DNA from: Streptomyces sp. NBC_00513
GTDB lineage: Bacteria > Actinomycetota > Actinomycetes > Streptomycetales > Streptomycetaceae
DNA: 64,000 bases
Direction of reading: 5' to 3'
Assembly (NCBI RefSeq): GCF_041431415.1
Contig: NZ_CP107845.1
Span: forward strand, 124,001-188,000
Each line of letters starts with the position of its first letter. Position 1 is the first letter of the stretch. A model generated the notes under the pieces. It worked only from the letters and a program-made list of their open reading frames with translations, had not been told where the DNA came from and did no database searches. Shown here piece by piece: positions 1 to 64,000 of the stretch. Both the position numbers and the translations under genes were made by a program.

Positions 1-69
1 CGGGGCGACGGCGGCGAGGACCAGGCGCCGGAGCTCGTCCGGCCCCAACGCCTCCACCTCCCACTGCAC
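1..69 (-). CDS. Partial hypothetical protein (N-terminus only)
   Basis: Reading leftward from a GTG at 69 there is an open frame that runs off the window edge and begins VQWEVEALGPDELRRLV. This resembles the acidic, leucine-rich N-terminus of small Streptomyces plasmid and prophage proteins. A TGA lies in frame upstream, so the GTG is the first usable start. Only 23 residues are visible and no function can be given. The call rests on codon-like third-position GC and the remembered N-terminal pattern, so it is tentative. Confidence 0.3.
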   Translation of the reverse strand, partial: MQWEVEALGPDELRRLVLAAVAP

Positions 70-161
70 CGGACGCTCGATAAGGACCTGTCCTGGCGAT
101 CATCCGGTAGGGCGCCTCGGTGATATTTTGACCGGAATCGTGGGAAGGGGCGGGCGAATCC

Positions 162-603
162 GTGGACAGTGACCTGCGGCGTGCGGTGGTCGTGACGCTT
201 GGCGAACTCGGGCGAAGCGATGACTGGCGTGACCGGGCGGATGCCGGTCACAGCCTGGCAGGGTTCGCCGAGATGCCGGAGGCCGTAGAGACACTGCTGG
301 GGCTTGTGCTCGATCCGGGTGACACCTCCGTCACCCGGCGGACCGCGGAGGGCTTGCTTCGGCGAAAGGACAGGGCCGGACTGACGATAGTCGCGTCCGC
401 ACTGGCAATCGCCAACGACAACCACGCCGACTACATCCACACCGCGATCTTCGATGTCTTCAGCATCTTCTCGGACGACCTGGACGAGGCGCTACGGCTC
501 TGCGACGAGATGTCGGGCGACACAGACGAGCGTGTTGCCCGGGGGGGCCCGTCGGCTGCACGAAAGCCTGGCAGAGATCGATCCCGTCCTCCGCCCCGCA
601 TAG
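162..603 (+). pseudogene. HEAT-repeat-like protein, frameshifted near its end
   Basis: A GTG start at 162 follows a purine-rich GGGAAGGGG stretch. The product is rich in paired helices (GHSLAGFAEMPEAVETLLGL, then RRTAEGLLRRKDRAGLTIVA), as in small actinobacterial HEAT-repeat proteins. The frame breaks in a run of seven G at about 541-547. With six G the protein would read on as ARRLHESLAEIDPVLRPA and stop at TAG 601-603, giving about 146 residues, whereas the frame as written runs into arginine/proline-rich nonsense to 626. Either a real single-base insertion or a homopolymer sequencing error. An IS5-type element begins about 60 bases downstream. HEAT proteins are usually protein-binding scaffolds; no partner is visible here. 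Confidence 0.55.
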
Positions 604-665
604 CGGGGGTTCGATCGCTGCTGTGAGGTGCAGATCCTCGACGAACGCTGCCGGATCAGTGCCAC

Positions 666-1667
666 GGAGCATTCCCGTCGATCATGTGCGGAGCCAGATC
701 GTTAGAGCTGCCGCGGTGACGGTGCCGAGGTAGACGTAACGGCGCTTGTCGTAGCGGGTGGCTACCGCCCGGTGCTGCTTCAGCCGGTTGATAGCCCGTT
801 CGACCGTGTTCCGTTTCTTGTACCGCTCCTCATCGAAGCCAGGTGGCTTCCCGCCGCGAGAGCCTTTGCGGAGGCGGGCGGCCTGGCTGTCGGTCTTCTC
901 CGGGATCGTGTGCCGGATGCCCCGGTGTCGCAGGTACTCGCGACACGGTCCGTTGCTGAATGCCTTGTCGGCGGCGACGCTGTCCGGCTTCTTGCGGGGC
1001 CTGCCCGGCCCGGACCTCGGGACGCGGATCTTCTCCAGCACCGCTTTGAACTGCGTGCAGTCCGCCCGCTGGCCGGGTGTGACGATCAGGGACAGCGGGC
1101 GGCAGCGGCCGTCCGCGCTCAGGTGGATTTTTGTGGTGAAGCCGCCGCGCGAGCGGCCCAGGCCCTCACCTCCCGCACCACCTCCACCAGGCGGGCGTGC
1201 AGGCTCTGCCACGGCGTTTCGTCCTGGTGTTCTGGGACTTCCGCCCCCTGAGAGGCGGGGGCCGGCGGTGGGTCGATGCGGGCGCCTGCCGCGTGCTGAT
1301 GCGCCCGCACGATGGTGGAGTCGACCGAGACGTCCCAGTCGATCTCACCGGCCGCGTCTGCTGCGGCCTGGACCTGCTGGAGCAGACGCTCCCATGTCCC
1401 GTCTGCCGACCACAGGCGGTGCCATTCGTAGACGGCCTTCCACGGCCCGAACCGTTCGGGCAGGTCGCGCCAGTGAACACCGGTCCGAACCCGGTGCAGA
1501 ATCCCGTCGATCACCTGCCGGTGATCTCGCCACCTGCCACAACGCCTGTTGCTGACCGGCAGAAACGGCCGCAGCCGTTCCCACTCGGCATCACCCAGAT
1601 CACCCCGCCCCATGACCACACCAACGACCCGGCCGGGGAGTCGTCACATGATCGACCGGACAACTCC
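666..1667 (-). mobile_element. IS5-family insertion sequence (IS427-like)
   Basis: About 1.0 kb bounded by imperfect inverted repeats. The left end reads GGAGCATTCCCGTCGATCAT and the right end, on the minus strand, GGAGTTGTCCGGTCGATCAT; both continue with GTG. Inside are two overlapping minus-strand frames that together form one DDE transposase. The layout (two frames joined by frameshift, about 1 kb) is that of the IS427 group of IS5, whose members usually leave very short target duplications. I could not identify a convincing duplication here. It sits just after the frameshifted HEAT-like gene. Confidence 0.8.
682..1619 (-). CDS. IS5-family transposase, two frames (orfA 1119-1619, orfB 682-1212)
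   Basis: orfA starts at ATG 1619 (MVMGRGDLGDAEWERLRPFL) and contains the DUF4096-type N-terminal domain of IS5 transposases plus the first catalytic Asp in DVSVDSTIVRAH. orfB contains GRSRGGFTTKIHLSADG, the second Asp in DSVAADKAF and the catalytic Glu in KKRNTVERAINRLKQHR, ending WLRT just inside the left inverted repeat. The frames overlap over 1119-1212, and the product is expected to be made by ribosomal frameshifting within the GGTGGAGGTGGTGCGGGAGG stretch on the minus strand, as in related IS427 elements. No other damage is visible, so the element may be active. The slip site is inferred. Confidence 0.8.
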
Positions 1668-1920
1668 TAAACGTGGGCGCCGCCGGGCACCTCCAGTGTC
1701 ACCTACGTGCTGACGACCCCGAGCTTCACCGCAGGCCGGTCGCAGCAGCCCGGCACGCTTGACGCTGGTTCAGGGGGTGGGGAGGCGGCGACATACGCGG
1801 ATCGGTCGCTCGGCCACGTACACCGTCCCGGTGGCGAGGATCATGGTCCGGGACGAGCCGGCCCCCGGCCAGGACATGGTCACCAACGCGGAGTTCGTGC
1901 GGCGGGCCCGTCCATGGAGA

Positions 1921-2124
1921 TCAAGGGTTGAGCGCGGTGGCGAGCGCGGCAGCCAAGGCCGCAGCAAGGGTAAGGGTTGCGGCAAACGTGGCCGCGGCGC
2001 GCATGAGGGAGGTGGGATAGGTGGCACCGTCCATGCGCGCCAGTTTGCCGGCAGCGGCAGCAACCAGGACCGCGACAACGACGATCAGCGCGCTGATGAG
2101 CAGGACAACAACGGAACCGGACAC
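1921..2124 (-). CDS. Small membrane protein, 67 aa
   Basis: GTG start at 2124 with GGGAG seven bases upstream. The product begins MSGSVVVLLISALIVVVAVL and is mostly two hydrophobic segments (residues about 4-23 and 43-62) separated by KLARMDGATYPTSLMRA. The pattern (helix, short basic loop with an acidic turn, alanine-rich helix) is a common anonymous Streptomyces membrane protein. It is transcribed divergently from the large XRE/TPR gene starting at 2207, with 80 bases between starts, so the two may share a control region. Function unknown. Confidence 0.6.
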   Translation of the reverse strand: MSGSVVVLLISALIVVVAVLVAAAAGKLARMDGATYPTSLMRAAATFAATLTLAAALAAALATALNP

Positions 2125-2206
2125 GGCAAGCTCCCGATGGACGGCGGAGTGATGACGCGATCGAGCATCGGGGCGGCATTGTCCGTCGGGGTTCGGCCGT
2201 ACGAAA

Positions 2207-4960
2207 ATGAACATCGACGGACACACCAATGGGGGCGCGGACGTGACCGACGGACCGGAGGCGCGTACCGACGCTCTTGCAGAGCTGCGGGAGAGGCTGG
2301 CCGATGGTCTTGCCTTGGCTGGGCTGACCAGAACGCAACTCGCTCGCCAGGCGGGCGTGAGCCGCTCGACGGTGCATGCAGCTCTAAGTCCTAAGGCTTC
2401 CCTCCCATCGAGCCAAGTGCTGGCTGCTCTGGCTCGTGTGTTGCGCTTGTCAGTCCCCGAGCTGTTGGAGCTGCGGCGCATCGCTTGCCTGGATGCAAGC
2501 GCCGTTCGGGAAGAGGAGCACGTCCCGGGGAAGCCGATCGCGAAGTGGGATCCTTTCGATCTGGAGGTCCACCCCGCCGGGCCCTGTCTTCGGCCAGCGA
2601 GCGACACCAAGCCGACAGATCAGCTTCCAGGCTATGTGTGGAGAGATCACGACCGCATCGTCGCCGATGCGGTGAAGGACGCCGCGGGCGGCCACAGCAG
2701 GATGGTGATGCTGGTCGGATCATCCTCGACGGGCAAAACCCGCGCGTGCTGGCAAGGCGTCCAGCCACTGGCCACCGAGGGCTGGAGGCTGTGGCACCCC
2801 TTTGACCCGACCAGGGCGGAAGCCGCCTTGGAGGGTCTGGAGCACGTCGCACCGCGCACGGTGATATGGCTGAACGAGGCTCAGCACTACCTCGGGGATC
2901 CGCAGGTTGGTGAGCGCATCGCAGCCGCTGTGCACGGATTGCTCACCCGCCCTGGTCGCGGGCCCGTGCTGGTGTTGGGCACTCTTTGGCCTGAGTACGT
3001 CGGTTCGTACACCGCCCTACCTGCCGCAGACAAGCATGACCCGCACAGTCGGGTTCGTGAGCTGATCGCCGGACGTCTCGTCACCGTCCCGGAGGCCTTC
3101 GATCAGAAGGCATTGCAATCAGCAGAGGTTCTTGCGAGTGCCGGTGACCGGTTGCTGCGCGAGGCCCTCGTACGGGCAGCCGGTCACGGGAGGGTGACCC
3201 AAGACCTAGCGGGGGCCCCCGAACTGCTGCGCCGATACGAACACTGCACACCGGCCGCAAGGGCCGTATTGGAAGCCGCGATGGACGCCCGCCGTCTCGG
3301 TGTCGGCCTCAATCTCCCCCACGCCTTCCTCACTGACGCGGCGATCGACTACCTGAGCGACCGGAATTTCGACATGCTCACCGCCGAGGACTGGCCCGAC
3401 ACGGTGTTCGCCGAGCTGGGCCACCCGGTTCACGGCAAGCAGGCGCCTCTACGCCGTGCCTACGGTCGCCCACAGCCTCGACCGCCCGGGAGGGCCACAC
3501 CTGTTGCTCCAGCGCCTGAAGCGGCGGGCCCGGCGTTCCGCCTCGCGGACTATCTCGAACAACATGGTCGCGCCTCCCGTCGGCTTCTCTGTCCGCCCGC
3601 CTCGTTCTGGGCCGCCGTGCACGCCCACCTCACGCACCCCGATGAACTCAACAACCTCGCAAAGGCGGCCGCTGTACGACACCGCTTGGAGTGGTCCCAT
3701 CACCTCCGTCTCCGAGCCGCCGAGGCCGGCAGCCCAGCCGCCCTAGACAGACTGATATGGATTCGGGAAAGGCACAGGGACTTCGAAGGCGCTGATGCCC
3801 TCCTCCGGCAGGCAGTCAAGTTGGGCACCCCGACAGGTCTTCTCCGACTGCTGGAAGAGCGTGAGCGTGACGGGGACCATGACGGCGCCGAAAAGGTGGC
3901 CCTTCGAGCCTCTGAAGCGGGCAACCTGGAACCACTCCGTGGACTTGCGTTGCGACGAATGCGGGCCGGGCACCTCGACAAGGCCATACAGCTTGCACTG
4001 TATGCCTCAGACGCGGGCGACCCCGAAGTCCTGCTCGACATAGCAATTGATCTGGCAAAGAAAGATCTCAGCAAAGCACGGCACCTAGCCCTCCGCGCCG
4101 CAGATGCGGGAATGCCAGGCGGACTGTGCTCCCTGGGGCGCGCGCGAGCATCGGCTGGGGATCACGAATCCGCCGAGGCCTTGCTCCGCCGCGCTGCGGA
4201 CGCCGGCTACTTTCCAGCCCTTACGGATCTGGTCTTACTTCGAGAGGAAAACGGTGACCGCCTGGGGGCCGAACAGCTCGTTCAGCGAGCCGTGGATGCA
4301 GGCCATCCCGAAGCACTCGCGGACCTGGCCCGGATGCGAGAGATGGCAGGAGACCAGGCGAGCGCGGAATCCCTCTATCTCCGAGCTGCCGGTGCCGGCC
4401 ATGTGCCCGCCCTCCTCGACCTGGCTCAGATGCGGAACCGCCTTGGGGATCACTCCGGCATGGAGGACGCCGTCCGGCAGGCCGCCGACACCGGCAACGT
4501 TTACGCACTGGCCAGACTTGCCCTCCTGAGGGAATCTGCCGGCGACCACACTGAAGCCGAGAAGCTGGCCCAAGAAGCTGCCACCGCAGGCAACGCTGAA
4601 AGCCTGTGCCACCTGGCAACGTTGAGAGAACTCGCCGGAGACCACGAGAAGGCCGAGGCACTGGCCCGCCGGGCCATCACTGCCGGTGACCCTGAAGGTC
4701 TGGGTGAAATCGCACTACTGCGCGGAATGGCCGGAGACGCTGCTACGGCCCAAGAACTCGCTCGGGAGGCCACCGCTGCGGGCGCCTGGTCCACACTGGC
4801 GAAATTGGCCCTGACCCTACAACGAGCCGGCCAAACTGCCGATGGGATACAGCCATTGGCCCTCCTAGCCCTGAATGCGGGACAAGTAAGGCCCGACTTG
4901 TGCCAGCAGTGGCCTCACGGGCTGGACCCGGACGGCAGCCCCACACGACGATGGCAATGA
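2207..4960 (+). CDS. XRE HTH - P-loop NTPase - Sel1/TPR repeat protein, 917 aa
   Basis: Three-part protein. Residues about 36-90 form a lambda-repressor-type helix-turn-helix (LTRTQLARQAGVSRSTVHAAL). A P-loop follows at about 170-178 (VGSSSTGKTR), with a Walker-B-like stretch RTVIWLNEAQHYLG near 225-235. From about 500 to the end there are roughly eleven 34-36-residue helical repeats of the Sel1/TPR type (for example AGDHEKAEALARRAITAGDP). The layout resembles STAND-type switches, in which the repeats sense a partner and the NTPase couples this to the DNA-binding domain. ATG 2207 was taken; GTG 2243 (VTDGPEARTD) after GGGGGCGCGGA is an equally good start. It stands alone apart from the divergent small membrane gene. 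Regulatory and immune-type roles are both possible; neither is shown. Confidence 0.75.
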   Translation: MNIDGHTNGGADVTDGPEARTDALAELRERLADGLALAGLTRTQLARQAGVSRSTVHAALSPKASLPSSQVLAALARVLRLSVPELLELRRIACLDASAVREEEHVPGKPIAKWDPFDLEVHPAGPCLRPASDTKPTDQLPGYVWRDHDRIVADAVKDAAGGHSRMVMLVGSSSTGKTRACWQGVQPLATEGWRLWHPFDPTRAEAALEGLEHVAPRTVIWLNEAQHYLGDPQVGERIAAAVHGLLTRPGRGPVLVLGTLWPEYVGSYTALPAADKHDPHSRVRELIAGRLVTVPEAFDQKALQSAEVLASAGDRLLREALVRAAGHGRVTQDLAGAPELLRRYEHCTPAARAVLEAAMDARRLGVGLNLPHAFLTDAAIDYLSDRNFDMLTAEDWPDTVFAELGHPVHGKQAPLRRAYGRPQPRPPGRATPVAPAPEAAGPAFRLADYLEQHGRASRRLLCPPASFWAAVHAHLTHPDELNNLAKAAAVRHRLEWSHHLRLRAAEAGSPAALDRLIWIRERHRDFEGADALLRQAVKLGTPTGLLRLLEERERDGDHDGAEKVALRASEAGNLEPLRGLALRRMRAGHLDKAIQLALYASDAGDPEVLLDIAIDLAKKDLSKARHLALRAADAGMPGGLCSLGRARASAGDHESAEALLRRAADAGYFPALTDLVLLREENGDRLGAEQLVQRAVDAGHPEALADLARMREMAGDQASAESLYLRAAGAGHVPALLDLAQMRNRLGDHSGMEDAVRQAADTGNVYALARLALLRESAGDHTEAEKLAQEAATAGNAESLCHLATLRELAGDHEKAEALARRAITAGDPEGLGEIALLRGMAGDAATAQELAREATAAGAWSTLAKLALTLQRAGQTADGIQPLALLALNAGQVRPDLCQQWPHGLDPDGSPTRRWQ

Positions 4961-5100
4961 ATGGCCAGGGAGCGAGACCACACCCGCGGACACATTCCCT
5001 GCACAACGAGGATCCCGTGCCCGCAGAACATTGGGGCTGGGGGGTGATAGGGCTCCACGTCCTGCAACCTGACCTCCTACTCGATGAACGGGATGGGGCG

Positions 5101-5638
5101 TCACACTGCCGGTGAGCCGGCGTAGTCGTGGGCCCGGTACCCGCGCCCGTCCTGGTGCCACTCCAGGAACAGCACCCCGTCCCCGTACGCACTGTCGGCG
5201 GCGCGGTGACTGATCACGGGGGTGCGGGAGTGCCCGTCGTGGTCGCCCCTGGCCGTCGTGCGCTCCATCCGGGCCTTCAGCGGGAAATCCCGCTTGCTCA
5301 CCACCGGGTCGGTGCCGTCCGTGGACTGCATGATCTGTACCCGGATCTTCGCCCCGTCGAGGATCTCGGCGGCCGTCCCGTAGAACGCCGGGCCGTCCCA
5401 TCGGACGTCCGCGTACGCGTAGACGGTAGACCCGGACCGCGCCGCACACGTCTGCACGGTCACGTCCCAGGTGTCCGGGCCAAGGGCCGGAGTAGCCGGC
5501 GTCGTCAATGCCCTGGGTGCTGGTGGAGCAGTTGTAGCGCAGCGAGGGGGCCGCGGTGGCGGTGGTGGCCGTGGCGGTCCCGGCGAGGACGGTCCCGGCC
5601 GCCACCACGGCCAGCAGGCGCTTGTGAGGGGAGGTCAT
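5101..5638 (-). pseudogene. Secreted protein gene, frameshifted after the signal peptide
   Basis: The ATG at 5638 opens a clear Sec signal peptide (MTSPHKRLLAVVAAGTVLAG ... ATAAPSL) followed by RYNCSTSTQGIDDAGYSGPWP. The frame then shifts near 5485-5500, and the neighbouring frame continues as DTWDVTVQTCAARSGSTVYA through to HDYAGSPAV and TGA at 5101. The joined product of about 178 residues would be a small secreted protein with two cysteines. A truncated relative of its last 30 residues lies at 48797-48900, and in both places the gene sits back to back with helicase-tail DNA. Function unknown. Confidence 0.6.
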
Positions 5639-5689
5639 GCCAGGTCAAGGCCCAGGGTGCGCCCGGCGATACGGGCGCACCCTCAAGGC

Positions 5690-5988
5690 GCCCCGCATGG
5701 GTGACGGCCCCCCACGGATGTCCGGGGTCGACGAGAAGCCGAAGCCGCGCACCAGCCAGGCGGACAAGTGGGCGATGCACCTCGCCGCCGCTGAGCAGTT
5801 CTTCGGGCGCGAGGGCCACCTCACGGTGCCGCGCAAGCACGTCGAGACAATCACCCTCGGCGGGGACGGGGGCCAGGCGCAGCGGGACGTCCCGCTGAAG
5901 CTCGGAACGTGGGTCGACAACCGACGCCGCCGGGCCACCACGCTGTCCCCGGAATGGGCTGAGCAGCTGCCAAAATCGGAATGCGGTG
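5690..5988 (+). pseudogene. Helicase-associated-domain fragment
   Basis: The frame reads DKWAMHLAAAEQFFGREGHLTVPRKHVE and then LGTWVDNRRRRATTLSPEWAEQL. This is one copy of the helicase-associated (HA) domain: the W..HL..A..F..REGHL.VPR..VE core and the LG.W..N.R.R...L...... tail. HA domains occur in tandem at the C-terminus of DEAD/DEAH helicases of linear actinobacterial replicons. There is no helicase core and no downstream HA copy, and the match stops at about 5985 in unrelated sequence, so this is a remnant. Similar remnants lie at 49.2, 54.0 and 59.6 kb. Confidence 0.65.
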
Positions 5989-6055
5989 GGCGTGATACTC
6001 GGGCGCTGTTCGCCGTCCGAACTGGGGGCTCGACCGTCCACCAGGAAGACCGACA

Positions 6056-6094
6056 CAGCGTGAAGCCCTCGGTTCTCGCCCGGGCTTCACGCTG
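6056..6094 (-). terminator. Hairpin terminator after the YaaC-family gene
   Basis: Perfect 13-bp inverted repeat CAGCGTGAAGCCC / GGGCTTCACGCTG with a 13-base loop, eight bases past the stop of the minus-strand YaaC gene. There is no long U run, as is usual in Streptomyces. Confidence 0.7.
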
Positions 6095-6101
6095 CACGCG
6101 C

Positions 6102-7124
6102 TCAGGCGCTGACTTCAGCGATGGCGTCCACGATCAGGAGGGGGAGGTGGCTGATTGCGCGTTCCAGAAGCCGTTCGATCGGGAGGGCGTGCTGGCTATC
6201 GTCGACGCTGATGAGCTTGACCCAGGTCGCGGGTTGGTACCGGGCGAGCATGGACAGTGTGTAGAGGACCGCCCACCACGCCATCAGTGGGTGCAGTTCC
6301 CGCTCCATCGGGGGACGGACGGGCAGAAAATACCGCTCTCCGGCATAGGGGCGCGTCATGCTCAGCAGATACTCGCGGCGCTTGGCAGTGATATCTGCTC
6401 CCTGGGGCATCTGCCAGTTGAACGTCAGTCCGCCGACCCCGGCTTGGCGGCTGAAGTCCGGAGCCTCAGGGCCAAGGTTGAGGCCGCGGGTGGTGACGTA
6501 GCTGTCGTGGCGAGCGACGGCCGGGTACGCGGTAAGGAAGTCATCAAGCGCCTCGCGGGTGCCGGCGTCGATGACACGGTCCGGGATGCCGTACACGGGG
6601 ACGCTCAGCAAAGGATGCGCGTAGTCGCCGACGATGACATCGCCCGCGAACAGCGGGGTGAACCGGTCCCGGGTGGTGAGCGGGTAGTCCTGGTTCGGCG
6701 GCAACAGGTCCCAGACATCCTCGAGGCGTGTGGGGCTAGAGCCCCACACCGGGGAGTCGAGCGCTTCGCTGACCCGCACGAAGCTGCCCTGGGTACCGGG
6801 CAGGTCGGTGCGAATCTCGACGTCGGGGAAAGGCCGGTGAAACCCCGTGGTCTTGATCCCGTGGGACTCCAGGTTCCAGTCCTGATCCTTGAGGGACCAT
6901 GAGGCCGCCGCGATGGCACGACCAGCCTGGCTGAGCCCGTAGAAAACCTGCAGGGGACGCGTCGCCGGGTCCACTACGGCTGCGGCCCGGAACATCTGCC
7001 CGGTCTGTTCCAGAGCCGCCGTATAGGTCTTGCGGCGGGAGCCTGTGCTGGCCCTGCCTGGTGGGCTCGAGCGGCTGGCCCGCAGCCGCTCCCACGCCTG
7101 ATCGGTGCCGAGAGCGCTGTACAT
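6102..7124 (-). CDS. YaaC family protein, about 340 aa
   Basis: From ATG 7124 the product begins MYSALGTDQAWERLRASR and contains LEQTGQMFRAAAVVDPATRP followed by LQVFYGLSQAGRAIAAA, the signature N-terminal half of the YaaC family. The C-terminal half includes HPLMAWWAVLYTLSMLARYQ and ends with the hydrophobic segment LPLLIVDAIAEVSA. The reading frame stays open further upstream, but that part is built from GCTTGCCC repeats, so the first ATG after them was chosen. YaaC proteins are widespread, usually about 300-350 residues, and of unknown biochemical role. The gene is alone, ends in a strong hairpin, and has the octamer array just upstream. Confidence 0.75.
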   Translation of the reverse strand: MYSALGTDQAWERLRASRSSPPGRASTGSRRKTYTAALEQTGQMFRAAAVVDPATRPLQVFYGLSQAGRAIAAASWSLKDQDWNLESHGIKTTGFHRPFPDVEIRTDLPGTQGSFVRVSEALDSPVWGSSPTRLEDVWDLLPPNQDYPLTTRDRFTPLFAGDVIVGDYAHPLLSVPVYGIPDRVIDAGTREALDDFLTAYPAVARHDSYVTTRGLNLGPEAPDFSRQAGVGGLTFNWQMPQGADITAKRREYLLSMTRPYAGERYFLPVRPPMERELHPLMAWWAVLYTLSMLARYQPATWVKLISVDDSQHALPIERLLERAISHLPLLIVDAIAEVSA

Positions 7125-7212
7125 GACCAGGGACGCTACCCCGCCACCAGCAGCCCGCGCCGGGGATTTCTCCTGTCCGAAGTCCCAGCGTCCCAGCCCC
7201 CACCGACAGCAC

Positions 7213-7266
7213 GGCTTGCCCAGGGGCGCCTGAGGCTTGCCCATGCCGTCGGCGGGAGGCTTGCCC
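7213..7266. repeat. GCTTGCCC octamer array 1
   Basis: Three same-direction copies of GCTTGCCC spaced 21-24 bases apart, upstream of the YaaC gene. The same octamer recurs at 8646-8845, 26055-26150, 26765-26790 and 62576-62748, always in or beside non-coding stretches. Confidence 0.6.
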
Positions 7267-7281
7267 AAGGCGTCAGGTGGG

Positions 7282-7692
7282 TTACCCGGAACGGAAGCGG
7301 GAGCTCCAGCCGCGGGCCCTCTCAGCCGTCTCGACGGCCTCCTGCTCCAGGCGGTCCCGCTCGGCCTGTTCCGCTGCCGCGACTTCCACAAGGTCGAAGC
7401 CGCGGCCCGGGTCTTCGCGCGCGCCTGGCCGAAGCCCAGCAACAGCAGCAGAAGCGGCAGGAACCGGCACCGGCCGCAACCCCGGCAGCGGCGGCGCAGA
7501 CACCGCAGCGAAAGGGGCCGAGGGCACAGCGCTGATCGGCGCGGGGGCGGTAGGCACAGGAGGTTCTGCCGTCCCCGTCGTCTCGGAAGGGTGTCGTACA
7601 GAAGTAGTCGGCGTGCCGTAACCGGCAGGACGGCCCTTTGGCCGCCAGGTCACAGCGGCACCGCAGCTCGCGTCGGACCGGTCTGGAGGCAA
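7282..7692 (-). CDS. Possible small proline/alanine-rich protein
   Basis: Open frame of 136 residues. The first 95 are proline/alanine/valine-rich low complexity (APISAVPSAPFAAVSAPPLP). The last 40 form a plausible charged helix, REDPGRGFDLVEVAAAEQAE then RDRLEQEAVETAERARG. It may be the surviving C-terminal part of a larger protein, since it abuts the left end of the mini-transposon at 7718. No family is recognised, and the opposite strand is also open here. Confidence 0.3.
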   Translation of the reverse strand: MPPDRSDASCGAAVTWRPKGRPAGYGTPTTSVRHPSETTGTAEPPVPTAPAPISAVPSAPFAAVSAPPLPGLRPVPVPAASAAVAGLRPGAREDPGRGFDLVEVAAAEQAERDRLEQEAVETAERARGWSSRFRSG

Positions 7693-7717
7693 GTTTTAGG
7701 GCTAGTTGTGGAGCAAG

Positions 7718-8532
7718 TGTGCCTCGCAGCGATAGTTGTCACTTCGCAGAGGTAGTTGTCACCTGTCCCGTCGCAGCGTAAGTGGCGGATTCTCAGCGCT
7801 TCGCAGCCTGACCTTGCGGATTCTCACTTGTTCCAGAGCGGGACCAAACGGCAAGGTCTCCGCCGGGCAACGAGATGAAACGCCATCCTCGTGGTTCTGT
7901 GACCTGCCAGGCTTCGAACGATGCGTCGGCCGAACACGTCAAATGCATGCCTCCGTCGAACACCATCCGCAGGACGCCGGACTTGAACACAACCGCGGAC
8001 AGGACCTTCGCCCCGAACAGAGGAAGAGCCGCAGCCACGTCCTGGGACTCAGGCGTCAGAGGCAGCCCAGGACTGGTGTGGAGTGGCCCTGCCGAGAGCC
8101 GAGCTGGTGCTTCCAACACGACTTCCCACCCTGCGTCCAGGACGAGGGTCAGCCGAAAGTCGATGCTGATCCTGACGACACTCAGGCCTCGGAGGTTCAA
8201 GATCCAGCGGTCCTCGTGCTCGACCGGTTCCACTTCAGTGCTCATCACCACACCATGGTCCACTCCGTCGCAGGCACCAAGGGATTCTGCTCCTCCTCGG
8301 CATCACCCTCTGCCGAGCCGTCGATGGTCACTGCCTCTGGATGTTCCGCAGAAGCCAACTTCGCTGAGGCATCCCGGCCAGCCAGCGATCTCCGAAGCTG
8401 GTGACAACACGATTGAGACCAGCTCAGAAGTGACAACTACCGCGCGCATCTGGTGACCACCACCGCTGCGAACCCGCCGCACAGAACCACGTCACGACGC
8501 ACAACTGGTGACATCTATCGCTGCGAGGCACA
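7718..8532. mobile_element. 815-bp mini-transposon with TG..CA inverted repeats and 5-bp target duplication
   Basis: The left end is TGTGCCTCGCAGCGATAG followed by TTGTCAC. The right end, read on the minus strand, is the same 25 bases with one mismatch (ATGTCAC). Directly outside both ends is GCAAG (7713-7717 and 8533-8537), a 5-bp direct repeat expected from transposition. Inside each end there are further TTGTCAC/GGTGAC plus CGCAG-like copies (at about 7735, 7757 and 7775 on the left; about 8401, 8431, 8453 and 8505 on the right), like the multiple transposase-binding sites of Tn7/Tn402-type elements. The only gene inside is the DUF6188 gene; no transposase is present, so the element must be mobilised in trans. 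Confidence 0.8.
7793..8245 (-). CDS. DUF6188 family protein, 150 aa
   Basis: Begins MSTEVEPVEHEDRWILNLRG at ATG 8245. It shows the family pattern: an N-terminal beta-rich part that responds to a 'vdyrLTLVLD..wEVVLE' motif (here IDFRLTLVLDAGWEVVLEAP), a central VVFKSGVLRMVFDGGMHLTC, and the C-terminal signature FEAWQVTEPRGWRFISLPGG followed by DLAVW. Length is normal for the family, whose function is unknown. It is the sole cargo of the 815-bp mini-transposon, lying between the arrays of terminal sites, with both ends about 75 and 290 bases from the repeats. Whether it helps the element or is a passenger cannot be told. Confidence 0.7.
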   Translation of the reverse strand: MSTEVEPVEHEDRWILNLRGLSVVRISIDFRLTLVLDAGWEVVLEAPARLSAGPLHTSPGLPLTPESQDVAAALPLFGAKVLSAVVFKSGVLRMVFDGGMHLTCSADASFEAWQVTEPRGWRFISLPGGDLAVWSRSGTSENPQGQAAKR

Positions 8533-8856
8533 GCAAGCCGGACCGGAGCCGTCGGGGACGGCCGCAGTCCGCGCCGCCCTGGCCGCGAAGGAGACCTCTC
8601 ACCACGGCTATTGCGTGGACAGAGAGGTGTCGTTTTTCAATTCGGGCTTGCCCACGGGGTCTGACCTGCCGGAACGCGCCCGCTCCGGTTTCGGGGGTTC
8701 ACACCTCCGGCAGTACCTCCGGTGCAACTCTCAGCACGCCGAGGGAGCCTGGGCAAGCCTGCGAATCGACAGCCAGACCCCCCTTGCCCGCCATGGAACC
8801 CTCGTCGGTCAAGGGGTTGCCCTCCTGTCCTTCGCAGGCTTGCCCAGCGTGGTCCG
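8533..8856. repeat. Non-coding stretch with GCTTGCCC/GGGCAAGC octamers
   Basis: No convincing gene. It contains scattered octamers in both orientations (8646 GCTTGCCC, about 8751 GGGCAAGC, about 8838 GCTTGCCC) and an imperfect copy near 8783. It follows the mini-transposon target duplication. Confidence 0.45.
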
Positions 8857-9045
8857 TCAGCTGCGGGGCCCCTCCCCCAGCACCCGGCGCCCAGATGAGG
8901 CGGAGGCCGCCGACGCCGAGACGGAGGGGCGGAGCTCGTCCTGGGCGGAACGCTCCGCGGCGGTCCGCCGGGAAGCCACCGGCGAATCCTGGTCGGCGCC
9001 GGCGGGCACCGGTCCGTGCCCGAGTGGGCGGCGCGTGGTACTCAT
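8857..9045 (-). CDS. Small hypothetical protein, 62 aa
   Basis: ATG 9045 overlaps the stop of the upstream zinc-ribbon-like gene as ATGA, the usual sign of translational coupling. The product begins MSTTRRPLGHGPVPAGADQD and is rich in Ser, Ala and Arg, with a conserved-looking SPVASRRTAAERSAQDELRP stretch. No family is recognised. The coupling to 9042-9299 is the main reason to believe it is expressed. Confidence 0.45.
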   Translation of the reverse strand: MSTTRRPLGHGPVPAGADQDSPVASRRTAAERSAQDELRPSVSASAASASSGRRVLGEGPRS

Positions 9046-9299
9046 CGCCCTCCGGAGCGCAGGACGCGGATCCATCCGAGGGGTCCGTCCAGTCTCGCGT
9101 CGGCTTCGGCCGCCGCCTGCCTCTCTGCCAGTTCCCGGGCCTGCTCGGCGTCGCGGTCGGCCCGGTGTCGGCAGATGGCTGTCGTTCCCCGTGCGTCGTC
9201 GTCGGGGTAGACCTTGCGTCCGCACTCCCGGCAGCGCCACGCCGCAACGTCCCGGCGCCTGCGCTCTTCCTGGCGCTCCCGCTCTTTGGACCCGACCAT
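9042..9299 (-). CDS. Small zinc-ribbon-like protein, 85 aa
   Basis: Starts at ATG 9299 (MVGSKERERQEERRRRDVAA). A half zinc site WRCRECGRKVYPDDDARGTT is followed by AICRHRADRDAEQARELAER, so Cys-x2-Cys and Cys-x-His could bind one metal ion. The rest is a charged helix ending LGWIRVLRSGGR. Such short proteins are frequent on Streptomyces plasmids and their role is not known. A degraded copy of the C-terminal half lies at about 10360-10570 in the same orientation. The upstream DNA has the ACCCACAC-rich run at 9395-9420 rather than a strong ribosome site. Confidence 0.55.
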   Translation of the reverse strand: MVGSKERERQEERRRRDVAAWRCRECGRKVYPDDDARGTTAICRHRADRDAEQARELAERQAAAEADARLDGPLGWIRVLRSGGR

Positions 9300-9760
9300 C
9301 AGGCAGCCACACCCAGGCCCCGCGACCGCACCGCCCCTCAACGGCCAACCGCCCAGGCCCACCGACCGAAGAACCAAGCAACCAACCCCCACACAAACCC
9401 AGACCCACCCACACCCACACAAGAACGTCTGGCTAGTCACCGGTCGCGATACCGGGCCTGACCAGGGACGACATCGAGGAGGCCCCGTACCCGCTTCCCC
9501 TCATGTCTCCCCCTGGTTTCCCCCCATGTGTACCGCCGCCAGGGGCCCGCGCCGGCCGGAACGGGCCTTGGAGACTGGACGGATGAACGAGCTTCGCCCG
9601 CTGGGCTGAAACCCCGTCCGCCGGCCCCGCAGCTGCACCACCCCCTGGTCCCCGTCGCCGACGTCCAACAGGACCGGCGACGTCGCCGGCCCTGGACCGA
9701 ACCGAGCCGCGAACAACCCAACCGGCGAGTACCCCGAGCCGCCGCCCCGGCCAGCACACC

Positions 9761-9890
9761 GACCGGTGACTCACCGGTGAACTCACCGGTGAGTTCAGCA
9801 ACCGGTGACTGAGCCGGTGAGTTCACCGCACAGGGCAGGTGACTGGGCCGGTGACCCAGTTACCCGGCCAGTTACCGAGTCGGTTACCTC
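9761..9890. repeat. CCGGTGACT iteron-like array 1 followed by GTTACC copies
   Basis: Contains ACCGGTGACT, CACCGGTGAACT, CACCGGTGAGTT, ACCGGTGACTGA, GCCGGTGAGTT, CAGGTGACTGG and GCCGGTGACCC within 110 bases, then GTTACC at about 9859, 9872 and 9883. Spacing is irregular at 11-17 bases. The copies are too regular in sequence and too closely packed to be chance. Confidence 0.65.
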
Positions 9891-10359
9891 CGCGCCTGCT
9901 ACCAGGCCTGACCAGCGAAAAGACGTCCCGCAGGGTCACTTGCGCGCCTAGGTATCTGGGGTTGCACCGGAGCATGCGCGGTCACGCCGTCGCCCGCACG
10001 GCCGCGACGCCGGTCCGAGTACACCGGTCGTGGTCGTCATGCCGGGCAATCCACGGTGCCGTCATGACGGTGCGCCGCCACTGCGCCTCTGACCATCGGG
10101 ACGCGGCCCCGCCGCGGTGGGCGTAGCGTGGAAAGTGGAGCCCGAAGGGGTGGTCCATCCCCCGGGTGCCGTGGTTGGGATCGCACACCCTCGGGCGGGA
10201 GTCTGTTCGGCAGGCGCCCGCCCGGCCACTCACGACGCGGCCCCGACACACCGGATGGTGTGTCGGGGCCGAGGTTCGGGCCGGTCGTACTGCCCCAGAG
10301 CGCGCTGGGCACCGGCCCTGACCCGCGCACCCATGTCGACGCGGACTGGATCCGACTCT

Positions 10360-10570
10360 ATGCGACCCTCCGGAGCGCAGGGCGCGGATCCATCCGAGGG
10401 GTCCGTCCAGCCTCGCGTCGGCTTCCTGCCGCCGCCTGGTCCTGCACCCGTTCCCGGGGCCTGCTCGGCGTCGAGGTCGGCCCGGTGTCGGCAGATGTCA
10501 CAGAGACCACCCGCGGCTTTCGTGCCCCGTGCGTCGTCGTCGAGGCCCGTAACCCTGCGGCCCGGCCGGA
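10360..10570 (-). pseudogene. Degraded copy of the zinc-ribbon-like gene
   Basis: DNA at 10370-10560 parallels 9050-9215 almost base for base (shared GATCCATCCGAGGGGTCCGT and CGGCCCGGTGTCGGCAGATG), but small indels break the frame. Pieces such as DDDARGT, ICRHRADLDAEQA and GWTDPSDG appear in different frames. This is a remnant of a local duplication, in direct orientation about 1.3 kb apart. Confidence 0.6.
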
Positions 10571-10730
10571 GGTAACCAGGCTTGGCCAGTCCACCACCGG
10601 TCGGCCGCGGACTGCTCCTGATCGGCGGGGGCGAACCGATCAGGAGCCGAACCCCAGACCGGTCAAGCCCCCGACCCGTCAACGCGGAGGTCGGCTAAAA
10701 CCAAAGACGTCACGGCCTGGGGCAGAGTGG

Positions 10731-10890
10731 GTCCTGACACCGCCACGCACGGGTGAACACGGGCCCCGAGCCAGGACAGGACGGGAAACGCGGCCGATGT
10801 CAGGACCGTGGACCGCCCCGAGAGTCACCGGGGGGAACCTACGGAAGCCCCCGGGGCGGCGTGCATCCCGCCCCCTACAACGACCGGACA
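10731..10890. repeat. GTCCTGACAC ... TGTCAGGACC module, copy 1
   Basis: GTCCTGACACC at about 10732, GCCAGGACAGG at 10770, GATGTCAGGACC at 10796, GGACCGCCCCGAG, GGGGGAACCT and CCCGGGGCGGCGTGC follow in this order. The same order of blocks occurs at 62765-62925, and the first part again at 63110-63205. The outer blocks are inverted relative to each other. Confidence 0.55.
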
Positions 10891-10970
10891 TGCCACCGGA
10901 TGCGGGCCACCTCCCAGCAGCACGCCGAACGTGGTCCGGCGCGCTGACAGTGCCTCAACCGCGCGGTGAC

Positions 10971-11060
10971 TGACGACCGGTGACCGGTTACGTCACCGGT
11001 GACTGAATCCATTGACCGACGACCGGGACCGGTGACCGGTGACTGGAGGCCGGTGACTCG
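10971..11060. repeat. CCGGTGACT iteron-like array 2
   Basis: Copies include GACCGGTGACCGG, CACCGGTGACTGA, GACCGGTGACCGGTGACTGG and GCCGGTGACTCG. Same motif family as at 9761, 11361 and 63774. Confidence 0.6.
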
Positions 11061-11360
11061 GCGGCCGCGCTCGTGACCGACGCCGTGCTGGTGCTGTCGG
11101 CCGGGGCGGCATCCGGCGACGTGTGACGGCTGCCGGACCTGCCCGCAGCCGACAGCGCCACAGGGCAGGGAACGGCCCGTGACGTGCGGCTCCCTGCACC
11201 CAACATTGCACCGCTCCACCACGCGAGGTCCCCAATTGACGCGCTGAGGCAAAGGTCGGACTCACCCGGACAGAGGGCACTGCTCGCCGCTCCGAATACC
11301 GGCTCCCGCACCCGCACCCGCACCATCCCGCCCGGTCGGCGAAGCGCCTGAATCCGGCTG

Positions 11361-11473
11361 TGACTGGCGGCCGGTGACCGGTGACTGAATCGGTGACCAA
11401 GATTGGTGACTGAAGGCCGCTGACCAGTGGCTGACACCGGTGACCAGGCTCGGTGACTGCGGCCGGTGAGTAG
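11361..11473. repeat. CCGGTGACT iteron-like array 3
   Basis: Copies include TGTGACTGG, CCGGTGACCGGTGACTGAAT, CGGTGACCA, TTGGTGACTGAA, CACCGGTGACCA and TCGGTGACTGC, then GCCGGTGAGTAG. Non-coding on both strands as far as I can judge. Confidence 0.6.
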
Positions 11474-11670
11474 AGAGAGGGGACGCCGGAGAGCGCCTCC
11501 AGCATCGGGCACTCCATACGGACCGGGTTCGGCCCGCCGGATGCGCACCGCGGGCATCGGCCCGTCGGGCGCGCACCGATTCAGGTTGCGGGGTGCGGGT
11601 TCGCCGCCGTGGCGGCACCGCATCCCCGACAGCAGCTGCGGGCGCGCGCATCGTGCGGGCCCGGCCCGAG

Positions 11671-12110
11671 GTGGGCCGAGGACCCAAACTCTCGACCCCG
11701 ACACGGGGCTGGCCACAGCCCCGACGAGGCCGGTTACCGACCCTGGACACTTCCGTCACACACGCCTGCGCTGTACACGCAACCCGTTTGAGCGTGGCCC
11801 TGACATTCACTGACCGCTACACCCACCCCAGGCGCGCACGGCCCAGTCGATCAACGCGCACCGGCTCACCACCGAACGCACTCGATCACCCCATCACCCA
11901 AACGGAGCACAAGGTTCCGTAACGGCCATTCTGCACGACTATTCGCACGAACATGCGGAAACCGCAGCTCGGAACGAATGTGTCCACCTGCCCTGAGGCC
12001 CCACCTCGCCGACTCGGCACTCAGCAGGCCCGACACACGCTGGGGTGCTCGGCTCGATCAGTGAGTGACCTCCGAAGCCGACAGCCTCTGTTTCACGACG
12101 GAAACGGCGC
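11671..12110. repeat. Long repeat R, copy 1 (about 440 bp)
   Basis: From GTGGGCCGAGGACCCAAACT onward this matches 44227-44645 in the same orientation, with shared blocks GAGGCCGGTTACCGACCCTG, GCGTGGCCCTGACATTCACT and GACCTCCGAAGCCG. Differences are scattered substitutions and small indels, and no frame is conserved between the two copies, so the conserved unit is probably not protein-coding. Confidence 0.6.
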
Positions 12111-12390
12111 AGGGCTACGACGTCGCACCCGGGGACCATGCGCAGCGAGAACCTTTGGGCATCGGCAGCCACCCGACGCCGGGACTGGGAACGGCTGACC
12201 CGCGCGAGCACCTGGCCGACCTCGGCATCGGCTGGGCACGCCGGTGGGAAAGATCAGCCCCTAATGTCCCTGACAAACCCGGGCGATTGATGACCAATAT
12301 CAGCACCCGCACCGCACGTCGCCGCATCCAAGCCGCAGCCAACTCGGTGACGAACAGACCAGCACCCCTGACCCGACCCCGCTCCGGTCC

Positions 12391-12805
12391 CTACAGTGCG
12401 CGTGCCGCCTCGAGCATGTCGGCTGTCGTGAACAGCCGGCTGGCTCCGGTGACGTCCAGAAGCCGGCCCAACTGGGTAGGCACGGTGCCCGCCAGGACCA
12501 GACGGCCCCGTGCGCAGCAGGATCAGCATCACGTTGAGCGTGGAGGAGTCGGCGAAGGTGACGGCGGTGATGTCCAGGACGATCCGCCGTACCTCGGGGT
12601 GGTCGATAGCCGCCGTGGTGGCCGTTTTGAGGCGGCCGAGGGTCTCGGCGTCGAACTCGCCGTCTGCACACAACGCATCTACCCGGCCATGGACGCGATC
12701 CTGCGGAGCACTTTGCGAACACCAGATCATCGTGACGCGCGGCGGCTCCCTGGCGCGCGTCGTGGCGTCCTGGACCAGGATGCCGATCGAGTCCTGCGAT
12801 CCCAT
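12391..12805 (-). pseudogene. STAS-domain anti-sigma factor antagonist, frameshifted
   Basis: The frame from 12805 gives CADGEFDAETLGRLKTATTA and VRRIVLDITAVTFADSSTLN, the core of a SpoIIAA/BldG-type STAS domain with the phosphorylatable Ser in DSS. After LLRTG the frame breaks in a GGGG run near 12508, and the next frame supplies RLVLAGTVPTQLGRLLDVTG and the end ADMLEAARAL at TAG 12391. Joined, it would be a normal STAS protein of about 115-135 residues. These proteins release sigma factors from SpoIIAB-like kinases, and the neighbouring gene at 12822 encodes such an ATPase, so this was probably a partner pair. It may be a true pseudogene or a sequencing error. Confidence 0.6.
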
Positions 12806-12821
12806 CTAGCACGCCTACTGG

Positions 12822-13274
12822 CTATGGTGAGACCCCGCCCAATTCCGCCCAGACGATGTGCTTGCCGTGACTCCGCTCGACGCCCCAGCGCCGTGCCAAC
12901 TCGGCGACAATGCGCAGTCCTCTGCCGTCACACTCCAGCGACGGATAGTCGTCAAGGCCACGGCTGTTGCACCCTGGCGTGAATCCCGGACCGCTGTCGG
13001 CGACTTCCAGCCGGGCATGGACCGCTTTCGAGGAATCCTCCGCCAGCATGAGGGCGACCCAAACCGGCACACCACCGTGCCGGATGGCGTTCGTGGCAAG
13101 TTCACTGGCGACCACGGCAAGGTCGTCGCCCAGCAGCCGGCTTTGGTACTTGTTGAGGTGAGCACCGACCCAAGCGCGAAGCTCCGCCGGAGCCCGATCG
13201 TCGCAGGGAAGGCGGCAGTCGTAGGCCGTGATGAAGCGGTCCGCCGTCGGCGTAAACGAAGCGGGAAGAGGCAT
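12822..13274 (-). CDS. Anti-sigma regulatory factor-type ATPase (HATPase_c_2), 150 aa
   Basis: ATG 13274 with GGAG ten bases upstream. The GHKL fold is complete: N box ELATNAIRHGG, G1 box VADSGPGFTPG and G2 box DGRGLRIVAELARRWG. This is the RsbW/SpoIIAB-like family, which phosphorylates STAS antagonists and holds sigma factors or other partners in the cytoplasm. Streptomyces carry dozens. Its likely partner, the STAS gene, lies directly downstream but is frameshifted. The upstream region is shared with the divergent GntR gene and contains two TCGTATACGA-like sites, so GntR may also affect it. There is no sigma factor gene nearby. Confidence 0.75.
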   Translation of the reverse strand: MPLPASFTPTADRFITAYDCRLPCDDRAPAELRAWVGAHLNKYQSRLLGDDLAVVASELATNAIRHGGVPVWVALMLAEDSSKAVHARLEVADSGPGFTPGCNSRGLDDYPSLECDGRGLRIVAELARRWGVERSHGKHIVWAELGGVSP

Positions 13275-13348
13275 TTCAGGCTCCCTGTGCAGGGGGAACT
13301 GAGCGGGTCGAACCGCGCCAGGATGGGACGCCGACCCAGATCAAAAGC

Positions 13349-13407
13349 ATATCGTATACGAATCATCGGTCAATACTCCCCTAGGTCCTCGGGATATCGA
13401 ATACGAT
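13349..13407. promoter_or_regulatory. Two candidate GntR operator sites
   Basis: ATATCGTATACGAAT at 13349-13363 and ATATCGAATACGAT at 13394-13407 are near-palindromes between the divergent ATPase and GntR genes. The second overlaps a possible -10 (TACGAT) only six bases before the GntR ATG, which would suit autorepression of a leaderless message. Related sites occur at 21973 and 24540. Confidence 0.6.
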
Positions 13408-13413
13408 GAACGA

Positions 13414-14091
13414 ATGACAGCGAAGGCATGGTCCGGGCGGCTACCCGAGGTTAAGAGCAAGGCAGACCTGGTATACGAGAGCCTGCGCTCAGCTATCGGA
13501 GAAGGGCAGCTGCGGCCGGGCGCGAAGGTCAACATGGACGAGCTCGCCCGGGACTACGGCGTGAGCAAGATTCCTGTCCGAGAAGCCGTGAAGCGCCTCG
13601 AGTCCGAGGGCCTGCTCGTCGCCAAGGTCCACTCCGGCGTGACCGTAGCCTCCGTGGACCTCACCGAGATGCGCGGCGTATTCCTCGCCCGCGAGGCCAT
13701 CGAGGGTCTCGTCGCGGGTCTCGTGGCTGAGAAGGCTGACGGCGCCCTGATTGCAGAGCTGGAGGACATCCAGGGAATGATGCGCCGGTCACTGCAGGAG
13801 GGCTCCATGGAAGCTCTCCCCCAGCTGAACAGTTCCTTCCACCAGTCGCTCGCCGCAGCCACCGGCTACAGGATCCTCAGCGAGCTCACCGAACAGCTCC
13901 TGATGACGATCCGGCGCTACCGGCTGGTCGAGCCGATCGATCCCATCAACTGGCGATCCGTCATCGAGGAGCACGATGCGATCGTCGCGGCTCTGCGCGC
14001 GGGTGACACCACGGCGGCGGCTGAAGCGGCGCGGGCCCATACAGCGTCCCAGGCCCGCCACGAGGTCGACACCGAGGACAGCACGGACTGA
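13414..14091 (+). CDS. GntR family regulator (FadR/FCD type), 225 aa
   Basis: The N-terminal winged helix-turn-helix covers residues about 16-78 (KSKADLVYESLRSAIGEGQL, MDELARDYGVSKIPVREAVK, LLVAKVHSGVTVA). The FCD ligand-binding domain follows, with the metal-binding pattern of Asp/His positions in LNSSFHQSLAAATG and IEEHDAIVAALRAGD. FCD-type GntR proteins usually repress sugar-acid catabolism genes and release DNA on binding a pathway intermediate. The matching palindromes before this gene, before the MHS transporter and between aldolase and SDR make it the likely regulator of the whole 14.6-25.4 kb block. The inducer is unknown; an aldonate or keto-deoxy acid is a reasonable guess. Confidence 0.85.
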   Translation: MTAKAWSGRLPEVKSKADLVYESLRSAIGEGQLRPGAKVNMDELARDYGVSKIPVREAVKRLESEGLLVAKVHSGVTVASVDLTEMRGVFLAREAIEGLVAGLVAEKADGALIAELEDIQGMMRRSLQEGSMEALPQLNSSFHQSLAAATGYRILSELTEQLLMTIRRYRLVEPIDPINWRSVIEEHDAIVAALRAGDTTAAAEAARAHTASQARHEVDTEDSTD

Positions 14092-14544
14092 GAGTATTTG
14101 TGAACCTGCGCCCGAAGTATCTCGTTGCAACGCCGATGCGGCTGGGGAGCGGGCGCAGGGTCCGCCTCGGATGTGGAAGCGGCGGCCTTCGTCGACCCTT
14201 CCCTGCCCGGGGCTCTGCGCCGACTGCTTGCGAGGGTTCATCGTCCGCTATGCCCTGCGGGCAGGTCCGGCCAGATCTGACCGCACTCGTCTTCATGATC
14301 AAGGGATGCATCGGGCGACGCTTCCTCCGGCAGCGCGGGTTCTGCGGTCATTGCCCCGAGACCCTGTATCCAGCCGGCCAGTTGACGGTGGCCCTGCGCG
14401 TTCGACGAAGCGGCCGGTGGAGCGCAGCGTCGTGAACCGCGCTACTTCAGCGGTTCCTCCGCCATCGGCGGGACCCCGAGATGGCCCGGTCAAGGAGCGG
14501 TGAGACGCCTTCACCTGAATGGACGCGCAGGGTCTGACGCGGTG
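14092..14544. other. Intergenic region, no gene seen
   Basis: About 450 bases between GntR and the end of the ABC operon. The open frames lack ribosome sites and family resemblance, and I see no tRNA or repeat. Confidence 0.4.
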
Positions 14545-14575
14545 GTGCCGCCCCTCGTGGGCCGAGGGGCGGCAC
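14545..14575 (-). terminator. Terminator of the ABC transporter operon
   Basis: Perfect 13-bp stem GTGCCGCCCCTCG / CGAGGGGCGGCAC with a five-base loop, 17 bases beyond the stop of the last permease gene. Confidence 0.8.
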
Positions 14576-14591
14576 GGTCTCGGGGGTCGCA

Positions 14592-15413
14592 TCACTCCTT
14601 GACGGCGCCGCCTGTCAGTCCGCGGACGAAGAATCGCTGGAGCAGGATGAAGCAGAGCACGACCGGAACGGCGGCCATCACCGAGCCTGCCATGAGCAGG
14701 TCCCAGCGGGGGTCGAACTGGTTCTGAAAGCGGGCGAGGCCGACCGGGAGCGTGCGCAGGAGTTCGTTGTTGGTGACTAGGGACGGCCAGGCAAATTCGC
14801 CCCAGGTCCACATGAACTTGAGGACGGCGACCGTGCCGAGGGCCGGCCATGAGCTCGGCAGCAGCACGCTCCACAGGGTGCGGATACGGCCAGCGCCGTC
14901 GATGGCAGCTGCTTCGTCGAGCTGGATGGGCAGGGTGATGAAGTGCTGTCGGAGCAGGAAGATGCCAGTAGGGCTGGCGAGGAACGGGATGATGAGGGCC
15001 CAGTAGGTGTCGATCCAGCCGAGGTCGCGCATGACGAGGTAGAGCGGGACCAGGATGACCTGAGTGGGGATCATCAGGGTGGCGAGGATCAGAGTGAGCA
15101 CCACCTGGCGGCCGCGGAACCTGATGCGGCTGAGCCCGTAGGCGGCGAGCGTGTCGAACACCAGGTTCCCCGCGACGACAGAGCCAGCCACGAGCACCGA
15201 GTTGCCGAACCACTGCCAGAACGGGAAGCGGGTGACGACCTCCCGGTAGGCGTCGAGCGATGCGGAGGCGGGTATGAGACTCGCGTTTGTGCCCAGGAGC
15301 TCCTCCATGGGCTGGAGCGAGGTGAGCGCCATCCACAGCACGGGCAGGCCTGCGAAGACACAGATCAGGGTGAGCCACAGCGTTCTTGGGAGGGCGTTCA
15401 GCCTGGCGTTCAT
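14592..15413 (-). CDS. Carbohydrate ABC transporter permease (MalG type), 273 aa
   Basis: ATG 15413 overlaps the stop of the upstream permease by four bases (ATGA). It has six predicted membrane spans, from LWLTLICVFAGLPVLWMALT to VMAAVPVVLCFILLQRFFV, and the EAA loop DEAAAIDGAGRIRTLWSVLL near residue 185 that docks onto the ATPase. This is the usual CUT1 inner-membrane subunit of about 275 residues. With 15410-16357 and the binding protein 16363-17688 it forms an oligosaccharide importer. No ATPase gene is in the block; in Streptomyces CUT1 systems the shared ATPase MsiK normally energises them. Confidence 0.9.
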   Translation of the reverse strand: MNARLNALPRTLWLTLICVFAGLPVLWMALTSLQPMEELLGTNASLIPASASLDAYREVVTRFPFWQWFGNSVLVAGSVVAGNLVFDTLAAYGLSRIRFRGRQVVLTLILATLMIPTQVILVPLYLVMRDLGWIDTYWALIIPFLASPTGIFLLRQHFITLPIQLDEAAAIDGAGRIRTLWSVLLPSSWPALGTVAVLKFMWTWGEFAWPSLVTNNELLRTLPVGLARFQNQFDPRWDLLMAGSVMAAVPVVLCFILLQRFFVRGLTGGAVKE

Positions 15414-16357
15414 GACTCCTCCCTCGAGGTCAGGTGCATCCGGATCAGGGTGATGAGGAGCAGGACCACGAAGAGGACCACGGACGCAGCCGAGGCCACG
15501 CCCACATCGGTGAGGAGCTTGGTGTAGATGAAGGTGACGACGGTTGTGGTCGCGGTGCCGGGGCCGCCTTCGGTCATCACCCACACCTGGTCGAAGACCT
15601 TGAAGGAGTTGAAGACCAGGAGCAGGAAGACAGCGGCGCCTGCGGGGCGCAGCATCGGCAGGGTGATGGAGCGGAACTGGCGCCAAGGCCCGGCGCGGTC
15701 GATCGTGGCCGCTTCGTAGAGTTCGGCGGGGATGCGTTGGAGGCCGCCGAGCAGGATGAGGGCGTAGATCCCGAAGTCCTTCCAGATGCTCACCAGGGCC
15801 ACTGCGGGAAGCGCCAGGTCGTTGTCGAAGAGCCAGCGGGCGCCGTCGGCACCGACGAGGCCGAACAGGTTGTTGACCAGGCCGTGGTCGGGCTCGTAGA
15901 GCCACTTCCAGATCAGGCCGGCGACGACCATGGGAATGACTGCGGGCAGAACGGTGATCGTGCGGACGAGGCGGGCGGAGGCGAGCTCACGGTTGGCCGC
16001 GATTGCTGTGGCGAGTGCCAGGACGTAGGTGCCTGCCAGGGTGATGGCGGTGAACACGACGGTGTGCAGAAGGCTTTCACGGAAGGTGCCTGCGCTGAGG
16101 ATGGCGGTGTAGTTCTGCATCCCGACGAACTCGGGCGGTCCCAGCATGTTCCACCGGTCGGTGCTGAGCAGCATCGACTGGACCATGGGGTAGAAGGTGA
16201 ACCCGAGGATGACCAGGAGGGCGGGAGCGACGGAGAGCCAGCCGGCGAGGGCCCCGCTGGGCCTGCGCCGACGGCGCCCGGTGCCGCGCGGGCGGCGGAG
16301 GCCGCCGTCCGCGCGGTCCGTGGCGAGCTCCGTGCGAAGCTCGGTTGCACTGGGCAT
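15410..16357 (-). CDS. Carbohydrate ABC transporter permease (MalF type), 315 aa
   Basis: The start at 16357 lies five bases after the stop of the binding-protein gene. A basic cytoplasmic N-terminus is followed by six membrane segments (LSVAPALLVILGFTFYPMVQ first) and the EAA loop YEAATIDRAGPWRQFRSITL. Length and order match the CUT1 family. It forms a heterodimeric pore with the downstream MalG-type protein, and the four-base overlap implies coupled translation. Confidence 0.9.
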   Translation of the reverse strand: MPSATELRTELATDRADGGLRRPRGTGRRRRRPSGALAGWLSVAPALLVILGFTFYPMVQSMLLSTDRWNMLGPPEFVGMQNYTAILSAGTFRESLLHTVVFTAITLAGTYVLALATAIAANRELASARLVRTITVLPAVIPMVVAGLIWKWLYEPDHGLVNNLFGLVGADGARWLFDNDLALPAVALVSIWKDFGIYALILLGGLQRIPAELYEAATIDRAGPWRQFRSITLPMLRPAGAAVFLLLVFNSFKVFDQVWVMTEGGPGTATTTVVTFIYTKLLTDVGVASAASVVLFVVLLLITLIRMHLTSREES

Positions 16358-16362
16358 GAGTC

Positions 16363-17688
16363 TTACCGGCCCGCGTCCAGGGCCTTGCCGACCTCGCTGT
16401 CGATCGAACTCAGTGCCTCGTCGACCGGCATCTGGCCGTTGACACCCGCCACCACGGAAGCCTTCTGCGCTTCCCAGCGCGTCGCCCAGCCGTAGCGGTC
16501 CTGAAGAAGGAGATCAGGGGTGTTGCGCCCCAGCTGCTCCAGGATGGGCTTCCAGCTCGGGTTGGACGCGACCTTGGTGTCGTAGGTGGCCTTCACCTTC
16601 GGGTCGACCTTGACAGGGTCGTAGGGGAAGATCCCATGGAAGTCCATGTACTGGACGCTGCGCTCGGGGGATGCGAGCCACTTCATGAACGTGCCCGCGG
16701 CCTTCAGATCCTCGCCCAGCGCGTCGGCGACGAGGCTGTGGCCGCCGACCGTCGAGCAGCCGCTCTCGGGGCCCTTGGGCATGGGGGCGATGGCCCACTT
16801 GCCTTCGGTCTTCGAGCCGCCGGCCTCGACGTTGGCGATGACCGACTGGAAGAACGGGAACATGGCGACCTTGCCGTCGATGAATCCGTTCACCGCGCTC
16901 GTTCCCACTGGGGAGGTCTTGTCCTTGTAGAAGGAGCGCATGTAGTTCATCGTGGTGCGCCCGGCCTCGGTGTTCTGGGTCGACTTCGTGTGGTCGGGGG
17001 AGGTGAGGCTGCCGCCCGCCTGGCACAGGAAGCTGGTCCAGGTGGAGTTGATGGCGTTGACGTGGTCGTCCATGCCCTTGAACTGCCAGCCGCTGATCTT
17101 GCTGCCGTCTGCCGCTGACCTGGTGGTGATGTCGGCGGCGGTCTTCTTCAGCTCCTCCCAAGTGGCCGGGGGCTTGTCGTACCCGTATTTCTTGAGGACG
17201 TCGGTGCGGTAGAGCATCGTTCCGACGTCGAAATAGAGAGGCGCTCCGTATAGCTTGCCCTCGTACTGGTTCACCTTGGCGAGGTCGATGAACTGGTCTG
17301 TGTCGGCCTTGGTGTAGCCGAGCTTGTCGAGCGGCGCGACCAGTCCGGACTTGAGGTACTCCAGTTCCAGACCGTTGTTCATCAGCCACACGTCGGGGCC
17401 GTCACCGGCCGCGATGGCTTGCTTGACCTTGCTGCGGCCGTCCTTCCACTCGAGCTGGGTCAGCTTGACCGCCACGTCCTTGTGGGACGTGTTGAACTCC
17501 TCGATCAGCTCCTTGAGCTTGTCGTCCTGGCCGATCCAGTACGGCATGGACCAGAACTCGATCGTGGCCTTGCCGTCGCTGCCGGATTCGGCCTTGCTGC
17601 TGCCGCCAGGCGAACAGGCGGAGGCGGTGATCGCGCACGCGGACGCGAGGGATATGGCCAGGAGTCGTCGGCGTCTGGAACGTGTCAT
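16363..17688 (-). CDS. Sugar ABC transporter substrate-binding lipoprotein, 441 aa
   Basis: ATG 17688 is preceded by AAGGAG. A lipoprotein signal peptide (MTRSRRRRLLAISLASACAI then TASAC) places the acylated Cys at residue 25. The mature part is an extracellular family-1 binding protein (IEFWSMPYWIGQDDKLKELI, later YDKPPATWEELKKTAADI), which delivers mono- or oligosaccharides to the two permeases. Ligand identity cannot be read from sequence. The co-transcribed GH30-like enzyme, also secreted, suggests products of that hydrolase. Within the operon it follows the glycosidase by 94 bases. Confidence 0.9.
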   Translation of the reverse strand: MTRSRRRRLLAISLASACAITASACSPGGSSKAESGSDGKATIEFWSMPYWIGQDDKLKELIEEFNTSHKDVAVKLTQLEWKDGRSKVKQAIAAGDGPDVWLMNNGLELEYLKSGLVAPLDKLGYTKADTDQFIDLAKVNQYEGKLYGAPLYFDVGTMLYRTDVLKKYGYDKPPATWEELKKTAADITTRSAADGSKISGWQFKGMDDHVNAINSTWTSFLCQAGGSLTSPDHTKSTQNTEAGRTTMNYMRSFYKDKTSPVGTSAVNGFIDGKVAMFPFFQSVIANVEAGGSKTEGKWAIAPMPKGPESGCSTVGGHSLVADALGEDLKAAGTFMKWLASPERSVQYMDFHGIFPYDPVKVDPKVKATYDTKVASNPSWKPILEQLGRNTPDLLLQDRYGWATRWEAQKASVVAGVNGQMPVDEALSSIDSEVGKALDAGR

Positions 17689-17782
17689 CGTGCATTCTCC
17701 TTGGTGCGGGAGCGCGCTGAATGCGAGAGGGGAGGCGGGGAGACAGAGCCGGTGCGGGCACCGGTGGGGGTCGAGCCTGTGG

Positions 17783-19258
17783 TCATGGGGTGCGGACCCA
17801 GAACTCGATGGAGTGCGGGGGGACGGTGATCGTCAGCTGGGGGCCGTTCTTCCAGCCGATCGGCTGGTCGTTGGCCGACGGGCCGTACCGGTTGCCCTGG
17901 AAGGAAGCCGCCGTCTGTGTGTCGATGGTGAAGGTGAACGGCTCGGTCGCGGAGCGGTTGGTGACGGCGAAGACCGGCTTGCCGGCCGGGGTCTTCCAGG
18001 CCATGATCCGCTGGTCGTACAGCACGGCCGATTCCTCCACGTGGTAGCGCACCGAGTCCCACGGCATGTACTTCACGAAGCCGGCGACGCTGTTCCAGTT
18101 CTGGGGATTCCACGTCCAGTGACCGACCTGCAGGTCCGGGAAGCGGGAGAAGTCCGTGTCGTACGGCGGGCGCCAGTAGCCGAGCGCGTAGCGGGCCGCC
18201 TCGCTGTTGCCGATGGGCTTGAGGGCATGCAGCCAATACCAGGTCGGGGAGTTCTGGAAGGTCATCCAGTTCATGATCGACTGGGCGGTGTTGATGGTCC
18301 TCTTGTCGGTCGAGTCCGGCGGCTTGGGGGGGTCGAGGTACTCGAACTCGTTGTTGAAGACCGGCTTGCCCTGAGCGAGACGGTTGAAGTCCCTGTCGAT
18401 CTGCCCGTTGCTGTCCTCGCCGATGCGGTGGTAAGTCCAGGCGTCCACCATGTTCAGAGCCACGGGGTCGGCGCGGAGAGCCTGCCCGATGGCCCCACCC
18501 CAGCCGTTCATGCTGTCCGCTGTGATCATCACGTCCGGGTACTTGGCGCGGATCTTGGGCGCGACCGCCTTGAACGTTGCGAGATACTGTCCGGCGTCGT
18601 AGAGGCAGGACGAGTACGGGGTCTGGTAGATCGGCTCGTTCTGCAGGCCCCACTGGGAGATGCGCAGGCCGCCAGCGGTGAGGTGGTCCAGGTCGGCGAC
18701 CAGGGCGTCACCGAACTGCGCGAGGAACGCCGCGTCGAACTGCTTAAGCGTGCCGCCGATGTAGGAATTGTTGGACTTCCAGCCCGGCGCTGGTGACCAG
18801 TACTCGACGGAGAGACCCTCGATGCCTGCCTGGTCGCACATGTCGGCGAGTTGGGCCCGCTGGTCGGGGTAGCGGTCACGCATCAGCTTCCGGGTGGGAT
18901 CCAGGCCGCGGTAGTACAGGCCCATCGCGAGCCGGCAGTAACGAAAGCCCCGGTCGGAGCGGCCGGCTTTGAGCATCTGGTTGTAGAAGCGGGTCCGCTC
19001 GGATGCGGTCAGGTCGTAGGGCACGCCGCTGACGGTGTCGGGGAGGCCGACGTTGCCGGAGCCGATCGAGTCCGACTGGATCTCGAAGCCCAGGCCCGCA
19101 ATGGTCTGCTTGCGTCCGTTGTCGAAGCGGATGGTGTAGCTGCCGGATGTGGCTGCCTGTGCGGTGGAGAAGTTCACCAGGGGGGAAAGCGCGGTTGCGG
19201 CTCCTGCAACGGCCGCTCCTCGCAATATCAGTCTGCGGCTCGGGTTGTGTGCGGACAT
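17783..19258 (-). CDS. Secreted GH30-like (clan GH-A) glycosidase, 491 aa
   Basis: ATG 19258 with AAAGGAG upstream. A twin-arginine type leader (PSRRLILRGAAVAGAATAL) precedes a mature region from about residue 36. The barrel shows the clan GH-A acid/base motif WGLQNEPIY (Glu208) and the nucleophile strand VFNNEFEY (Glu304). A C-terminal beta-sandwich ends SIEFWVRTP. Length and the two-domain build fit GH30. GH30 includes glucuronoxylanases, beta-1,6-glucanases and endo-beta-1,6-galactanases. The downstream De Ley-Doudoroff-type enzymes would fit a galactan substrate, but this is inference. It lies between the dehydratase and the importer genes on the same strand. Confidence 0.7.
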   Translation of the reverse strand: MSAHNPSRRLILRGAAVAGAATALSPLVNFSTAQAATSGSYTIRFDNGRKQTIAGLGFEIQSDSIGSGNVGLPDTVSGVPYDLTASERTRFYNQMLKAGRSDRGFRYCRLAMGLYYRGLDPTRKLMRDRYPDQRAQLADMCDQAGIEGLSVEYWSPAPGWKSNNSYIGGTLKQFDAAFLAQFGDALVADLDHLTAGGLRISQWGLQNEPIYQTPYSSCLYDAGQYLATFKAVAPKIRAKYPDVMITADSMNGWGGAIGQALRADPVALNMVDAWTYHRIGEDSNGQIDRDFNRLAQGKPVFNNEFEYLDPPKPPDSTDKRTINTAQSIMNWMTFQNSPTWYWLHALKPIGNSEAARYALGYWRPPYDTDFSRFPDLQVGHWTWNPQNWNSVAGFVKYMPWDSVRYHVEESAVLYDQRIMAWKTPAGKPVFAVTNRSATEPFTFTIDTQTAASFQGNRYGPSANDQPIGWKNGPQLTITVPPHSIEFWVRTP

Positions 19259-19360
19259 GCGGCATCTCCTTTGATGTCGGGCAGGAATCAGAGGTGCTCT
19301 GCCTTGCGCGGGTGGCCGCCCGTCCCGAGGCCGGCCACCCTGCCCGTCGGAGAGGACGGG

Positions 19361-20536
19361 TCAGTAGCGGGCGACGACGTAGCGGTCGACGATGTCCCAG
19401 TCGACGTCGGCGCCCAGGCCGGGGCCCTGCGGAACGGTCAGTGCGCCGTTCTTGAACTCCGGGGGGTTGGTGAGGATCCGCTCGCGGATCGGGTTGGGGA
19501 GGCGGTTGTACTCGTAGGTGCGCAGATTCGGTGTGGCGGCGCAGAGCTGTAGAGCGGCGCAGAGACTCACGCCGGAACCGACGCCGTGCGGGGCGATGTC
19601 GACGTGGAAGGCGGAGGCGAGAGCGGCCAGGCGGGTGGCCTCGGTGATGCCGCCGCAGCGGGCGACGTTCGGCATGAAGACGTCGATGGCCCGGTTCAGC
19701 AAGGATTCGCGCAGGTCGAAGCGGGTGAAGTGAGTTTCTCCGTTGACGATGGTGAGGCCGGTGCGACGGCGCAGCTCGCCGAGATTGGCGAGGTCGTCGA
19801 CTTGGAGCGGTTCCTCGTACCAGGAGATGCCGAGGTCGCGTAGGACGCCGGCGACGCGGGTGGCCTGGTCGAGGTCGTAGGCGCAGTTGACGTCGGTGAG
19901 GATTTCGATGTCCTCGCCGACCGCTTCGCGCACGGCGGTCAGGTGGGCGCGGTCGGTGCGTTCGCCGCGACCGATCTTGACCTTGAGGGCCGTGAAGCCG
20001 TCCGCCACGAAGCCGTGGGCCTGGTGGGCGGAGTCGGCGGGGTCGGCGTGCAGGGCAACCGGGCTGGCGTAGCAGTCGATCCGCTCGCGGATCGGGCCGC
20101 CGAGCAGGCGGTGTACGGGGACCCCGGCGAGCTTGCCGCGCAGGTCCCACAGCGCCAGGTCGATTCCGGCCAGGGCTTCCAGGTAGAAGCCTCCGTTGTG
20201 GCCGCCTGCTGCTTGGCCCTGGTAGAGGCGCTCCCATACCGCAGTGGTGGCCAGGGCGTCCTGGCCGATGAGCAGCGGGGTGAGGATGGTGCTGACGACG
20301 GTGGCCGTGACCTGGGGGGAGGGCAGCCCGTAGCACTCGCCGATACCGACCGTGCCGTCCTCGGCGTGGATCTTGACCAGGGTGGCGTACTGGCCCCGGC
20401 GCGGCAGGACCAGGTGGCTGGAGGCGGGGTATCGCAGCCAGTCGGGGACGTCGTCCGGCGAGTCGTAGAGGTCGTCGAAGCTGGCGGAAAGGGCCAGAGT
20501 TTCGATCTTGGCGATGCGCACGGGGTGCGGGGACAT
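19361..20536 (-). CDS. Enolase-superfamily sugar acid dehydratase (mandelate racemase/MLE type), 391 aa
   Basis: The capping domain (RIAKIETLALSAS, VGIGECYG) and barrel motifs are present. The general base K-x-K is at 185-187 (ALKVKIGRG), the metal ligands are Asp215 (TDVNCAYD), Glu241 (YEEPL) and Glu267 (NGETH), and His317 lies in APHGVGSG. The Lys plus His dyad is the mandelate racemase-subgroup arrangement used by galactonate, gluconate and fuconate dehydratases. The reaction is probably loss of water from an aldonate to give a 2-keto-3-deoxy acid, the substrate of the PfkB kinase at 22936. The exact sugar is not decided by sequence. It is 70 bases downstream of the MHS transporter gene. 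Confidence 0.8.
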   Translation of the reverse strand: MSPHPVRIAKIETLALSASFDDLYDSPDDVPDWLRYPASSHLVLPRRGQYATLVKIHAEDGTVGIGECYGLPSPQVTATVVSTILTPLLIGQDALATTAVWERLYQGQAAGGHNGGFYLEALAGIDLALWDLRGKLAGVPVHRLLGGPIRERIDCYASPVALHADPADSAHQAHGFVADGFTALKVKIGRGERTDRAHLTAVREAVGEDIEILTDVNCAYDLDQATRVAGVLRDLGISWYEEPLQVDDLANLGELRRRTGLTIVNGETHFTRFDLRESLLNRAIDVFMPNVARCGGITEATRLAALASAFHVDIAPHGVGSGVSLCAALQLCAATPNLRTYEYNRLPNPIRERILTNPPEFKNGALTVPQGPGLGADVDWDIVDRYVVARY

Positions 20537-20605
20537 GAGGGGCTTCTCCAGTGAGTCATGCCGCCGGGCGGACGTGCGGCCTGCGCCGGCAGCGCCATGT
20601 GGGGC

Positions 20606-21910
20606 TCAGTCGCGGGCGGTCTCGCGCCCGGTGAAGACCGCGATGAAGGTCAGGGCACAGGCGGCGAGGACGTACACGGCGACCAGGTTGGTGGAGCCGG
20701 TGGCAGCGAAGAGGGCGGTGCCGATGAAGGGGGCGGTGCCGCCGAAGATCGCGCCGCTGAATTCGCGGCCGGTGCTCACACCGCTGAAGCGGACCTTCGC
20801 GTCGAATTGCTCGGCGACCAGCGCCGCCTGGGGGCCGAAGACCATGTCCTTGCAGATCGGCATGGCGATGACGTAGGCGAGGAAGATCAACGGGGTGCTG
20901 CGGGTCTCCAGCAGTTGGAAGAAGGGGAAGACGAACAGGGCGGTGGCGGCGAGGCCGATGGCGACCGTCCTGCGTCGGCCGATCTTGTCGGACACCAGGC
21001 CCCACAGGGGGATGGCGCCGATCTCCAGGGTGGCGGCGAGGGCGATGGCCCAGAGCAGGGTCGACTTGGGAATGGCCAGTGCGCTGGTGGCGTACGCCAG
21101 CGTGAACGCTTGGATCAGGTAGCCCCAGACGAAGCCGGAGATCGTGATTCCCATGGTTCGTACGACGGCTCCCGGCTGGGTGCGCAGGGTGTGGAGCAGG
21201 GGGAAGCGGACCTTCTCGTCCTGTTCGTCGATCTGGGTGAAAACCGGGGTCTCCTCGATGCCCCGGCGGGCCCAGATACCGAAGAGCACCAGGCCGAAGC
21301 TGAGGAGGAACGGTACGCGCCAGCCCCAGCTCAGGAACGCGTCCTCGGGCAGGAGGGAGATGAGGCCGAACACGGCGCTCGCCAGAACGAAGCCGGCTCC
21401 CGTTCCCATGGCCGGGATCGCGCCGTGCAGGCCGCGTCGGCCGGGGGGAGCGTTCTCCACTGTCAGCAGGGTCGCGCCGGCGAACTCGCCGCCGACCGCG
21501 ATGCCCTGGGCGACGCGCAGGACGATGAGGAGGATCGGGGCCCAGATGCCGATCGTCGCGTGGGTGGGCAGCATGCCGACCATGGCGGTCGCCACACCCA
21601 TGATCAGCATGGTGATGAGGAGGACGTACTTGCGGCCGATGCGGTCGCCGATGTGGCCGAAGACGACGCCGCCGATGGGGCGGGCGGCGAAGCCGACGGC
21701 GAAGGTGGCGAAGGAGGCCAGTGTCGCCCCGGTCGAGGAGGACCCGAAGAAGAGAGGGCCGAAGACCAGGGCGGAGGCGAGGCCGTAGAGGTTGAAGTCG
21801 TACCACTCCATGACCGTGCCGACCGTGCTGGCCACCATCGTGCGCCGCCGGTTCGCGGGCTGGGGGGACTGCTTCGTGGCCGGGCTCTCTGACACTGAGA
21901 ACGTACTCAT
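20606..21910 (-). CDS. MHS-family MFS transporter (sugar acid:H+ symporter), 434 aa
   Basis: Twelve predicted membrane spans. The MHS signatures are visible: VGTVMEWYDFNLYGLASALV at the first helix, AARPIGGVVFGHIGDRIGRK in loop 2-3, and RVAQGIAVGGEFAGATLLTV in helices 4-5. MHS proteins bring in organic and sugar acids with protons. As the first gene of the minus-strand operon before the dehydratase, it suggests that an aldonate can also be taken up directly. ATG 21910 was preferred over a GTG five codons earlier because GGTGG stands 11 bases before it. A candidate GntR operator lies 63-80 bases upstream. Confidence 0.85.
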   Translation of the reverse strand: MSTFSVSESPATKQSPQPANRRRTMVASTVGTVMEWYDFNLYGLASALVFGPLFFGSSSTGATLASFATFAVGFAARPIGGVVFGHIGDRIGRKYVLLITMLIMGVATAMVGMLPTHATIGIWAPILLIVLRVAQGIAVGGEFAGATLLTVENAPPGRRGLHGAIPAMGTGAGFVLASAVFGLISLLPEDAFLSWGWRVPFLLSFGLVLFGIWARRGIEETPVFTQIDEQDEKVRFPLLHTLRTQPGAVVRTMGITISGFVWGYLIQAFTLAYATSALAIPKSTLLWAIALAATLEIGAIPLWGLVSDKIGRRRTVAIGLAATALFVFPFFQLLETRSTPLIFLAYVIAMPICKDMVFGPQAALVAEQFDAKVRFSGVSTGREFSGAIFGGTAPFIGTALFAATGSTNLVAVYVLAACALTFIAVFTGRETARD

Positions 21911-21972
21911 GGGACCTAACACCACCTATGAGGGAAGACCGGACGTACGGGAAGAACCCGATGCCTGAAGGT

Positions 21973-21990
21973 ATTCCGTATACGAAATAT
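21973..21990. promoter_or_regulatory. Candidate GntR operator upstream of the transporter operon
   Basis: ATTCCGTATACGAAATAT, with palindromic core CGTATACG, matches the sites beside the GntR gene. It is in the gap between the MHS start and the lactonase stop, where the promoter of the long minus-strand operon is expected. Confidence 0.6.
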
Positions 21991-22060
21991 CGTCTAGGGG
22001 GTGTGGCGGAAAAGTTTCCCTACTGTTTCCTGCACAGGATCCCATCGGCTGGACATCGTT

Positions 22061-22939
22061 TTACCGGCCGAAAGGGAGGGCCGGTCCGGCCGTGACATCC
22101 GTGGTGCTGGCGAGTACGGCGCCGTCCAGCGGTCCGGGACGCTCCAGACGGTGCAGGGCCGTCGTAACGAACATCAGACCGCCGCCGAAGGCGATGCTGC
22201 TCACGTGCCGCGCGGGCAGGTGTACGGACCGCAGGCGGCTTCCGTCAGGCCCCAGGCACAGGACGCGGCCGCCGCCCCACAGGGCCACCCACAGGTTCCG
22301 GTCATCGTCCACTGTCATGCCGTCCGGGCGGCCTTCGCCGGGTGCGAAGTGAGCGAACAGTTCGGGGCGACTCAGATCCCCGGTGACGACGTCGACCACG
22401 TAGCGCGTGATGGTGCCGTGCGCGCTGTCCGCGAGGTACATCAGCCTCCCGTCGGCGGTGAAGGCCGGACCGTTGGGCACGGTGAGGCCGTCGAGGACTT
22501 CCTGGACCCTGCCGTCGGGTTGTGTTCGATAGAGCGAACCCGCGCCCGGCTCGGCCTGGACATCCATACCGCACGCCCAGAAGCGCCCCGAGGAATCGCA
22601 CGCACCGTCGTTCATACGCATGGCCCGGTCGGGCCGGTCACCCGGCCGGGCCAACCAGTCCAGTCGTCCCCGCTCGTCAACCAGTGCGATGCCCACCCCG
22701 GCCGCGGCGATCCATCGCTTGCTGCTGCCGGGCACCGTGGGGGCGACAGCGCCCAGCGACATCCCCAGCCGCAGCAGCCGCTCCGGTCTCCCGCCCGTGA
22801 CCCCGCGGACCTGATGCAGGTCCCCCAGCAGCAGATCCACGAACAGCAGGCGCCCGCCCACCCACCGTGCTCCTTCGGCCAGCCCGTACCGCGGCGACGT
22901 GCACGCGCGCCAAGCGGGAGTGACCGCCTCGGCGCTCAT
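22061..22939 (-). CDS. SMP-30/gluconolactonase-type lactonase, 292 aa
   Basis: Six-bladed propeller of the SMP-30/LRE family. The metal-binding residues are in place: Glu in YGLAEGARWVGGRLLFVD, Asn/Asp in RMNDGACDSSGRFWACGM, Asn in GLTVPNGPAFTADGRLMYLA and Asp in RPDGMTVDDDRNLWVALWGG. These enzymes open aldonolactones to aldonates in the cytoplasm, the step between an aldose dehydrogenase and the dehydratase. Its start overlaps the kinase stop as ATGA, so it is the last gene of the aldolase-kinase-lactonase unit. The normal length of about 290 residues is kept. Confidence 0.85.
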   Translation of the reverse strand: MSAEAVTPAWRACTSPRYGLAEGARWVGGRLLFVDLLLGDLHQVRGVTGGRPERLLRLGMSLGAVAPTVPGSSKRWIAAAGVGIALVDERGRLDWLARPGDRPDRAMRMNDGACDSSGRFWACGMDVQAEPGAGSLYRTQPDGRVQEVLDGLTVPNGPAFTADGRLMYLADSAHGTITRYVVDVVTGDLSRPELFAHFAPGEGRPDGMTVDDDRNLWVALWGGGRVLCLGPDGSRLRSVHLPARHVSSIAFGGGLMFVTTALHRLERPGPLDGAVLASTTDVTAGPALPFGR

Positions 22940-23877
22940 CGGATCGCGCTTCCCGGAACGGCATCGAGCAAATCGAGCTCATGGCGTGCAGGCAGCCCCT
23001 CCCAGTCGCCGGCTGTCGCCACGGCGAACGCGCCGGTCGTCACCGCGCGGCCGAGCCGGCCGGCCGTCGGCTCCCCGTCCAGGAAACCTGACAGGTATCC
23101 GGCGACGAAGGCGTCACCGGCTCCGACCGTGTCTTTCACCGGCACGGCTACGGCGGGACGTGCGCTCGATCCCGCCGCGTCGAACACCTCGGCGCCCGCG
23201 GCTCCTCGTTTCACGACGACCTCGCGCACGCCGCGTTCCAGCAGCGCCTCCACCTGATCCGCCTCGGACCGGGCGCTCGCGGGGGCGGCCAGGGCGAGTT
23301 CGTCATCGGACGCGATGAGGATGTCGACCCGGCCCATCAGCGGCCGAAGCGCGCGAGCGGCCTCGCCGCGTGACCACAGTTTCGACCGGTAATTCACATC
23401 CAGGGAGACGGTCGCCGCCTCGCAGACCCTCTCGGCGGCCTTCCGAACGGCCAGGAGCGGTTCGCGGCCCAGGCCGGCGGTGATACCGGTCAGGTGGAGA
23501 ACACGCACACCGTCGGCCAGAGCGGCGCCGACGTGTGAGACGTTCAGCCGAGAACCCGCCGAACCCGACCGGTAGTAGCAGACGCGGGTGAGATCCGCGA
23601 TCCGCGGCTCGAAGACGACAAGAGCGGTCGGCCCTTCGGCCTCGGCCGCACAGCTCACGTCCACGCCTTCGCCGCGCAGCGTGCGCGTCACCAGAGCGCC
23701 GAATTCATCGGCCCCCGTGCAGCCGACCCACCGCACACGGTGTCCCAGCCGGGCCAGTCCGATCGCAACGTTGGCCTCGGCACCCGCCACGGACATCCGC
23801 AGGTCTCCTCCTACCCTGATCGGCTGAACGGAACGAAGAGAGACCATCGCCTCGCCAAACGTCACGACGTCGATCAC
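22936..23877 (-). CDS. PfkB-family sugar kinase, likely 2-keto-3-deoxy-aldonate kinase, 313 aa
   Basis: Ribokinase fold with N-terminal FGEAMVSLRSVQPIRVGGDL, a substrate lid region AGAEANVAIGLARLGHRVRW and the C-terminal catalytic motif DTVGAGDAFVAGYLSG (Asp as base, GAGD anion hole). The position between a KDPG-type aldolase and a lactonase makes 2-keto-3-deoxy-gluconate or -galactonate the likely substrate, phosphorylated with ATP. It overlaps both neighbours by four bases, so the three genes are translationally coupled. A fructokinase-like role is the main alternative. Confidence 0.8.
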   Translation of the reverse strand: MIDVVTFGEAMVSLRSVQPIRVGGDLRMSVAGAEANVAIGLARLGHRVRWVGCTGADEFGALVTRTLRGEGVDVSCAAEAEGPTALVVFEPRIADLTRVCYYRSGSAGSRLNVSHVGAALADGVRVLHLTGITAGLGREPLLAVRKAAERVCEAATVSLDVNYRSKLWSRGEAARALRPLMGRVDILIASDDELALAAPASARSEADQVEALLERGVREVVVKRGAAGAEVFDAAGSSARPAVAVPVKDTVGAGDAFVAGYLSGFLDGEPTAGRLGRAVTTGAFAVATAGDWEGLPARHELDLLDAVPGSAIR

Positions 23878-24524
23878 GACGCCTCCTCGGCCAGTGTGCG
23901 GAAGGCAGCAATGCGGCCGGCCAGTCCGGTCGGATCACCGTCGGCGGCCCGCCCGACCAGAGGCCCGCCCACACCGACCGCCACCGCCCCCTCAGCCAGA
24001 CACTCGCGAGCCGTCACAGCACCCACTCCGCCCACCGGAACGAAGGGGACATCCGGAAAGGGTGCGCGCAGCGCACGCAGCAACTCCACGCCACCGGGGC
24101 CGGCCGGGAAGAGCTTCACGGCGGTGGCCCCCTCACGCAGGGCGGCGACGACCTCCGTAGGAGTAAGCGCCCCCGCCAGCACAGGCAGGCCAAGTACCCG
24201 GGAGGCCGCGACGGCTTCGGTGACCGCGGGAGTGACGACATAGGCGGCACCCGCCTCAGCGGCCCGCCGGGCGTCTTCGGCCGTCAGGACCGTTCCCGCA
24301 CCGAGCAGCGCGTCAGGACCGAGAACGGCCCTGGCCTGCGCGATCACGTTCAGGGCATCGGCGCCGCTGAGTGAGACCTCCACAAGGCGAACTCCGGAAC
24401 GGACCAGGGTGAGGACCGTGTTGAGCGCGGCCTCGGAGTCGCTGCCGCGCACGATGGCCATGAGCCGTTGCGCGGACAGAGCGGTGAGAAGTTCGTGGGG
24501 GCGCACCGGCAGCTCCGGACTCAT
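23874..24524 (-). CDS. 2-keto-3-deoxy-6-phosphoaldonate (KDPG/KDPGal) aldolase, 216 aa
   Basis: Class I aldolase of the Eda family. The Schiff-base Lys137 is in ATAVKLFPAG, with the conserved Glu49 (LVEVSLSG), Arg26 (AIVRG) and the phosphate-binding GTVLTAEDA and GVGAVTARE loops. It splits the phosphorylated keto-deoxy acid to pyruvate and glyceraldehyde 3-phosphate. Length is typical. It is first in the minus-strand three-gene unit, and its start is 100 bases from the divergent SDR gene with an operator-like palindrome between them. Confidence 0.85.
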   Translation of the reverse strand: MSPELPVRPHELLTALSAQRLMAIVRGSDSEAALNTVLTLVRSGVRLVEVSLSGADALNVIAQARAVLGPDALLGAGTVLTAEDARRAAEAGAAYVVTPAVTEAVAASRVLGLPVLAGALTPTEVVAALREGATAVKLFPAGPGGVELLRALRAPFPDVPFVPVGGVGAVTARECLAEGAVAVGVGGPLVGRAADGDPTGLAGRIAAFRTLAEEAS

Positions 24525-24537
24525 TGAGGATGTTTAG

Positions 24538-24557
24538 TAGATCGTATACTGTATCTG
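24538..24557. promoter_or_regulatory. Candidate GntR operator between aldolase and SDR genes
   Basis: AGATCGTATACTGTATCTGA holds the CGTATAC core seen at 13349 and 21973. It lies in the divergent promoter region, 13 bases upstream of the aldolase ATG and about 70 before the SDR ATG, so one bound regulator could control both directions. Confidence 0.55.
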
Positions 24558-24624
24558 AATATGTTCAACCCCCGCCCGCGATGGATCCACCACCCCGGCG
24601 GGCCGAACTGTGAGGTGGATGCAC

Positions 24625-25389
24625 ATGACCCGTACCGCCCTGGTCACCGGAGCCGCGGGCGGCATCGGCCGCGCCGTCGCGACCCGATTCGCCGCAAATG
24701 GGTACCAGGTCCTCGGGATCGATGTAGCCGACCCCGGCCTGCCCGGGGTTGCCTACCGTCGGGCGGATGTCACCGACGCCGCCGACGTGGCGAACGCCGT
24801 CGCCACGGTCACCTCCAGGGGAGACTCCGTGGACGTCCTCGTCACCTGCGCCGGGGTCACCGCGGGGAACCCACTCCATCTCACGACCGAGCAGGAATGG
24901 GACGCGGTGCTGACTTCGAACCTCAGGTCCGTCTTCCTCTGCACCCGGGAAGTACTACCTGGCATGATCGCAGCAAGAGCCGGAACGGTGATCACCGTCG
25001 GATCCGTCCTTCACCACACCGCGGCCCCCGCCCTACCTGCGTATGCCGCAGCCAAGGGCGCCATCGCCGCACTGACCCGCCAGCTCGCCGTGGACTACGG
25101 CCAGTACGGGATCTCCTTCGTCACCCTCTCACCCGGCTGGGTGCGAACGCCGGCCACCGAGTCCCGACTGGACGGCGAAGCAGACCTCGAGCGACTCCGC
25201 CAGAGCAACCCCCTCCGCACCCTGGGCAGCCCCGAACACATCGCCGGGGCAGCCGTGTTCGCCGCATCACCCGACGGCGCCCTACTCAACGGCTCCGAAC
25301 TGACGCTGGATGCCGGCGCCCACGTCGTCAGCCCCGCAAGCCTGCTGCGCGATACACACCGCACGCGAATGGGACTGCCGCCGCTCTGA
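24625..25389 (+). CDS. SDR-family oxidoreductase, probable aldose 1-dehydrogenase, 254 aa
   Basis: ATG 24625 has GAGGTGG seven bases upstream and was preferred to GTG 24610. Classical short-chain dehydrogenase: TGAAGGIGRAV dinucleotide-binding loop at residues 8-18, NxAG-like VTCAGVT, catalytic Ser in TVGSVLHH and Tyr-x3-Lys in PAYAAAKGAIAAL, and the PGWVRTP C-terminal cofactor strand. Divergent from, and co-regulated with, the aldolase-kinase-lactonase unit. The expected job is oxidation of the aldose C1 to the lactone that the SMP-30 enzyme opens. Substrate and NAD/NADP choice are not decided. Confidence 0.75.
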   Translation: MTRTALVTGAAGGIGRAVATRFAANGYQVLGIDVADPGLPGVAYRRADVTDAADVANAVATVTSRGDSVDVLVTCAGVTAGNPLHLTTEQEWDAVLTSNLRSVFLCTREVLPGMIAARAGTVITVGSVLHHTAAPALPAYAAAKGAIAALTRQLAVDYGQYGISFVTLSPGWVRTPATESRLDGEADLERLRQSNPLRTLGSPEHIAGAAVFAASPDGALLNGSELTLDAGAHVVSPASLLRDTHRTRMGLPPL

Positions 25390-25479
25390 ACAGACTCGGC
25401 CCCGACAATGGGTCGCCAAGGCCGCCGGGCAACCAAAGCACCCCCCGCGAAAACCGCCGTCCGCGACCTGGCGTCTCCT

Positions 25480-25713
25480 TCAACGACCCGGGGCGGCGCC
25501 GGTTGCGGGCCGGCTCCCCACCGGTGCCGGTGGTTGCAGGCCGAGCTGGACCACCGCCAGCGCGACCGCCTCCGCCACCGACAGGCCGTCCCCGCCGTCG
25601 CGGCCGGCCTCCGCGCGCAACCGGCCCGCCCGCGCCTCCAAGCGCCGCGCCAACTCGTCCTGGACATCGGTGAGGTTCCGGCAGCCACGCCGCCGCCCCG
25701 CGTAGTGATCCAT
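25480..25713 (-). CDS. Small plasmid-type protein, 77 aa, copy 1
   Basis: From ATG 25713 the product is MDHYAGRRRGCRNLTDVQDE then LARRLEARAGRLRAEAGRDG, a charged helix, followed by GLSVAEAVALAVVQLGLQPP. An ATG four codons earlier (25725, MVAGMDHY) with GGTGG upstream is an alternative. A near-identical gene in the same orientation lies at 63248-63484, with flanking DNA also conserved. No family is known to me. The conserved coding frame between two copies that differ at many silent positions argues that it is a real gene. Confidence 0.55.
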   Translation of the reverse strand: MDHYAGRRRGCRNLTDVQDELARRLEARAGRLRAEAGRDGGDGLSVAEAVALAVVQLGLQPPAPVGSRPATGAAPGR

Positions 25714-26223
25714 GCCGGCCACCATAGGAAGTCCACCACCCTCGTACCCACACGTCACGCACGCGTGTCGGGGCCCCGCCATCCCGGCGACCCGGGGCCG
25801 TGATGATGACGATGAACAGCCCGGCGAGAATTGGGCCGGTAACCACCGAACGCCACCGACTCGGCACCGGACCAACCCAGGCCGACAACCCCGAGTTGTC
25901 GGCCTATCCAACTCCCCGCCCGCCCAGCCGCCGGCGAGGCGATCTCGCCGTACGAGGCGGCGAACCGGATCGGCGCGGTTTCGAGACGGGCCAGACGGTC
26001 GCACGGCGTGACGTGCACACCGCGTCCTCCTCCGGTCCGGGGCATTGGACTGTCCGGCCCGGCTTGCCCACCTCAGCCCACCCGGCCGTGGTGGGCAAGC
26101 CGCCGTCCGGGAGTGGCTTGCCCAGGGTCCCCTTGGGCTTGCCCACTCCCCCGGAACGCCCCGTTGCGGCAGTGCGCGCCGGGTAGCCTCCGGGCACAGT
26201 GCGCTGAACTTGAGGGGTGGGCG
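25714..26223. repeat. Region with GCTTGCCC octamers and a conserved hydrophobic frame
   Basis: 25780-25890 matches 63545-63650. On the minus strand both copies encode SVVTGPILAGLFIVIIT-like hydrophobic sequence preceded by VGPVPSR, so a tiny membrane protein is possible, but start codons differ between copies. At 26055-26150 there are four GCTTGCCC octamers and one inverted GGGCAAGC, directly before the gene at 26224. Confidence 0.45.
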
Positions 26224-26745
26224 TTGAGATTCACGATCGACACCGAGACCGATTCGTACGAGGACGCGATCCGTACCGTGCGCGCGGCCTACGGGAAGCC
26301 GCAGCCCGAGCCGGGTGGCCGGCCGAAGGTGCTGCCGGAGGACGTGGTGTGGAAGCCGCCCGGCCGGTACGACCACCCGGCCTGGACGGAGGAGATGCTG
26401 CGGTCCTGGGTGAAGTCGCTGCACACGGTGGAGGAGCTGGACGTGGTGTGGCGGGTGTGCGCGAATCCGGGTCCGCCCGGGGTCCGGGGGCAGGTCATCG
26501 CGGAGTACGTCTACCCGGAGCTGACCGGCAAGCCGGCCCTCACCGCTCTGGGCGTCGTCAGCCGGCGGATGAACACGGCCGCCCGCGAACTGTGGGCTTG
26601 GGAAACGCCCTTCGTGATCAACGAGGCCAAGCGCACCCGGACCGTCGACCGGTCGGTGGCCGCGATCCTGCTCGACGCCCTCGCCGAACACCCCTTGTGG
26701 CCCCGGCTGCGCCACCACAACAACCCACCCGCACTCGGCTCCTGA
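26224..26745 (+). CDS. Hypothetical protein, 173 aa, downstream of octamer array
   Basis: TTG start at 26224 with GAGGGG seven bases upstream (LRFTIDTETDSYEDAIRTVR). The product is mixed helical, with DHPAWTEEMLRSWVKSLHTV, LVVWRVCANPGPPGVRGQVI-like central strands and a basic C-terminal part EAKRTRTVDRSVAAILLDAL. No family is recognised. It reads like a small plasmid DNA-associated protein, and its promoter region is occupied by GCTTGCCC octamers, which could be its binding sites. It is convergent with the replication-relaxation gene, 66 bases apart, with more octamers (26765, 26781) in between. Confidence 0.6.
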   Translation: MRFTIDTETDSYEDAIRTVRAAYGKPQPEPGGRPKVLPEDVVWKPPGRYDHPAWTEEMLRSWVKSLHTVEELDVVWRVCANPGPPGVRGQVIAEYVYPELTGKPALTALGVVSRRMNTAARELWAWETPFVINEAKRTRTVDRSVAAILLDALAEHPLWPRLRHHNNPPALGS

Positions 26746-26811
26746 GCCCAGCCGTCTCCTGCCGGGCAAGCCGTCCTCGACGGCTTGCCCGGACTCCCCC
26801 GGGCCGCGCAG

Positions 26812-28296
26812 CTACCCACGACGCCTGAACAGACCCCGGGCCCTCGATGTCTGCGCTTCGGCCGCCGTGCCCGCCGCGACGTCCTCGCCCTGGCGCCGCG
26901 CCACCCGCTCGACCTCCATACGAGCAACGGACTCCTGCGCGCACGCCCCGCACAGGTCGTCCCACGCGCCGGACCAGGAGTCCTGCCGGATCAAGTTCCA
27001 GCGGTCGTCGGTGAACTTCGCCCCGCAGCGGGCGCACACCGGCCGCTTCGCCTCCCGCTCCGCAGCCTCCCGCTCCGCCCGCCGGTCACGGGCATCCTTC
27101 CACTGCACGGCGTACAGGCGGTCGCCATCGGGGTTGTCCAGGGCCTCGGGCAGGGTCTGCCACTCCTGACGCCCGAGCCTGCGCCACACCGCGCCCGCGG
27201 CCCCGGCCGGGTCGGCGGTGATCCGCTCCAGCTCCGTGACGACCACGGGCACCGCCTGGTGGTAGTCGACGGCCGTGATACCCGCGCCGCGGCCCGGGTA
27301 CGAAGCGCCGGCGAAGTACGCGCGGGCAGCGTGCTCCAGGCGCCACATCCGGCTCTCACGCTGCGCCGCCGTCTTCCCGGTGAACACGAACGCGACCGGG
27401 ACGTAGCCCTCCCGGCCGGTTGCCGGGTAAAGGTGCGGCCACAACCGGGAGGCGTGCACCACCGCTTCTCCCCTCGCCCATGCCACCGCTCTGCCGCCCT
27501 TCGGTGCCGCGAGCTCGAACCAGTCGCGGTAACGGCGCAACTTGTCCACCAGATCGTCGACGGGCTCGGTGACACGGTCGACCTCCAAGAGCATCGCGGG
27601 CACCCCGGCGTCCGGGGCGCGCATCGTCAGGTCGGCGTACTGGGTGTAGCCGTAGGGGAGCTTGTGGCCGATCTCGGTCTGCCAGGACAGCGGGGTGCCG
27701 TACCCGGCTCCGGTGAGCACGGCGGCGGTCGAGGTGACGGCGGCGGCGTGTTCGTCGTAGCCGTCGGCTTCCACCGGCCGGCCTTCGTCGTCGAACTCGA
27801 GCTTGCGCAGCGCGGACATCCGTACGTTCCTCGGCAGCAGCAGCTTGGCTTCCTTGTGGCCCTTCTCGGTCAGCACCCACAGCTGGTGTCCCGACTCCAG
27901 TCGCGTCTCCACCCGGGTCAGGCCTGATTCCTTCAACGCGTTCAGGGTGTCGCGGGTGCACCGGTCGTGCCGGTCGGTGGGGCGCAGCATCCGCCAGAGC
28001 TGGTCAGCGGTAGCTCGCTGGAAGATCCCCAGAGCCTTCAGCACTTCCTTCCTTCGCACTCCGGTCGGCTTCCAGACCTTGGGTGTCGGGCTAGGAGGGT
28101 TGTCGAACGCGTCGCGGGACCTTGACCGCCGGGGCTGACCTGCAGATTCGCGCCCGGCGGGCGGAGTGGCCGTGGAGGGGGCGATGGAGGGGCCTGCGGA
28201 GGGGGCCTGCGGGACCTGGTCCAGGTCGCCGGCGAGCGCAGGGTCGCGCAAGGTGTGGTGCTCGTGGGCGAGGTCGGGTGTGTGGTCGGCGGGCAC
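26812..28296 (-). CDS. Replication-relaxation family protein, 494 aa
   Basis: GTG 28296 with GAGGAAACC before it. After a disordered N-terminal 75 residues there is a winged-helix domain (LKALGIFQRATADQLWRMLR, DTLNALKESGLTRVETRLES then HQLWVLTEKGHKEAKLLL), followed by the characteristic restriction-like part (MLLEVDRVTEPVDDLVDKLR, VAFVFTGKTAA). A Cys-x2-Cys ... Cys-x2-Cys zinc site, RPVCARCGAKF and DLCGACAQ, is near the C-terminus. Members of this family occur on actinobacterial plasmids and integrative elements beside relaxase genes and are thought to help in replication or transfer initiation. The relaxase gene lies 1.2 kb away. Confidence 0.85.
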   Translation of the reverse strand: MPADHTPDLAHEHHTLRDPALAGDLDQVPQAPSAGPSIAPSTATPPAGRESAGQPRRSRSRDAFDNPPSPTPKVWKPTGVRRKEVLKALGIFQRATADQLWRMLRPTDRHDRCTRDTLNALKESGLTRVETRLESGHQLWVLTEKGHKEAKLLLPRNVRMSALRKLEFDDEGRPVEADGYDEHAAAVTSTAAVLTGAGYGTPLSWQTEIGHKLPYGYTQYADLTMRAPDAGVPAMLLEVDRVTEPVDDLVDKLRRYRDWFELAAPKGGRAVAWARGEAVVHASRLWPHLYPATGREGYVPVAFVFTGKTAAQRESRMWRLEHAARAYFAGASYPGRGAGITAVDYHQAVPVVVTELERITADPAGAAGAVWRRLGRQEWQTLPEALDNPDGDRLYAVQWKDARDRRAEREAAEREAKRPVCARCGAKFTDDRWNLIRQDSWSGAWDDLCGACAQESVARMEVERVARRQGEDVAAGTAAEAQTSRARGLFRRRG

Positions 28297-28558
28297 GGTT
28301 TCCTCGGATTCCCCCGGCGCGCGGCCGGGTCGGCAGTCGTCCGGCCCGCACGCGGAAGTGCGTACGGGCCGGGGCCACCGTGCGAAGCCGCCCCTTGACC
28401 ACGGTCTGACCGCCGCCCGCTACCTATGCCCGTTACGTCCCTTGACTGCCCCTTGTCCTCCCGATTTGGCCGTGTGCGGCATCACGATCGGCGCCACGTC
28501 CCCCGGCGGGCTGACAGCAAGGGCGAAGCCCCGCCCGGACCGGGAGATCTGCTCTAGC

Positions 28559-29248
28559 GTGAGCGCTCCCATCACCCGCTTGGCAGAGGAGCTGAAGGTG
28601 CCCGAAGTCTGGATCGGCTCGCGCCGCTACGCCACGAAGAAGGCCCGCCAGGAGGCGGTGCAGGCGATCCTGAGTCGATACAGCCTCGGGCAGGTCGTCG
28701 ACCAGGAAGACGACGACCTGCTGCTGCGGGACCTGCTCGACATGCACCCCGACGCGGCGAACAAGGTTGGCCCGGGAGTCGACCGTTTCCGGATCATCCC
28801 CACCCCGCGCGGTCACCACAAGGGCCCGGAAGCAGTCCTTGTCGACGGCACCAAGGTCGCCTTCTCGTACCAGAAGTGCCTGGACACGCCCACACATCGC
28901 CAGCGAGTGCTGGACGCGATGCGCACCGAGATCCAACCGCAGGTCAACACCTACTACGAGTCCCGCAAGGCGTCTCACACGCTCGTGTCCGACGAGAGCA
29001 GCAAGCCCTTGGACCCCGCCGACGTCCACGTCTCCTACTTCCGCGGCCCGCGCTTCCACGACATCGCGCTGGAGTTCGTCCAGATCGCCGGCGGCTTCGA
29101 CGCCGTAGACCTGACCGCTGAGACGGCGCGGGGACTGGCCCTGTTCACCAACCGCGCCCTGGCGGAGGGTTGGCACGCCCACCACCAAGAGCGCGCCGTC
29201 CTCGGGCTGCTGTCGGCAAATGAGAACCTGCGCCGCCCGCGCGTGTAA
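28559..29248 (+). CDS. DUF3223 (DCL-like) domain protein, about 229 aa
   Basis: The DUF3223 core is clear: WIGSRRYATKKARQEAVQAI, LSRYSLGQVVDQEDDDLLLR then DLLDMHPDAANKVGPGVDRF. In plants the DCL domain protein acts in plastid rRNA maturation; bacterial roles are unknown. The C-terminal half (VHVSYFRGPRFHDIALEFVQ, TAETARGLALFTNRALAEGW) is not recognised. GTG 28559 was chosen because the family part begins 25 residues later; the nearest GGGAG is 12 bases upstream, so the start is uncertain. It sits between the replication-relaxation and relaxase genes, both pointing the other way, and is followed by a hairpin. Confidence 0.75.
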   Translation: MSAPITRLAEELKVPEVWIGSRRYATKKARQEAVQAILSRYSLGQVVDQEDDDLLLRDLLDMHPDAANKVGPGVDRFRIIPTPRGHHKGPEAVLVDGTKVAFSYQKCLDTPTHRQRVLDAMRTEIQPQVNTYYESRKASHTLVSDESSKPLDPADVHVSYFRGPRFHDIALEFVQIAGGFDAVDLTAETARGLALFTNRALAEGWHAHHQERAVLGLLSANENLRRPRV

Positions 29249-29264
29249 CCCCACCCGCACTCCC

Positions 29265-29289
29265 CCACTGAGTGGGCGCCACTCGGTGG
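29265..29289 (+). terminator. Hairpin after the DUF3223 gene
   Basis: CCACTGAGTG / CACTCGGTGG, ten-base stem with one mismatch and a five-base loop, 17 bases after the stop. Confidence 0.5.
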
Positions 29290-29502
29290 ACTCCACCCGG
29301 TGGGCCCGCCCTGGGGCATTCACTGAACAACGGTGTCCGATACGCCCCTTGACCACCCCTTGACCGGATGGTTCGTCCAGGTGCGCACGTGGGTCGATGA
29401 GTGGCGTACGAGGTAGCGCACCGTGTCGGCCGGCTGCGCGGGCTCCTCGGGGAGACACAGGCGCGGGCACCCCGGGACGTCTGGTCCCAGGGGGACGTTC
29501 CC

Positions 29503-31428
29503 TCAGTGGGGACGCGCTCCCCTGCCCTGGTCCCGCTGCTGCGCCGTGGGGTGCCGCTGCTGCCGGCCGCCCGCAGCGGCGGCCGGATCCTGAGTCGCCT
29601 GCTTCGTCTGGTCGGCCTGCCCTTCGACCGTGCGGCCACGGGCTTCGGCCGCGCGGGTGAGCGCGGCGATCCGGGCGAGGTTCTGCGGTGAGGTCATCCA
29701 CGTCGCGGGGTCCGTCGTTCGACCCTCCAGGTACTCCTGCGGCATCGCGGCCTGCTGGTGGGCGTGGATGGCGGCTGCTCGCTGCGCCGGAGTCAGGGTG
29801 GCGTCCCGGCCTGGGTGGTCGACGGCGTGCGGCGCGGCCTGGTCGTGGTCGGACGGTACGGCCGCCGACGACGAAGACGCGGTCGCGGTCGACGCGGCCG
29901 GAACTCCGTCCCGTATGGCGGGTGGTGCGGTGAGGGCGGCGCGGATCGCGTTCTGCAGGGTGAGGCTGGCAACCCGGGCCCGCTCGTACCGGGTCGACTC
30001 CCGAGGCGGATTCCCATCGGTGCCCGCGATCCACCAGCGGGCGGCCCAGGCAAAGTCGGCGGTGTAGGAGAGCTGGTCCGGGGCCGGGGTCCGCCGGCCC
30101 TTCTGGGGCACGGTGAGCTGACGGCTGTAGCGCTGGAGAGCGCGGCCGGCGATGTAGCTGTCGATGCCGGGCACGTAGGCGCGGCCGCGCAGGGTCTCCA
30201 GCAGGTGCCGGCGCGCTTCGGCCAGGACGTGGCGGCGGGCGTAGATGTTGCGCACGGTGAAGACGACCGCGGCGACGTCGACGATGGCGAGCGCGGTGTC
30301 CACGCGCGGTCCCACCCGGGCCCGGATCAACTTCCCGGCCGCCTGACACCGCTGAAGCAGCCCGTCGACCATCCGCTGCCCGAACTTCAGGAGCGCGGAG
30401 ACCCGCCACCACGCGAGCAGTTGATCCAGCGGGCGCGGGGTCTTCCTGTCCGGGCGGGTCTCCTGCGCCGCCCACCACGCCAGCCCGTGGCGGGCGCGCT
30501 CGCCGGGCAGCCGGCCGTGTTTCCGAATGTAGTCGTCGGTGATGCCCTCCAGGACGTCCTCGATCCGCCGGCGGCGCGTGGCCGACCAGTCGATGAGCTC
30601 CTGGTCGACCCCGGCTATCTCCATCACGGGGCGAAGGCCCGGCGTCACCTCCCGGGGCACGGTCGCCAGCCCGAGCTCCTCGCACACCTCGGTCGTCATC
30701 TGGAGGGTGTAGAGCGTCCCTGCCGCCACGACGTGCTGGTACAGGCGGACCGTGTCCAGCGCGTACCAGGAGCCGTCCGGGCGCTGCGCCCGGTTGGCGA
30801 TCAGGCAGTGCTCATGCAGGAGGGGGAAGCCGTTTCTGTTGTCGAAGTGTCGGAACGCCGCGACGACCAGAGCCGGGGCCTTCGCGCGCCGGCGGCCGGA
30901 CGACCACCGGATCTCCGCGACCTCGTCCTCCAGCCATTCCAGGGTCGCGGCGACGGCCTTCTCATGCGCCCGCTCGATGACCCGGCGCGTCCTCTCATCC
31001 CCCAGTGCCCACAGCACGACCACCGATGCCTGCGGCCGGAAGGTGAAGTCCAGGGCGAGCAGCGGGGTCTGCTTGCGTGCCTCGATCTCCTCGATCGGCT
31101 GACCGAGCACGGTCGCCAGCCGCGCGGTGGCCGGGTCGGCGCCGTCGTCCAGGAGCTCGCGCTCCATACGGTCGGCGTCCGGGTGCCGGCCCTCCCCGAA
31201 CAGCAACTCCATCTGCCGCTCGGTCACCGTCTGCCCGGCGGTGAGACCCAGCGCGGCCAGGCTGCGGCCCCTCCACCTACCGGGCAGGAGACCGGCCTGC
31301 TCCTGGGCGTACTTCAACGCCTGGCCGACCGGACGGCGGCCGTCCCCGAATGCGACCCCGCGCACGTAGTATCGCCAGGCGTTCCGTCTCTGAACCTTCG
31401 CGACACTCAGCATCTCCACAGTGGACAC
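29503..31428 (-). CDS. MobF-family relaxase (TrwC/TraA N-domain), about 641 aa
   Basis: TrwC-type relaxase domain: paired tyrosines near the N-terminus (NAWRYYVRGVAFGDGRRP), the PLLALDFTFRPQASVVVLWA strand (usually D.TFS.PKSVS), and the metal-binding histidines in AAFRHFDNRNGFPLLHEHC. The protein nicks and covalently binds the transfer strand at oriT. The usual C-terminal RecD-like helicase is absent: after about residue 330 the sequence becomes basic helical and then Ala/Gln-rich low complexity, so this is a relaxase-only form. GTG 31428 is used; TTG 31446 or ATG 31416 are possible. No TraB/FtsK-type translocase is in the window, so the element looks mobilisable rather than self-transmissible. 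Confidence 0.8.
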   Translation of the reverse strand: MSTVEMLSVAKVQRRNAWRYYVRGVAFGDGRRPVGQALKYAQEQAGLLPGRWRGRSLAALGLTAGQTVTERQMELLFGEGRHPDADRMERELLDDGADPATARLATVLGQPIEEIEARKQTPLLALDFTFRPQASVVVLWALGDERTRRVIERAHEKAVAATLEWLEDEVAEIRWSSGRRRAKAPALVVAAFRHFDNRNGFPLLHEHCLIANRAQRPDGSWYALDTVRLYQHVVAAGTLYTLQMTTEVCEELGLATVPREVTPGLRPVMEIAGVDQELIDWSATRRRRIEDVLEGITDDYIRKHGRLPGERARHGLAWWAAQETRPDRKTPRPLDQLLAWWRVSALLKFGQRMVDGLLQRCQAAGKLIRARVGPRVDTALAIVDVAAVVFTVRNIYARRHVLAEARRHLLETLRGRAYVPGIDSYIAGRALQRYSRQLTVPQKGRRTPAPDQLSYTADFAWAARWWIAGTDGNPPRESTRYERARVASLTLQNAIRAALTAPPAIRDGVPAASTATASSSSAAVPSDHDQAAPHAVDHPGRDATLTPAQRAAAIHAHQQAAMPQEYLEGRTTDPATWMTSPQNLARIAALTRAAEARGRTVEGQADQTKQATQDPAAAAGGRQQRHPTAQQRDQGRGARPH

Positions 31429-31697
31429 CGGCTCTGACCTGCGCAAAAGCGCGATCCCTCAGGGCGGGAGAGTTCACCGGAACTTCAGGCCCGATCCCGT
31501 ACGGCGGGAGCCTTTGGCGACGCCGCCCGGCGGACACCGCCTGGCCATGCAAATGCTGCGCGGCACCCCGTCACACACGCCTCACACACCCCAAAAACCA
31601 TCAGCAGACGACTCCACCGTCAACCAGCGCACATACACGTACCGCTCCCCCACCCGACGGCCAAAGACGCTGCCCCTGCATCACGTCACCGACTCTC

Positions 31698-31718
31698 GCC
31701 CCCGGCAACGCCGGGGGC
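31698..31718 (+). terminator. Strong hairpin followed by TTCTT
   Basis: Stem GCCCCCGGC / GCCGGGGGC with loop AAC and TTCTT after it. It precedes the broken toxin gene and lies within the relaxase upstream region. Confidence 0.65.
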
Positions 31719-31736
31719 TTCTTGCTGCCTGGAGGA

Positions 31737-32040
31737 CCGACCTACGAGACCCTGCCCCGCTTCAGCACCGACCTGAACCGCCTCACCCCCGCCCAGCGCC
31801 AACGCTTCCGCCAGGCCGTCACCGCCTTCGTCCACGACCTGCGCACCGGAGGCCGCATCCGCGTCGGCCTCCGCAGTGAAGAACGTCAGCGGATTCCCCG
31901 GCATATACGAACTCACCTGGTCCATGGGCACCGGAACCGCAGGACGCGCCACCTGGCAGTACGGAGCCGCGCTCTATCCCGGCGCACCCCACGTCATCTG
32001 GCGTCGCATCGGCACCCACGACATCCTCACCGGCCCCTGA
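31737..32040 (+). pseudogene. RelE/ParE-like toxin gene, no start codon and frameshifted
   Basis: The first frame reads PTYETLPRFSTDLNRLTPAQ then RQRFRQAVTAFVHDLRTGGR, as in the RelE-like family common in Streptomyces. Near 31870 it must shift to reach SVKNVSGFPGIYELTWSMG and PHVIWRRIGTHDILTGP, ending at TGA 32040. Where the initiator ATG should be there is GGA, directly after a GGAGG ribosome site, so the start is also lost. With two lesions this is a genuine remnant rather than one sequencing error. These toxins normally cleave mRNA on ribosomes. No antitoxin gene is seen. Confidence 0.65.
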
Positions 32041-32061
32041 GCAAAGCGCGTCACAAGCGAA

Positions 32062-32097
32062 GGGCCGACCCTCCCCGTGTACGGGAAGGTCGACCCC
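32062..32097 (+). terminator. Imperfect hairpin after the toxin remnant
   Basis: GGGCCGACCCTCCCCGT pairs imperfectly with ACGGGAAGGTCGACCCC around the loop GT, 22 bases downstream of the pseudogene stop. Confidence 0.5.
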
Positions 32098-32306
32098 TAT
32101 CGCTTCAGTAATCCTCTACCGGAGACTCACCCTGCGCGCAGGTCCTGCCAGCCTGCGGGCAGCATGATCCGTCCATATCGTCCCGGACGGCCGGGGCGAC
32201 CGGGGCGACCGGGCCTTCCAGAACGTCCTGGGCGCCCGACCCTGCCGTACCGCGGAGACCGCACCGCGTTCGTGGCAAGATGACGGCATGTTGATCAGAA
32301 AGGGCG

Positions 32307-32726
32307 ATGCCGCGTAGGCGCCCGAAGGCCGTCCGTGATGAGCGGTGGCGGCCTCGCAGACACGTTGTGGTTCAGCGGATCCGGGGCGTTTCCGCGAGGA
32401 CTCGTGCAGCTGTCCGCCGCGTCGAGGATGAGCGGATGTGGCCTGGTGCAGTTGCTGACGCGCTCGCCCGTTTCGAGTGGGCGTTCAGGCAACCCGGCCG
32501 TTATCTGAACGCATCCCAGGTCTGGCAGCCCGGACTGGAGGTGGAGTATGCCCGCGATGATCTGGAAGAGATCATGCTTCACCTCCCTCCCGGTGCCCAG
32601 CGCGATCTCGGCCGGCTGGTTGCTCGTATCGACGATGAGTTCGAGCATCGCACTCTGCCGAATCCTGGGCCGGTGAACGCCTTCACGATGGGCGGCTGGT
32701 GGTGGTCAAGGATCCGTGAGCACTGA
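32307..32726 (+). CDS. Hypothetical protein, 139 aa
   Basis: Starts MPRRRPKAVRDERWRPRRHV at ATG 32307. The basic N-terminus is followed by a helical acidic part (EVEYARDDLEEIMLHLPPGA then QRDLGRLVARIDDEFEHRTL) and a tryptophan-rich end GGWWWSRIREH. No family is recognised. The second half has good codon bias and the pattern of a compact helical domain. It is adjacent to an IstB remnant on the opposite strand, so its 3' context was disturbed by transposition. Confidence 0.5.
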   Translation: MPRRRPKAVRDERWRPRRHVVVQRIRGVSARTRAAVRRVEDERMWPGAVADALARFEWAFRQPGRYLNASQVWQPGLEVEYARDDLEEIMLHLPPGAQRDLGRLVARIDDEFEHRTLPNPGPVNAFTMGGWWWSRIREH

Positions 32727-32755
32727 GGATGCTCACGAAGCCTCGTGCGCCCAGG

Positions 32756-32881
32756 TCAGCTCGTGGCCAGCTGTTGTTCGGCGCGGGCTCGGGTGGTGGC
32801 GTGGCGGTAGGAATCGGTTCCTGTCTCGATGATGTTGCCGCCGAAGGTGAGGCGGTCGACGATGGCCGCGCAGAAAACTCT
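32756..32881 (-). pseudogene. IstB (IS21-family helper ATPase) C-terminal fragment
   Basis: The minus-strand frame reads FCAAIVDRLTFGGNIIETGT then DSYRHATTRARAEQQLATS and stops at 32756. This is the conserved C-terminus of IS21-type IstB. The rest of istB and all of istA are missing. A transposon scar. Confidence 0.7.
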
Positions 32882-33242
32882 GACGGCTCTGGAGTATCAG
32901 GAGGTCACCGTGCGGCGGGCTCGCACCACCAACACCAACGAGTGATCAAGCAGCCAGTGTTGATGGTGGCGACCTCGAAGACACCGAGCGCCGCCGCTCT
33001 GGATAAAGGGATCGAGTGCCCAGACGGCTCCAGGCGTACGTTCGGTGCCCGCGAGGCTGCTCCACCATCTGCACTGTGGAAGGCCGGGATGAGCGAAGGG
33101 CATCGGCTCCCGGCCCTCGAACGGACTCGTGGCAACCCCCGGCTCCCACTGCCCGCTACCAAGGAATTGGGACGGCTCCGACGCGGTGATCACACCAGCC
33201 ACATCAAGCGTGACCGCCCACACCTTGAGTCAGACTTGGGGG
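32882..33242. other. No gene recognised
   Basis: About 360 bases between the IstB scrap and the next gene. A minus-strand open frame of about 108 codons (32897-33223) exists but has no ribosome site and no family resemblance. Confidence 0.35.
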
Positions 33243-33668
33243 ATGGACGCGCACGCCCCGTGGTCGCTTACGGACGCCTGGGACTGGGTGGAGGAATGCG
33301 CGCGGTCCGCCGACGCCGCGGTGCGGGGAAAGGACTCGTGGGTTCCCCCTGTCGCAGAGGAGTTGATGCTGGCCGCCAGGGCGAGTGCCTTGAGCCAGTG
33401 GTATCCGTTCACCAGCCACAACTGTCTTCGGTTCCTGGACGGACCCGCGTTCTGGATGCCGGGCGCACAAGACGACGGGAACGAGCTGGCGGGGTGCATC
33501 TCCTTCGACGCCGCAGGACCGGAGGGCTGCCCTACGTTCCGGGTCTGGAGCAGGTTCCTTCTCCGGAAGCCCGACCCCGTCCTCGTCCTCGCCACCCCGA
33601 ACGCTGTCGAAGCCGTAGACGCGCTGGCAGGGCTTGCGATGGCCCACGGTGCGGAGAGTCGCCCGTAG
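33243..33668 (+). CDS. Hypothetical protein, DUF6193-like, 141 aa
   Basis: From ATG 33243 ([20 protein letters not shown]). The middle contains [20 protein letters not shown], which resembles the 'lyPFtSh..LrFs' core of DUF6193-type Streptomyces proteins, and the end is [20 protein letters not shown] as in their C-terminal helix. The match is from memory and partial, so the name is provisional. GGGGG directly precedes the ATG; the frame is open further upstream but that part looks non-coding. Function unknown. Confidence 0.5.
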
Positions 33669-33774
33669 CAGCGTTCGTCCACAGGAATTTCGGGACATCC
33701 CGGTGACCTCGACCTCGGCGCCAACCTCGGCGGCACCGCCACCGCCATCGACGTCCGCCGACGCCGTCGTCCTC

Positions 33775-33903
33775 GGCAACAGAGAGCGCAACCACCACCC
33801 CATCACCTTCTGGCAGTTCACCAAATACGGCCTCATCGTCACCGCCGTCACGATCGCCCTCTGCGCCCTCTACCTGTGGCTGCGCTACTTCGCCCTGGCA
33901 TAA
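33775..33903 (+). pseudogene. C-terminal fragment of an SLC13/ArsB-type permease
   Basis: The frame reads [20 protein letters not shown] then [18 protein letters not shown], the last loop and helix of anion permeases of the ArsB/NhaD-like group. The upstream part of the same frame is proline/serine low complexity. Only about 43 residues remain. Confidence 0.5.
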
Positions 33904-33948
33904 GTAACCGGCCGCCCCCCTCCAGGGAGGAGAGAAAGGAGCCCCCGT

Positions 33949-34164
33949 ATGGCACGCAGCCGCCGCGTGGAGGCCGTCTCCATCGCCCTGTGGTGGGGCG
34001 CGTTCACCGCACTCTTGTGGGGTGCGGGGTACATCCGCGACACACCTGCCTCGCTGGTGACGTGTGCGGCGAGCGCCGCCCTCTTGATCAGCCTCGGTGA
34101 AGTGGCCCACTGGGTGCGCTGCCGCATCCGGGATCGGGCGGCACGCAGGAACAGCACGCCCTGA
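33949..34164 (+). CDS. Small two-helix membrane protein, 71 aa
   Basis: ATG 33949 with AAAGGAG nine bases upstream, the best ribosome site in this area. MARSRRVEAVSIALWWGAFT starts the first hydrophobic segment, and the second (SLVTCAASAALLISLGEVAH) is followed by a basic tail WVRCRIRDRAARRN. It may have formed an operon with the permease whose tail remains 45 bases upstream. Function unknown; convergent with the PucR gene, nine bases apart. Confidence 0.6.
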   Translation: MARSRRVEAVSIALWWGAFTALLWGAGYIRDTPASLVTCAASAALLISLGEVAHWVRCRIRDRAARRNSTP

Positions 34165-34173
34165 GGTACATGC

Positions 34174-35235
34174 TCACGCCTCGGTGTCGGGCCAGGCGAG
34201 CAGGCGGGCGCCGATCACCGCGGTCTGCAGGGTGTAGCGGTTGACCGGGTCGGCCGGATCCGCGCCGGTCAGGGTGTGGATCCGCTCCAGCCGGTAGGTC
34301 AGCGCCCGCACGCTCAGCGACAGCCGTCGGGCGGCCTCGGTCGCCACGCAGCCGCTGTCGAAGTACGCGGTGAGGGTGTCGATGAAGGTCTGCGCGCCGC
34401 CGCGCCCGTTGCGGAGCGGGCCCAGGACGTTCTCCACCAGGTCGGCCATCGCCTGCCGGTCCCGCGTCAGGACCGGGTAGACCAGCAGGTCCGCGGCGTG
34501 CAGTACCGGCCCGTCCAGGCCCATCCGTTGCGCCAGTTCGAGGGCGTTGAGCGCCTCCTCGTAGGAGTGCACCACGCCGCCGGCGCCCGGATGGGAGCGG
34601 CCTATGGCCACTTTGCCGCCATCGGTGGCGGCGTACGCCTGCTTGGCGAAGAACGCCAGAACCTCCGGCTGGTCCCCGGGGGCCACACAGATCAGCCGCC
34701 CGTCCTTCGTGGCGAGCAGGATCTGCCTGCCTGCGAACCGGGCCAGCACCGCCGACTCGATCCCGCGGGCCACCGGGTAGCCGTCGCCGTATGGCTCGGG
34801 TCCGCTCGCCACGGCCACCGCGTGTGCTTGCGACAGACGCAGTCCGAAGCGTTCGGCACGCTCCGCCAGCCGGCCCAGATCGCTGCGCCCGTAGAGGAGG
34901 TCGTCGATGAACTCGCGACGGGCGGCCTCCTCCTGGCGCACGGCCTGGTGCTGGGCGCGCTCGTAGCCTTCGACGAAGGCGTCCACCGCCTGTTCGGTCA
35001 CGGCAAGCAGCGAACCTGCCTGCTGGATCGGCACCCGGGTGAGGACCTCCTGGGACACCGCCAGGTGCTCGCGGATCATCACGCGCAAAGTGAGACCCAG
35101 CTCCGCGGCCCGCTCCCCCTCGGCGCGGCGTGCCTCCAGCTCGGAGCGCGTCATCCGACGCCCGGTGCCACAGGCGTCGCGCAGGCACTCCACATACCCC
35201 GCCAGCTGGTCTCGCGGTGCTTCCCGCTCCGTCAC
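34174..35235 (-). CDS. PucR family transcriptional regulator, 353 aa
   Basis: GTG 35235 with GGGGGAG upstream. An N-terminal helical sensor part (RMTRSELEARRAEGERAAEL ...) is followed by a GGDEF-like middle domain (GRQILLATKDGRLICVAPGD, VAIGRSHPGAGGVVHSYEEA), and a C-terminal PucR helix-turn-helix DTLTAYFDSGCVATEAARRL then SLSVRALTYRLERIHTLTGA. CdaR/PucR proteins usually activate purine, sugar-acid or amino-acid catabolism. No target operon stands next to it; the upstream neighbour is the WXG100-like block, transcribed away from it, so regulation of that block is possible. Confidence 0.85.
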   Translation of the reverse strand: MTEREAPRDQLAGYVECLRDACGTGRRMTRSELEARRAEGERAAELGLTLRVMIREHLAVSQEVLTRVPIQQAGSLLAVTEQAVDAFVEGYERAQHQAVRQEEAARREFIDDLLYGRSDLGRLAERAERFGLRLSQAHAVAVASGPEPYGDGYPVARGIESAVLARFAGRQILLATKDGRLICVAPGDQPEVLAFFAKQAYAATDGGKVAIGRSHPGAGGVVHSYEEALNALELAQRMGLDGPVLHAADLLVYPVLTRDRQAMADLVENVLGPLRNGRGGAQTFIDTLTAYFDSGCVATEAARRLSLSVRALTYRLERIHTLTGADPADPVNRYTLQTAVIGARLLAWPDTEA

Positions 35236-35583
35236 ACACTCCCCCGTCCTCGTCGCGTCGGCGAACCCGTTGACGCGCAATCAGGTTGCCACAGGCAGCA
35301 AAGAGGTCCTTCACCGGCAGCGAATGGCGGGTGAAGACTGCCGGTCTACGGCAATGCGCTGCCGCGAAGCGGCGGAGAGGATCAAGGAATGCCCTGTGCC
35401 GAGGACAGCTGCGCCGTACCCGGCAACCGGTGGTCGCCGCCGCGCGGCCATAGTCGACGCGGCAGGCACTGACCAGCGCGCACCCGCAGGCCCCAGACCG
35501 TCGTCGGCCCGTGGTTCGTCCGCGAGCATGGGCATCTACGGGTCTGCAGGGGACAACGCGTTTCGAGCTGAACGGGGGCGGTC
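35236..35583. other. Divergent promoter region, no gene seen
   Basis: About 350 bases between PucR and the WXG100-like block. No repeats or family-like frames were recognised; the promoters of both divergent units must lie here. Confidence 0.35.
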
Positions 35584-36003
35584 GTGTCGGGGGACTTCAC
35601 GCAGGAGTGGGGCAGCGAGAGAGCAAGGGCCGCCGATCAGACGGCGATGCGGCTCAACAGTGTCCCGGCAGCCGACGGCGGGGGCGGTGGGACTTTCGCG
35701 TCGACACCGGCGCAGAAGAGGTCTGCCGCGAACACCATCGAGACCGAGCTGGAGCCGAATACCAAGAAGGCCACCGAGCACGCGGACGAGAGCACCAACT
35801 CGGCGGTCAAGGGCTTCGAGGGCTGGGATGCGGCCGTGGGCCTGAAGAAGGTGGCGGACACCTGGGACCAGCAGGTGAAGGTCTTGATGGGCCGGCTCGG
35901 CTCCGAAAAGGGTTCGCTGCGCGGCGCCTCGGGCCTGTTCGTACAGAACGACCTCGGCACCGACAACGGTTTCCGCGCCCAGTCGAAGCTCAACGGTCTG
36001 TGA
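35584..36003 (+). CDS. Small WXG100-like protein, 139 aa
   Basis: GTG 35584 after ACGGGGGCGG. The product is almost all helix: MSGDFTQEWGSERARAADQT, a glycine linker, then ATEHADESTNSAVKGFEGWD and a second helix ending VLMGRLGSEKGSLRGASGLF. The central FEGWD echoes the Trp-x-Gly turn of WXG100 proteins, with a helix on each side. It is 13 bases upstream of the 759-residue gene, as expected for a small chaperone-like partner encoded next to a large substrate. Assignment to the WXG100 superfamily is inferred from helix pattern only. Confidence 0.55.
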   Translation: MSGDFTQEWGSERARAADQTAMRLNSVPAADGGGGGTFASTPAQKRSAANTIETELEPNTKKATEHADESTNSAVKGFEGWDAAVGLKKVADTWDQQVKVLMGRLGSEKGSLRGASGLFVQNDLGTDNGFRAQSKLNGL

Positions 36004-36016
36004 GGGGGAGCCGTAC

Positions 36017-38296
36017 ATGTTGACGTACCACGAAGTGATGTCGACCGACCTGGGCCTGCTGACGACGGCAGCGGGCAAGTGGGACGAGATGGCGGGCGAG
36101 CTGAAGAAGGTCGAGACCCGTTACGGCGACAGTGTCCAGAAGATCACCATGGGGCCCAACTGGAGCGGTGTCAGTGTCGGCGTCGCCCAAACGAGCTTCG
36201 CGGCCACGCGGTACGAGTACTCCGCAGCGCAGATCCAGGCCAAGGCGGTCGCGAGCCTGCTGCGCGATGCCCACACCCAGTTCGCCGACCTGAAGAAGCG
36301 CCTCGAGTCCGCGCGCGACGACGCGATCAAGGCGGGGATGACCGTCTCCGAGCAGGGAACGGTCGCTTTCGACTACGCCAAGCTGACTCCCGCGGAGCGC
36401 AGGGCCTACCACAACGATCCCGACGGCCAGACCACCATCCGTGACGCGGTCAACAAGTGGCAGCAGCACATCAACGACCAGGTCAAGGCCGTATCCGAAG
36501 CCGACCAGGGTGTCAAGATCGCCCTTGAGGCGGTCGTGGTGGACAGCAACAAGGACGCCTTCGGCAAGGGCAACGACCAAACCCTCAACGGCTTCAACGC
36601 CGACGCCCAAGGTGACATCGAGGTCTACGAGGCCCGCAATGCCGAGGACATCGCCACCCGCATCAACAGCGGCGACAAGGTATCGGCAGCCGACTACGCC
36701 GAGCTGGACCGCTCCTTCCGCGACAACGCCAAGAGCACCGAGTTCAACCAGACCTTCCTCAACGGGATGGGGGCCCAGAACACCCTCAAGTTCACGAACA
36801 AGCTCAACGACCTGGCGTATCACGATGACAAAAAGGGCAAGCAGACCTACCTGGACCTGGAGAAGGGGCTCGCCAACTCTCTGTCCAACGCGATGCAGGA
36901 CCCGAAGTCGAAGTTCTACAAGGACTTCCGGGAGCAGCTGAAGAAGGCCGGCGTCGAGAAGTTCGACCTAGCGGTAGCCGCCGAGGCTCCGAACGTCATC
37001 AGTCGTCGCCACGGGGAGCAGCAGGTCCGGGGCTATCAGAGTCTGATCACCCTCATGCAGAGCGGCGACGGCTACTCGGCGCCATTCATGCACGACCTCG
37101 CTGACGACATCCGCTCGGCGGAGGACAAGAAGCGCGGCGGCGATCCGAACCTCTGGGATCTGCAGGGCGATTTCAGCGGCAAGAACGGCGGACGGTTCGC
37201 CAACGACCCGCTCGACGGCCTGCTCGGCATCATGTCCAAGGACCCCGCCGCCGCCACCTCGTATCTCGACCCGGGTGCAGACCACAAGAACGACAACCTC
37301 CAGTACCTGCTGAAGGAACGCGACTGGAAGTTCGACGACACTCCCGTCTGGCACGGCGAGATCGAGACACGCAGCGACATCGAGAGTGAGGGCAAGGACG
37401 CCCGCACCGGTCTGGGACTGCTCCTTGAATCCGGCACGACCGGCCATACGCCGCTCGGCCCGAACCAGGACCCCTGGCCGGCGACCCCTCACACCGAGGG
37501 ACAGGCACGCATCATGCACGACGTAATCGGCGGACTCGGACCCGACCAGAGCGTCCACGAGAACATGCGCGAGCCCTTGGCCCGCGCCTTGGCCACCTAC
37601 ACCGCCGACACCCACGAGATCCTCGGAGGCCTGGACTCCAAGTACATCTCCGCTGCCGGCACCGGATACTTCCAAGACGGCGACAAGACCCACATGGCGG
37701 TCAGCCAGAAGGACCTGGTGCAGTTCATGCGGGGCCTCTCGGAGGACCCGGAGGCTTACGGAACGCTCCACAAGGCGGAGTCCCGGTACATCGACCTCTC
37801 CCTCGAAGACATCCCCAAGGGGGCACAGGGACCGGACGTCACCAACCCGATCAACAAGGCGGGCACCGCTCTGGGCGTCATGAGTTCCATCCGGGAAGAC
37901 GTGCTCAACGACGGTCGGATGGCCGGGTACAGCGAGGCCGACTGGAAGGCGAAGCTCGCTTACCACGTCATCGGCGGCGCGGTGACGCCCATGTACTTCA
38001 CCACGGCCGGCGGTGTCTCCCTCGCCTTCGGTGACTCGATCCAGCGCGGCGTCGACACCTGGGCCTGGGAGTGGGGCAACCGGATGAAGGGCGAGGTCGA
38101 CGCCAAGGTCAACCCCCAGATCGCGGACCAGTACGTTGAGGTCAACAACCAACTGCCGATCATGATCCGTGAGTGGGCCAAGGATAGGCCGGACATCCAA
38201 GAGAGCTTCATTCAGGACTACAGCCGCGATGTCCTCGAAGGGCGTAACCGCGGTACTGAAACAGCACATAAATACCTGACCGACACGACCAACTGA
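36017..38296 (+). CDS. Large WXG100-superfamily-like protein, 759 aa
   Basis: ATG 36017 with GGGGGAG upstream. The N-terminal 130 residues form the helix-turn-helix of ESX-type substrates (LGLLTTAAGKWDEMAGELKK, MGPNWSGVSVGVAQTSFAAT, LKKRLESARDDAIKAGMTVS). A long helical middle follows, and residues about 490-600 (IMHDVIGGLGPDQSVHENMR then EPLARALATYTADTHEILGG) are repeated in the next gene. Near residue 660-690 there is a mildly hydrophobic stretch (KLAYHVIGGAVTPMYFTTAG). No toxin domain or signal peptide is visible. Streptomyces encode such proteins outside ESX loci; their role is unknown. Confidence 0.7.
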   Translation: MLTYHEVMSTDLGLLTTAAGKWDEMAGELKKVETRYGDSVQKITMGPNWSGVSVGVAQTSFAATRYEYSAAQIQAKAVASLLRDAHTQFADLKKRLESARDDAIKAGMTVSEQGTVAFDYAKLTPAERRAYHNDPDGQTTIRDAVNKWQQHINDQVKAVSEADQGVKIALEAVVVDSNKDAFGKGNDQTLNGFNADAQGDIEVYEARNAEDIATRINSGDKVSAADYAELDRSFRDNAKSTEFNQTFLNGMGAQNTLKFTNKLNDLAYHDDKKGKQTYLDLEKGLANSLSNAMQDPKSKFYKDFREQLKKAGVEKFDLAVAAEAPNVISRRHGEQQVRGYQSLITLMQSGDGYSAPFMHDLADDIRSAEDKKRGGDPNLWDLQGDFSGKNGGRFANDPLDGLLGIMSKDPAAATSYLDPGADHKNDNLQYLLKERDWKFDDTPVWHGEIETRSDIESEGKDARTGLGLLLESGTTGHTPLGPNQDPWPATPHTEGQARIMHDVIGGLGPDQSVHENMREPLARALATYTADTHEILGGLDSKYISAAGTGYFQDGDKTHMAVSQKDLVQFMRGLSEDPEAYGTLHKAESRYIDLSLEDIPKGAQGPDVTNPINKAGTALGVMSSIREDVLNDGRMAGYSEADWKAKLAYHVIGGAVTPMYFTTAGGVSLAFGDSIQRGVDTWAWEWGNRMKGEVDAKVNPQIADQYVEVNNQLPIMIREWAKDRPDIQESFIQDYSRDVLEGRNRGTETAHKYLTDTTN

Positions 38297-38328
38297 CCGG
38301 GCAGCGAGAGAGCAAAGTGGGGACGTCG

Positions 38329-39297
38329 ATGACGGGGAGCACGGGACGCCGAGCCGTTCCAGTGAAAGCGTGGGCCGGGGCAGGAGTATGCCTGGCGCTG
38401 CTGGGCGCATTCGGGGCCTGGTTCCTCCTCGGGCGTGAGACGTCCCCACCCTGTAATGGCCTGGCCGAGAACGCGAGCGTACAGAAATCAGTGGGGGCTG
38501 CTGTCCACCCCGGCATCAGCTGCGCGGCACTCGGAGAGGCGATCGTAAAGGCGACTGCGGGCAGCCAACCGGGGCATCACACCCAGGAGCAGGCGCAGGC
38601 GATGAAGGACGTCATCTTCGCGCTCGGCTGGGTGCAGTCGCAGAAAATCGAGCTTGACCCCGCATTGAGGGTGCCCCTTGCCACTGCCCTAGCCGACTAC
38701 GCCCCCGATGTACATGAGTTGCTCGCCGGTCTTGACAACGAGTACATAGCGAACGCAGGCGACAACAAGTCGCCCTGGGAAGCCGGGGGAACTTACCACC
38801 TGTCGGTCTGGAACAGCGTGCTCACAAAAACTCTGCGCGCTGTGGCGGTGGACCCCCAGGCATACGCCCTGCTGCGCGTGGCGGAGACCCACACCGCAGC
38901 TGATCGGCTTGCAGCCGTCCCTGCGGACGCGACCGGCGTAGATCTCTCGCTGGCGCCGACGAAGAACGCCCGCGCTCTCGGCATCCTGGACGGCGTCGCC
39001 GACTCAGCCATAAGCCAGGACGCCGACCAGGCCCGGAAATGGCATGCTGCGGTCTTCGACCGCCTGATCACCGAACAGGCAGATCAGGCGGAGCCGGCCG
39101 GTCGCCTCACCGCCACGTGGCTCCAGGACCTCAAGAACACCCCCGAACAGCAACGCGCGGAACGCCTGCATACCCAGGGCGTTGAAATGGCCCGCACCTG
39201 GGCCCAGGCCCGCACCATGGACGAGCCAACCCGGCAGGAACTGCTCGCCAAAGTAGAAAACAGCGCCCGCAACGCCCACGAGGAAGAGAAGCACTGA
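38329..39297 (+). CDS. Membrane-anchored paralogue of the downstream half of the 759-aa protein, 322 aa
   Basis: ATG 38329 after GGGGA; GTG 38317 four codons earlier is also possible. One membrane helix, VCLALLGAFGAWFLLG, follows a basic start, so the C-terminal domain faces outside. Residues about 90-140 (AMKDVIFALGWVQSQKIELD then LATALADYAPDVHELLAGLD) correspond to the same-order motif of the upstream 759-residue protein, showing a shared domain. The end is charged helix (QELLAKVENSARNAHEEEKH). With 35584 and 36017 it makes a three-gene same-strand unit with gaps of 13 and 32 bases: a soluble large protein and a membrane-bound partner built on one module. Confidence 0.65.
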   Translation: MTGSTGRRAVPVKAWAGAGVCLALLGAFGAWFLLGRETSPPCNGLAENASVQKSVGAAVHPGISCAALGEAIVKATAGSQPGHHTQEQAQAMKDVIFALGWVQSQKIELDPALRVPLATALADYAPDVHELLAGLDNEYIANAGDNKSPWEAGGTYHLSVWNSVLTKTLRAVAVDPQAYALLRVAETHTAADRLAAVPADATGVDLSLAPTKNARALGILDGVADSAISQDADQARKWHAAVFDRLITEQADQAEPAGRLTATWLQDLKNTPEQQRAERLHTQGVEMARTWAQARTMDEPTRQELLAKVENSARNAHEEEKH

Positions 39298-39614
39298 GCC
39301 CTTAGGCTTCACTGCGAGAAGGCCCAGCCTTCGCCGCCGCCACGAAGCAGGCCCTTGCGGCGGCATCCGTCCGACCTGTGGCCGCCGACCGGACACCGCA
39401 GAACCGTTTCGCACCGCAGCCAACACCAGCCACGTGCCCGGGGAAACCTCGGCGACAGGGCAGCGCCCTTCCCCCGTGAACCGCCCCGCTCAAGCGAGTG
39501 GATTCACCCACCACTGGATTTCGCCGACGACGGCAGAGAGCTACGAGCCGGTCCGTCGTCGGCAGCGTGATGCGGGGTACCGCAGCGACCGCCGTCGTCC
39601 TCCGAGGGGTACCG
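39298..39614. other. Intergenic, no gene seen
   Basis: Just over 300 bases with no family-like frame and no clear hairpin. It separates the WXG100-like unit from the next gene. Confidence 0.35.
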
Positions 39615-40202
39615 ATGAACAAGAAGTGGCTGCCGCTGACCATCGCGCTCGGCGCCGCCGGGGTGGCCGTCGTGACGGCGAGCTTCTGGCCTGACGACGA
39701 GAAGCCGCCGCTACCGCAGACGCTGTGTCATGGGGCGCTCAGCCGGCAGACGGCGGAACTGATCGACGACGGCAAAGGGGGGGAGGTCAGCACGGAGGAG
39801 TGGGAGAGCAAGGGCAAGAGCACCGATCACGCGGTGTTCAAGGGGTGCCAGGTGCTGCGCGCCAACGCGGACAGCGACTACCCCCGAGGGGTCTACACCC
39901 TGATCATCGAAGACAACCGGGACGACCCTCACTACAAGCCCAAGAACTCCGTCCCCCTCGGCCCCGGCTTCACCGGCTGGGCGCTTCCCGACAAGGCCGA
40001 GGCCAACCTGCCCGCCGACTGTGCTGCCCGCATGGGCTCGACCGCGCCGAACATCACGGTGACGCTCATGACGCCCTCGAAAAAGGGGGAAGAGGAGGAG
40101 AAGGACCTCGTCGACCGGGACGCCCCCGCGATCCGCAACAATGCGGCCGTGGTGCAGGAGGCCGCCACCAAGCTCGCCAAGAAGTACGGCTGCGCCGCCT
40201 GA
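39615..40202 (+). CDS. Membrane-anchored or secreted hypothetical protein, 195 aa
   Basis: ATG 39615 with GAGGGG six bases upstream. MNKKWLPLTIALGAAGVAVV is a signal anchor or uncleaved signal; the rest (LCHGALSRQTAELIDDGKGG, FKGCQVLRANADSDYPRGVY, CAARMGSTAPNITVTLMTPS, AAVVQEAATKLAKKYGC) has four cysteines spaced as in actinobacterial cell-surface proteins with two disulfides. The sequence is typical of the large set of Streptomyces membrane proteins with a C-x-G...C pattern and no known role. A strong terminator follows at 40386. Confidence 0.65.
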   Translation: MNKKWLPLTIALGAAGVAVVTASFWPDDEKPPLPQTLCHGALSRQTAELIDDGKGGEVSTEEWESKGKSTDHAVFKGCQVLRANADSDYPRGVYTLIIEDNRDDPHYKPKNSVPLGPGFTGWALPDKAEANLPADCAARMGSTAPNITVTLMTPSKKGEEEEKDLVDRDAPAIRNNAAVVQEAATKLAKKYGCAA

Positions 40203-40385
40203 CCGCCGCCTGACAGTGATCTTGGTCGCGCACGGCCGCGGGAACCGGCACCGGGGCGTCCGGCAGGTCGTCGGGCGGGTGGCGGGCGTGGGCCTGCCGG
40301 TATGGAACAGCCTCAGGCACCGGTGGTTCACCACACCTCAGCCCACGGGATCTGATCGAGACGGTGAACGGCTCCGAAACGGCGA

Positions 40386-40410
40386 AGGACCCCGGCTGAG
40401 GCGGGGTCCT
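40386..40410 (+). terminator. Hairpin terminator
   Basis: Perfect nine-base stem AGGACCCCG / CGGGGTCCT with loop GCTGAGG, 180 bases after the gene ending at 40202. Directly beyond it, at about 40437-40470, the frame RLADLGIDWARW matches the tail of helicase-associated domains, another scrap. Confidence 0.7.
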
Positions 40411-40529
40411 ATACGCGTTTGCCGCGTACTTGGTCCGTCTGGCCGACCTCGGCATCGACTGGGCACGGTGGCACTCGGCCGGAGCGATTCGGGTGCGCAC
40501 CCGCTGTTGCCGGAGGTCGTTCTCCAGGG

Positions 40530-40904
40530 GTGACCGCATACAAGGCAGCCACGACGTTCCTACTCACCGCCGGTGCGGCGGCGGCACTGGCCGCAGCCGC
40601 CGCACCGGCTTCCGCCGGCGGCATCGGGGACATCCTGTCGCCGGCGTTCGGCACCAACTGCGCCAACCACGACACCGTCCCCCACGCCACCGGGGCCACC
40701 ACCACCGGCACCGGCGCCGCCGACGGGAACCTCCTCGGTCTCCCCCTCGGCAGCCCTCTCAACCAATGCGGCGGAGCCGACATGCCAGACGGCGGCGGCG
40801 ATATCGACAGTCAAAACGGCCTGGCGAACCTGTACGACGTCCCCATCGGCGTCCTCGGCAGCGCCTCCAACAAGGAGATTGACCGACCAGCACGATCACA
40901 CTGA
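40530..40904 (+). CDS. Small secreted protein, 124 aa, possibly truncated
   Basis: GTG 40530; signal peptide MTAYKAATTFLLTAGAAAAL then AAAAAPASAGG. The mature part GIGDILSPAFGTNCANHDTV has the 'LL/ILsPAFGtnC.N' look of chaplin-related surface proteins and a second Cys in SPLNQCGGADMPDG. It is not a full chaplin because the family's first conserved block is missing. The final residues EIDRPARSH look out of place, so the 3' end may have been replaced at about 40875. Probably cell-surface; role unknown. Confidence 0.45.
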   Translation: MTAYKAATTFLLTAGAAAALAAAAAPASAGGIGDILSPAFGTNCANHDTVPHATGATTTGTGAADGNLLGLPLGSPLNQCGGADMPDGGGDIDSQNGLANLYDVPIGVLGSASNKEIDRPARSH

Positions 40905-41413
40905 TGAGGTTACGTTCGTAGCGGATCAGGTCTTCGTGGCGGGTCTGACGGCGCGCGGAGCGGTCCTGGTACGCGGCGGCTCCCTGGGACTCGGCCAGGT
41001 AGGTGATGCTGGCGCCGTTCCGCCGCGGATAGCGGAAGCCTTCACCGGACTCCGCTTCTACAAGGGCGACGGCACGGGCCTCTTCACAACGGGTGTCAAG
41101 ATCTGGCCGATGAACCCTTAACCACCCCGAGACTGCCAACCCTGGCCGCCCAGCCGCTGCCAGAACCCCACCACATCGGCTGGGCCCCCGGCATCACACG
41201 AACCTTTGGTGTACGGGGCGATCAAAGCCGACAACTGCTCGCAGGGGCACGAGCGACCGTGGGCGGGAGTCGGGGGCGCGCGCGTTCACGCCTCTCTGTG
41301 TCTGGATCCGGCGAGGTGCAGTGTCGTTTCGTCGGTGAACCTGTCGCCTCGGCCGGGTGAACCGGGCTCCGGGGGGTGTTCCTGATGCCGGGTCGGCCGG
41401 TACAACCAGCCTC
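40905..41413. other. About 500 bases with an unrecognised minus-strand fragment
   Basis: A minus-strand frame over 40890-41060 (FRYPRRNGASITYLAESQGA then YQDRSARRQTRHEDLIRYER) looks protein-like in composition but has no start and no family I recognise. It may be a gene remnant inserted into the end of the preceding secreted-protein gene. Confidence 0.35.
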
Positions 41414-42094
41414 ATGATGATCATGAAGTGGGCCGCGACCGCAGCCGCCGCGGCGCTCGCCCTGTCCCTGCCCGCCACCACCGCCCACGCCGCCGAACAG
41501 CGGCCGGCCGCCGCTCCGCAGATCGTGCCGATCGGCGTCGCGGTGTCCGCGCTCCAGCTCGCGACCGAGGACCGGACCGGCTACCAACGCACCAGTTTCA
41601 AGCACTGGAACGCGGGCGCGAACCCGTCGGACGGCTGCAACACCAGGTCGGAGGTGCTGATCGCGGAGGCGATCGAGGCCCCCGAGATCGGCCCCGGTTG
41701 CACGCTGACGGGCGGGGTGTGGTGGTCGTACTACGACGAACGACCCGTCACCCCGGCCGGAGCGCTGGACATCGACCACATGGTCCCGTTGGCCGAGGCC
41801 TGGGACAGCGGAGCCTCCGCGTGGACGGCGGCGCGCCGGGAGGCGTACGCCAACGACCTCGGCCAGGAAACCTCCCTGGTGGCGGTGACGGCCCGCTCGA
41901 ACCGTCAGAAGTCCGACCAGGATCCGGCCGAGTGGCTGCCGCCGTCCGCGGACGCGCTGTGCCGCTACGGCGCGGAGTGGACCGCGACCAAGCTCCGCTG
42001 GGGCCTGGCCGTCGACGAACTCGAACGCGACCGGCTGCTGGACATCGCGGCCGGATGCGGCGGCACCGAAGTGGAATTCACCCCCGCCCCGTGA
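41414..42094 (+). CDS. Secreted HNH endonuclease family protein (DUF1524 type), 226 aa
   Basis: Three ATGs stand close together (41414, 41417, 41423); none has a good ribosome site. The signal peptide MKWAATAAAAALALSLPATT ends at AHA|AE. The mature protein has the secreted-nuclease pattern: YQRTSFKHWNAGANPSDGCN then TRSEVLIAEA, LDIDHMVPLAEAWDSGASAW (the His-rich HNH core, DH.VPL) and SNRQKSDQDPAEWLPP (the downstream N and K/D positions). Streptomyces export many such non-specific nucleases. A terminator follows at 42112. Confidence 0.85.
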   Translation: MMIMKWAATAAAAALALSLPATTAHAAEQRPAAAPQIVPIGVAVSALQLATEDRTGYQRTSFKHWNAGANPSDGCNTRSEVLIAEAIEAPEIGPGCTLTGGVWWSYYDERPVTPAGALDIDHMVPLAEAWDSGASAWTAARREAYANDLGQETSLVAVTARSNRQKSDQDPAEWLPPSADALCRYGAEWTATKLRWGLAVDELERDRLLDIAAGCGGTEVEFTPAP

Positions 42095-42494
42095 GCAGAC
42101 CGGCAGGGTTGAGGGCCGTCGCCCCGCACGGGCGGCGGCCCTGCGTCGTCTGCCCGTGCTCGGGGTCCGGCGCACGAGGTACTGCCACGAGGAACCGGAC
42201 CCGGCGGCCGGGCGTCCACGAAGTACTCCTGCCGGCGGGGCCACACGCCCGGCCACCCCCGTCACAGCTGGGCGTCGGCGGGCCGGTGTGATCGGCGGGC
42301 AGGGCAAGACGTGAGCCGAGGCGAAAGCGCATCTCACCCGCGGCCTTGCGGACCTCCTCGGAGCGGGTCTCTTCCTCCAGGGCGCCGAGCAGCATCATGA
42401 CCGCCCTGGCTTCGTCGCCGGTAAGGAGCTTGAGGCGGGTGTCTGTCGCGGCGTCCAGGAGCACGCCGAGGAAGTCTTCGTCATCCATGTCCAT
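42078..42494 (-). CDS. Hypothetical protein, C-terminus doubtful
   Basis: ATG 42494. The first 55 residues (MDMDDEDFLGVLLDAATDTR then LKLLTGDEARAVMMLLGALE) look like a genuine small helical protein that should end soon after EMRFRLGSRL. The frame as written runs on through low-complexity sequence, across the terminator of the HNH gene, to 42078, which suggests a lost stop or a frameshift near 42320. No family recognised. Confidence 0.45.
   Translation of the reverse strand: MDMDDEDFLGVLLDAATDTRLKLLTGDEARAVMMLLGALEEETRSEEVRKAAGEMRFRLGSRLALPADHTGPPTPSCDGGGRACGPAGRSTSWTPGRRVRFLVAVPRAPDPEHGQTTQGRRPCGATALNPAGLLTGRG
42112..42142 (+). terminator. Terminator of the HNH nuclease gene
   Basis: AGGGCCGTCGCC / GGCGGCGGCCCT, twelve-base stem with one mismatch, 18 bases after the stop. 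Confidence 0.65.
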
Positions 42495-42695
42495 ACCCGG
42501 GACAACGCCGGGCCGCGGCAACCGGTCACCACCGCGCCACCCCGCCTGTGGCGACGGGGATACCCCCGCCGGGGACTACCTTCAAATGCCGGCCCGTGGC
42601 TTCGAAGGCACGGTGCCCGAGTGGCCAGCCCCCTCGCCGCCGTGCCGGCATCCACCGGACGGAGCCGTGGCCGGGGGCGGGTCGGTGGCCGTCGG

Positions 42696-43304
42696 TCAGC
42701 CGTGGGGGTGCCAACCCCCGAAGCGGGCCAACAGGCTGCGGGTCGCGTCGACCGACAGGCCGAGATCGGCGGCCACCGTCCGCGGGTCCTGGTCGCGGGC
42801 GTCGTGGGCCGGCCAGTGCGCGGTGCGTTGGGCGATGAGTTCCAGGGTGCGGGCGGCCTTGAGGGCGGCGGTCGGCGAGTCCCGGGCGAGTTTCTCCATC
42901 GCGGCGGTCACGGTCTGAAAGAGGGCTTCCAACTCGGCGGGGAGGGGGATCGTGGTGCCGGCGACGTCGCGGATGTGGGCGTCCCAGTCCTCCTCGCACC
43001 GCTCCGCGGTGCGCAGTCCACTCTCGTGGAACGGGGCCTCCCCCACTGTCGTCCAGTCGACGGTGTGACCGGTTCCGGTCCAGCCGCAGGAACACTCCAC
43101 GCGCAGCACATGTGCCTTCGGGCGCGGTTGGTAGGTGCCGGCGCCGTCGTAGACGCTCCAATGGCGCACTTCCCAGCCCGAGCTGCCCGAGGCCGAGTCG
43201 AAGTAGACCGGCTTCGGGACCGACCCGTCGTCCAGGAGCACACCCACCCGGCCCTCGTGCGAGCGGCCGTACTCATCCGACGTCCACGTCTCGTCCGTCT
43301 CCAC
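42696..43304 (-). CDS. Hypothetical protein with Cys-rich centre, 202 aa
   Basis: GTG 43304 is six bases after GGAGG, so the shorter form was chosen over the longer open frame. The middle RPKAHVLRVECSCGWTGTGH contains a Cys-x-Cys-x-W pattern often seen in Streptomyces proteins that carry 'C.CGW.g'. It is followed by an acidic linker with AERCEEDWDAHIRDVAGTTI and a helical C-terminus ending in a predicted helix-turn-helix-like LGLSVDATRSLLARFGGWHP. The single metal-like site and the terminal helices hint at nucleic-acid contact, but no family is known to me. Confidence 0.55.
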   Translation of the reverse strand: METDETWTSDEYGRSHEGRVGVLLDDGSVPKPVYFDSASGSSGWEVRHWSVYDGAGTYQPRPKAHVLRVECSCGWTGTGHTVDWTTVGEAPFHESGLRTAERCEEDWDAHIRDVAGTTIPLPAELEALFQTVTAAMEKLARDSPTAALKAARTLELIAQRTAHWPAHDARDQDPRTVAADLGLSVDATRSLLARFGGWHPHG

Positions 43305-43691
43305 AGACACCTCCAACACCGTCCCACCGGGCCGCAGTTCTGCGGCCCCGGGACGACGATCTCGCACCCCGGGGTGCACGCGGGGCCGGAATCAGCGAGT
43401 TGACTCCGGACCACTATGAAGACCCCGGCAGGAAGCGGACCGGTGAACCGCCCTACGCACCGGCCGACACCGGGCCGGCGGCCGATCAGCGGTGATCTTC
43501 AAGGGGACATCGCCCGCCGTGTCACGGGACCGGGCCCTCGACATCGGGCGCGCCGGGAGCGGGAAACGCCCGGCCGCGCTTGGCGCCCGGCGCTGGACAT
43601 GGGTGTGTGCCGGGCGACTGGCGGACTGCCCGGCACACGATCATCACGGCTCTGGCTGCCGCCCGTTCACGGGCGGCGGGCGTGGTCCTGG
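43305..43691. other. Intergenic, no gene seen
   Basis: Nearly 390 bases between the Cys-rich protein gene (start side) and the LTD gene (stop side). No repeat or family-like frame noticed. Confidence 0.35.
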
Positions 43692-44153
43692 TTAGCGGCG
43701 GCGGCCCCAGGACTCGGTGTCGATGGTGTGGTTGCGGTCGTCGCGCAGGGTGGCGGTGTCGGAGCGGTTGTCCCAGACGTGGTCGCGCTTGCCCTGGAAG
43801 AGGTCGGTGCGGGTGTCGCGGCCGGATCCGGTGTGGATCCGGATGGTGGCGCGGCCGCCGATGCGGGCGTCGTGGAAGCGGTAGCGGTTGCCGTCGGAGT
43901 CCCGCAGCGTCCAGCCGCGCAGGTTGACCGGCTGGCGGGTGGTGTTGCGGATCTCGACCCACTCGCCGTTCAGGGACCGATTGGAACGGTCGTCACGCCC
44001 GGGAGCGTCGGCCTGGACGCGGGAGATCTCCACCCGCGGCTGCCGGTCATGCCCCCGATCCGCAGCGGTGGCCGGCAGAGCGGCGGCCGAGACGATGGCG
44101 CCGGCGGCGAGAACGGTCGCGGCGACACGGCGGGCGGTCGACGAAGCAGACAT
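43692..44153 (-). CDS. Secreted lamin-tail-domain (LTD) protein, 153 aa
   Basis: ATG 44153 with GAGGGG nine bases upstream. The signal peptide ARRVAATVLAAGAIVSAAAL ends at ATAA|DRG. The LTD fold follows: VEISRVQADAPGRDDRSNRS then LNGEWVEIRNTTRQPVNLRG and WTLRDSDGNRYRFHDARIGG, with the family end GKRDHVWDNRSDTATLRDDR. Streptomyces secrete many one-domain LTD proteins of this size; they are thought to bind cell-surface or extracellular partners. The length is complete. Repeat R copy 2 begins 74 bases upstream and could contain its promoter. Confidence 0.85.
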   Translation of the reverse strand: MSASSTARRVAATVLAAGAIVSAAALPATAADRGHDRQPRVEISRVQADAPGRDDRSNRSLNGEWVEIRNTTRQPVNLRGWTLRDSDGNRYRFHDARIGGRATIRIHTGSGRDTRTDLFQGKRDHVWDNRSDTATLRDDRNHTIDTESWGRRR

Positions 44154-44226
44154 ACGGTGACCCCTCAAGAACAGTGCTGCACCCGCCGATACGAGTCACG
44201 TAGCGGTGCGGGTGCCCGGCCCGTCG

Positions 44227-44645
44227 GTGGGCCGAGGACCCAAACTCTCGACCCGACACGGTGCCCACCACAGCCCCTGACGAGGCCGGTTACCGACCCT
44301 GGACATTCCCGTCACACACGCTTGGGTACTACACGCGGTCCGGGTGAGCGTGGCCCTGACATTCACTGACCGCTACACCGAGCCAGCGCGCGCACCGCGC
44401 AGTCGATCAATGCGCCCGGAGCGCACCACCAGGCGCACTCCTCCGCCCGTCACCCAACCGGAGCAGCAAGTTCCGTAACAGCCGTTCCGCACGATTCTTC
44501 GCACGCACACGCGGAAACCGTGCCTCAGAACGAATCCGTCCGCCCGTCACGGCGACCGCCCCGCCGACTCGGCGGTGAGCCGGCCCGGTACAGGCAGGGG
44601 TGCGCGGCTCGACCGTTGAGCGACCTCCGAAGCCGGCAGGCCCTG
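44227..44645. repeat. Long repeat R, copy 2 (about 420 bp)
   Basis: Matches 11671-12110 in the same orientation. It ends at GACCTCCGAAGCCGGCAGG, directly where the DNA-ligase remnant begins. Conserved blocks alternate with diverged ones and no frame is preserved in both. Confidence 0.6.
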
Positions 44646-44689
44646 CGGAGCGACCGAGAGGGCGCCGGGCGACACGACCCTCCCCGAAC

Positions 44690-45030
44690 CCGGGCACGCC
44701 CGCCGGCGTGACGTCCAGGCACAGCCCTTTGAAGCGCAGGGGTGGCGGTAGCGCCGCCTCGGTCGATGGCAGTGTCGGCGCTGATCTCCGCGGCCAACTC
44801 CGGGCGGACCTGGGTCGTGTCCAGGGTGTCGCGTGAGCCCCAGGTCGAGGCGAACCGCACCCCGGCCCAAGGGTGTCCGGGGACCGGCGGGTGTCAGGTG
44901 TTCTGCGACCGTGCGGGCCGCGGGCGGGCGCAGGGGGAAGGTGCGGCCGATGTCGTGGAGGCGCCCGGCCTGGTCGTGGCGGCCGAGGACCAGGAGCGGC
45001 GGGCGGCGGGCGTGCCAGTGACCGCGAGCG
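44690..45030 (-). pseudogene. ATP-dependent DNA ligase C-terminal remnant
   Basis: Reading right to left in shifting frames: LLVLGRHDQAGRLHDIGRTF then PLRPPAARTVAEHLTPAG, next VRFASTWGSRDTLDTTQVRP then ELAAEISADTAIDRG, next RYRHPLRFKGLCLDVTPAGV then PGFGEG. This order is that of the C-terminal OB domain of actinobacterial ATP-dependent DNA ligases (LigC-like). At least two frameshifts separate the pieces, and the nucleotidyl-transferase domain is missing. Confidence 0.65.
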
Positions 45031-45059
45031 GACTCGCTGCCCGGTAGGTTCGCCGAACC

Positions 45060-45125
45060 CGGCGCCGACATGGGCGCGCCGGGCGGGGCCGCGCTCGGAC
45101 AGGCTCACCCCTCGAAGACGCGGTA
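45060..45125. repeat. Short repeat, copy 1 (partner at 46158-46222)
   Basis: GCCGACATGGGCGCGCCGGG, CGGACAGGCTCACCCCTCGA and AGACGCGGTAC recur at 46158-46222 with few changes. Both copies are in the same orientation and non-coding as far as can be told. Confidence 0.5.
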
Positions 45126-45218
45126 CGCCCGTCTGGACAGCCGGTCGCCTGGTTCCGGTCTGCGCACCGAGGACCCGCTCTGCTCTGTCTCGCCGAGCGC
45201 GCCTGCGCGGTCAACACA

Positions 45219-45251
45219 ACGCCCCCGGGCCATTGCTGGGCGCGGGGGCGT
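45219..45251 (-). terminator. Terminator of the ricin-lectin gene
   Basis: ACGCCCCCG / CGGGGGCGT nine-base stem around a 15-base loop, 16 bases beyond the stop of the minus-strand lectin gene. Confidence 0.65.
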
Positions 45252-45266
45252 CATGGGGTGGGGAAA

Positions 45267-45788
45267 CTAGTGGTACCAGTTCATGGCCCAGTCCTGGGAG
45301 CGGGGCCAGTCTCCGGAGCAGGTCCACAGAGTCATCCAGGTCCCGTTGGCCTGGCTGTCGCCGTAGTTGGTCACGCACTTGTCACCGACCCAACTGGTCG
45401 TCCTGTTGCGGGCAAGGCTGTAGTCGCCCACCTCCCACTGCTGCAGGTTGCTGCCCGTGCAGGTCCACAGCGTGAGAACGGTCCCGTTGGCGGTGCTGTT
45501 GCCCTTGGGGGTGACGCACTTTCCGCTCGCCACGTGAATGAGCGTGTGATTGTCGCTGGTGAGCTGGAACTTCTGGGCGTAGGAGTTCGTACAGTCCCAC
45601 AGCGTGAGCACGGTCCCGTTGGCGTTGCTGTTGCCCTGCGGCGTCGCGCACTTGACCGAGTTGGGCGTGTTGTTCTTCCACTCCCCACCTGCCGCCCATG
45701 CGTAGGAAGACGTCGAGTTGATCATCATGAACGAAAGGAACATCGCGACAAAAGCCGCCAGATATCCGGTTCTTCTCTTCATTTCCAT
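45267..45788 (-). CDS. Secreted ricin-type beta-trefoil lectin domain protein, 173 aa
   Basis: ATG 45788 (MEMKRRTGYLAAFVAMFLSF), or ATG 45782 two codons on. The signal peptide is followed by one beta-trefoil with three repeats: VKCATPQGNSNANGTVLTLW, GKCVTPKGNSTANGTVLTLW and DKCVTNYGDSQANGTWMTLW, each with the Q/N-x-W-like end (CTNSYAQKF, CTGSNLQQW, CSGDWPRSQDW). Cysteines pair within repeats as in RICIN/CBM13 domains, which bind galactose- or xylose-type glycans. No catalytic domain is attached. The upstream region is unusually AT-rich for this window (45850-45900), suggesting recent acquisition or a regulated promoter. Confidence 0.85.
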   Translation of the reverse strand: MEMKRRTGYLAAFVAMFLSFMMINSTSSYAWAAGGEWKNNTPNSVKCATPQGNSNANGTVLTLWDCTNSYAQKFQLTSDNHTLIHVASGKCVTPKGNSTANGTVLTLWTCTGSNLQQWEVGDYSLARNRTTSWVGDKCVTNYGDSQANGTWMTLWTCSGDWPRSQDWAMNWYH

Positions 45789-46303
45789 GCCCTTGCTTGA
45801 TGTCCAAAGAACGCATCGGAGTCTGATGCGACCCGAGTTTCCGGGCGATATTACATGATCATCATGGTGCGCATATCGACTAAAATGCGCTAATAGTACA
45901 CATGGGCTTCGGCTTGCGCTGAAGGACGGCCCGCCACTGGGCGACGTAGGTTGTCGGCGTCTCCACTTCAACTCATTCCGCACACGCCGAATGAGTCAGA
46001 ATGATGTCAACAGTGCTGATTCCAGGGTTGATTGAGGACCAAGCCGTAAGCCGCGTACGTGTACGCGACGCCCGATGTCCACCCCTGCGGAGGACAAGCC
46101 GCCACCCGGCCAGTGACCAAAGAGCAGCCGTCGCAGGGCTCGGTAGGCTCGCCGCACCCGCGCCGACATGGGTGCGCCGGGCAGGGCCGTGCACGGACAG
46201 GCTCACCCCTCGAAGATGCGGTACAGCGGCCCGACACAGCCCCGGCAGCCCTCACGGACCGCCGGGGCTCTCCGTTGTCCCGCCCGTGCGCCGTATCGGG
46301 TCG
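45789..46303. other. Intergenic with lectin promoter region and short repeat copy 2
   Basis: 45850-45900 is AT-rich (ACATGATCATCATGGTGCGC, then CGACTAAAATGCGC) and is the likely lectin promoter. 46158-46222 is the second copy of the short repeat at 45060. No gene recognised. Confidence 0.4.
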
Positions 46304-46642
46304 CTACGCGGCGTCGATCGCCGGTCGACGTCGCCCAGCCAGGACCGGCGGGCCGGAGTCGGAGGGCTTCAACACGGGCCGGCGGGCGACCCACAGGCCC
46401 GGCTGCGGCCACTCGTACAACCTGGACACCACCGACGTCGAGCCGTCCAGGTCGATCGCCACCTGATAGACGGTGCGCCCGCCCGCGTGATCCTGCCGGG
46501 CCTTGACCGGCGCGAGCCTCCACGCCCCGCAGCTCCAGATGGCCAGGGGCGGGCGGTCACCGGCCGGCCACGTCCACACCCGGGGCGCCGGCCCGTCCTG
46601 CGGCCCCCACGGCCGCAACGCCACCGGCTCCTTCTCGCTCAT
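46304..46642 (-). CDS. Hypothetical protein, 112 aa
   Basis: ATG 46642 (MSEKEPVALRPWGPQDGPAP). A compact beta-rich protein: VWTWPAGDRPPLAIWSCGAW, VYQVAIDLDGSTSVVSRLYE, WPQPGLWVARRPVLKPSDSG. The aromatic content and alternating pattern look like a real folded domain of the kind found on Streptomyces plasmids and actinophages, but I cannot name the family. It is a single gene with no operon partner. Confidence 0.5.
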   Translation of the reverse strand: MSEKEPVALRPWGPQDGPAPRVWTWPAGDRPPLAIWSCGAWRLAPVKARQDHAGGRTVYQVAIDLDGSTSVVSRLYEWPQPGLWVARRPVLKPSDSGPPVLAGRRRPAIDAA

Positions 46643-46751
46643 CAGCCGGCAGCGGACCGCAGAGCCTTGCAGCTGGCACAGGGGCGAGGCCCCGTGGCCG
46701 TACCTGCAACAGGACTGGCGGCTTCTCTGCACTAGTCACACCCGCGAAAGG

Positions 46752-47540
46752 TCATGCTTTGGCGCCGGACAAGCCACTGGTGACGACAATGGCGGCCACA
46801 TCGCCGCCCTCCGTCCGCCCCAACCAGACGATGCCGCCTGACTCCGCTCCGAACGTCACCAGGTCGGCTTGTTGCGACTCGTCACTGATCCGCTCGCACC
46901 CGTCCGCAAGCTGCCCGCTTCCACGCGGTTCCCACCGCCCGTCCACGCACGTGCGAAATGGTGCGGACAGGGTCGTCCAAGCGCCGGCGTCGGCGAAGCA
47001 GCCGACGTTGTGGTCGGCTGCGAACCTCGGTTCCTCCCCTGGCGGAAGACGGTCGATGTCGTCATCGACACCCAGGCCCATCTCCCACCCGACCACAGGG
47101 TCATCGCTGATGCGCAGGCGCGTCGCTGCGCACTCCACGCCGTCGAACTGCTCGCCGAAGAACTCGTACGGGCCCGCCGTCCACGCGATCTCCACCGGGT
47201 AGACGCCCGGGGGAATGCGCACCGCCAGTTCCCGCGGGGGCCGCGTCGGCGCCCCTTGCTCGTATCTCCCGGTGTCATCGTCGTCCCACGGTGCATCGAC
47301 AACAAGACGGCCACTGGGTACACGAAGAGTGGTCACCTCCTCGATGCCCGTCACAACGATGGGCGTTGTCGGATCGTCGTACACCGTCCCCAGCTGAGCA
47401 CCGGGCGTGAAAGCCGCCTCCAGGTACCAGGCGGCCTCAGGCCCCGCCGTCAACCGCGCGTTACCGACCCACTTCATGTCCCACCCCTCCCCACCACCCA
47501 GTCGGACGGCCAACCGAAAGGTACGTGGCCCGGCTGACAT
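46752..47540 (-). CDS. DUF4241 domain protein, 262 aa
   Basis: ATG 47540 (MSAGPRTFRLAVRLGGGEGW). The C-terminal part has the DUF4241 pattern: ISDDPVVGWEMGLGVDDDID, FAADHNVGCFADAGAWTTLS (the 'vdaGtgcf.D' block) and the closing ESGGIVWLGRTEGGDVAAIV, equivalent to the usual 'dG.ypvwvGrda.g.vv.fv'. The N-terminal half (LRVPSGRLVVDAPWDDDDTG, IPPGVYPVEIAWT) also agrees with the family. DUF4241 proteins are frequent near toxin-immunity and accessory loci, with unknown role. Complete length. Confidence 0.75.
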   Translation of the reverse strand: MSAGPRTFRLAVRLGGGEGWDMKWVGNARLTAGPEAAWYLEAAFTPGAQLGTVYDDPTTPIVVTGIEEVTTLRVPSGRLVVDAPWDDDDTGRYEQGAPTRPPRELAVRIPPGVYPVEIAWTAGPYEFFGEQFDGVECAATRLRISDDPVVGWEMGLGVDDDIDRLPPGEEPRFAADHNVGCFADAGAWTTLSAPFRTCVDGRWEPRGSGQLADGCERISDESQQADLVTFGAESGGIVWLGRTEGGDVAAIVVTSGLSGAKA

Positions 47541-47740
47541 CGGCGCCTCCCATACGGCCGAGACCGCTGCAAGCCGGCAGGCAGGGCGGCCAAGACACGA
47601 CAAGGCTCAATCGCAATCGTTGGTGCAGTTAACAGGCCACCGTGCGCACGGGCCGGTCTGGGAGGGCGACCAGGTCGCCGGCGTGGGGCGCGGCGGGGCG
47701 GGTGTGGCCATCGGGATCCCGTTCTGGTGGGGGGCTGTTC

Positions 47741-47768
47741 TCGGACATAGAATAGAACGAGTGTCCGA
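47741..47768 (+). promoter_or_regulatory. Likely leaderless promoter with TCGGACA/TGTCCGA palindrome
   Basis: TAGAAT at 47748-47753 is a good -10 box placed seven bases before the GTG at 47761, the spacing of leaderless messages. TCGGACA (47741-47747) and TGTCCGA (47762-47768) form an inverted repeat around it, as an operator would. Confidence 0.5.
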
Positions 47769-48096
47769 TATTCTCCCGCCTGACGTGGCGCGCCTGCGCA
47801 CCGTCGTCACCTACCTTCGGGCCGCCCTCGGCCGCGCCGAACAGGCTCTCGCCGTCGCGGAGACACAGGCGTCCCTGGACGCGGGTCGCCGCCCGCTGCC
47901 CGAGCCGCCCGCGTGCTGATCGAACACGGCATCGGCGCGGGCCGACCGCTCATCCGCGTCCACGCCCGGCGGATGCTGGGACACACGCAACCGCTGCTCG
48001 GCCATCGACGTCGAGCAGGCGCGCCGCGCCCTGGCCGAGGGAGTACCCGGCTGCCCGCACTGCCGACCACACGTCACCCTCGACCTGCTGGACTGA
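47761..48096 (+). pseudogene. DUF6233-like protein, two frameshifts
   Basis: The first frame gives VSDILPPDVARLRTVVTYLR then AALGRAEQALAVAETQASLD, like the N-terminus of DUF6233 proteins ('lPPDlpRLrtle.wL'). Near 47905-47913 the frame shifts to VLIEHGIGAGRPLIRVHA, and near 47975 again to CSAIDVEQARRALAEGVPGC then PHCRPHVTLDLLD with TGA at 48094. Together these make a complete DUF6233 domain (W.IEhGIg.gr....H.gdC.....r...v...ARraLa.Gv.aC.hC.pd..L..ld). The promoter is intact, so the lesions are recent or are sequence errors. Confidence 0.6.
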
Positions 48097-48101
48097 GGTC
48101 G

Positions 48102-48686
48102 TCAGGGCCGCGGCGCCGTGTGCTCGCGTGCGTCCATGTAGGAGCTGATCCGACCGGCGTCGTGCATGAGCGCCGCCAACTGCGCGCCCGCCCACAGGGC
48201 AAGCGTCAAGGCGATCTCCCGCGCGTCCTCGACCTCGTGGCCGGTACGGGGATAGAGCAGGTACGGCACCCCGATCTGCGCGAGACGCTCGGAACCGGTG
48301 GGGTCCTGCGCACGGGCATCCAGGTCGGCGGCGACGACCGACAGGATCTCGATCGCGGTGGGCCCGGCCGGATGGGCGTGCCGCTGCGCCCTGCACACCT
48401 CGTCGCCGAAGTCGCGCAGCCACCGCTCCATCCCGGCCCGGTCGAGCTGCTGAACGAGGTAGGCGCACAGGTCGATCGCCAGCCACTGCGCCAGCAGCAG
48501 CGAGTCCGCGCGCAGCGTTCCGCCCCTCTGCCAGCTCTCCAGCGCGGCCGTCAACCCTCGGTACATCTCCCAGTTCGGCGGCGACCCGTCCGTGTCGGGA
48601 TGGCGCGCCGCCTCATCGAGTGCCGTCGCCCTGATCAGCGAGAGCGCGACCGTACGGGGCTCGATCCGGGTGGTGATCTCAGTCAT
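48102..48686 (-). CDS. Hypothetical helical protein, 194 aa
   Basis: ATG 48686 (MTEITTRIEPRTVALSLIRA). All-helical composition: MYRGLTAALESWQRGGTLRA, LLLAQWLAIDLCAYLVQQLD, PTAIEILSVVAADLDARAQD, EDAREIALTLALWAGAQLAA. No motif or membrane span. The fold type resembles small actinobacterial proteins of unknown function; I do not recognise it. Convergent with the broken DUF6233 gene, six bases apart. Confidence 0.55.
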   Translation of the reverse strand: MTEITTRIEPRTVALSLIRATALDEAARHPDTDGSPPNWEMYRGLTAALESWQRGGTLRADSLLLAQWLAIDLCAYLVQQLDRAGMERWLRDFGDEVCRAQRHAHPAGPTAIEILSVVAADLDARAQDPTGSERLAQIGVPYLLYPRTGHEVEDAREIALTLALWAGAQLAALMHDAGRISSYMDAREHTAPRP

Positions 48687-48796
48687 GACGCTCCGTCGAA
48701 TTCGGGTGGTCGGCAGGTGGCAAAGGGCGGTCGGGCTCGGTCGTCGTCGCGACTCCAGGAATACCCCCAGCCCCTCATGCCGAAGGTGCGATCCGG

Positions 48797-49150
48797 TCAG
48801 ACGGTCGGGGACCCGGCGTAGTCGTGGACCCGGTATCCGCGCCCGTCCTTGTGCCAGTCCAGGAACAGCACCCCGTCCCCGTACGCACCACGGGCGGCGC
48901 GGTGACTGATCGTCGGCGGAAAGACCACGGCCGCCACGACCGACCACCACCCGGCACAGTCAGCCACCACGGCTATCGGCACCCCCAGACGCACCGCAAC
49001 AGCGCGCTGCGCCCGGCCAGCACCCCACCGGCCCCGCGCCCCGGCCACCACAGCGCGCAGCACCCCACCACGGCCCGCAGACACCTTCCGCGCCGGCTCG
49101 GCGCCACCGGTCACGATGTCGGCGGCGGTCCGGTCCCGCACCACCTCCAC
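48797..49150 (-). pseudogene. Chimeric frame ending in the tail of the 5.1-kb secreted protein
   Basis: The last 30 residues, GAYGDGVLFLDWHKDGRGYR then VHDYAGSPTV, are nearly identical to the end of the broken secreted protein at 5101. The part before (RAQRAVAVRLGVPIAVVADC then AGWWSVVAAVVFPP) is a hydrophobic segment from something else. The junction near 48905 looks like a deletion or recombination point. Confidence 0.5.
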
Positions 49151-49175
49151 CCCCGCGCACCACCAGCTCGCCGAC

Positions 49176-50656
49176 GCCTGGGCGAGGGAGTCGACATCAC
49201 CGGCGAGCGGGGCGTGGAGGCGATCTGCTTCGCCGACACCCGCGGCTCCCAGGTCGAGATCGTCCAGAACATCGGCCGCGCCCTCCGCCTGAACAAGGAC
49301 GGCTCCACAAAAATCGCCCGGATCATCGTGCCGGTCTTTCTAGAGCCGGGCGAAGACCCGACCGACATGGTCGCCAGCGCCAGCTACCGCCCCCCTGTAG
49401 CAGTCCTCCAAGGCCTCCGCAGTCATGACGAACGACTCGTTGAGCAGCTCGCTTCCCGCGCCCTCACCAGCGGCCAGCGCAAGCTGCACGTCCAGCGCGA
49501 CCAGGACGGCCAGATCGTCGGGGCCGGCGGCGAGGGCGACGACCAGGAGGACGACGACACACAGGCCGCCGCCGAAGCCGCCCTGCTCCACTTCTCCAGC
49601 CCACGCGACGCCGCCAGCATCGCCGCGTTCCTGCGCACCCGGGTCTACCGACCGGAGTCACTGGTGTGGCTGGAGGGCTACCAGGCCCTGCTCCGTTGGC
49701 GGGCCGAGAACGAGATCACCGGCGTCCACGCCGTGCCCTACGACGTCGAGGTCGAAGTCGGCGTCACCAAGGACTTCCCCCTCGGCAGGTGGGTGCACCA
49801 GCAGCGCAAAACCCTGCGCGCCGGGGAACTCGAGGAACGGCGCAAGATCCTCCTGGACGCCCCGGAGGCCGGGATGGTCTGGGAGCCCGGCGAGGAGGCA
49901 TGGGAAGCCAAGCTCGCCGCCCTGCGGTCGTACCGGCGAGCCACCGGGCACCTCGCGCCCCGACAGGACGCCATGTGGGGCGAAGACGACGCGATGGTGC
50001 CCATCGGACAGCACATGGCCAACCTCCGCCGCAAGGGAGCCAAGAACGGCCTGGGCAAAGACCCGGACCGGGCCGCTGTGCGCGCGGCGCAGCTGGCCGC
50101 GATCGACGAGAACTGGGACTGCCCGTGGCCCCTGGACTGGCAACGCCACCACCGGATCCTGGCGGACCTGGTCGACGCCGACGGCGCCCTCCCCCACATC
50201 GCACCCGGAGTCGTCTTCGACGGCGACGACATCGGGAAATGGCTCCAGCAGCAGAAACAACCAGCCACCTGGACGCGGCTCCAGCCCGAACAGCAGGAAC
50301 GGCTGAACGCGATCGGCGTACAGCCCGACCAGAATCTGTCTCACGCCCCCGCAGCCGGTCGCGGGGCGAAGGGGCCGGGCAAAGCGCAGCAGGCATTCCA
50401 ACGGGGCCTGACGGCCCTCACGCAATGGGTGGAGCGGGAAGGAGCCCACCGGCCGGTCCCCCGCGCCCACGGCGAGGAGATCGCCGTCGAGGGCGAAGCG
50501 GAGCCTGTGACCGTGAAGCTGGGCGTGTGGGTCTCCAACACCAAGAGCCGACGCGACAAACTCACCACCGACCAACTCGCCGCCCTCGCGCAGCTGGGCG
50601 TCGACTGGGCGTCGACTGGGCGTAGAGCGCAGCTCTGTCGATGTCTGGGATGCTGA
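49176..50656 (+). pseudogene. DEAD/DEAH helicase with helicase-associated domains, N-terminus missing, copy A
   Basis: The frame begins inside motif V/VI of a superfamily 2 helicase (LGEGVDITGERGVEAICFAD then VEIVQNIGRALRLN, the Q..GR.R arginine-finger motif). It continues through the acidic linker DDQEDDDTQAAAEAALLHFS and at least three HA domains (LRSYRRATGHLAPRQDAMWG, IDENWDCPWPLDWQRHHRIL, GLTALTQWVEREGAHRPVPR). The DEAD motor lobe 1 is absent. At the 3' end an 11-base tandem duplication (GCGTCGACTGG twice, 50607-50628) shifts the expected end LGVDWA into extra residues. Such helicases sit near the telomeres of Streptomyces linear replicons. Copy B is at 59596. Confidence 0.8.
49406..50640 (+). 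repeat. 1.2-kb direct repeat, copy A (copy B 59596-60798)
   Basis: The two copies share long identical blocks, for example GCGTTCCTGCGCACCCGGGT and CAGGACGCCATGTGGGGCGA, with point differences throughout. They are in the same orientation about 10.2 kb apart, enclosing 50.7-59.6 kb. Recombination between them would delete that segment. Confidence 0.8.
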
Positions 50657-50685
50657 CCAGCTGCACCTGCCTCGTGCCGACAGTG

Positions 50686-50710
50686 GCCCCTGAGCCTTAG
50701 GCTCTGGGGC
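50686..50710. terminator. Hairpin between convergent genes
   Basis: GCCCCTGAGCC / GGCTCTGGGGC around TTA, between the helicase remnant and the minus-strand beta-flower gene. It can serve both directions. Confidence 0.6.
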
Positions 50711-50726
50711 TACTCCGGGCAGGCCA

Positions 50727-51002
50727 TCAGGAGAAGCTCGGTTCGTCTCCCCACAGACCAGAGCCGCCGACCTGAGCGCCTCCCAGCGCAGTCGACTGCT
50801 TGGGCACAAAAGGCGAGCTGATGCCCGCGCTGTCTATCTGCCGGTACACGAGTCGATCACCGACGAGTGTGGCCACGTAGCGACCGTTGGCGCCGTACAC
50901 CTTGTCGCCGTCGATCTTGCCGACGTGTCGGCCCGAGTTGTCGTGGACGTCTTCGCCAGTCCTTCGCAGCGGCTTGCCGTCGCGGGTATGCAGATTAGCC
51001 AC
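50727..51002 (-). CDS. 4-fold beta flower-type protein, 91 aa
   Basis: GTG 51002 with GGAGA eight bases upstream. Four short strands-with-turn repeats are visible: LHTRDGKPLRRTGED, VHDNSGRHVGKIDGD, KVYGANGRYVATLVGD and RLVYRQIDSAGISS. The 'dnsGr.vg.i.gd.vy' pattern is that of the 4-fold beta flower family. The C-terminal 25 residues are flexible. These proteins are small, often next to toxins or mobile genes, and have no assigned activity. It has its own start and no operon partner. Confidence 0.65.
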   Translation of the reverse strand: MANLHTRDGKPLRRTGEDVHDNSGRHVGKIDGDKVYGANGRYVATLVGDRLVYRQIDSAGISSPFVPKQSTALGGAQVGGSGLWGDEPSFS

Positions 51003-51140
51003 CTTGTCTCCTAGTTCGAAGGGATGCTTCAGGCTATCCGGCGCAGCAGGCGTTCAAGGTGGGGCATGGCGGCCCTCGTTCAGGGGGTCGTACGGGCAGG
51101 CACGGACCGGCCGGTCCCCAGGGCCCACCCGAGAGGGCCT

Positions 51141-51181
51141 CTGGCACCATCGACAGGGGTCCTGTCTGTCAGTGGTGCCAG
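51141..51181. promoter_or_regulatory. Nine-base inverted repeat upstream of the amyloid-motif gene
   Basis: CTGGCACCA (51141-51149) and TGGTGCCAG (51173-51181) are perfect complements, 70 bases before the next start. It may be an operator or an mRNA hairpin. Confidence 0.4.
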
Positions 51182-51251
51182 GGACACTGGTCGCAAGCCT
51201 CAGCGCCGCAGGCGTGAGGGGTCGGCTTTCCTGGACTCAAGGGACTGAACC

Positions 51252-52076
51252 ATGCTTACTGAAGCACTCATGGCCGCGGCCGGAGCGGGCGGTACCGCTG
51301 TCGTCCAAGCCGTCGGCACAGACGCATGGACTGCTCTGCGGCAACGCGTAGCTCGTCTTATGGGGCGCGGCGAACCTCAACGTGAGCGTGTGGAGCTGGA
51401 GCGCCTGGACCGCACCGCGCAGGTGCTGATGGAAGCCGATGTCACCGGCGAGACGGAGCGGGCACTCCTCCGCCAGGAGGCCTCTTGGCAGACCCGCTTC
51501 GAATCGCTTCTGGAGACGCTGGAGGAGTCCGAGCAGCAGCAGGTCGCGACCGAACTTCAGGCCCTGGTGGCCGAGCAGCAGGAATACGCAGCCCGCCAAG
51601 GCGTGGTCGGCAACACCTTCAACGGCCCCGCCGCCGTGCAGGTCGGAAACCACAACCAGCAGGAGAACCGCTTCAACATCGCAAGCTACCTTCCCGCTCC
51701 CGCGGGCCCTCGGGTCGTCCTCCAGGTCTCCAACTCCATCCCGGTCTATGACCTGCCCGACGGCAGCCAAGACCTCGGCGACCACTTCGTCAGCGTGGAG
51801 GCGGTCAACACCGGCGACCAGCCCATCGCCATAACCAGCTGGGGCATAGAGCTCCCCGGTGACCGGCGCGTCTTCGTCACGCGAGGGGAGAACTGGGCCA
51901 CTCCGCTCCCCCACGTGCTCACTCCTGGCGCCCCTCCCGCTCGGTTCCTTATCCGAGCCGATGAACTGCGGCGCGTAGAGCGAGAGCAGCACATCCCGTT
52001 CACCCAAATGCGGCCCTACGTGGGCCTGGCCGACGGAACGGTCGTCCAGTCCGACCGCCCCGTGCCGTTGGCCTGA
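51252..52076 (+). CDS. Protein with amyloid-signalling-like motif, 274 aa
   Basis: ATG 51252. The N-terminus MLTEALMAAAGAGGTAVVQA then VGTDAWTALRQRVARLMGRG is the start of a large actinobacterial family; a long charged helix follows (residues 45-115, LLETLEESEQQQVATELQAL). At about 121-139 stands NGPAAVQVGNHNQQENRFN, which closely resembles bacterial amyloid signalling motifs (hydrophobic-Q-V-G-x-x-N-x-Q-x-N). The C-terminal 110 residues are a beta-sandwich-like domain (FVSVEAVNTGDQPIAITSWG). In known systems such motifs join effectors to NLR-type sensors. Here it is internal rather than terminal and no sensor with the motif is seen. A terminator follows at 52086. Confidence 0.65.
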   Translation: MLTEALMAAAGAGGTAVVQAVGTDAWTALRQRVARLMGRGEPQRERVELERLDRTAQVLMEADVTGETERALLRQEASWQTRFESLLETLEESEQQQVATELQALVAEQQEYAARQGVVGNTFNGPAAVQVGNHNQQENRFNIASYLPAPAGPRVVLQVSNSIPVYDLPDGSQDLGDHFVSVEAVNTGDQPIAITSWGIELPGDRRVFVTRGENWATPLPHVLTPGAPPARFLIRADELRRVEREQHIPFTQMRPYVGLADGTVVQSDRPVPLA

Positions 52077-52085
52077 CAGCGATTT

Positions 52086-52119
52086 GAAGGCCCCGGGACG
52101 TCGTGCCCCCGGGGCCTTC
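52086..52119 (+). terminator. Terminator after the amyloid-motif gene
   Basis: Perfect twelve-base stem GAAGGCCCCGGG / CCCGGGGCCTTC, nine bases after the stop. Confidence 0.75.
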
Positions 52120-52261
52120 GTCTTGCCTTCCCGCCCCGGCCGGCGGTGCAACACGGGCTGCAACGCACAGGTGCACCAGCGGTCCGGACGGCAATGCTCC
52201 CCTGTCACCGCAGGTCAAAGGTGCAACACAGCTGGGGCTGTGGGGGCGGCCCGGCCTCCCG

Positions 52262-53242
52262 TCACGGGTGTTCAACGGTCCAGCGGCGTTCGATGTTCTG
52301 ATCGAGCGGAAATACGGGGTACTGCAGGACATACTGCGGGCCGGAATGCGTCTCGCCCTCCCAGGACTTCGGCTGTGCGCGGCCGGTCGGTTTCCAGTGC
52401 TTCCAGGGGTCGTGCTCCGGGTGGTGAATCACGAACTGGTCGGCCACGTCGTACGCCACCCCCACGAGCGCCATGCCGACGGCGCCCTTCGCGTGCATCA
52501 GGTGATCCACCTGCTTGCGGTGGTCGTCCTCCCGGGTCGCGGGCCCTGGCAGGAACAGGAAACGATGAGGGTCAAGCGGCAGCATGATGTCGCTCAATGC
52601 GGCGGCGCGTACCTGGTCTTCATCGTCGGGGCGGTTCCAGACGACGACCGGGGTGTCGCTGGTCAGTAGGCACATGTCACTGAAGCCGAGCGCCCACGGG
52701 CGGGCTTCCAGGGTGAGTGCCAGCGTGACGATGTTCTCGACGATGTAGCGCAGGTGCGGGTTGTTCTCGGCGAGCCGGTGCACCTCGTCGGGAAGCGCGG
52801 TGAGGTCCGGTGCTTCTGCCTGCCGGTGGGTGAGGCGCTTGCGCTGGCGGGTGGTGCGCAGGATCTGGGCGGCCATCCACCATGCGAGTACGTGGCGCTG
52901 GTCTAGGCTCAGCGGCCACTGCGGCGTGAGGGCCCACTGGGGGTCGTTCAGCAGGACCTTCAGCACGGTGTCGGCGCGGCTCTCCAGGGAGGTGAACAGC
53001 CCCTCAGCAGCATGGTGAGGAACTCCGTCGGCGCTGATGCCCCAGTAGTAGCCAGTCTCGGCAGCGATACCGGTAGGCGTCACGGGAAACGGCTCATTGA
53101 TCTTGCCGAGCCGTCGCACCGTCAGCTCGTACCTTCGGCGTGCCGCGTGCCGAGCGAAATGCCTCAGGTACATCTGGGGCACTGTGTGATCCCGGGTGCC
53201 TCCAGCCTTGGCCGCGCGCTTCGCCGACGATGCCTTACCCAC
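52262..53242 (-). CDS. DUF4238 domain protein, 326 aa
   Basis: GTG 53242 after AAGGGGCGCC. The family opening TRDHTVPQMYLRHFA and the later RLGKINEPFPVTPTGIAAET (the 'sv...f.d..yy' region) are clear, as are MCLLTSDTPVVVWNRP and DIMLPLDPHRFLFLPG (the conserved 'fitSD.Pv...' and 'mPLsp...l' blocks). DUF4238 proteins are about 300 residues, of unknown biochemistry, and commonly lie in accessory or defence-rich islands. It overlaps the start of the small gene 53235-53495 by eight bases, so they could be cotranscribed in that order. Domain complete. Confidence 0.8.
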   Translation of the reverse strand: MGKASSAKRAAKAGGTRDHTVPQMYLRHFARHAARRRYELTVRRLGKINEPFPVTPTGIAAETGYYWGISADGVPHHAAEGLFTSLESRADTVLKVLLNDPQWALTPQWPLSLDQRHVLAWWMAAQILRTTRQRKRLTHRQAEAPDLTALPDEVHRLAENNPHLRYIVENIVTLALTLEARPWALGFSDMCLLTSDTPVVVWNRPDDEDQVRAAALSDIMLPLDPHRFLFLPGPATREDDHRKQVDHLMHAKGAVGMALVGVAYDVADQFVIHHPEHDPWKHWKPTGRAQPKSWEGETHSGPQYVLQYPVFPLDQNIERRWTVEHP

Positions 53243-53495
53243 TGGCGCCCCTTTCGTGCCTGCCTGTACGGGTCCTTCGTACACGGAACCGAGCAGCCAA
53301 TGCCCAAGATTTTCGATAGGGCCCGCGGCCGAACGGTCCCACAGTCGCATCCGCACCTGACGCGAGGTGCCGGTCAGGGACTCCCAGACGCAGACGCGCG
53401 GCTCTGCGGCGCTGCTGCTGGCGGTGCGTGAGCTCCGGTGGGAAGCGTCGCCCGCCTGCGGTGTTCGGTTCGATCCCGACGAACCGCAACGTCAT
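53235..53495 (-). pseudogene. Small Streptomyces protein gene, truncated or frameshifted
   Basis: ATG 53495 with GGAGAG nine bases before it. MTLRFVGIEPNTAGG matches the N-terminus of a small protein family ('MtlRFIGIDPnTgg') found beside XRE regulators, but after residue 15 the frame turns into Arg-rich sequence. A shift in the following C-run (53450-53465) would lead into the frame RMRLWDRSAAGPIENLGHWL, which runs towards the DUF4238 gene. Either a frameshift or a fusion junction. Confidence 0.45.
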
Positions 53496-53624
53496 GGCGC
53501 TCTCCCTGCGGTGTGGTTATGCATAGCCGCGCGCACCGACCGTCCCGCAGCCCGGAGAGTCAAAGGGGACCGGTAACGGTGGAAGGCTGACTCGCAGGTC
53601 GCGAAGCGGGCCAGCCCTCCCAGG

Positions 53625-53880
53625 TCAGTTCCTGCCAGCGGCGGCCAGTGCTGTACGCAGGCGCGCGGCGATGGGCTGGAAGCGCTGGACGAAGCTAGGG
53701 TCCTTCATTTGGTCGGGCTCGGTCAGCTGCTTGTGCGGGCGGGGCCTGCGCCCGGTGAGGGACCAACCCAAGGGGCGCAACCCGGCGCGGTTCATGTCCC
53801 GGTCGACGCCTTCCAGGTAGTCCGCGTCGACGGGTAGCTCCCAGTTCGATTGCCAGATCACCCCGTCCAAGGCGATGGGG
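53625..53880 (-). pseudogene. C-terminal fragment of an unknown protein
   Basis: The last 85 residues of a minus-strand frame look protein-like (LPIALDGVIWQSNWELPVDA then DYLEGVDRDMNRAGLRPLGW and MKDPSFVQRFQPIAARLRTA). Upstream of about 53890 the same DNA encodes a helicase tail on the other strand, so the beginning of this gene is lost. Confidence 0.45.
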
Positions 53881-53949
53881 AGGTGAGGGGATCCGAAGAG
53901 GAAGCCCAGGCAGCGCTCGCGTAGAACCGCCGCGCGCAGGCGGCGAGGC

Positions 53950-54142
53950 GTTTCAGAAAGGCCTCCAAGCCCCTCCAGTGGTACATCGCGCGGGAGGGCG
54001 GAATGCCGGGACGCGCCGTCGTCGAGCGGCTCCCCGACGGCACCGAACACCGCACCGGCATCTGGATCGGCAACCAGAAAGCCCGCCGCAACCGGCTCAA
54101 CGCCGCCCAGCTCGCCGCCCTCGGCGTGCACTGGGCGCAGTA
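53950..54142 (+). pseudogene. Helicase-associated-domain tail fragment
   Basis: Reads AFQKGLQALQWYIAREGGMP then VVERLPDGTEHRTGIWIGNQ and KARRNRLNAAQLAALGVHWA with a stop at 54140-54142. This is the last HA domain of a terminal-type helicase, more distant from copies A and B than they are from each other. Confidence 0.7.
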
Positions 54143-54711
54143 GGCGCGCGAGCGCAGCACGCCGGTGGCGGTCAGCCCCCAGGGCGGCCGTAGGCCAAGG
54201 GCCCTGCAGGCGCGCCACGCCGACCACCCGCGAAACGACACACGCCTGCACCACACAAACGCCACGCCCCGACTCAACACACCCAGCTCAACACACCCGC
54301 ACGCTGGTGAGAAAGCCCGTCGCCGGACCAGTGATAAATCCGCGACGCCCATCAGTGGAGCCTGATCTGGTGCGGGTGCACAATCCGGCCGCTCCGCTCT
54401 CCGCGCGTGTGCCCGAGGGGTGACTCGCCGCGGGGTGTGTGGTTCTGGCTTACGGTCAGTGCGCTGGAGCCCCTGCTGGCCAGGGCCAGGCTGGGGCAGG
54501 TGGCTGCGGCGGCAGCGGCCGAGATCGAGCTTCCCGTCACGCAGTCGGGGGCGAGCCCTCGCCGACAGGTCCGGGCGCTGTCGGGCGGCGCGTGAGTCGC
54601 GACAGCGTGGCGTTCGCGCGGGCCGGGGCCTGCGCGCACTGCAGCGTAGGGCGCCGGGTGACGGTGTCCCAGTCTCCCGTGAGCCAACAGGCTGACGCCA
54701 ACGGGGTGCCG
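54143..54711. other. Intergenic, no gene seen
   Basis: About 570 bases between the helicase scrap and the end of the WD40 gene. Several frames are open but none has a ribosome site or family pattern; no hairpin terminator was found directly after 54712. Confidence 0.4.
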
Positions 54712-57700
54712 CTACAGGGTCCGCCCGGCGCCGGAAGGGGGTCCGGCCTGGGGGCAGGCCGAGCGGGCCGGCCGGTCCGGCAGGTACGCCGCAGATTCCT
54801 CCGGAGTGAGGTCGCGGCCGACGGCCCGGCAGATCCTCTCGATCTCTGCGGCGGGTTCGGGCAGCACCACGTTCCAGAGCCTCGCGGTCTTGTCGTCGCT
54901 GCCCGTGGCGAGGATGCGTCCGTCGGGGCTGAACGCCACCGACCACACCTCGTCGGTGTGACCGGTCAGGGTCATGCGCGTGGCGCCTTCACCCACGTCC
55001 CACAGGCGCGCGGTGCTGTCGTCGCTGCCGGTGGCGACCGTACGCCCGTCGGGACTGAACGCGACGGCGTTGATCTCGCCGGTGTGACCGGTCAGCATGC
55101 TGCGCGCCCTGCCCTCCCGGACGTCCCACAGGCGCGCGGTGCTGTCGTCGCTGCCGGTGGCGACCGTACGCCCGTCGGGACTGAACGCCACCGCGTACAC
55201 GGGCCCGGTGTGGCCGCGCAGCACGGTGCGCTCCCTCCCCGTGGTGACGTCCCACAGGCGGGCTGTCTTGTCGTCGCTGCTGGTGGCGACCGTACGTCCA
55301 TCGGGGCTGAACGCGACCGCGTACATCTTCTCGGTGTGGCCGCGCAGCACGGTGCGCTCCCTACCCGTGGTGACGTCCCACAGGCGGGCTGTCTTGTCGT
55401 CGCTGCTGGTGGCGACCGTACGTCCATCGGGGCTGAACGCCACCCCGTTCACCCAGCCGGTGTGCCCGCGCAGCACGACGCGGGTCGTGCCCGCGCCCAC
55501 GTCCCACAAGCGCGCGGTCCTGTCGTGGCTGCTGGTGGCGAGGGTGCGCCTGTCGGGGCTGACCGCGATCGACAACACCTGGGCCGTGTGCCCGCGCAGC
55601 ACGGCGCGGGTCGTGCCCGCGCCCACGTCCCACAGCCGCACGGTCCCGTCATCGGCGGCCGTGGCAAGCGTACGGCCGTCGCGGCTGAAGGCCACCGCGT
55701 TCACCTCGTCGGTGTGGCCGCTCAGCGTTCTGCGCGTCGGACCCGCGGCCGCCTCCCACAGGCGCACGGTCTTGTCGGTGCCGCTGGTCGCGAGCGTGCG
55801 GCCGTCGGGGCTGAACGCAAGCGAATGCACCTCGTCGGTGTGCCCGCTCAGGGTGTTGCGTGTGATGCCTGCTGCCACGTCCCACAGCCGGGCGGTCTTG
55901 TCGACGCTGCCGGTGGCGACCGTACGGCCGTCAGGACTGAACGCCACCGCGTACACGGGCCCGGTGTGGCCGCTCAGAATGGTGCGGGGCGCCCCGGACG
56001 CGACGTCCCACAGCCGCGCGGTCCTGTCCGTGCTGCCGGTGACGAGGGTGCGGCCACCGGGGCCGAAGGCCACTGCGTTCACCTCGTCGGTGTGTCCGCG
56101 CAGCACGGTGCGCGCCGTACCCGCGGGGACGTCCCACAGGCGGGCGGTCTTGTCGTCGCTCGCCGTGGCGAGGGTGCGGCCGTCGGGACTGTACGCAACC
56201 GACCAAACCTCGTCGGTGTGCCCGCGCAGCACGGCACGTGTCCGGCCTGCGGCCAGATCCCACAGGCGGGTGGTCTTGTCGGCGCTGGCGGTGGCGAGGG
56301 TGCGGCCGTCGGGGCTGAACGCCACTGCCCACACCTCGTCGGTGTGCCCGCGCAGGATGGTCCGCGTCACGCCGGTGGCCGTGTCCCACAGCCGCGCGGT
56401 CCCGTCGGCACTGCCGGTGAGTACGGTGCGACCGTCGGGACTGTACGCAACCGACCACACCTCGTCGGTGTGCCCGCGCAGCACGGCACGTGTCCGGCCT
56501 GCGGCCAGATCCCACAGGCGGGTGGTCTTGTCGGCGCCGGCGGTGGCAAGGGTGCGGCCGTCAGGGCTGAACGCCACCGATGCGACGTTGCTGGTGTGGT
56601 CGGAGAGGCGTCGGTGCAGGGGGAGCGCTGCGACGGTGTGCAGGGCGGCCGCGGACTCTGGGGTGTCGTCGGTGCGGTATGCCTGAACAGCGAGCAGGGA
56701 GGCGAGTTCCGGGTTGGTGTGGATGAGAGTGCCGGACTCCGCGGCAAGTTGCCTGGACAGGGCCTGTCGCTGCTGGGCGACGGCGGTCCGGCGCTGCACG
56801 AATGCGAAGCCTCCCGCCAGGACGGCCACGATGAGCAAGGCGGCCAGGATCGCGTTGAGGCGTCTGCTGCGCCGGATCCCGGCCTGCTGGCGTTGCCTGC
56901 TGGCCGTGAGGTAGGCCGCGATGTCTCCCGGGAGGCGTCGCTGATGCGACCATTCCATGCCTTCGGCGAGGGCGGTCCCGCCGAGCAGGTCTCCCGGATC
57001 GTTTCCCTCGGCGTAACGGGACCTGCGTTCGCGGGTACGGTCGAGCCACTGCTGGAACCGGTGGTCCTGGCCGACCCAGTCGCGCAGCGCGCCCCAGTCA
57101 CGGATGAGGGCGTCGTGGATCAACTCGGCCACCGGGCGCCCGGGCGGCGCGTCGTGCGCATCGGGATGCTCGGGCGCCCGGAGCGTCTGGGTGGTGATGA
57201 TGCGGTGCTGCGTGAGGGTGGCGATGACGGCGTCGACCGCCCCCCTGCCGTCGGCGGCCCCCGCGCCGGCGGAGGTGTCATCGGGGTCGGATGCCAGGTC
57301 GCGCAGTTCGTCAAGCGGGATCTGCGCGCGGATCGCGGGAACGTTGCGGGCCCGGTCGGCGGGTCGTACCAGGGAGGTCAGGACGCGCTGCGCGATGGGT
57401 CGCTGCTCAGGGGACAGTTGGCCGAGGGCGGTGTCGCACCAGGTGGTCAGGCTTCCTGTCACCGCTCCGATCCGCTGGTAGGCGTCGTGCGTGAGGTACC
57501 CGTCCATGCGCCGCTGCCACAGCTGACTGAGCGTTAGCTCCACCAGCGGAAGCACGGTGACGGGTGCCTGGCGGGCTGATACCCCTTCGGGGGTGGTAGC
57601 CAGGACGTCGGAGATGATCTGCTCGGGCAGCCCGGCCTGGAAGTGGAGTCCCACGTCCTGGGCGGGCAGGGTGATGATGTCGTGCAGGTCCTGTCTGCTC

Positions 57701-58905
57701 AGGATGCCCGGCACGTTGAGAAGTCCCGGCATGGCGGCTTCCAGCAGTCCCGGGGCCGAGGCGGCCAGCCGTGGGTAGAAATCGTCACGCATGATCAGGA
57801 TCACGTGGAGCTCGGTGTTCGAGGTGACCGCCGCGGTGATCTGGTCCGCGACGCCGAGGCGGGTGGCCGACTGGGTAAGGAGCTCTTCGAACTGGTCGAT
57901 GACCAGCACGACGCGCTGACGGCCGGGCTCGGCCGCGAGTCGGCGGCTGACGGCCGCGGCGATCCCGTCGGTGGTGGCCCCGGCCAGGCCAGCACGTTCC
58001 AGCTCTGCAGGCAGGTCCTGCCGAGGCCGGACGAGGACGGGCAGCCAGTGGTCGCTGCCCGCCAGCGCGCCGGCGGCCAGCGCCCGCAGCACACCCGCCT
58101 GGATCAGCGACGATTTACCCGAACCGGATGGTCCGAGCAGCAGGGTCAGGCCGTGCTGCCGGGCCAGGTTTGCGAGCACCTGTTCCACCGCGTCCTGCCG
58201 CCCCTCGAACCACTGGGCGTACTCCGCCGTGAACGGCTCCAGCCCCCGGTACGGGCACACCTCCCGCTCCGCGAGTTCCGGCCAGGTCTCCCTCAGCACC
58301 TGGGTGGGCGTGACGTAGGCGATGCCCTGCCCCCGTTCGTGCTCGTCGGGAGCGGTGATCTCGGTGAGCATGCCGATGACCAGGCCGGTCACCTCGTCCA
58401 GGACCGGCCCGCCGCTGAACCCTGTGGTGAGGTCGTTCGCCCCGGTCAGCTGAAGATGCGCACCCCTGTGCGCGGTGGCGGGCAGCAGGTCACCGGACAC
58501 GCCGAAGCCGAAGTGCCCCTCCTGCGGGGCCTGGGCGGGGAATCCGAATGAGCGCACTTGATGGCCCCGGGACCCCGCCGCGGAGCCCAGCGGGAGCGGG
58601 GCCGTCCCCGGCGGTACGGCGGGAAGCCGGATGAGGGCCACGTCCTCCCCCGGCTCGCGCCACGCTTCCGCCATGACCCGGCCCTCGGACCGAGCAGCGC
58701 CTGCCACATGTGGGAAGACGAGCGTCACACTGTCGCCGGGGCCGCCTCCCGCGGCCCGGACCACATGCGCGCAGGTGACCAGGACGTCCGCGGCGACAAG
58801 GAAACCGGCCCCCGCGACCTCCCCGTCCGGGCCGAGGATCTGCGCGACGGCCAGGGGCAGTCTCGACGCACGGTCGCCTTCCACCGGATCAGCCCTCGCT
58901 CTCAT
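54712..58905 (-). CDS. Trypsin - nSTAND NTPase - TM - WD40 protein, 1397 aa
   Basis: Four modules. A trypsin-like protease at residues 15-200 has the full triad: His47 (VLVTCAHVV), Asp88 (EDVALIRL) and Ser164 (TTGFSGGPV). An nSTAND NTPase follows, with Walker A LLLGPSGSGKSS at 256-267 and Walker B VVLVIDQFEELL at 332-343. A membrane helix LNAILAALLIVAVLAGGFAF is at about 683-702. From about 770 there are 14 WD40 repeats of 42 residues, enough for two seven-bladed propellers; several differ by only a few residues. The design is a sensor (propeller) that switches an NTPase and releases the protease. The start overlaps the Trypco1 gene by 17 bases. Such pairs are predicted conflict or anti-viral systems. 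Confidence 0.9.
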   Translation of the reverse strand: MRARADPVEGDRASRLPLAVAQILGPDGEVAGAGFLVAADVLVTCAHVVRAAGGGPGDSVTLVFPHVAGAARSEGRVMAEAWREPGEDVALIRLPAVPPGTAPLPLGSAAGSRGHQVRSFGFPAQAPQEGHFGFGVSGDLLPATAHRGAHLQLTGANDLTTGFSGGPVLDEVTGLVIGMLTEITAPDEHERGQGIAYVTPTQVLRETWPELAEREVCPYRGLEPFTAEYAQWFEGRQDAVEQVLANLARQHGLTLLLGPSGSGKSSLIQAGVLRALAAGALAGSDHWLPVLVRPRQDLPAELERAGLAGATTDGIAAAVSRRLAAEPGRQRVVLVIDQFEELLTQSATRLGVADQITAAVTSNTELHVILIMRDDFYPRLAASAPGLLEAAMPGLLNVPGILSRQDLHDIITLPAQDVGLHFQAGLPEQIISDVLATTPEGVSARQAPVTVLPLVELTLSQLWQRRMDGYLTHDAYQRIGAVTGSLTTWCDTALGQLSPEQRPIAQRVLTSLVRPADRARNVPAIRAQIPLDELRDLASDPDDTSAGAGAADGRGAVDAVIATLTQHRIITTQTLRAPEHPDAHDAPPGRPVAELIHDALIRDWGALRDWVGQDHRFQQWLDRTRERRSRYAEGNDPGDLLGGTALAEGMEWSHQRRLPGDIAAYLTASRQRQQAGIRRSRRLNAILAALLIVAVLAGGFAFVQRRTAVAQQRQALSRQLAAESGTLIHTNPELASLLAVQAYRTDDTPESAAALHTVAALPLHRRLSDHTSNVASVAFSPDGRTLATAGADKTTRLWDLAAGRTRAVLRGHTDEVWSVAYSPDGRTVLTGSADGTARLWDTATGVTRTILRGHTDEVWAVAFSPDGRTLATASADKTTRLWDLAAGRTRAVLRGHTDEVWSVAYSPDGRTLATASDDKTARLWDVPAGTARTVLRGHTDEVNAVAFGPGGRTLVTGSTDRTARLWDVASGAPRTILSGHTGPVYAVAFSPDGRTVATGSVDKTARLWDVAAGITRNTLSGHTDEVHSLAFSPDGRTLATSGTDKTVRLWEAAAGPTRRTLSGHTDEVNAVAFSRDGRTLATAADDGTVRLWDVGAGTTRAVLRGHTAQVLSIAVSPDRRTLATSSHDRTARLWDVGAGTTRVVLRGHTGWVNGVAFSPDGRTVATSSDDKTARLWDVTTGRERTVLRGHTEKMYAVAFSPDGRTVATSSDDKTARLWDVTTGRERTVLRGHTGPVYAVAFSPDGRTVATGSDDSTARLWDVREGRARSMLTGHTGEINAVAFSPDGRTVATGSDDSTARLWDVGEGATRMTLTGHTDEVWSVAFSPDGRILATGSDDKTARLWNVVLPEPAAEIERICRAVGRDLTPEESAAYLPDRPARSACPQAGPPSGAGRTL

Positions 58906-59236
58906 CCGGGCCGCGCCGGACAGACCCGGTCTGCTCCCATCTGACCGTCACCATCAGGTGGCAGTGGGCGCCCGTCTTGGTGATCACGGCCCCGGCCTCG
59001 ACCGCGAGGTCGACTCCGAACTCGACGGTGATCTCGTCGGGTCCCGCCTTGCGTAGTTGTTCGAGTGCGACGCGCGCGGCCCGGGTGACCGGTTCGAGGG
59101 CGTCTTCGAGGCTCCCCGGCAGATCGCGAATGGCGTCGCTGACGCGACCGGCCTTGACAGGTCCGTCCGGGGCGGCCGGGGCCTCAATCAGCACGAAGCC
59201 CCCGCCGTCCAGAGGAATCCGGGCCAGAGGTGCCAC
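58889..59236 (-). CDS. Trypco1 (trypsin-co-occurring, CU044_2847-type) protein, 115 aa
   Basis: GTG 59236 with AGGAGGAG four bases upstream, the strongest ribosome site in this region. Family features are all present: beta-hairpin RIPLDGGGFVLIEAP, helix LEDALEPVTRAARVALEQLR and the final strands DEITVEFGVDLAVEAGAVIT then KTGAHCHLMVTVRWEQ. Trypco1 domains are known for standing next to trypsin-like proteases fused to nSTAND/TPR/WD40 modules; here the next gene overlaps by 17 bases. It is thought to be the regulated partner or substrate of the protease. The operon is just these two genes. Confidence 0.85.
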   Translation of the reverse strand: MAPLARIPLDGGGFVLIEAPAAPDGPVKAGRVSDAIRDLPGSLEDALEPVTRAARVALEQLRKAGPDEITVEFGVDLAVEAGAVITKTGAHCHLMVTVRWEQTGSVRRGPDESEG

Positions 59237-59595
59237 GGCTCCTCCTGCAACGCTGAAAGGCCCACGATGGGATCCCCATCAGCCTCGTCCGACCCGCCGG
59301 GGAGCGCATCCGGGATTAGGCCGTACGCCTCCGGACATCTGGGCGTCCCGGGCACGCAGCGAAGCAGGATAGGCCACGGCCTCCGTGTGCAGTCTGCAGG
59401 ACCGGGAATCCACCACAACCCACCGGACCGTGCCCGTTACCGGAGAGACAGCCCGCTCCCCCACGTAGATGCGCTCCGCGTGCCGAACGTAACCACCACT
59501 TGGCCACTGTCACCCCGGGATCGTCACGCAACCATTCCCGCAGGTGACAACCAGAACAAACATCCCTCGCACTCCAACCACCCCTAGATAAAAGG
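59237..59595. other. Promoter region of the Trypco1 operon
   Basis: About 360 bases up to the start of helicase copy B, with no gene seen. The sequence switches abruptly at about 59596, where similarity to 49406 begins. Confidence 0.45.
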
Positions 59596-60798
59596 TCTCC
59601 GCAGTCACGATGAACGACTTGTCGAGCAGCTCACCTCCCGCGCCCTCACCAGCGGCAAGCGCAAACTGCACGTCCGGCGTGACCAGGACGGCCAGATCGT
59701 CGGGGCCGGCGGCGAGGGCGACGACCAGGAGGACGACGACACGCAGGCCGCCGCCGAAGCCGCCCTGCTCCACTTCTCCAGCCCACGCGACGCGGCGACC
59801 ATCGCGGCGTTCCTGCGCACCCGGGTCTACCGGCCGGAGTTCCTGGTGTGGCTGGAGAGCTACCAGGCCCTGATCCGATGGCGGTCAGAGAACGAGATCA
59901 CCGGCGTCCACGCCGTCCCGTATGACGGGGAGGTCGAAGTCGGAGTCACCAAGGCGTTCCCGCTCGGGCGGTGGGTGCACCAGCAACGCAAAGCCCTGCG
60001 GGCCGGCGAACTCGAAGAGCGGCGCAAGATCCTCCTGGACGCGCCGGAGGCCGGGATGGTCTGGGAACCGGGCAAGGAGGCGTGGGAAGCCAAGCTCGCC
60101 GCCCTGCGGTCGTACCGGCGAGCCACCGGGCACCTCGCGCCCCGACAGGACGCCATGTGGGGCGAGGACAACGAGATGGTGCCCATCGGGCAGCACATGG
60201 CCAACCTCCGCCGCAAGGGAGCCAAGAACGGCCTGGGGAAGAACCCGGACCGGGCTGCGGAGCGCGCAGCGCAACTGGCCGCGATCGACGAGGACTGGGA
60301 CTGCCCGTGGCCGCTGGACTGGCAGCGCCATTACCGGATCCTGGCCGACCTGGTCGACGCCGACGGCATCCTGCCCCACATCGCGCCGGGCGTCGTCTTC
60401 GACGGCGACGACGTCGGCAAGTGGCGATGGCGTCAGCAGGAACCGGGCACCTGGGTCCAGCTCCTGCCCGAGCAGCAGGCACGGCTGACCGCGTTGGGCT
60501 TCAACGCTCCCGAGCCCCGCCTCCCGCCCCCGCAGCCGCGCGTACGGCAAACGGCCCGAGCAAGGCGCAGCAGGCGTTCCAGCGGGGCATGGAAGCCCTC
60601 AGGCAGTGGGTGGCGCGGGAAGGCACCCACCGACCGGTCCCGCGGTCCCACGGGGAGGAGATCGCCGTCGAGGGCGAAGCGGAGCCCGTGGTCGTGAAGC
60701 TCGGTGTGTGGATCTCCAACACCAAAACCCGACGCGACAAGCTCACCACCGACCAGCTCACCGCCCTCACGAAGCTGGGCGTCCACTGGGCGCAGTAG
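59596..60798 (+). pseudogene. Terminal-type helicase C-terminal half, copy B, frameshifted
   Basis: Begins abruptly (LRSHDERLVEQLTSRALTSG) without start codon or helicase motifs and follows copy A through the acidic linker and HA domains (LRSYRRATGHLAPRQDAMWG, IDEDWDCPWPLDWQRHYRIL). A frameshift near 60540 moves the last HA domain (AFQRGMEALRQWVAREGTHR ... LTTDQLTALTKLGVHWAQ) to the next frame, ending at TAG 60796-60798. It keeps the normal C-terminal end that copy A has lost. Not expected to be active. Confidence 0.8.
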
Positions 60799-61099
60799 CG
60801 AGTTGCAACCTGCCGGAATCCGCAGGAAAAGGCACCTCAGGCCCAGCCGAGAACGCCCCCCGCGCGCCTCCGGCGGGACCTTCGCGCTGCTCCGCTGCCA
60901 GCAGCGGACCCCCAGAGCGACGGCTGCGGCAAAGCCGTGGACGCGACCACCTGGAACCTCGCCGAATAAGGCCTGACCTGCGCATTTACCCTCAGATACC
61001 TAGGATGGGCATGCACCGGCGACGGCGTGGAAGCAGCTTCAGCTGCTTCTGTGACATCCGCTCACATGCATGCTCAGGACGGCCCAGGGAGGGTGTTTC
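60799..61099. other. Intergenic before the GyrB-like gene
   Basis: About 300 bases, presumably holding the promoter of the next gene. No repeat or gene recognised. Confidence 0.35.
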
Positions 61100-62275
61100 A
61101 TGACCGAGTCCGGCAACCCCAGTCAGCCCGCGAACGTGAATGAGTACAACGCCAGTCACATCCAGGTTCTCGAGGGCCGCGAGGCGATACGCAGGCGCCC
61201 CGGCATGTACATCGGCTCGACCAGCGAGCGCGGCCTGCACCAGATGGTGTTCCAGGTCGTCTCGTACGCCGTCGACGAGCACCTGGCCGGCCACGCCGAC
61301 ACCATCGACGTCACGATCACCGCGGACGGCGGCGTTCGCGTCGCGGACAACGGGCGGGGCCTGCCCGTCGAGGTGGAGGAGTCCACCGGTAAGCCGGCCG
61401 TCGAACGCGAACTGACGGAGCTGTCCTTCGGTCCCAAGCCCCATACCGGCTACTCGGTGTCCGGCGGCATCAACGGCCTGGGCCTGTGCGTGGTCAACGC
61501 GCTATCGAGCCGGCTCACGGTCGAGGTCCACCGAGACGGCCACCGCTGGACCCAGGCCTACGAGAAAGGCACCCCGATCACTCCCCTGACGAGGAACGAG
61601 GAGACGGGCAATCACGGGACCGCGATTACGTTCATGCCCGACACAGGCATCTTCGAGACCACCCACTACTCGTTCGCCACGCTGTCGCAGCGCCTCCAGG
61701 AACTGGCCTTCCTCAACGACGGCCTGGCCATCTCGCTCACCGACGAACGGCCGGAGCAACCGGCCCGCTACCACCACACGGACGGCCTACGGGCCTACGT
61801 CGCCCACCTCAACCCCTACCCCCTGAGCCTCGTCCACTCCCCCGCCATCGCCTTCGAGTCGGAGAACCAGGACGAAACGATCTCCGTGCAGGTCGCCATG
61901 CAGTGGAACACCTGGTCGCCGGGAGCGTTCCGCTCCTTCTCGAACAGCACGCGCACCCATGAGGGCGGCGCACACGAACAGGGCTTCCGCACCGCACTCA
62001 CGGACCTCGTCAACGATTACGCGCGCCGTCAACAGCTTCTGTCCGCAGACGCCGAGAACATCACCGTCAAGGCCATCCACGAGGGCTTGACCGCAGTCGT
62101 CTCCGTAAAACTCGCCCACCCCGTCTTCGAAGGCTCCACCAGAACCAGACTCAGCAATCCCGAAGCGGACCTCTACGTCCAAGAGGTCGTCCGCAAGCAC
62201 CTCGCCGACTGGCTTGACGACCACCCGGACGAGGCCGTGGCTATCATCCGCCACATCCTCAACGCCTCTACCTGA
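61100..62275 (+). CDS. GyrB-like GHKL ATPase without TOPRIM, catalytic residues changed, 391 aa
   Basis: ATG 61100 with GGGAGGG nine bases upstream. Residues 20-390 align with the GyrB ATPase and transducer domains: VLEGREAIRRRPGMYIGSTS, VADNGRGLPVEVEESTGKPA, GYSVSGGINGLGLCVVNALS, MQWNTWSPGAFRSFSNSTRT then HEGGAHEQGFRTALTDLVND. The protein stops before the TOPRIM domain. In the motif normally reading EVVDNSVDEALAG it has QVVSYAVDEHLAG, so the catalytic Glu is Gln52, and the Asp-Asn pair is Ser55-Tyr56, losing the Mg2+ ligand. It may bind but hardly hydrolyse ATP. A stand-alone decoy, an aminocoumarin-binding protector or a gyrase modulator are possibilities; none is proven. Confidence 0.8.
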   Translation: MTESGNPSQPANVNEYNASHIQVLEGREAIRRRPGMYIGSTSERGLHQMVFQVVSYAVDEHLAGHADTIDVTITADGGVRVADNGRGLPVEVEESTGKPAVERELTELSFGPKPHTGYSVSGGINGLGLCVVNALSSRLTVEVHRDGHRWTQAYEKGTPITPLTRNEETGNHGTAITFMPDTGIFETTHYSFATLSQRLQELAFLNDGLAISLTDERPEQPARYHHTDGLRAYVAHLNPYPLSLVHSPAIAFESENQDETISVQVAMQWNTWSPGAFRSFSNSTRTHEGGAHEQGFRTALTDLVNDYARRQQLLSADAENITVKAIHEGLTAVVSVKLAHPVFEGSTRTRLSNPEADLYVQEVVRKHLADWLDDHPDEAVAIIRHILNAST

Positions 62276-62295
62276 CGCAGGAAGGCACAAAGAAG

Positions 62296-62330
62296 GACCT
62301 CCAGCCGGAGCGCAGAAGCACCTGGAGGTC
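62296..62330 (+). terminator. Terminator after the GyrB-like gene
   Basis: GACCTCCAG / CTGGAGGTC, a perfect nine-base stem with a 17-base loop, 20 bases after the stop. Confidence 0.6.
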
Positions 62331-62575
62331 ACGGTCACTGACGGCGACCGAATCGCTGGGACACTGAACGCGCACGGGTGCACCGCAGGAGGCGCCGCCG
62401 CCGCACTCACCGACCTCGGCATCCACGGGGCCTTGGTGAACGTCGAAAAGATGTGTCGAGGCGGCAGAATACGCGGAGAAGGGGCGGTGAGCTGCGGAAA
62501 TACCCCTCACAGGCCCGATGGACACCGCAGGGGGCACCACAGGGGAAACCGCAGGGGGACCGGCAGGTGCATTCG

Positions 62576-62748
62576 GGGCTTGCCCAACAGGCTTGCCCAC
62601 CAAAAGCTTGCCCGGCATCAAGCAGCCACGGCCCCGGCTGTTACCCGGCCAGTTACCGAGCCTGTTACCTCTGGCTCTGTTACCTGCTCTGACCAGGGCG
62701 GACAGCCCCAGAATCGTGGTGTCCGAGGCGAGGTAACAGCCGGCTTGC
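62576..62748. repeat. GCTTGCCC octamers and GTTACC copies
   Basis: GCTTGCCC at about 62578, 62593 and 62607, then GTTACCCGGCCAGTTACCGA, GTTACCT and GTTACCTG at 62640-62690, and GCTTGCCC again at 62741. The GTTACC part repeats 9857-9890 closely. Confidence 0.6.
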
Positions 62749-62764
62749 CCGACCTAACCGGCGG

Positions 62765-62925
62765 ATGGTCCTGACACCTGACGCTGACACAGCCGCTCGC
62801 TGCGACATCCCTCCCCGGCCAGGACAGGCAGGGGGCGGAGCGTGTCAGATGTCAGGACCCGGGACCGCCCCGAGGACCCGGGGGAACCTGAAGCTCCCGA
62901 GGCGGTGTGCGACCCGAACCCTTCA
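62765..62925. repeat. GTCCTGACAC ... TGTCAGGACC module, copy 2
   Basis: GGTCCTGACACCTGACGC, GCCAGGACAGG, GTGTCAGATGTCAGGACC, GGACCGCCCCGAG, GGGGGAACCT and GAGGCGGTGTGC follow in the same order and spacing as at 10731-10890. The opening block recurs at 63110. Confidence 0.55.
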
Positions 62926-62979
62926 ACGACCGCGAACCCCGACGGTTCCGGTCGCCCCACATCCGGGGGGGGCGACGCT

Positions 62980-63104
62980 GATCGGACCGATCGGAAACCG
63001 CAGGCCGGCATCGGTTCCCGATCGGCAGCCGATCGGCACGGGCAACCGATCGGCCGCCAATCGGAGGCCGATCAACGATCGATCGGCACGGCCTTGGCCA
63101 TCGG
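62980..63104. repeat. ATCGG/CGATCGG cluster
   Basis: About ten ATCGG copies within 125 bases, several as CCGATCGG or its near forms, irregularly spaced at 9-20 bases. Not found elsewhere in the window. Confidence 0.55.
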
Positions 63105-63247
63105 GGTGGTCCTGACACCCGACGCGGACACCGCCGCGCGCGGCGAATCACCCGGCGGTGACGCCGGCGCATCAGGCGCCAGGACCCGGGACCGACACGG
63201 ACATCGCGGTCAGGGTCTGCCCGCACCGGTGTGGATCCCCGTCTCCT

Positions 63248-63484
63248 TCAACGACCCGGCGCGCCGCCGGTTGCGGACCCGCTTCCCACGGTCGGGGCCG
63301 ACGGTTGGAGACCGAGCTGGACCGCCGCCAGGGCGACCGCCTCCACCACCGACAAGCCGTCCCCACCGTCGCGGCCGGCCTCCGCACGCAGCCGGCCCGC
63401 CCGCGCTTCCAGGCGCCGTGCCAGTTCGTCCTGGACATCGGTGAGGTTGCGGCAGCCGCGCCGCCGGCCCGCGTAGTGATCCAT
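63248..63484 (-). CDS. Small plasmid-type protein, 78 aa, copy 2
   Basis: From ATG 63484, MDHYAGRRRGCRNLTDVQDE then LARRLEARAGRLRAEAGRDG and GLSVVEAVALAAVQLGLQPS, nearly the same protein as at 25480-25713. A GTG seven codons earlier (63505, VNFYRDRMDHY) is an alternative start. Only the last residues and the upstream leader differ much, so selection on the protein is likely. Function unknown. Confidence 0.55.
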   Translation of the reverse strand: MDHYAGRRRGCRNLTDVQDELARRLEARAGRLRAEAGRDGGDGLSVVEAVALAAVQLGLQPSAPTVGSGSATGGAPGR

Positions 63485-63773
63485 CCGGTCACGGTAGAAG
63501 TTCACCGCCTCGCACGCGCGCGTCACGCGCGCGTGTTGGGCCCCCCCGCCGTCACACGGGCCGGGGCGGTGATGACGACGATGAACAGCCCGGCGAGAAT
63601 CGGACCGGTGACCACCGAACGCCGCCGACTCGGCACCGGACCAACCCGAGGCGAAAACCCCGAGTTGTCGCCCAGACCATGCGCCCGCCCGGCCGCCGAG
63701 CAACTCCCCACCGCCCAGGCCGCCGTCGCCCGGCCCGCCCCCACCACCGGCCGGCGGACCCTCGGCACCGGAC

Positions 63774-63890
63774 CAGTGACCGACGACCAGTGACTCACCG
63801 GTGACTGCCGCCGGGAATCGGTGACCGACGACCGGTGAGTGAGCCGGTGACCGGCACACCAGGACCGGTAACCGGTGACCGGTCACCGGC
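63774..63890. repeat. CCGGTGACT iteron-like array 4
   Basis: Contains GACCAGTGACTCACCGGTGA, ATCGGTGACC, GACCGGTGAGTGAGCCGGTG and ACCGGTAACCGGTGACCGGT. Same motif as the three arrays at 9.8-11.5 kb. Confidence 0.65.
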
Positions 63891-63950
63891 CGGCGGGCGG
63901 CGGGCGGCGGGCGGCGGGCGGGCGGGCGGGCGGGCGGGCGGCGGGCGGGT
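63890..63950. repeat. GGGC/GGGCGGC simple repeat
   Basis: Sixty bases of almost pure GGGCGGC and GGGC units on the plus strand, rich in G-triplets and so able to form G-quadruplexes. Prone to length change and to sequencing error. Confidence 0.7.
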
Positions 63951-64000
63951 TCTCCGCCCAGGAGTGATGCCCGGGCACCTATCGGCCGACGGCGTCCCCG

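Follow-up and report, generated by a model that had tools for sequence, protein, structure and literature searches.

An 815-bp feature at positions 7718-8532 of the window, by which is meant the whole 64,000-nucleotide stretch of Streptomyces DNA analysed here, has the ends of a transposon, contains a DUF6188 gene and carries no genes of transposition, and it raises the question of how this gene came to lie between these ends. In the explanation that fits best, which draws by comparison on element families, their ends and duplications, Tns genes, a preferred insertion distance and a pair of empty and occupied sites, the feature is very probably an element of one family (family A) into whose left end an element of a second family (family B), bearing the DUF6188 gene, was inserted before deletions fused the two, with transposon ends as the target of family B. 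Read in this manner, the puzzling 815-bp cassette becomes a readable series of events.

The outer ends carry the marks that the first-pass annotation had described. The 25-bp inverted ends (7718-7742 and 8508-8532) pair at 24 out of 25 positions, in accordance with the single mismatch given there, and internal sites of the TTGTCAC type accompany both of them: the left end (7718-7763, forward strand) consists of a TG terminus and two TTGTCAC sites located 20 bp apart, at 7736 and 7756, and the right end (8400-8532, reverse strand) contains four GTGAC(A/C) sites, near 8400, 8430, 8452 and 8507, together with the terminal inverted repeat. The termini are thus TG/CA with several repeated sub-terminal sites, as in Tn7-like transposons. 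In the 8.62-Mb genome of the same strain (four contigs), an 18-bp A end occurred at five places with up to three mismatches, compared to seven matches for the reversed pattern at the same threshold; four of the five, with no or one mismatch, are the paired ends of two elements, and the fifth has three mismatches. Pairs of TTGTCAC within 8-36 bp number four in this genome and one in the reversed control, and all four sit at the ends of the window element and of an A2-type element at C1:240-244 kb, C1 being the contig of the window. A transposase had been reported as missing, and none was found in 7718-8532: two TnsB queries run against the strain's own genome gave no match here, and the three other open reading frames overlapping the feature gave no Pfam match.

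The expectation of other copies with similar ends and of an autonomous relative was borne out. A 7282-bp element with the duplication GGAGT on plasmid NZ_CP109338.1 of Streptomyces sp. NBC_00455, whose left end is identical to the window A end at 22 of 25 positions, carries TnsA, TnsB, TnsC and TniQ: its genes are annotated or matched as TniQ (Pfam, 1.6e-25), AAA/TniB (TniB, 3.3e-6), transposase and TnsA-like endonuclease (TnsA N-terminal domain, 5.5e-4, below the Pfam cut-off), accompanied by an alpha/beta hydrolase gene, and its TnsB, which has no Pfam match, is named transposase in the record. The TnsA-side end of this autonomous element is 72% identical to the right end in the window over 143 bp. 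Further A elements were found on the plasmid-size contig C2 of the own genome (1409 bp, duplication GCGGG, ends as in the window element, with an unrelated 226-aa reading frame without Pfam match) and on the S. virginiae plasmid NZ_CP108865.1 (L195 3471-7106; 3636 bp, duplication CCTTC). Since relatives share the ends and carry tns genes, the A ends can be assigned to a TnsA-bearing Tn7-like family, of which the 815-bp feature is, as far as its termini tell, a non-autonomous member; its movement in trans by a helper is plausible. Ends of this kind had been ascribed to Tn7/Tn402-like families; the Tn7 part of this assignment was retained and the Tn402 part abandoned because the relatives carry TnsA. 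The Tn402/Tn5053 group has TniA/TniB/TniQ and a resolvase and no TnsA, and TnsA-like genes lie beside the ends in relatives of both family A and family B, which argues against membership of either in that group. The 19-bp A end (at most one mismatch) is present in 5 of 392 Streptomyces genomes, the own genome counted, and a scan of genome contigs with the A-end pattern gave 14 stretches, among which one, in Streptomyces katrae (L050), was taken up for study and several, in other phyla, look like chance matches.

Some of these relatives deserve a separate remark. The cargo of the S. virginiae A element includes a 902-aa NB-ARC/TPR protein. Two A elements, L034 6134-6901 of Streptomyces sp. NBC_00455 and L035 6116-6889 of S. 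uncialis, lie within a few bases of the 3' end of the same plasmid gene, a possible attachment site of family A; the S. uncialis stretch yielded no more than a TnsA fragment. The own chromosome has a TnsA-TnsB-TnsC-TniQ-TniQ operon (C1:1198586-1206801; L070 6587-14802), whose TnsB (C1:1199707-1201737, at ≈ 1.20 Mb), the sole TnsB relative found there, is 58% identical to the TnsB of A and 31% identical to that of B. This operon was rejected as the own-genome partner of A or B, no TTGTCAC-type site being found with the pattern used in the surrounding 18 kb, nor any ends.

The 5-bp target duplication of the Tn7-like transposons is seen in family A as GGAGT, GCGGG and CCTTC and, in a repeat context, as GCAAG in the window. 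Both copies of GCAAG announced for the window are in place (7713-7717 and 8533-8537) and form a probable target duplication of the outer element, although the flank, made of a short GCAAGTTGNAGGG-type repeat, itself holds GCAAG repeats, for which reason this duplication is less clean than those of the other A members and weaker as evidence. It could be argued that GCAAG stands on both sides by virtue of the local repeat and not of transposition, so that movement of the composite as one unit may never have occurred. This is a possible reading, though a doubtful one: it agrees with the GCAAGTTGNAGGG-like repeats that make up the flank as well as its C1:214 kb paralogue, and with the failure to find a second copy of the whole composite among 99 other genomes, but the GGAGT, GCGGG and CCTTC duplications of the other A elements lie outside such a repeat, and the left flank of the window element matches the paralogue (87% identity) right up to the TG terminus.

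This paralogue, C1:214.05-214.63 kb, corresponds to 7377-8766 of the window, lies approximately 82 kb away on the same contig and lacks the A element. Beyond the point of the TG terminus, it runs on through an extra ≈ 36 bp of GCAAG repeat into GCAAGCCGGACCG, which, as compared by eye, also stands to the right of the window element; the right-flank alignment is good only from 8615 on. An empty site had been proposed as a check, and the own genome offers one in part, i.e., a paralogous site without the element, but not a clean pre-insertion site, given the extra repeat and the late resumption of the right-flank alignment. The paralogue bears an A2-type terminus (TGTGCCGAGACACG) at a place at which the window lacks one. 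The right end of the A2-type element in the paralogue was not found, and in other genomes the joined flanks of the window matched pieces only. The duplicated segment appears to have been hit twice, each copy (the window and C1:214 kb) by a different A-type element.

The interior of the feature yielded a point beyond the first reading, namely that 7764-8368 derives from a second transposon. These 605 bp are the left part of a family B mini-transposon (98% identical to L002 and 96% to L003), from which the right 84 bp, as measured against the intact copy C1:216074-216762, are missing. The unit opens with the B left end (7764-7836, forward strand), TGTCCCGTCGCA-N12-GATTCTCA plus a second GGATTCTCAC site; its similarity to the copies in L072 and L071 ends at 8368, and the following 31 bp (8369-8399), which do not match the inner element, are a probable deletion scar between the B remnant and the A right end. 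The B right end, and with it any second copy of a duplication made by B itself, is gone from the window. Intact DUF6188 units of the form TGTCCCGTCGCA...TGCGACGGGACA are present in the own genome with 689 bp and AAGTC on both sides and with 650 bp and CGTGA on both sides, and a third whole unit of 682 bp with GCCGG is present on a plasmid of Streptomyces sp. NBC_01650. The DUF6188 gene, earlier proposed as a possible cargo, is therefore better described as part of a separate Tn7-like mini-transposon (650-690 bp when whole, with its own ends and 5-bp duplications) that is truncated in the window.

The gene itself (7793-8245, reverse strand) codes for 150 aa from a conserved MSTEVEP start, chosen from an alignment of 32 sequences, or for 156 aa from an upstream GTG start, and the protein matches Pfam PF19686 with an E-value of 9.9e-35 and 119.9 bits against a curated cut-off of 27.1. 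Comparison with 16 homologues gave dN/dS values of 0.17-0.41 and no internal stops, which indicates that the gene has been kept by purifying selection. A B-type 12-mer (at most two mismatches) lies within 150 bp on the expected side of 15 of 16 DUF6188 genes (those of the fetched loci with an alignment of at least 135 aa, identical copies removed). The search for clues to function gave no PADLOC match, no clear fold match and no paper in the literature search; nothing was found in support of the suggested role in protecting the host replicon. Like MITE-type or cargo-only elements, the window element is short, has no transposase and shares its ends with autonomous relatives; it differs from them in having a conserved gene under purifying selection and in resembling a fusion of two elements.

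Family B is more widespread than this remnant. Of 392 Streptomyces genomes, 57, among them that of the strain itself, contain the end pattern TGTCCYGTCGCA-N12-GATTCTCA (at most two mismatches), against two matches for the reversed pattern. The 77 distinct B-end matches analysed are those in fetched loci (genomes, plasmids and the window), a subset of the pattern matches that contains false positives owing to the loose pattern. An inverted partner end and an exact 5-bp duplication were found for 24 of the 77, against an expectation of 0.11 from the 108 candidate partners; L151 and L157, both among these 24, resemble another end type. Autonomous members of 4997 bp (L147 and L148), 4994 bp (L149) and 6020 bp (L100) have TnsA-, TnsB-, TnsC- and TniQ-type genes, and in L147 and L100 this gene set is combined with a 5-bp duplication, the matches to TnsA and to one TniQ lying below the Pfam cut-off. 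The TnsB queries detected no TnsB of the B type in the own genome, so that the B copies there were perhaps moved by a helper that is now lost or located elsewhere.

Motif classification of the sites occupied by B elements recognised a TG terminus, belonging to class A, A2, C or D, in 31 of the 77 B flanks, and in 29 of these 31 it lies 80-86 bp from B, the exceptions being the window (46 bp) and a damaged D end (78 bp, counted from an inner motif). Eight other flanks belong to class E, two lie inside another B end at 113 bp, and 36 were left unclassified, two of which were later placed at 82 bp (L072) and 85 bp (L150); L071, at 84 bp, is a further case. The class motifs were set by eye from the same flanks, and two counts depend less on them. 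In a motif-free count over 78 flanks, TGT was found at -83/-84 in 21, at -64 in 15 and at -44/-45 in 18, with a mean of 1.17 per position, and TG alone was mildly enriched at 80-86 bp (57 observed, 34 expected). The full combination of TG at 80-86 bp with TGTC/TGGC near -64 and -44 was present at 18 of 47 better-supported ends and at 10 of 18 ends from a second group of loci, taken subsequently from other genomes, compared to a mean of 0.15 and a maximum of one in each set for 93 shifted controls, in which shifts of 18-22 were omitted on account of the 20-bp period of the sites. As the query that yielded the second set contained one D end besides a B end, this set is mildly biased to class D; of its ten positives, two can be clearly assigned to D ends, and one (L204) proved to be a tandem repeat and not a clear terminus. 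The other 29 of the 47 ends lack the combination, and by inspection some of them are false or decayed and others have no recognisable resident end. The preferred orientation of B is with the left end outward.

The three DUF6188 copies of the own genome illustrate both the rule and the departure of the window from it. Two lie 84 bp (L071) and 82 bp (L072) inside A2-type ends, the latter counted after discounting a 1362-bp insertion with a TTAG repeat that later split this end, and the window copy lies 46 bp inside the A end, which is approximately 37 bp shorter than the ends holding B at 80-86 bp. In the window, the cores are found at -27 and -7 instead of -64 and -44, a shift of the whole array by 37 bp towards B, such as a 37-bp deletion next to the B left end would produce.

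The elements surrounding B are themselves delimited by duplications in several cases. Enclosing inverted repeats with an exact duplication were found for 5 of the 77 matches, against 0-2 in five controls, a difference that is weak by itself, and the resident calls rest on the cases with long inverted repeats. In L036, the resident has TCCGC and an inverted repeat of 25/25 and B has GCCGG, at a distance of 80 bp; the corresponding values are AGACT, AGCGT and 82 bp in L147, GGTGC, CGTGA and 84 bp in L071, and GACCC, TCTGT and 83 bp in L050, while in L150 the resident has GCTGC at 85 bp and no duplication was found for the B end. A comparison of empty and occupied states is provided by a 232-bp MITE-like D element, TGTAGGTTCTCATCAG...GAACCTACA (L199 591-822, L200 and L147), which is flanked by different 5-bp duplications in three genomes: it is empty in G429 (GCGCT) and G645 (CGCCC) and occupied by B at position 82 in G350, and the occupied element (L147 2114-7347) measures 5234 bp, i.e., 232 + 4997 + 5. 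The assignment of classes C and D to transposon ends is based on inverted repeats and duplications and not on transposase genes; class C is represented by one complete element and class D by a 6588-bp candidate and the 232-bp element, the latter in three genomes. To judge from these nested duplications and lengths, the targets of B are mobile elements that were present before it.

Several nested loci show features of their own. The 1226-bp A element of Streptomyces katrae NZ_JZWV01000900.1 (L050 1726-2951), with GACCC on both sides, is placed, by eye, among GGGGATGACC-type CRISPR-like repeats and houses a 965-bp B element 83 bp from the A end. The A2-type element in L071 (4616-8404, G000:C1; 3789 bp), which holds a whole DUF6188 B element, has aldo/keto-reductase-like, oxidoreductase-like and TetR-like reading frames and lies in front of an apparent Ku gene, all of these names being given by eye. 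The D-type candidate mentioned above (L156 1567-8154, ACTCC on both sides) contains GMC-oxidoreductase-type genes and departs from the distance rule, with a B-type end 444 bp inside it. At L106 10184 and L109 8636, B elements sit 113 bp inside another B-type end, and family B therefore does not fully avoid ends of its own type.

A fixed distance would follow automatically if A and B used a shared attachment site outside the elements, each inserting at its own fixed offset and B thereby coming to lie 83 bp inside A, C or D, and the L034 and L035 elements near one plasmid gene 3' end could mean that A does use a fixed site. This explanation is nevertheless improbable, as the class D flanks fall to background identity outside the TG (0.30 outside against 0.59 inside, seven ends), and in G350 three B copies, two of them identical and the third related to them (86-90% in TnsA/TnsB), occupy unrelated surroundings, each beside a D-type end. 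Still harder to accept is an insertion of B at random, in which copies inside mobile elements survive because they are harmless there and are carried along; part of the B ends indeed have no recognisable resident end, and mobile elements nested in Tn7-like transposons are described as enriched and common in the accessible part of PMC8649781, but survival fixes neither a distance of 80-86 bp nor an orientation. Equally hard to credit is a plain non-autonomous A element, without a second transposon, that obtained DUF6188 as cargo by some unspecified capture, for although both A ends and the direct repeat are present and the DUF6188 gene is the sole recognised cargo, the unit begins exactly at a B terminus, and recurs with both ends and its own 5-bp duplications at three other places, and the B-type 12-mer accompanies 15 of the 16 DUF6188 genes compared.

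The preferred reading, B inserted into A and fused with it, can be told as a sequence of events, of which the two deletions and their order, the helpers acting in trans and the manner in which B TniQ/TnsC would read resident sites or bound proteins belong to the proposed part. A non-autonomous B element with only the DUF6188 gene would have inserted into the left end of a non-autonomous A element, probably not at random, with the transposon end serving as attachment site. Insertion would take place ≈ 83 bp inside the TG terminus, past two TGTC/TGGC cores that lie 20 bp apart and ≈ 44 bp from the second of them, B entering with its left, TnsA-side end outward; the cores look like transposase-binding sites of the resident element, and TniQ (or TnsC) of B may read these repeated sites or the proteins on them. 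Later, one deletion would have removed ≈ 37 bp beside the B left end and another the last 84 bp of B with an additional stretch of unstated length. Because these two deletions fused A and B, the DUF6188 gene would now lie between the two ends of A. The arrangement suggests that mobile DNA here takes other mobile DNA as its landing site.

A wider reading can be held with about as much doubt as confidence: B would be a transposon of transposons, whose selector reads a generic feature of ends (cores spaced by 20 bp or a foreign bound TnsB), finds unrelated ends and inserts ≈ 83 bp inside them with its left end outward, at a place where the host element would stay mobile and carry B, and DUF6188 would be kept for the benefit of this hyperparasite. 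The independent insertions point to transposon ends as the site, and one preferred distance across unlike end families is a testable target rule. Nesting of B also suggests how cargo, here DUF6188, can be captured inside other transposons, and the B insertions are natural substrates for asking how TniQ/TnsC might read an array of repeated transposon-end sites.

Among the closest known systems, the Tn7-like transposons resemble both families, since the autonomous relatives carry TnsA-, TnsB-, TnsC/TniB-like and TniQ genes and the ends have TG, several repeated sites and 5-bp duplications; the difference is that many B copies lie inside other transposons' ends and not beside a conserved host gene. 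IS4321/IS5075-type end hunters use an IS1111/IS110-type recombinase and enter the terminal repeats of Tn21-type elements. An identity of this type was rejected for B, which has TnsA/B/C, TniQ and 5-bp duplications, the likeness being limited to transposon ends as target. According to the accessible part of PMC10293859, Tn7-like elements attach at genes, for instance glmS, comM or a tRNA gene, and in the accessible literature their targeting proceeds by one of three routes, a conserved gene to which they home, the selection of replication forks, or RNA guidance. A mobile element that uses another transposon's end as its site is a known case (PMC8269217); in the accessible part of that paper, the system is like B in this choice of site and differs in being another kind of element with one target sequence family, whereas B is of the Tn7 type, makes 5-bp duplications and is found ≈ 83 bp from the terminus in several end families that do not resemble one another. 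No report of Tn7-like elements homing to the ends of other transposons was found among the titles and abstract openings of the open-licence literature, which is not proof that none has been published.

Class E (L161 2301, L159 12861, L067, L107, L115, L158, L168 and L173) has a GCTAC...TGTCAC...GTAGC-type palindrome approximately 50 bp from B, the distance to the GCTAC-TGTC motif being 48-51 bp. In the two of these eight loci that were checked, the class E site directly follows a resolvase gene (L161) or directly precedes a DUF4158 gene (L159), DUF4158 being the N-terminal part of Tn3-type transposases. Tn5053 and Tn402 target other mobile elements. Elements of the Tn5053 type are res-site hunters, transposons with 5-bp duplications, in the accessible part of PMC7765201. 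Family B shares the 5-bp duplications with Tn5053/Tn402, and its class E sites near resolvase and DUF4158 genes recall the res-site hunters; it differs in having TnsA and in that its commonest recognised target is transposon ends. The class E flanks thus suggest a second kind of B target.
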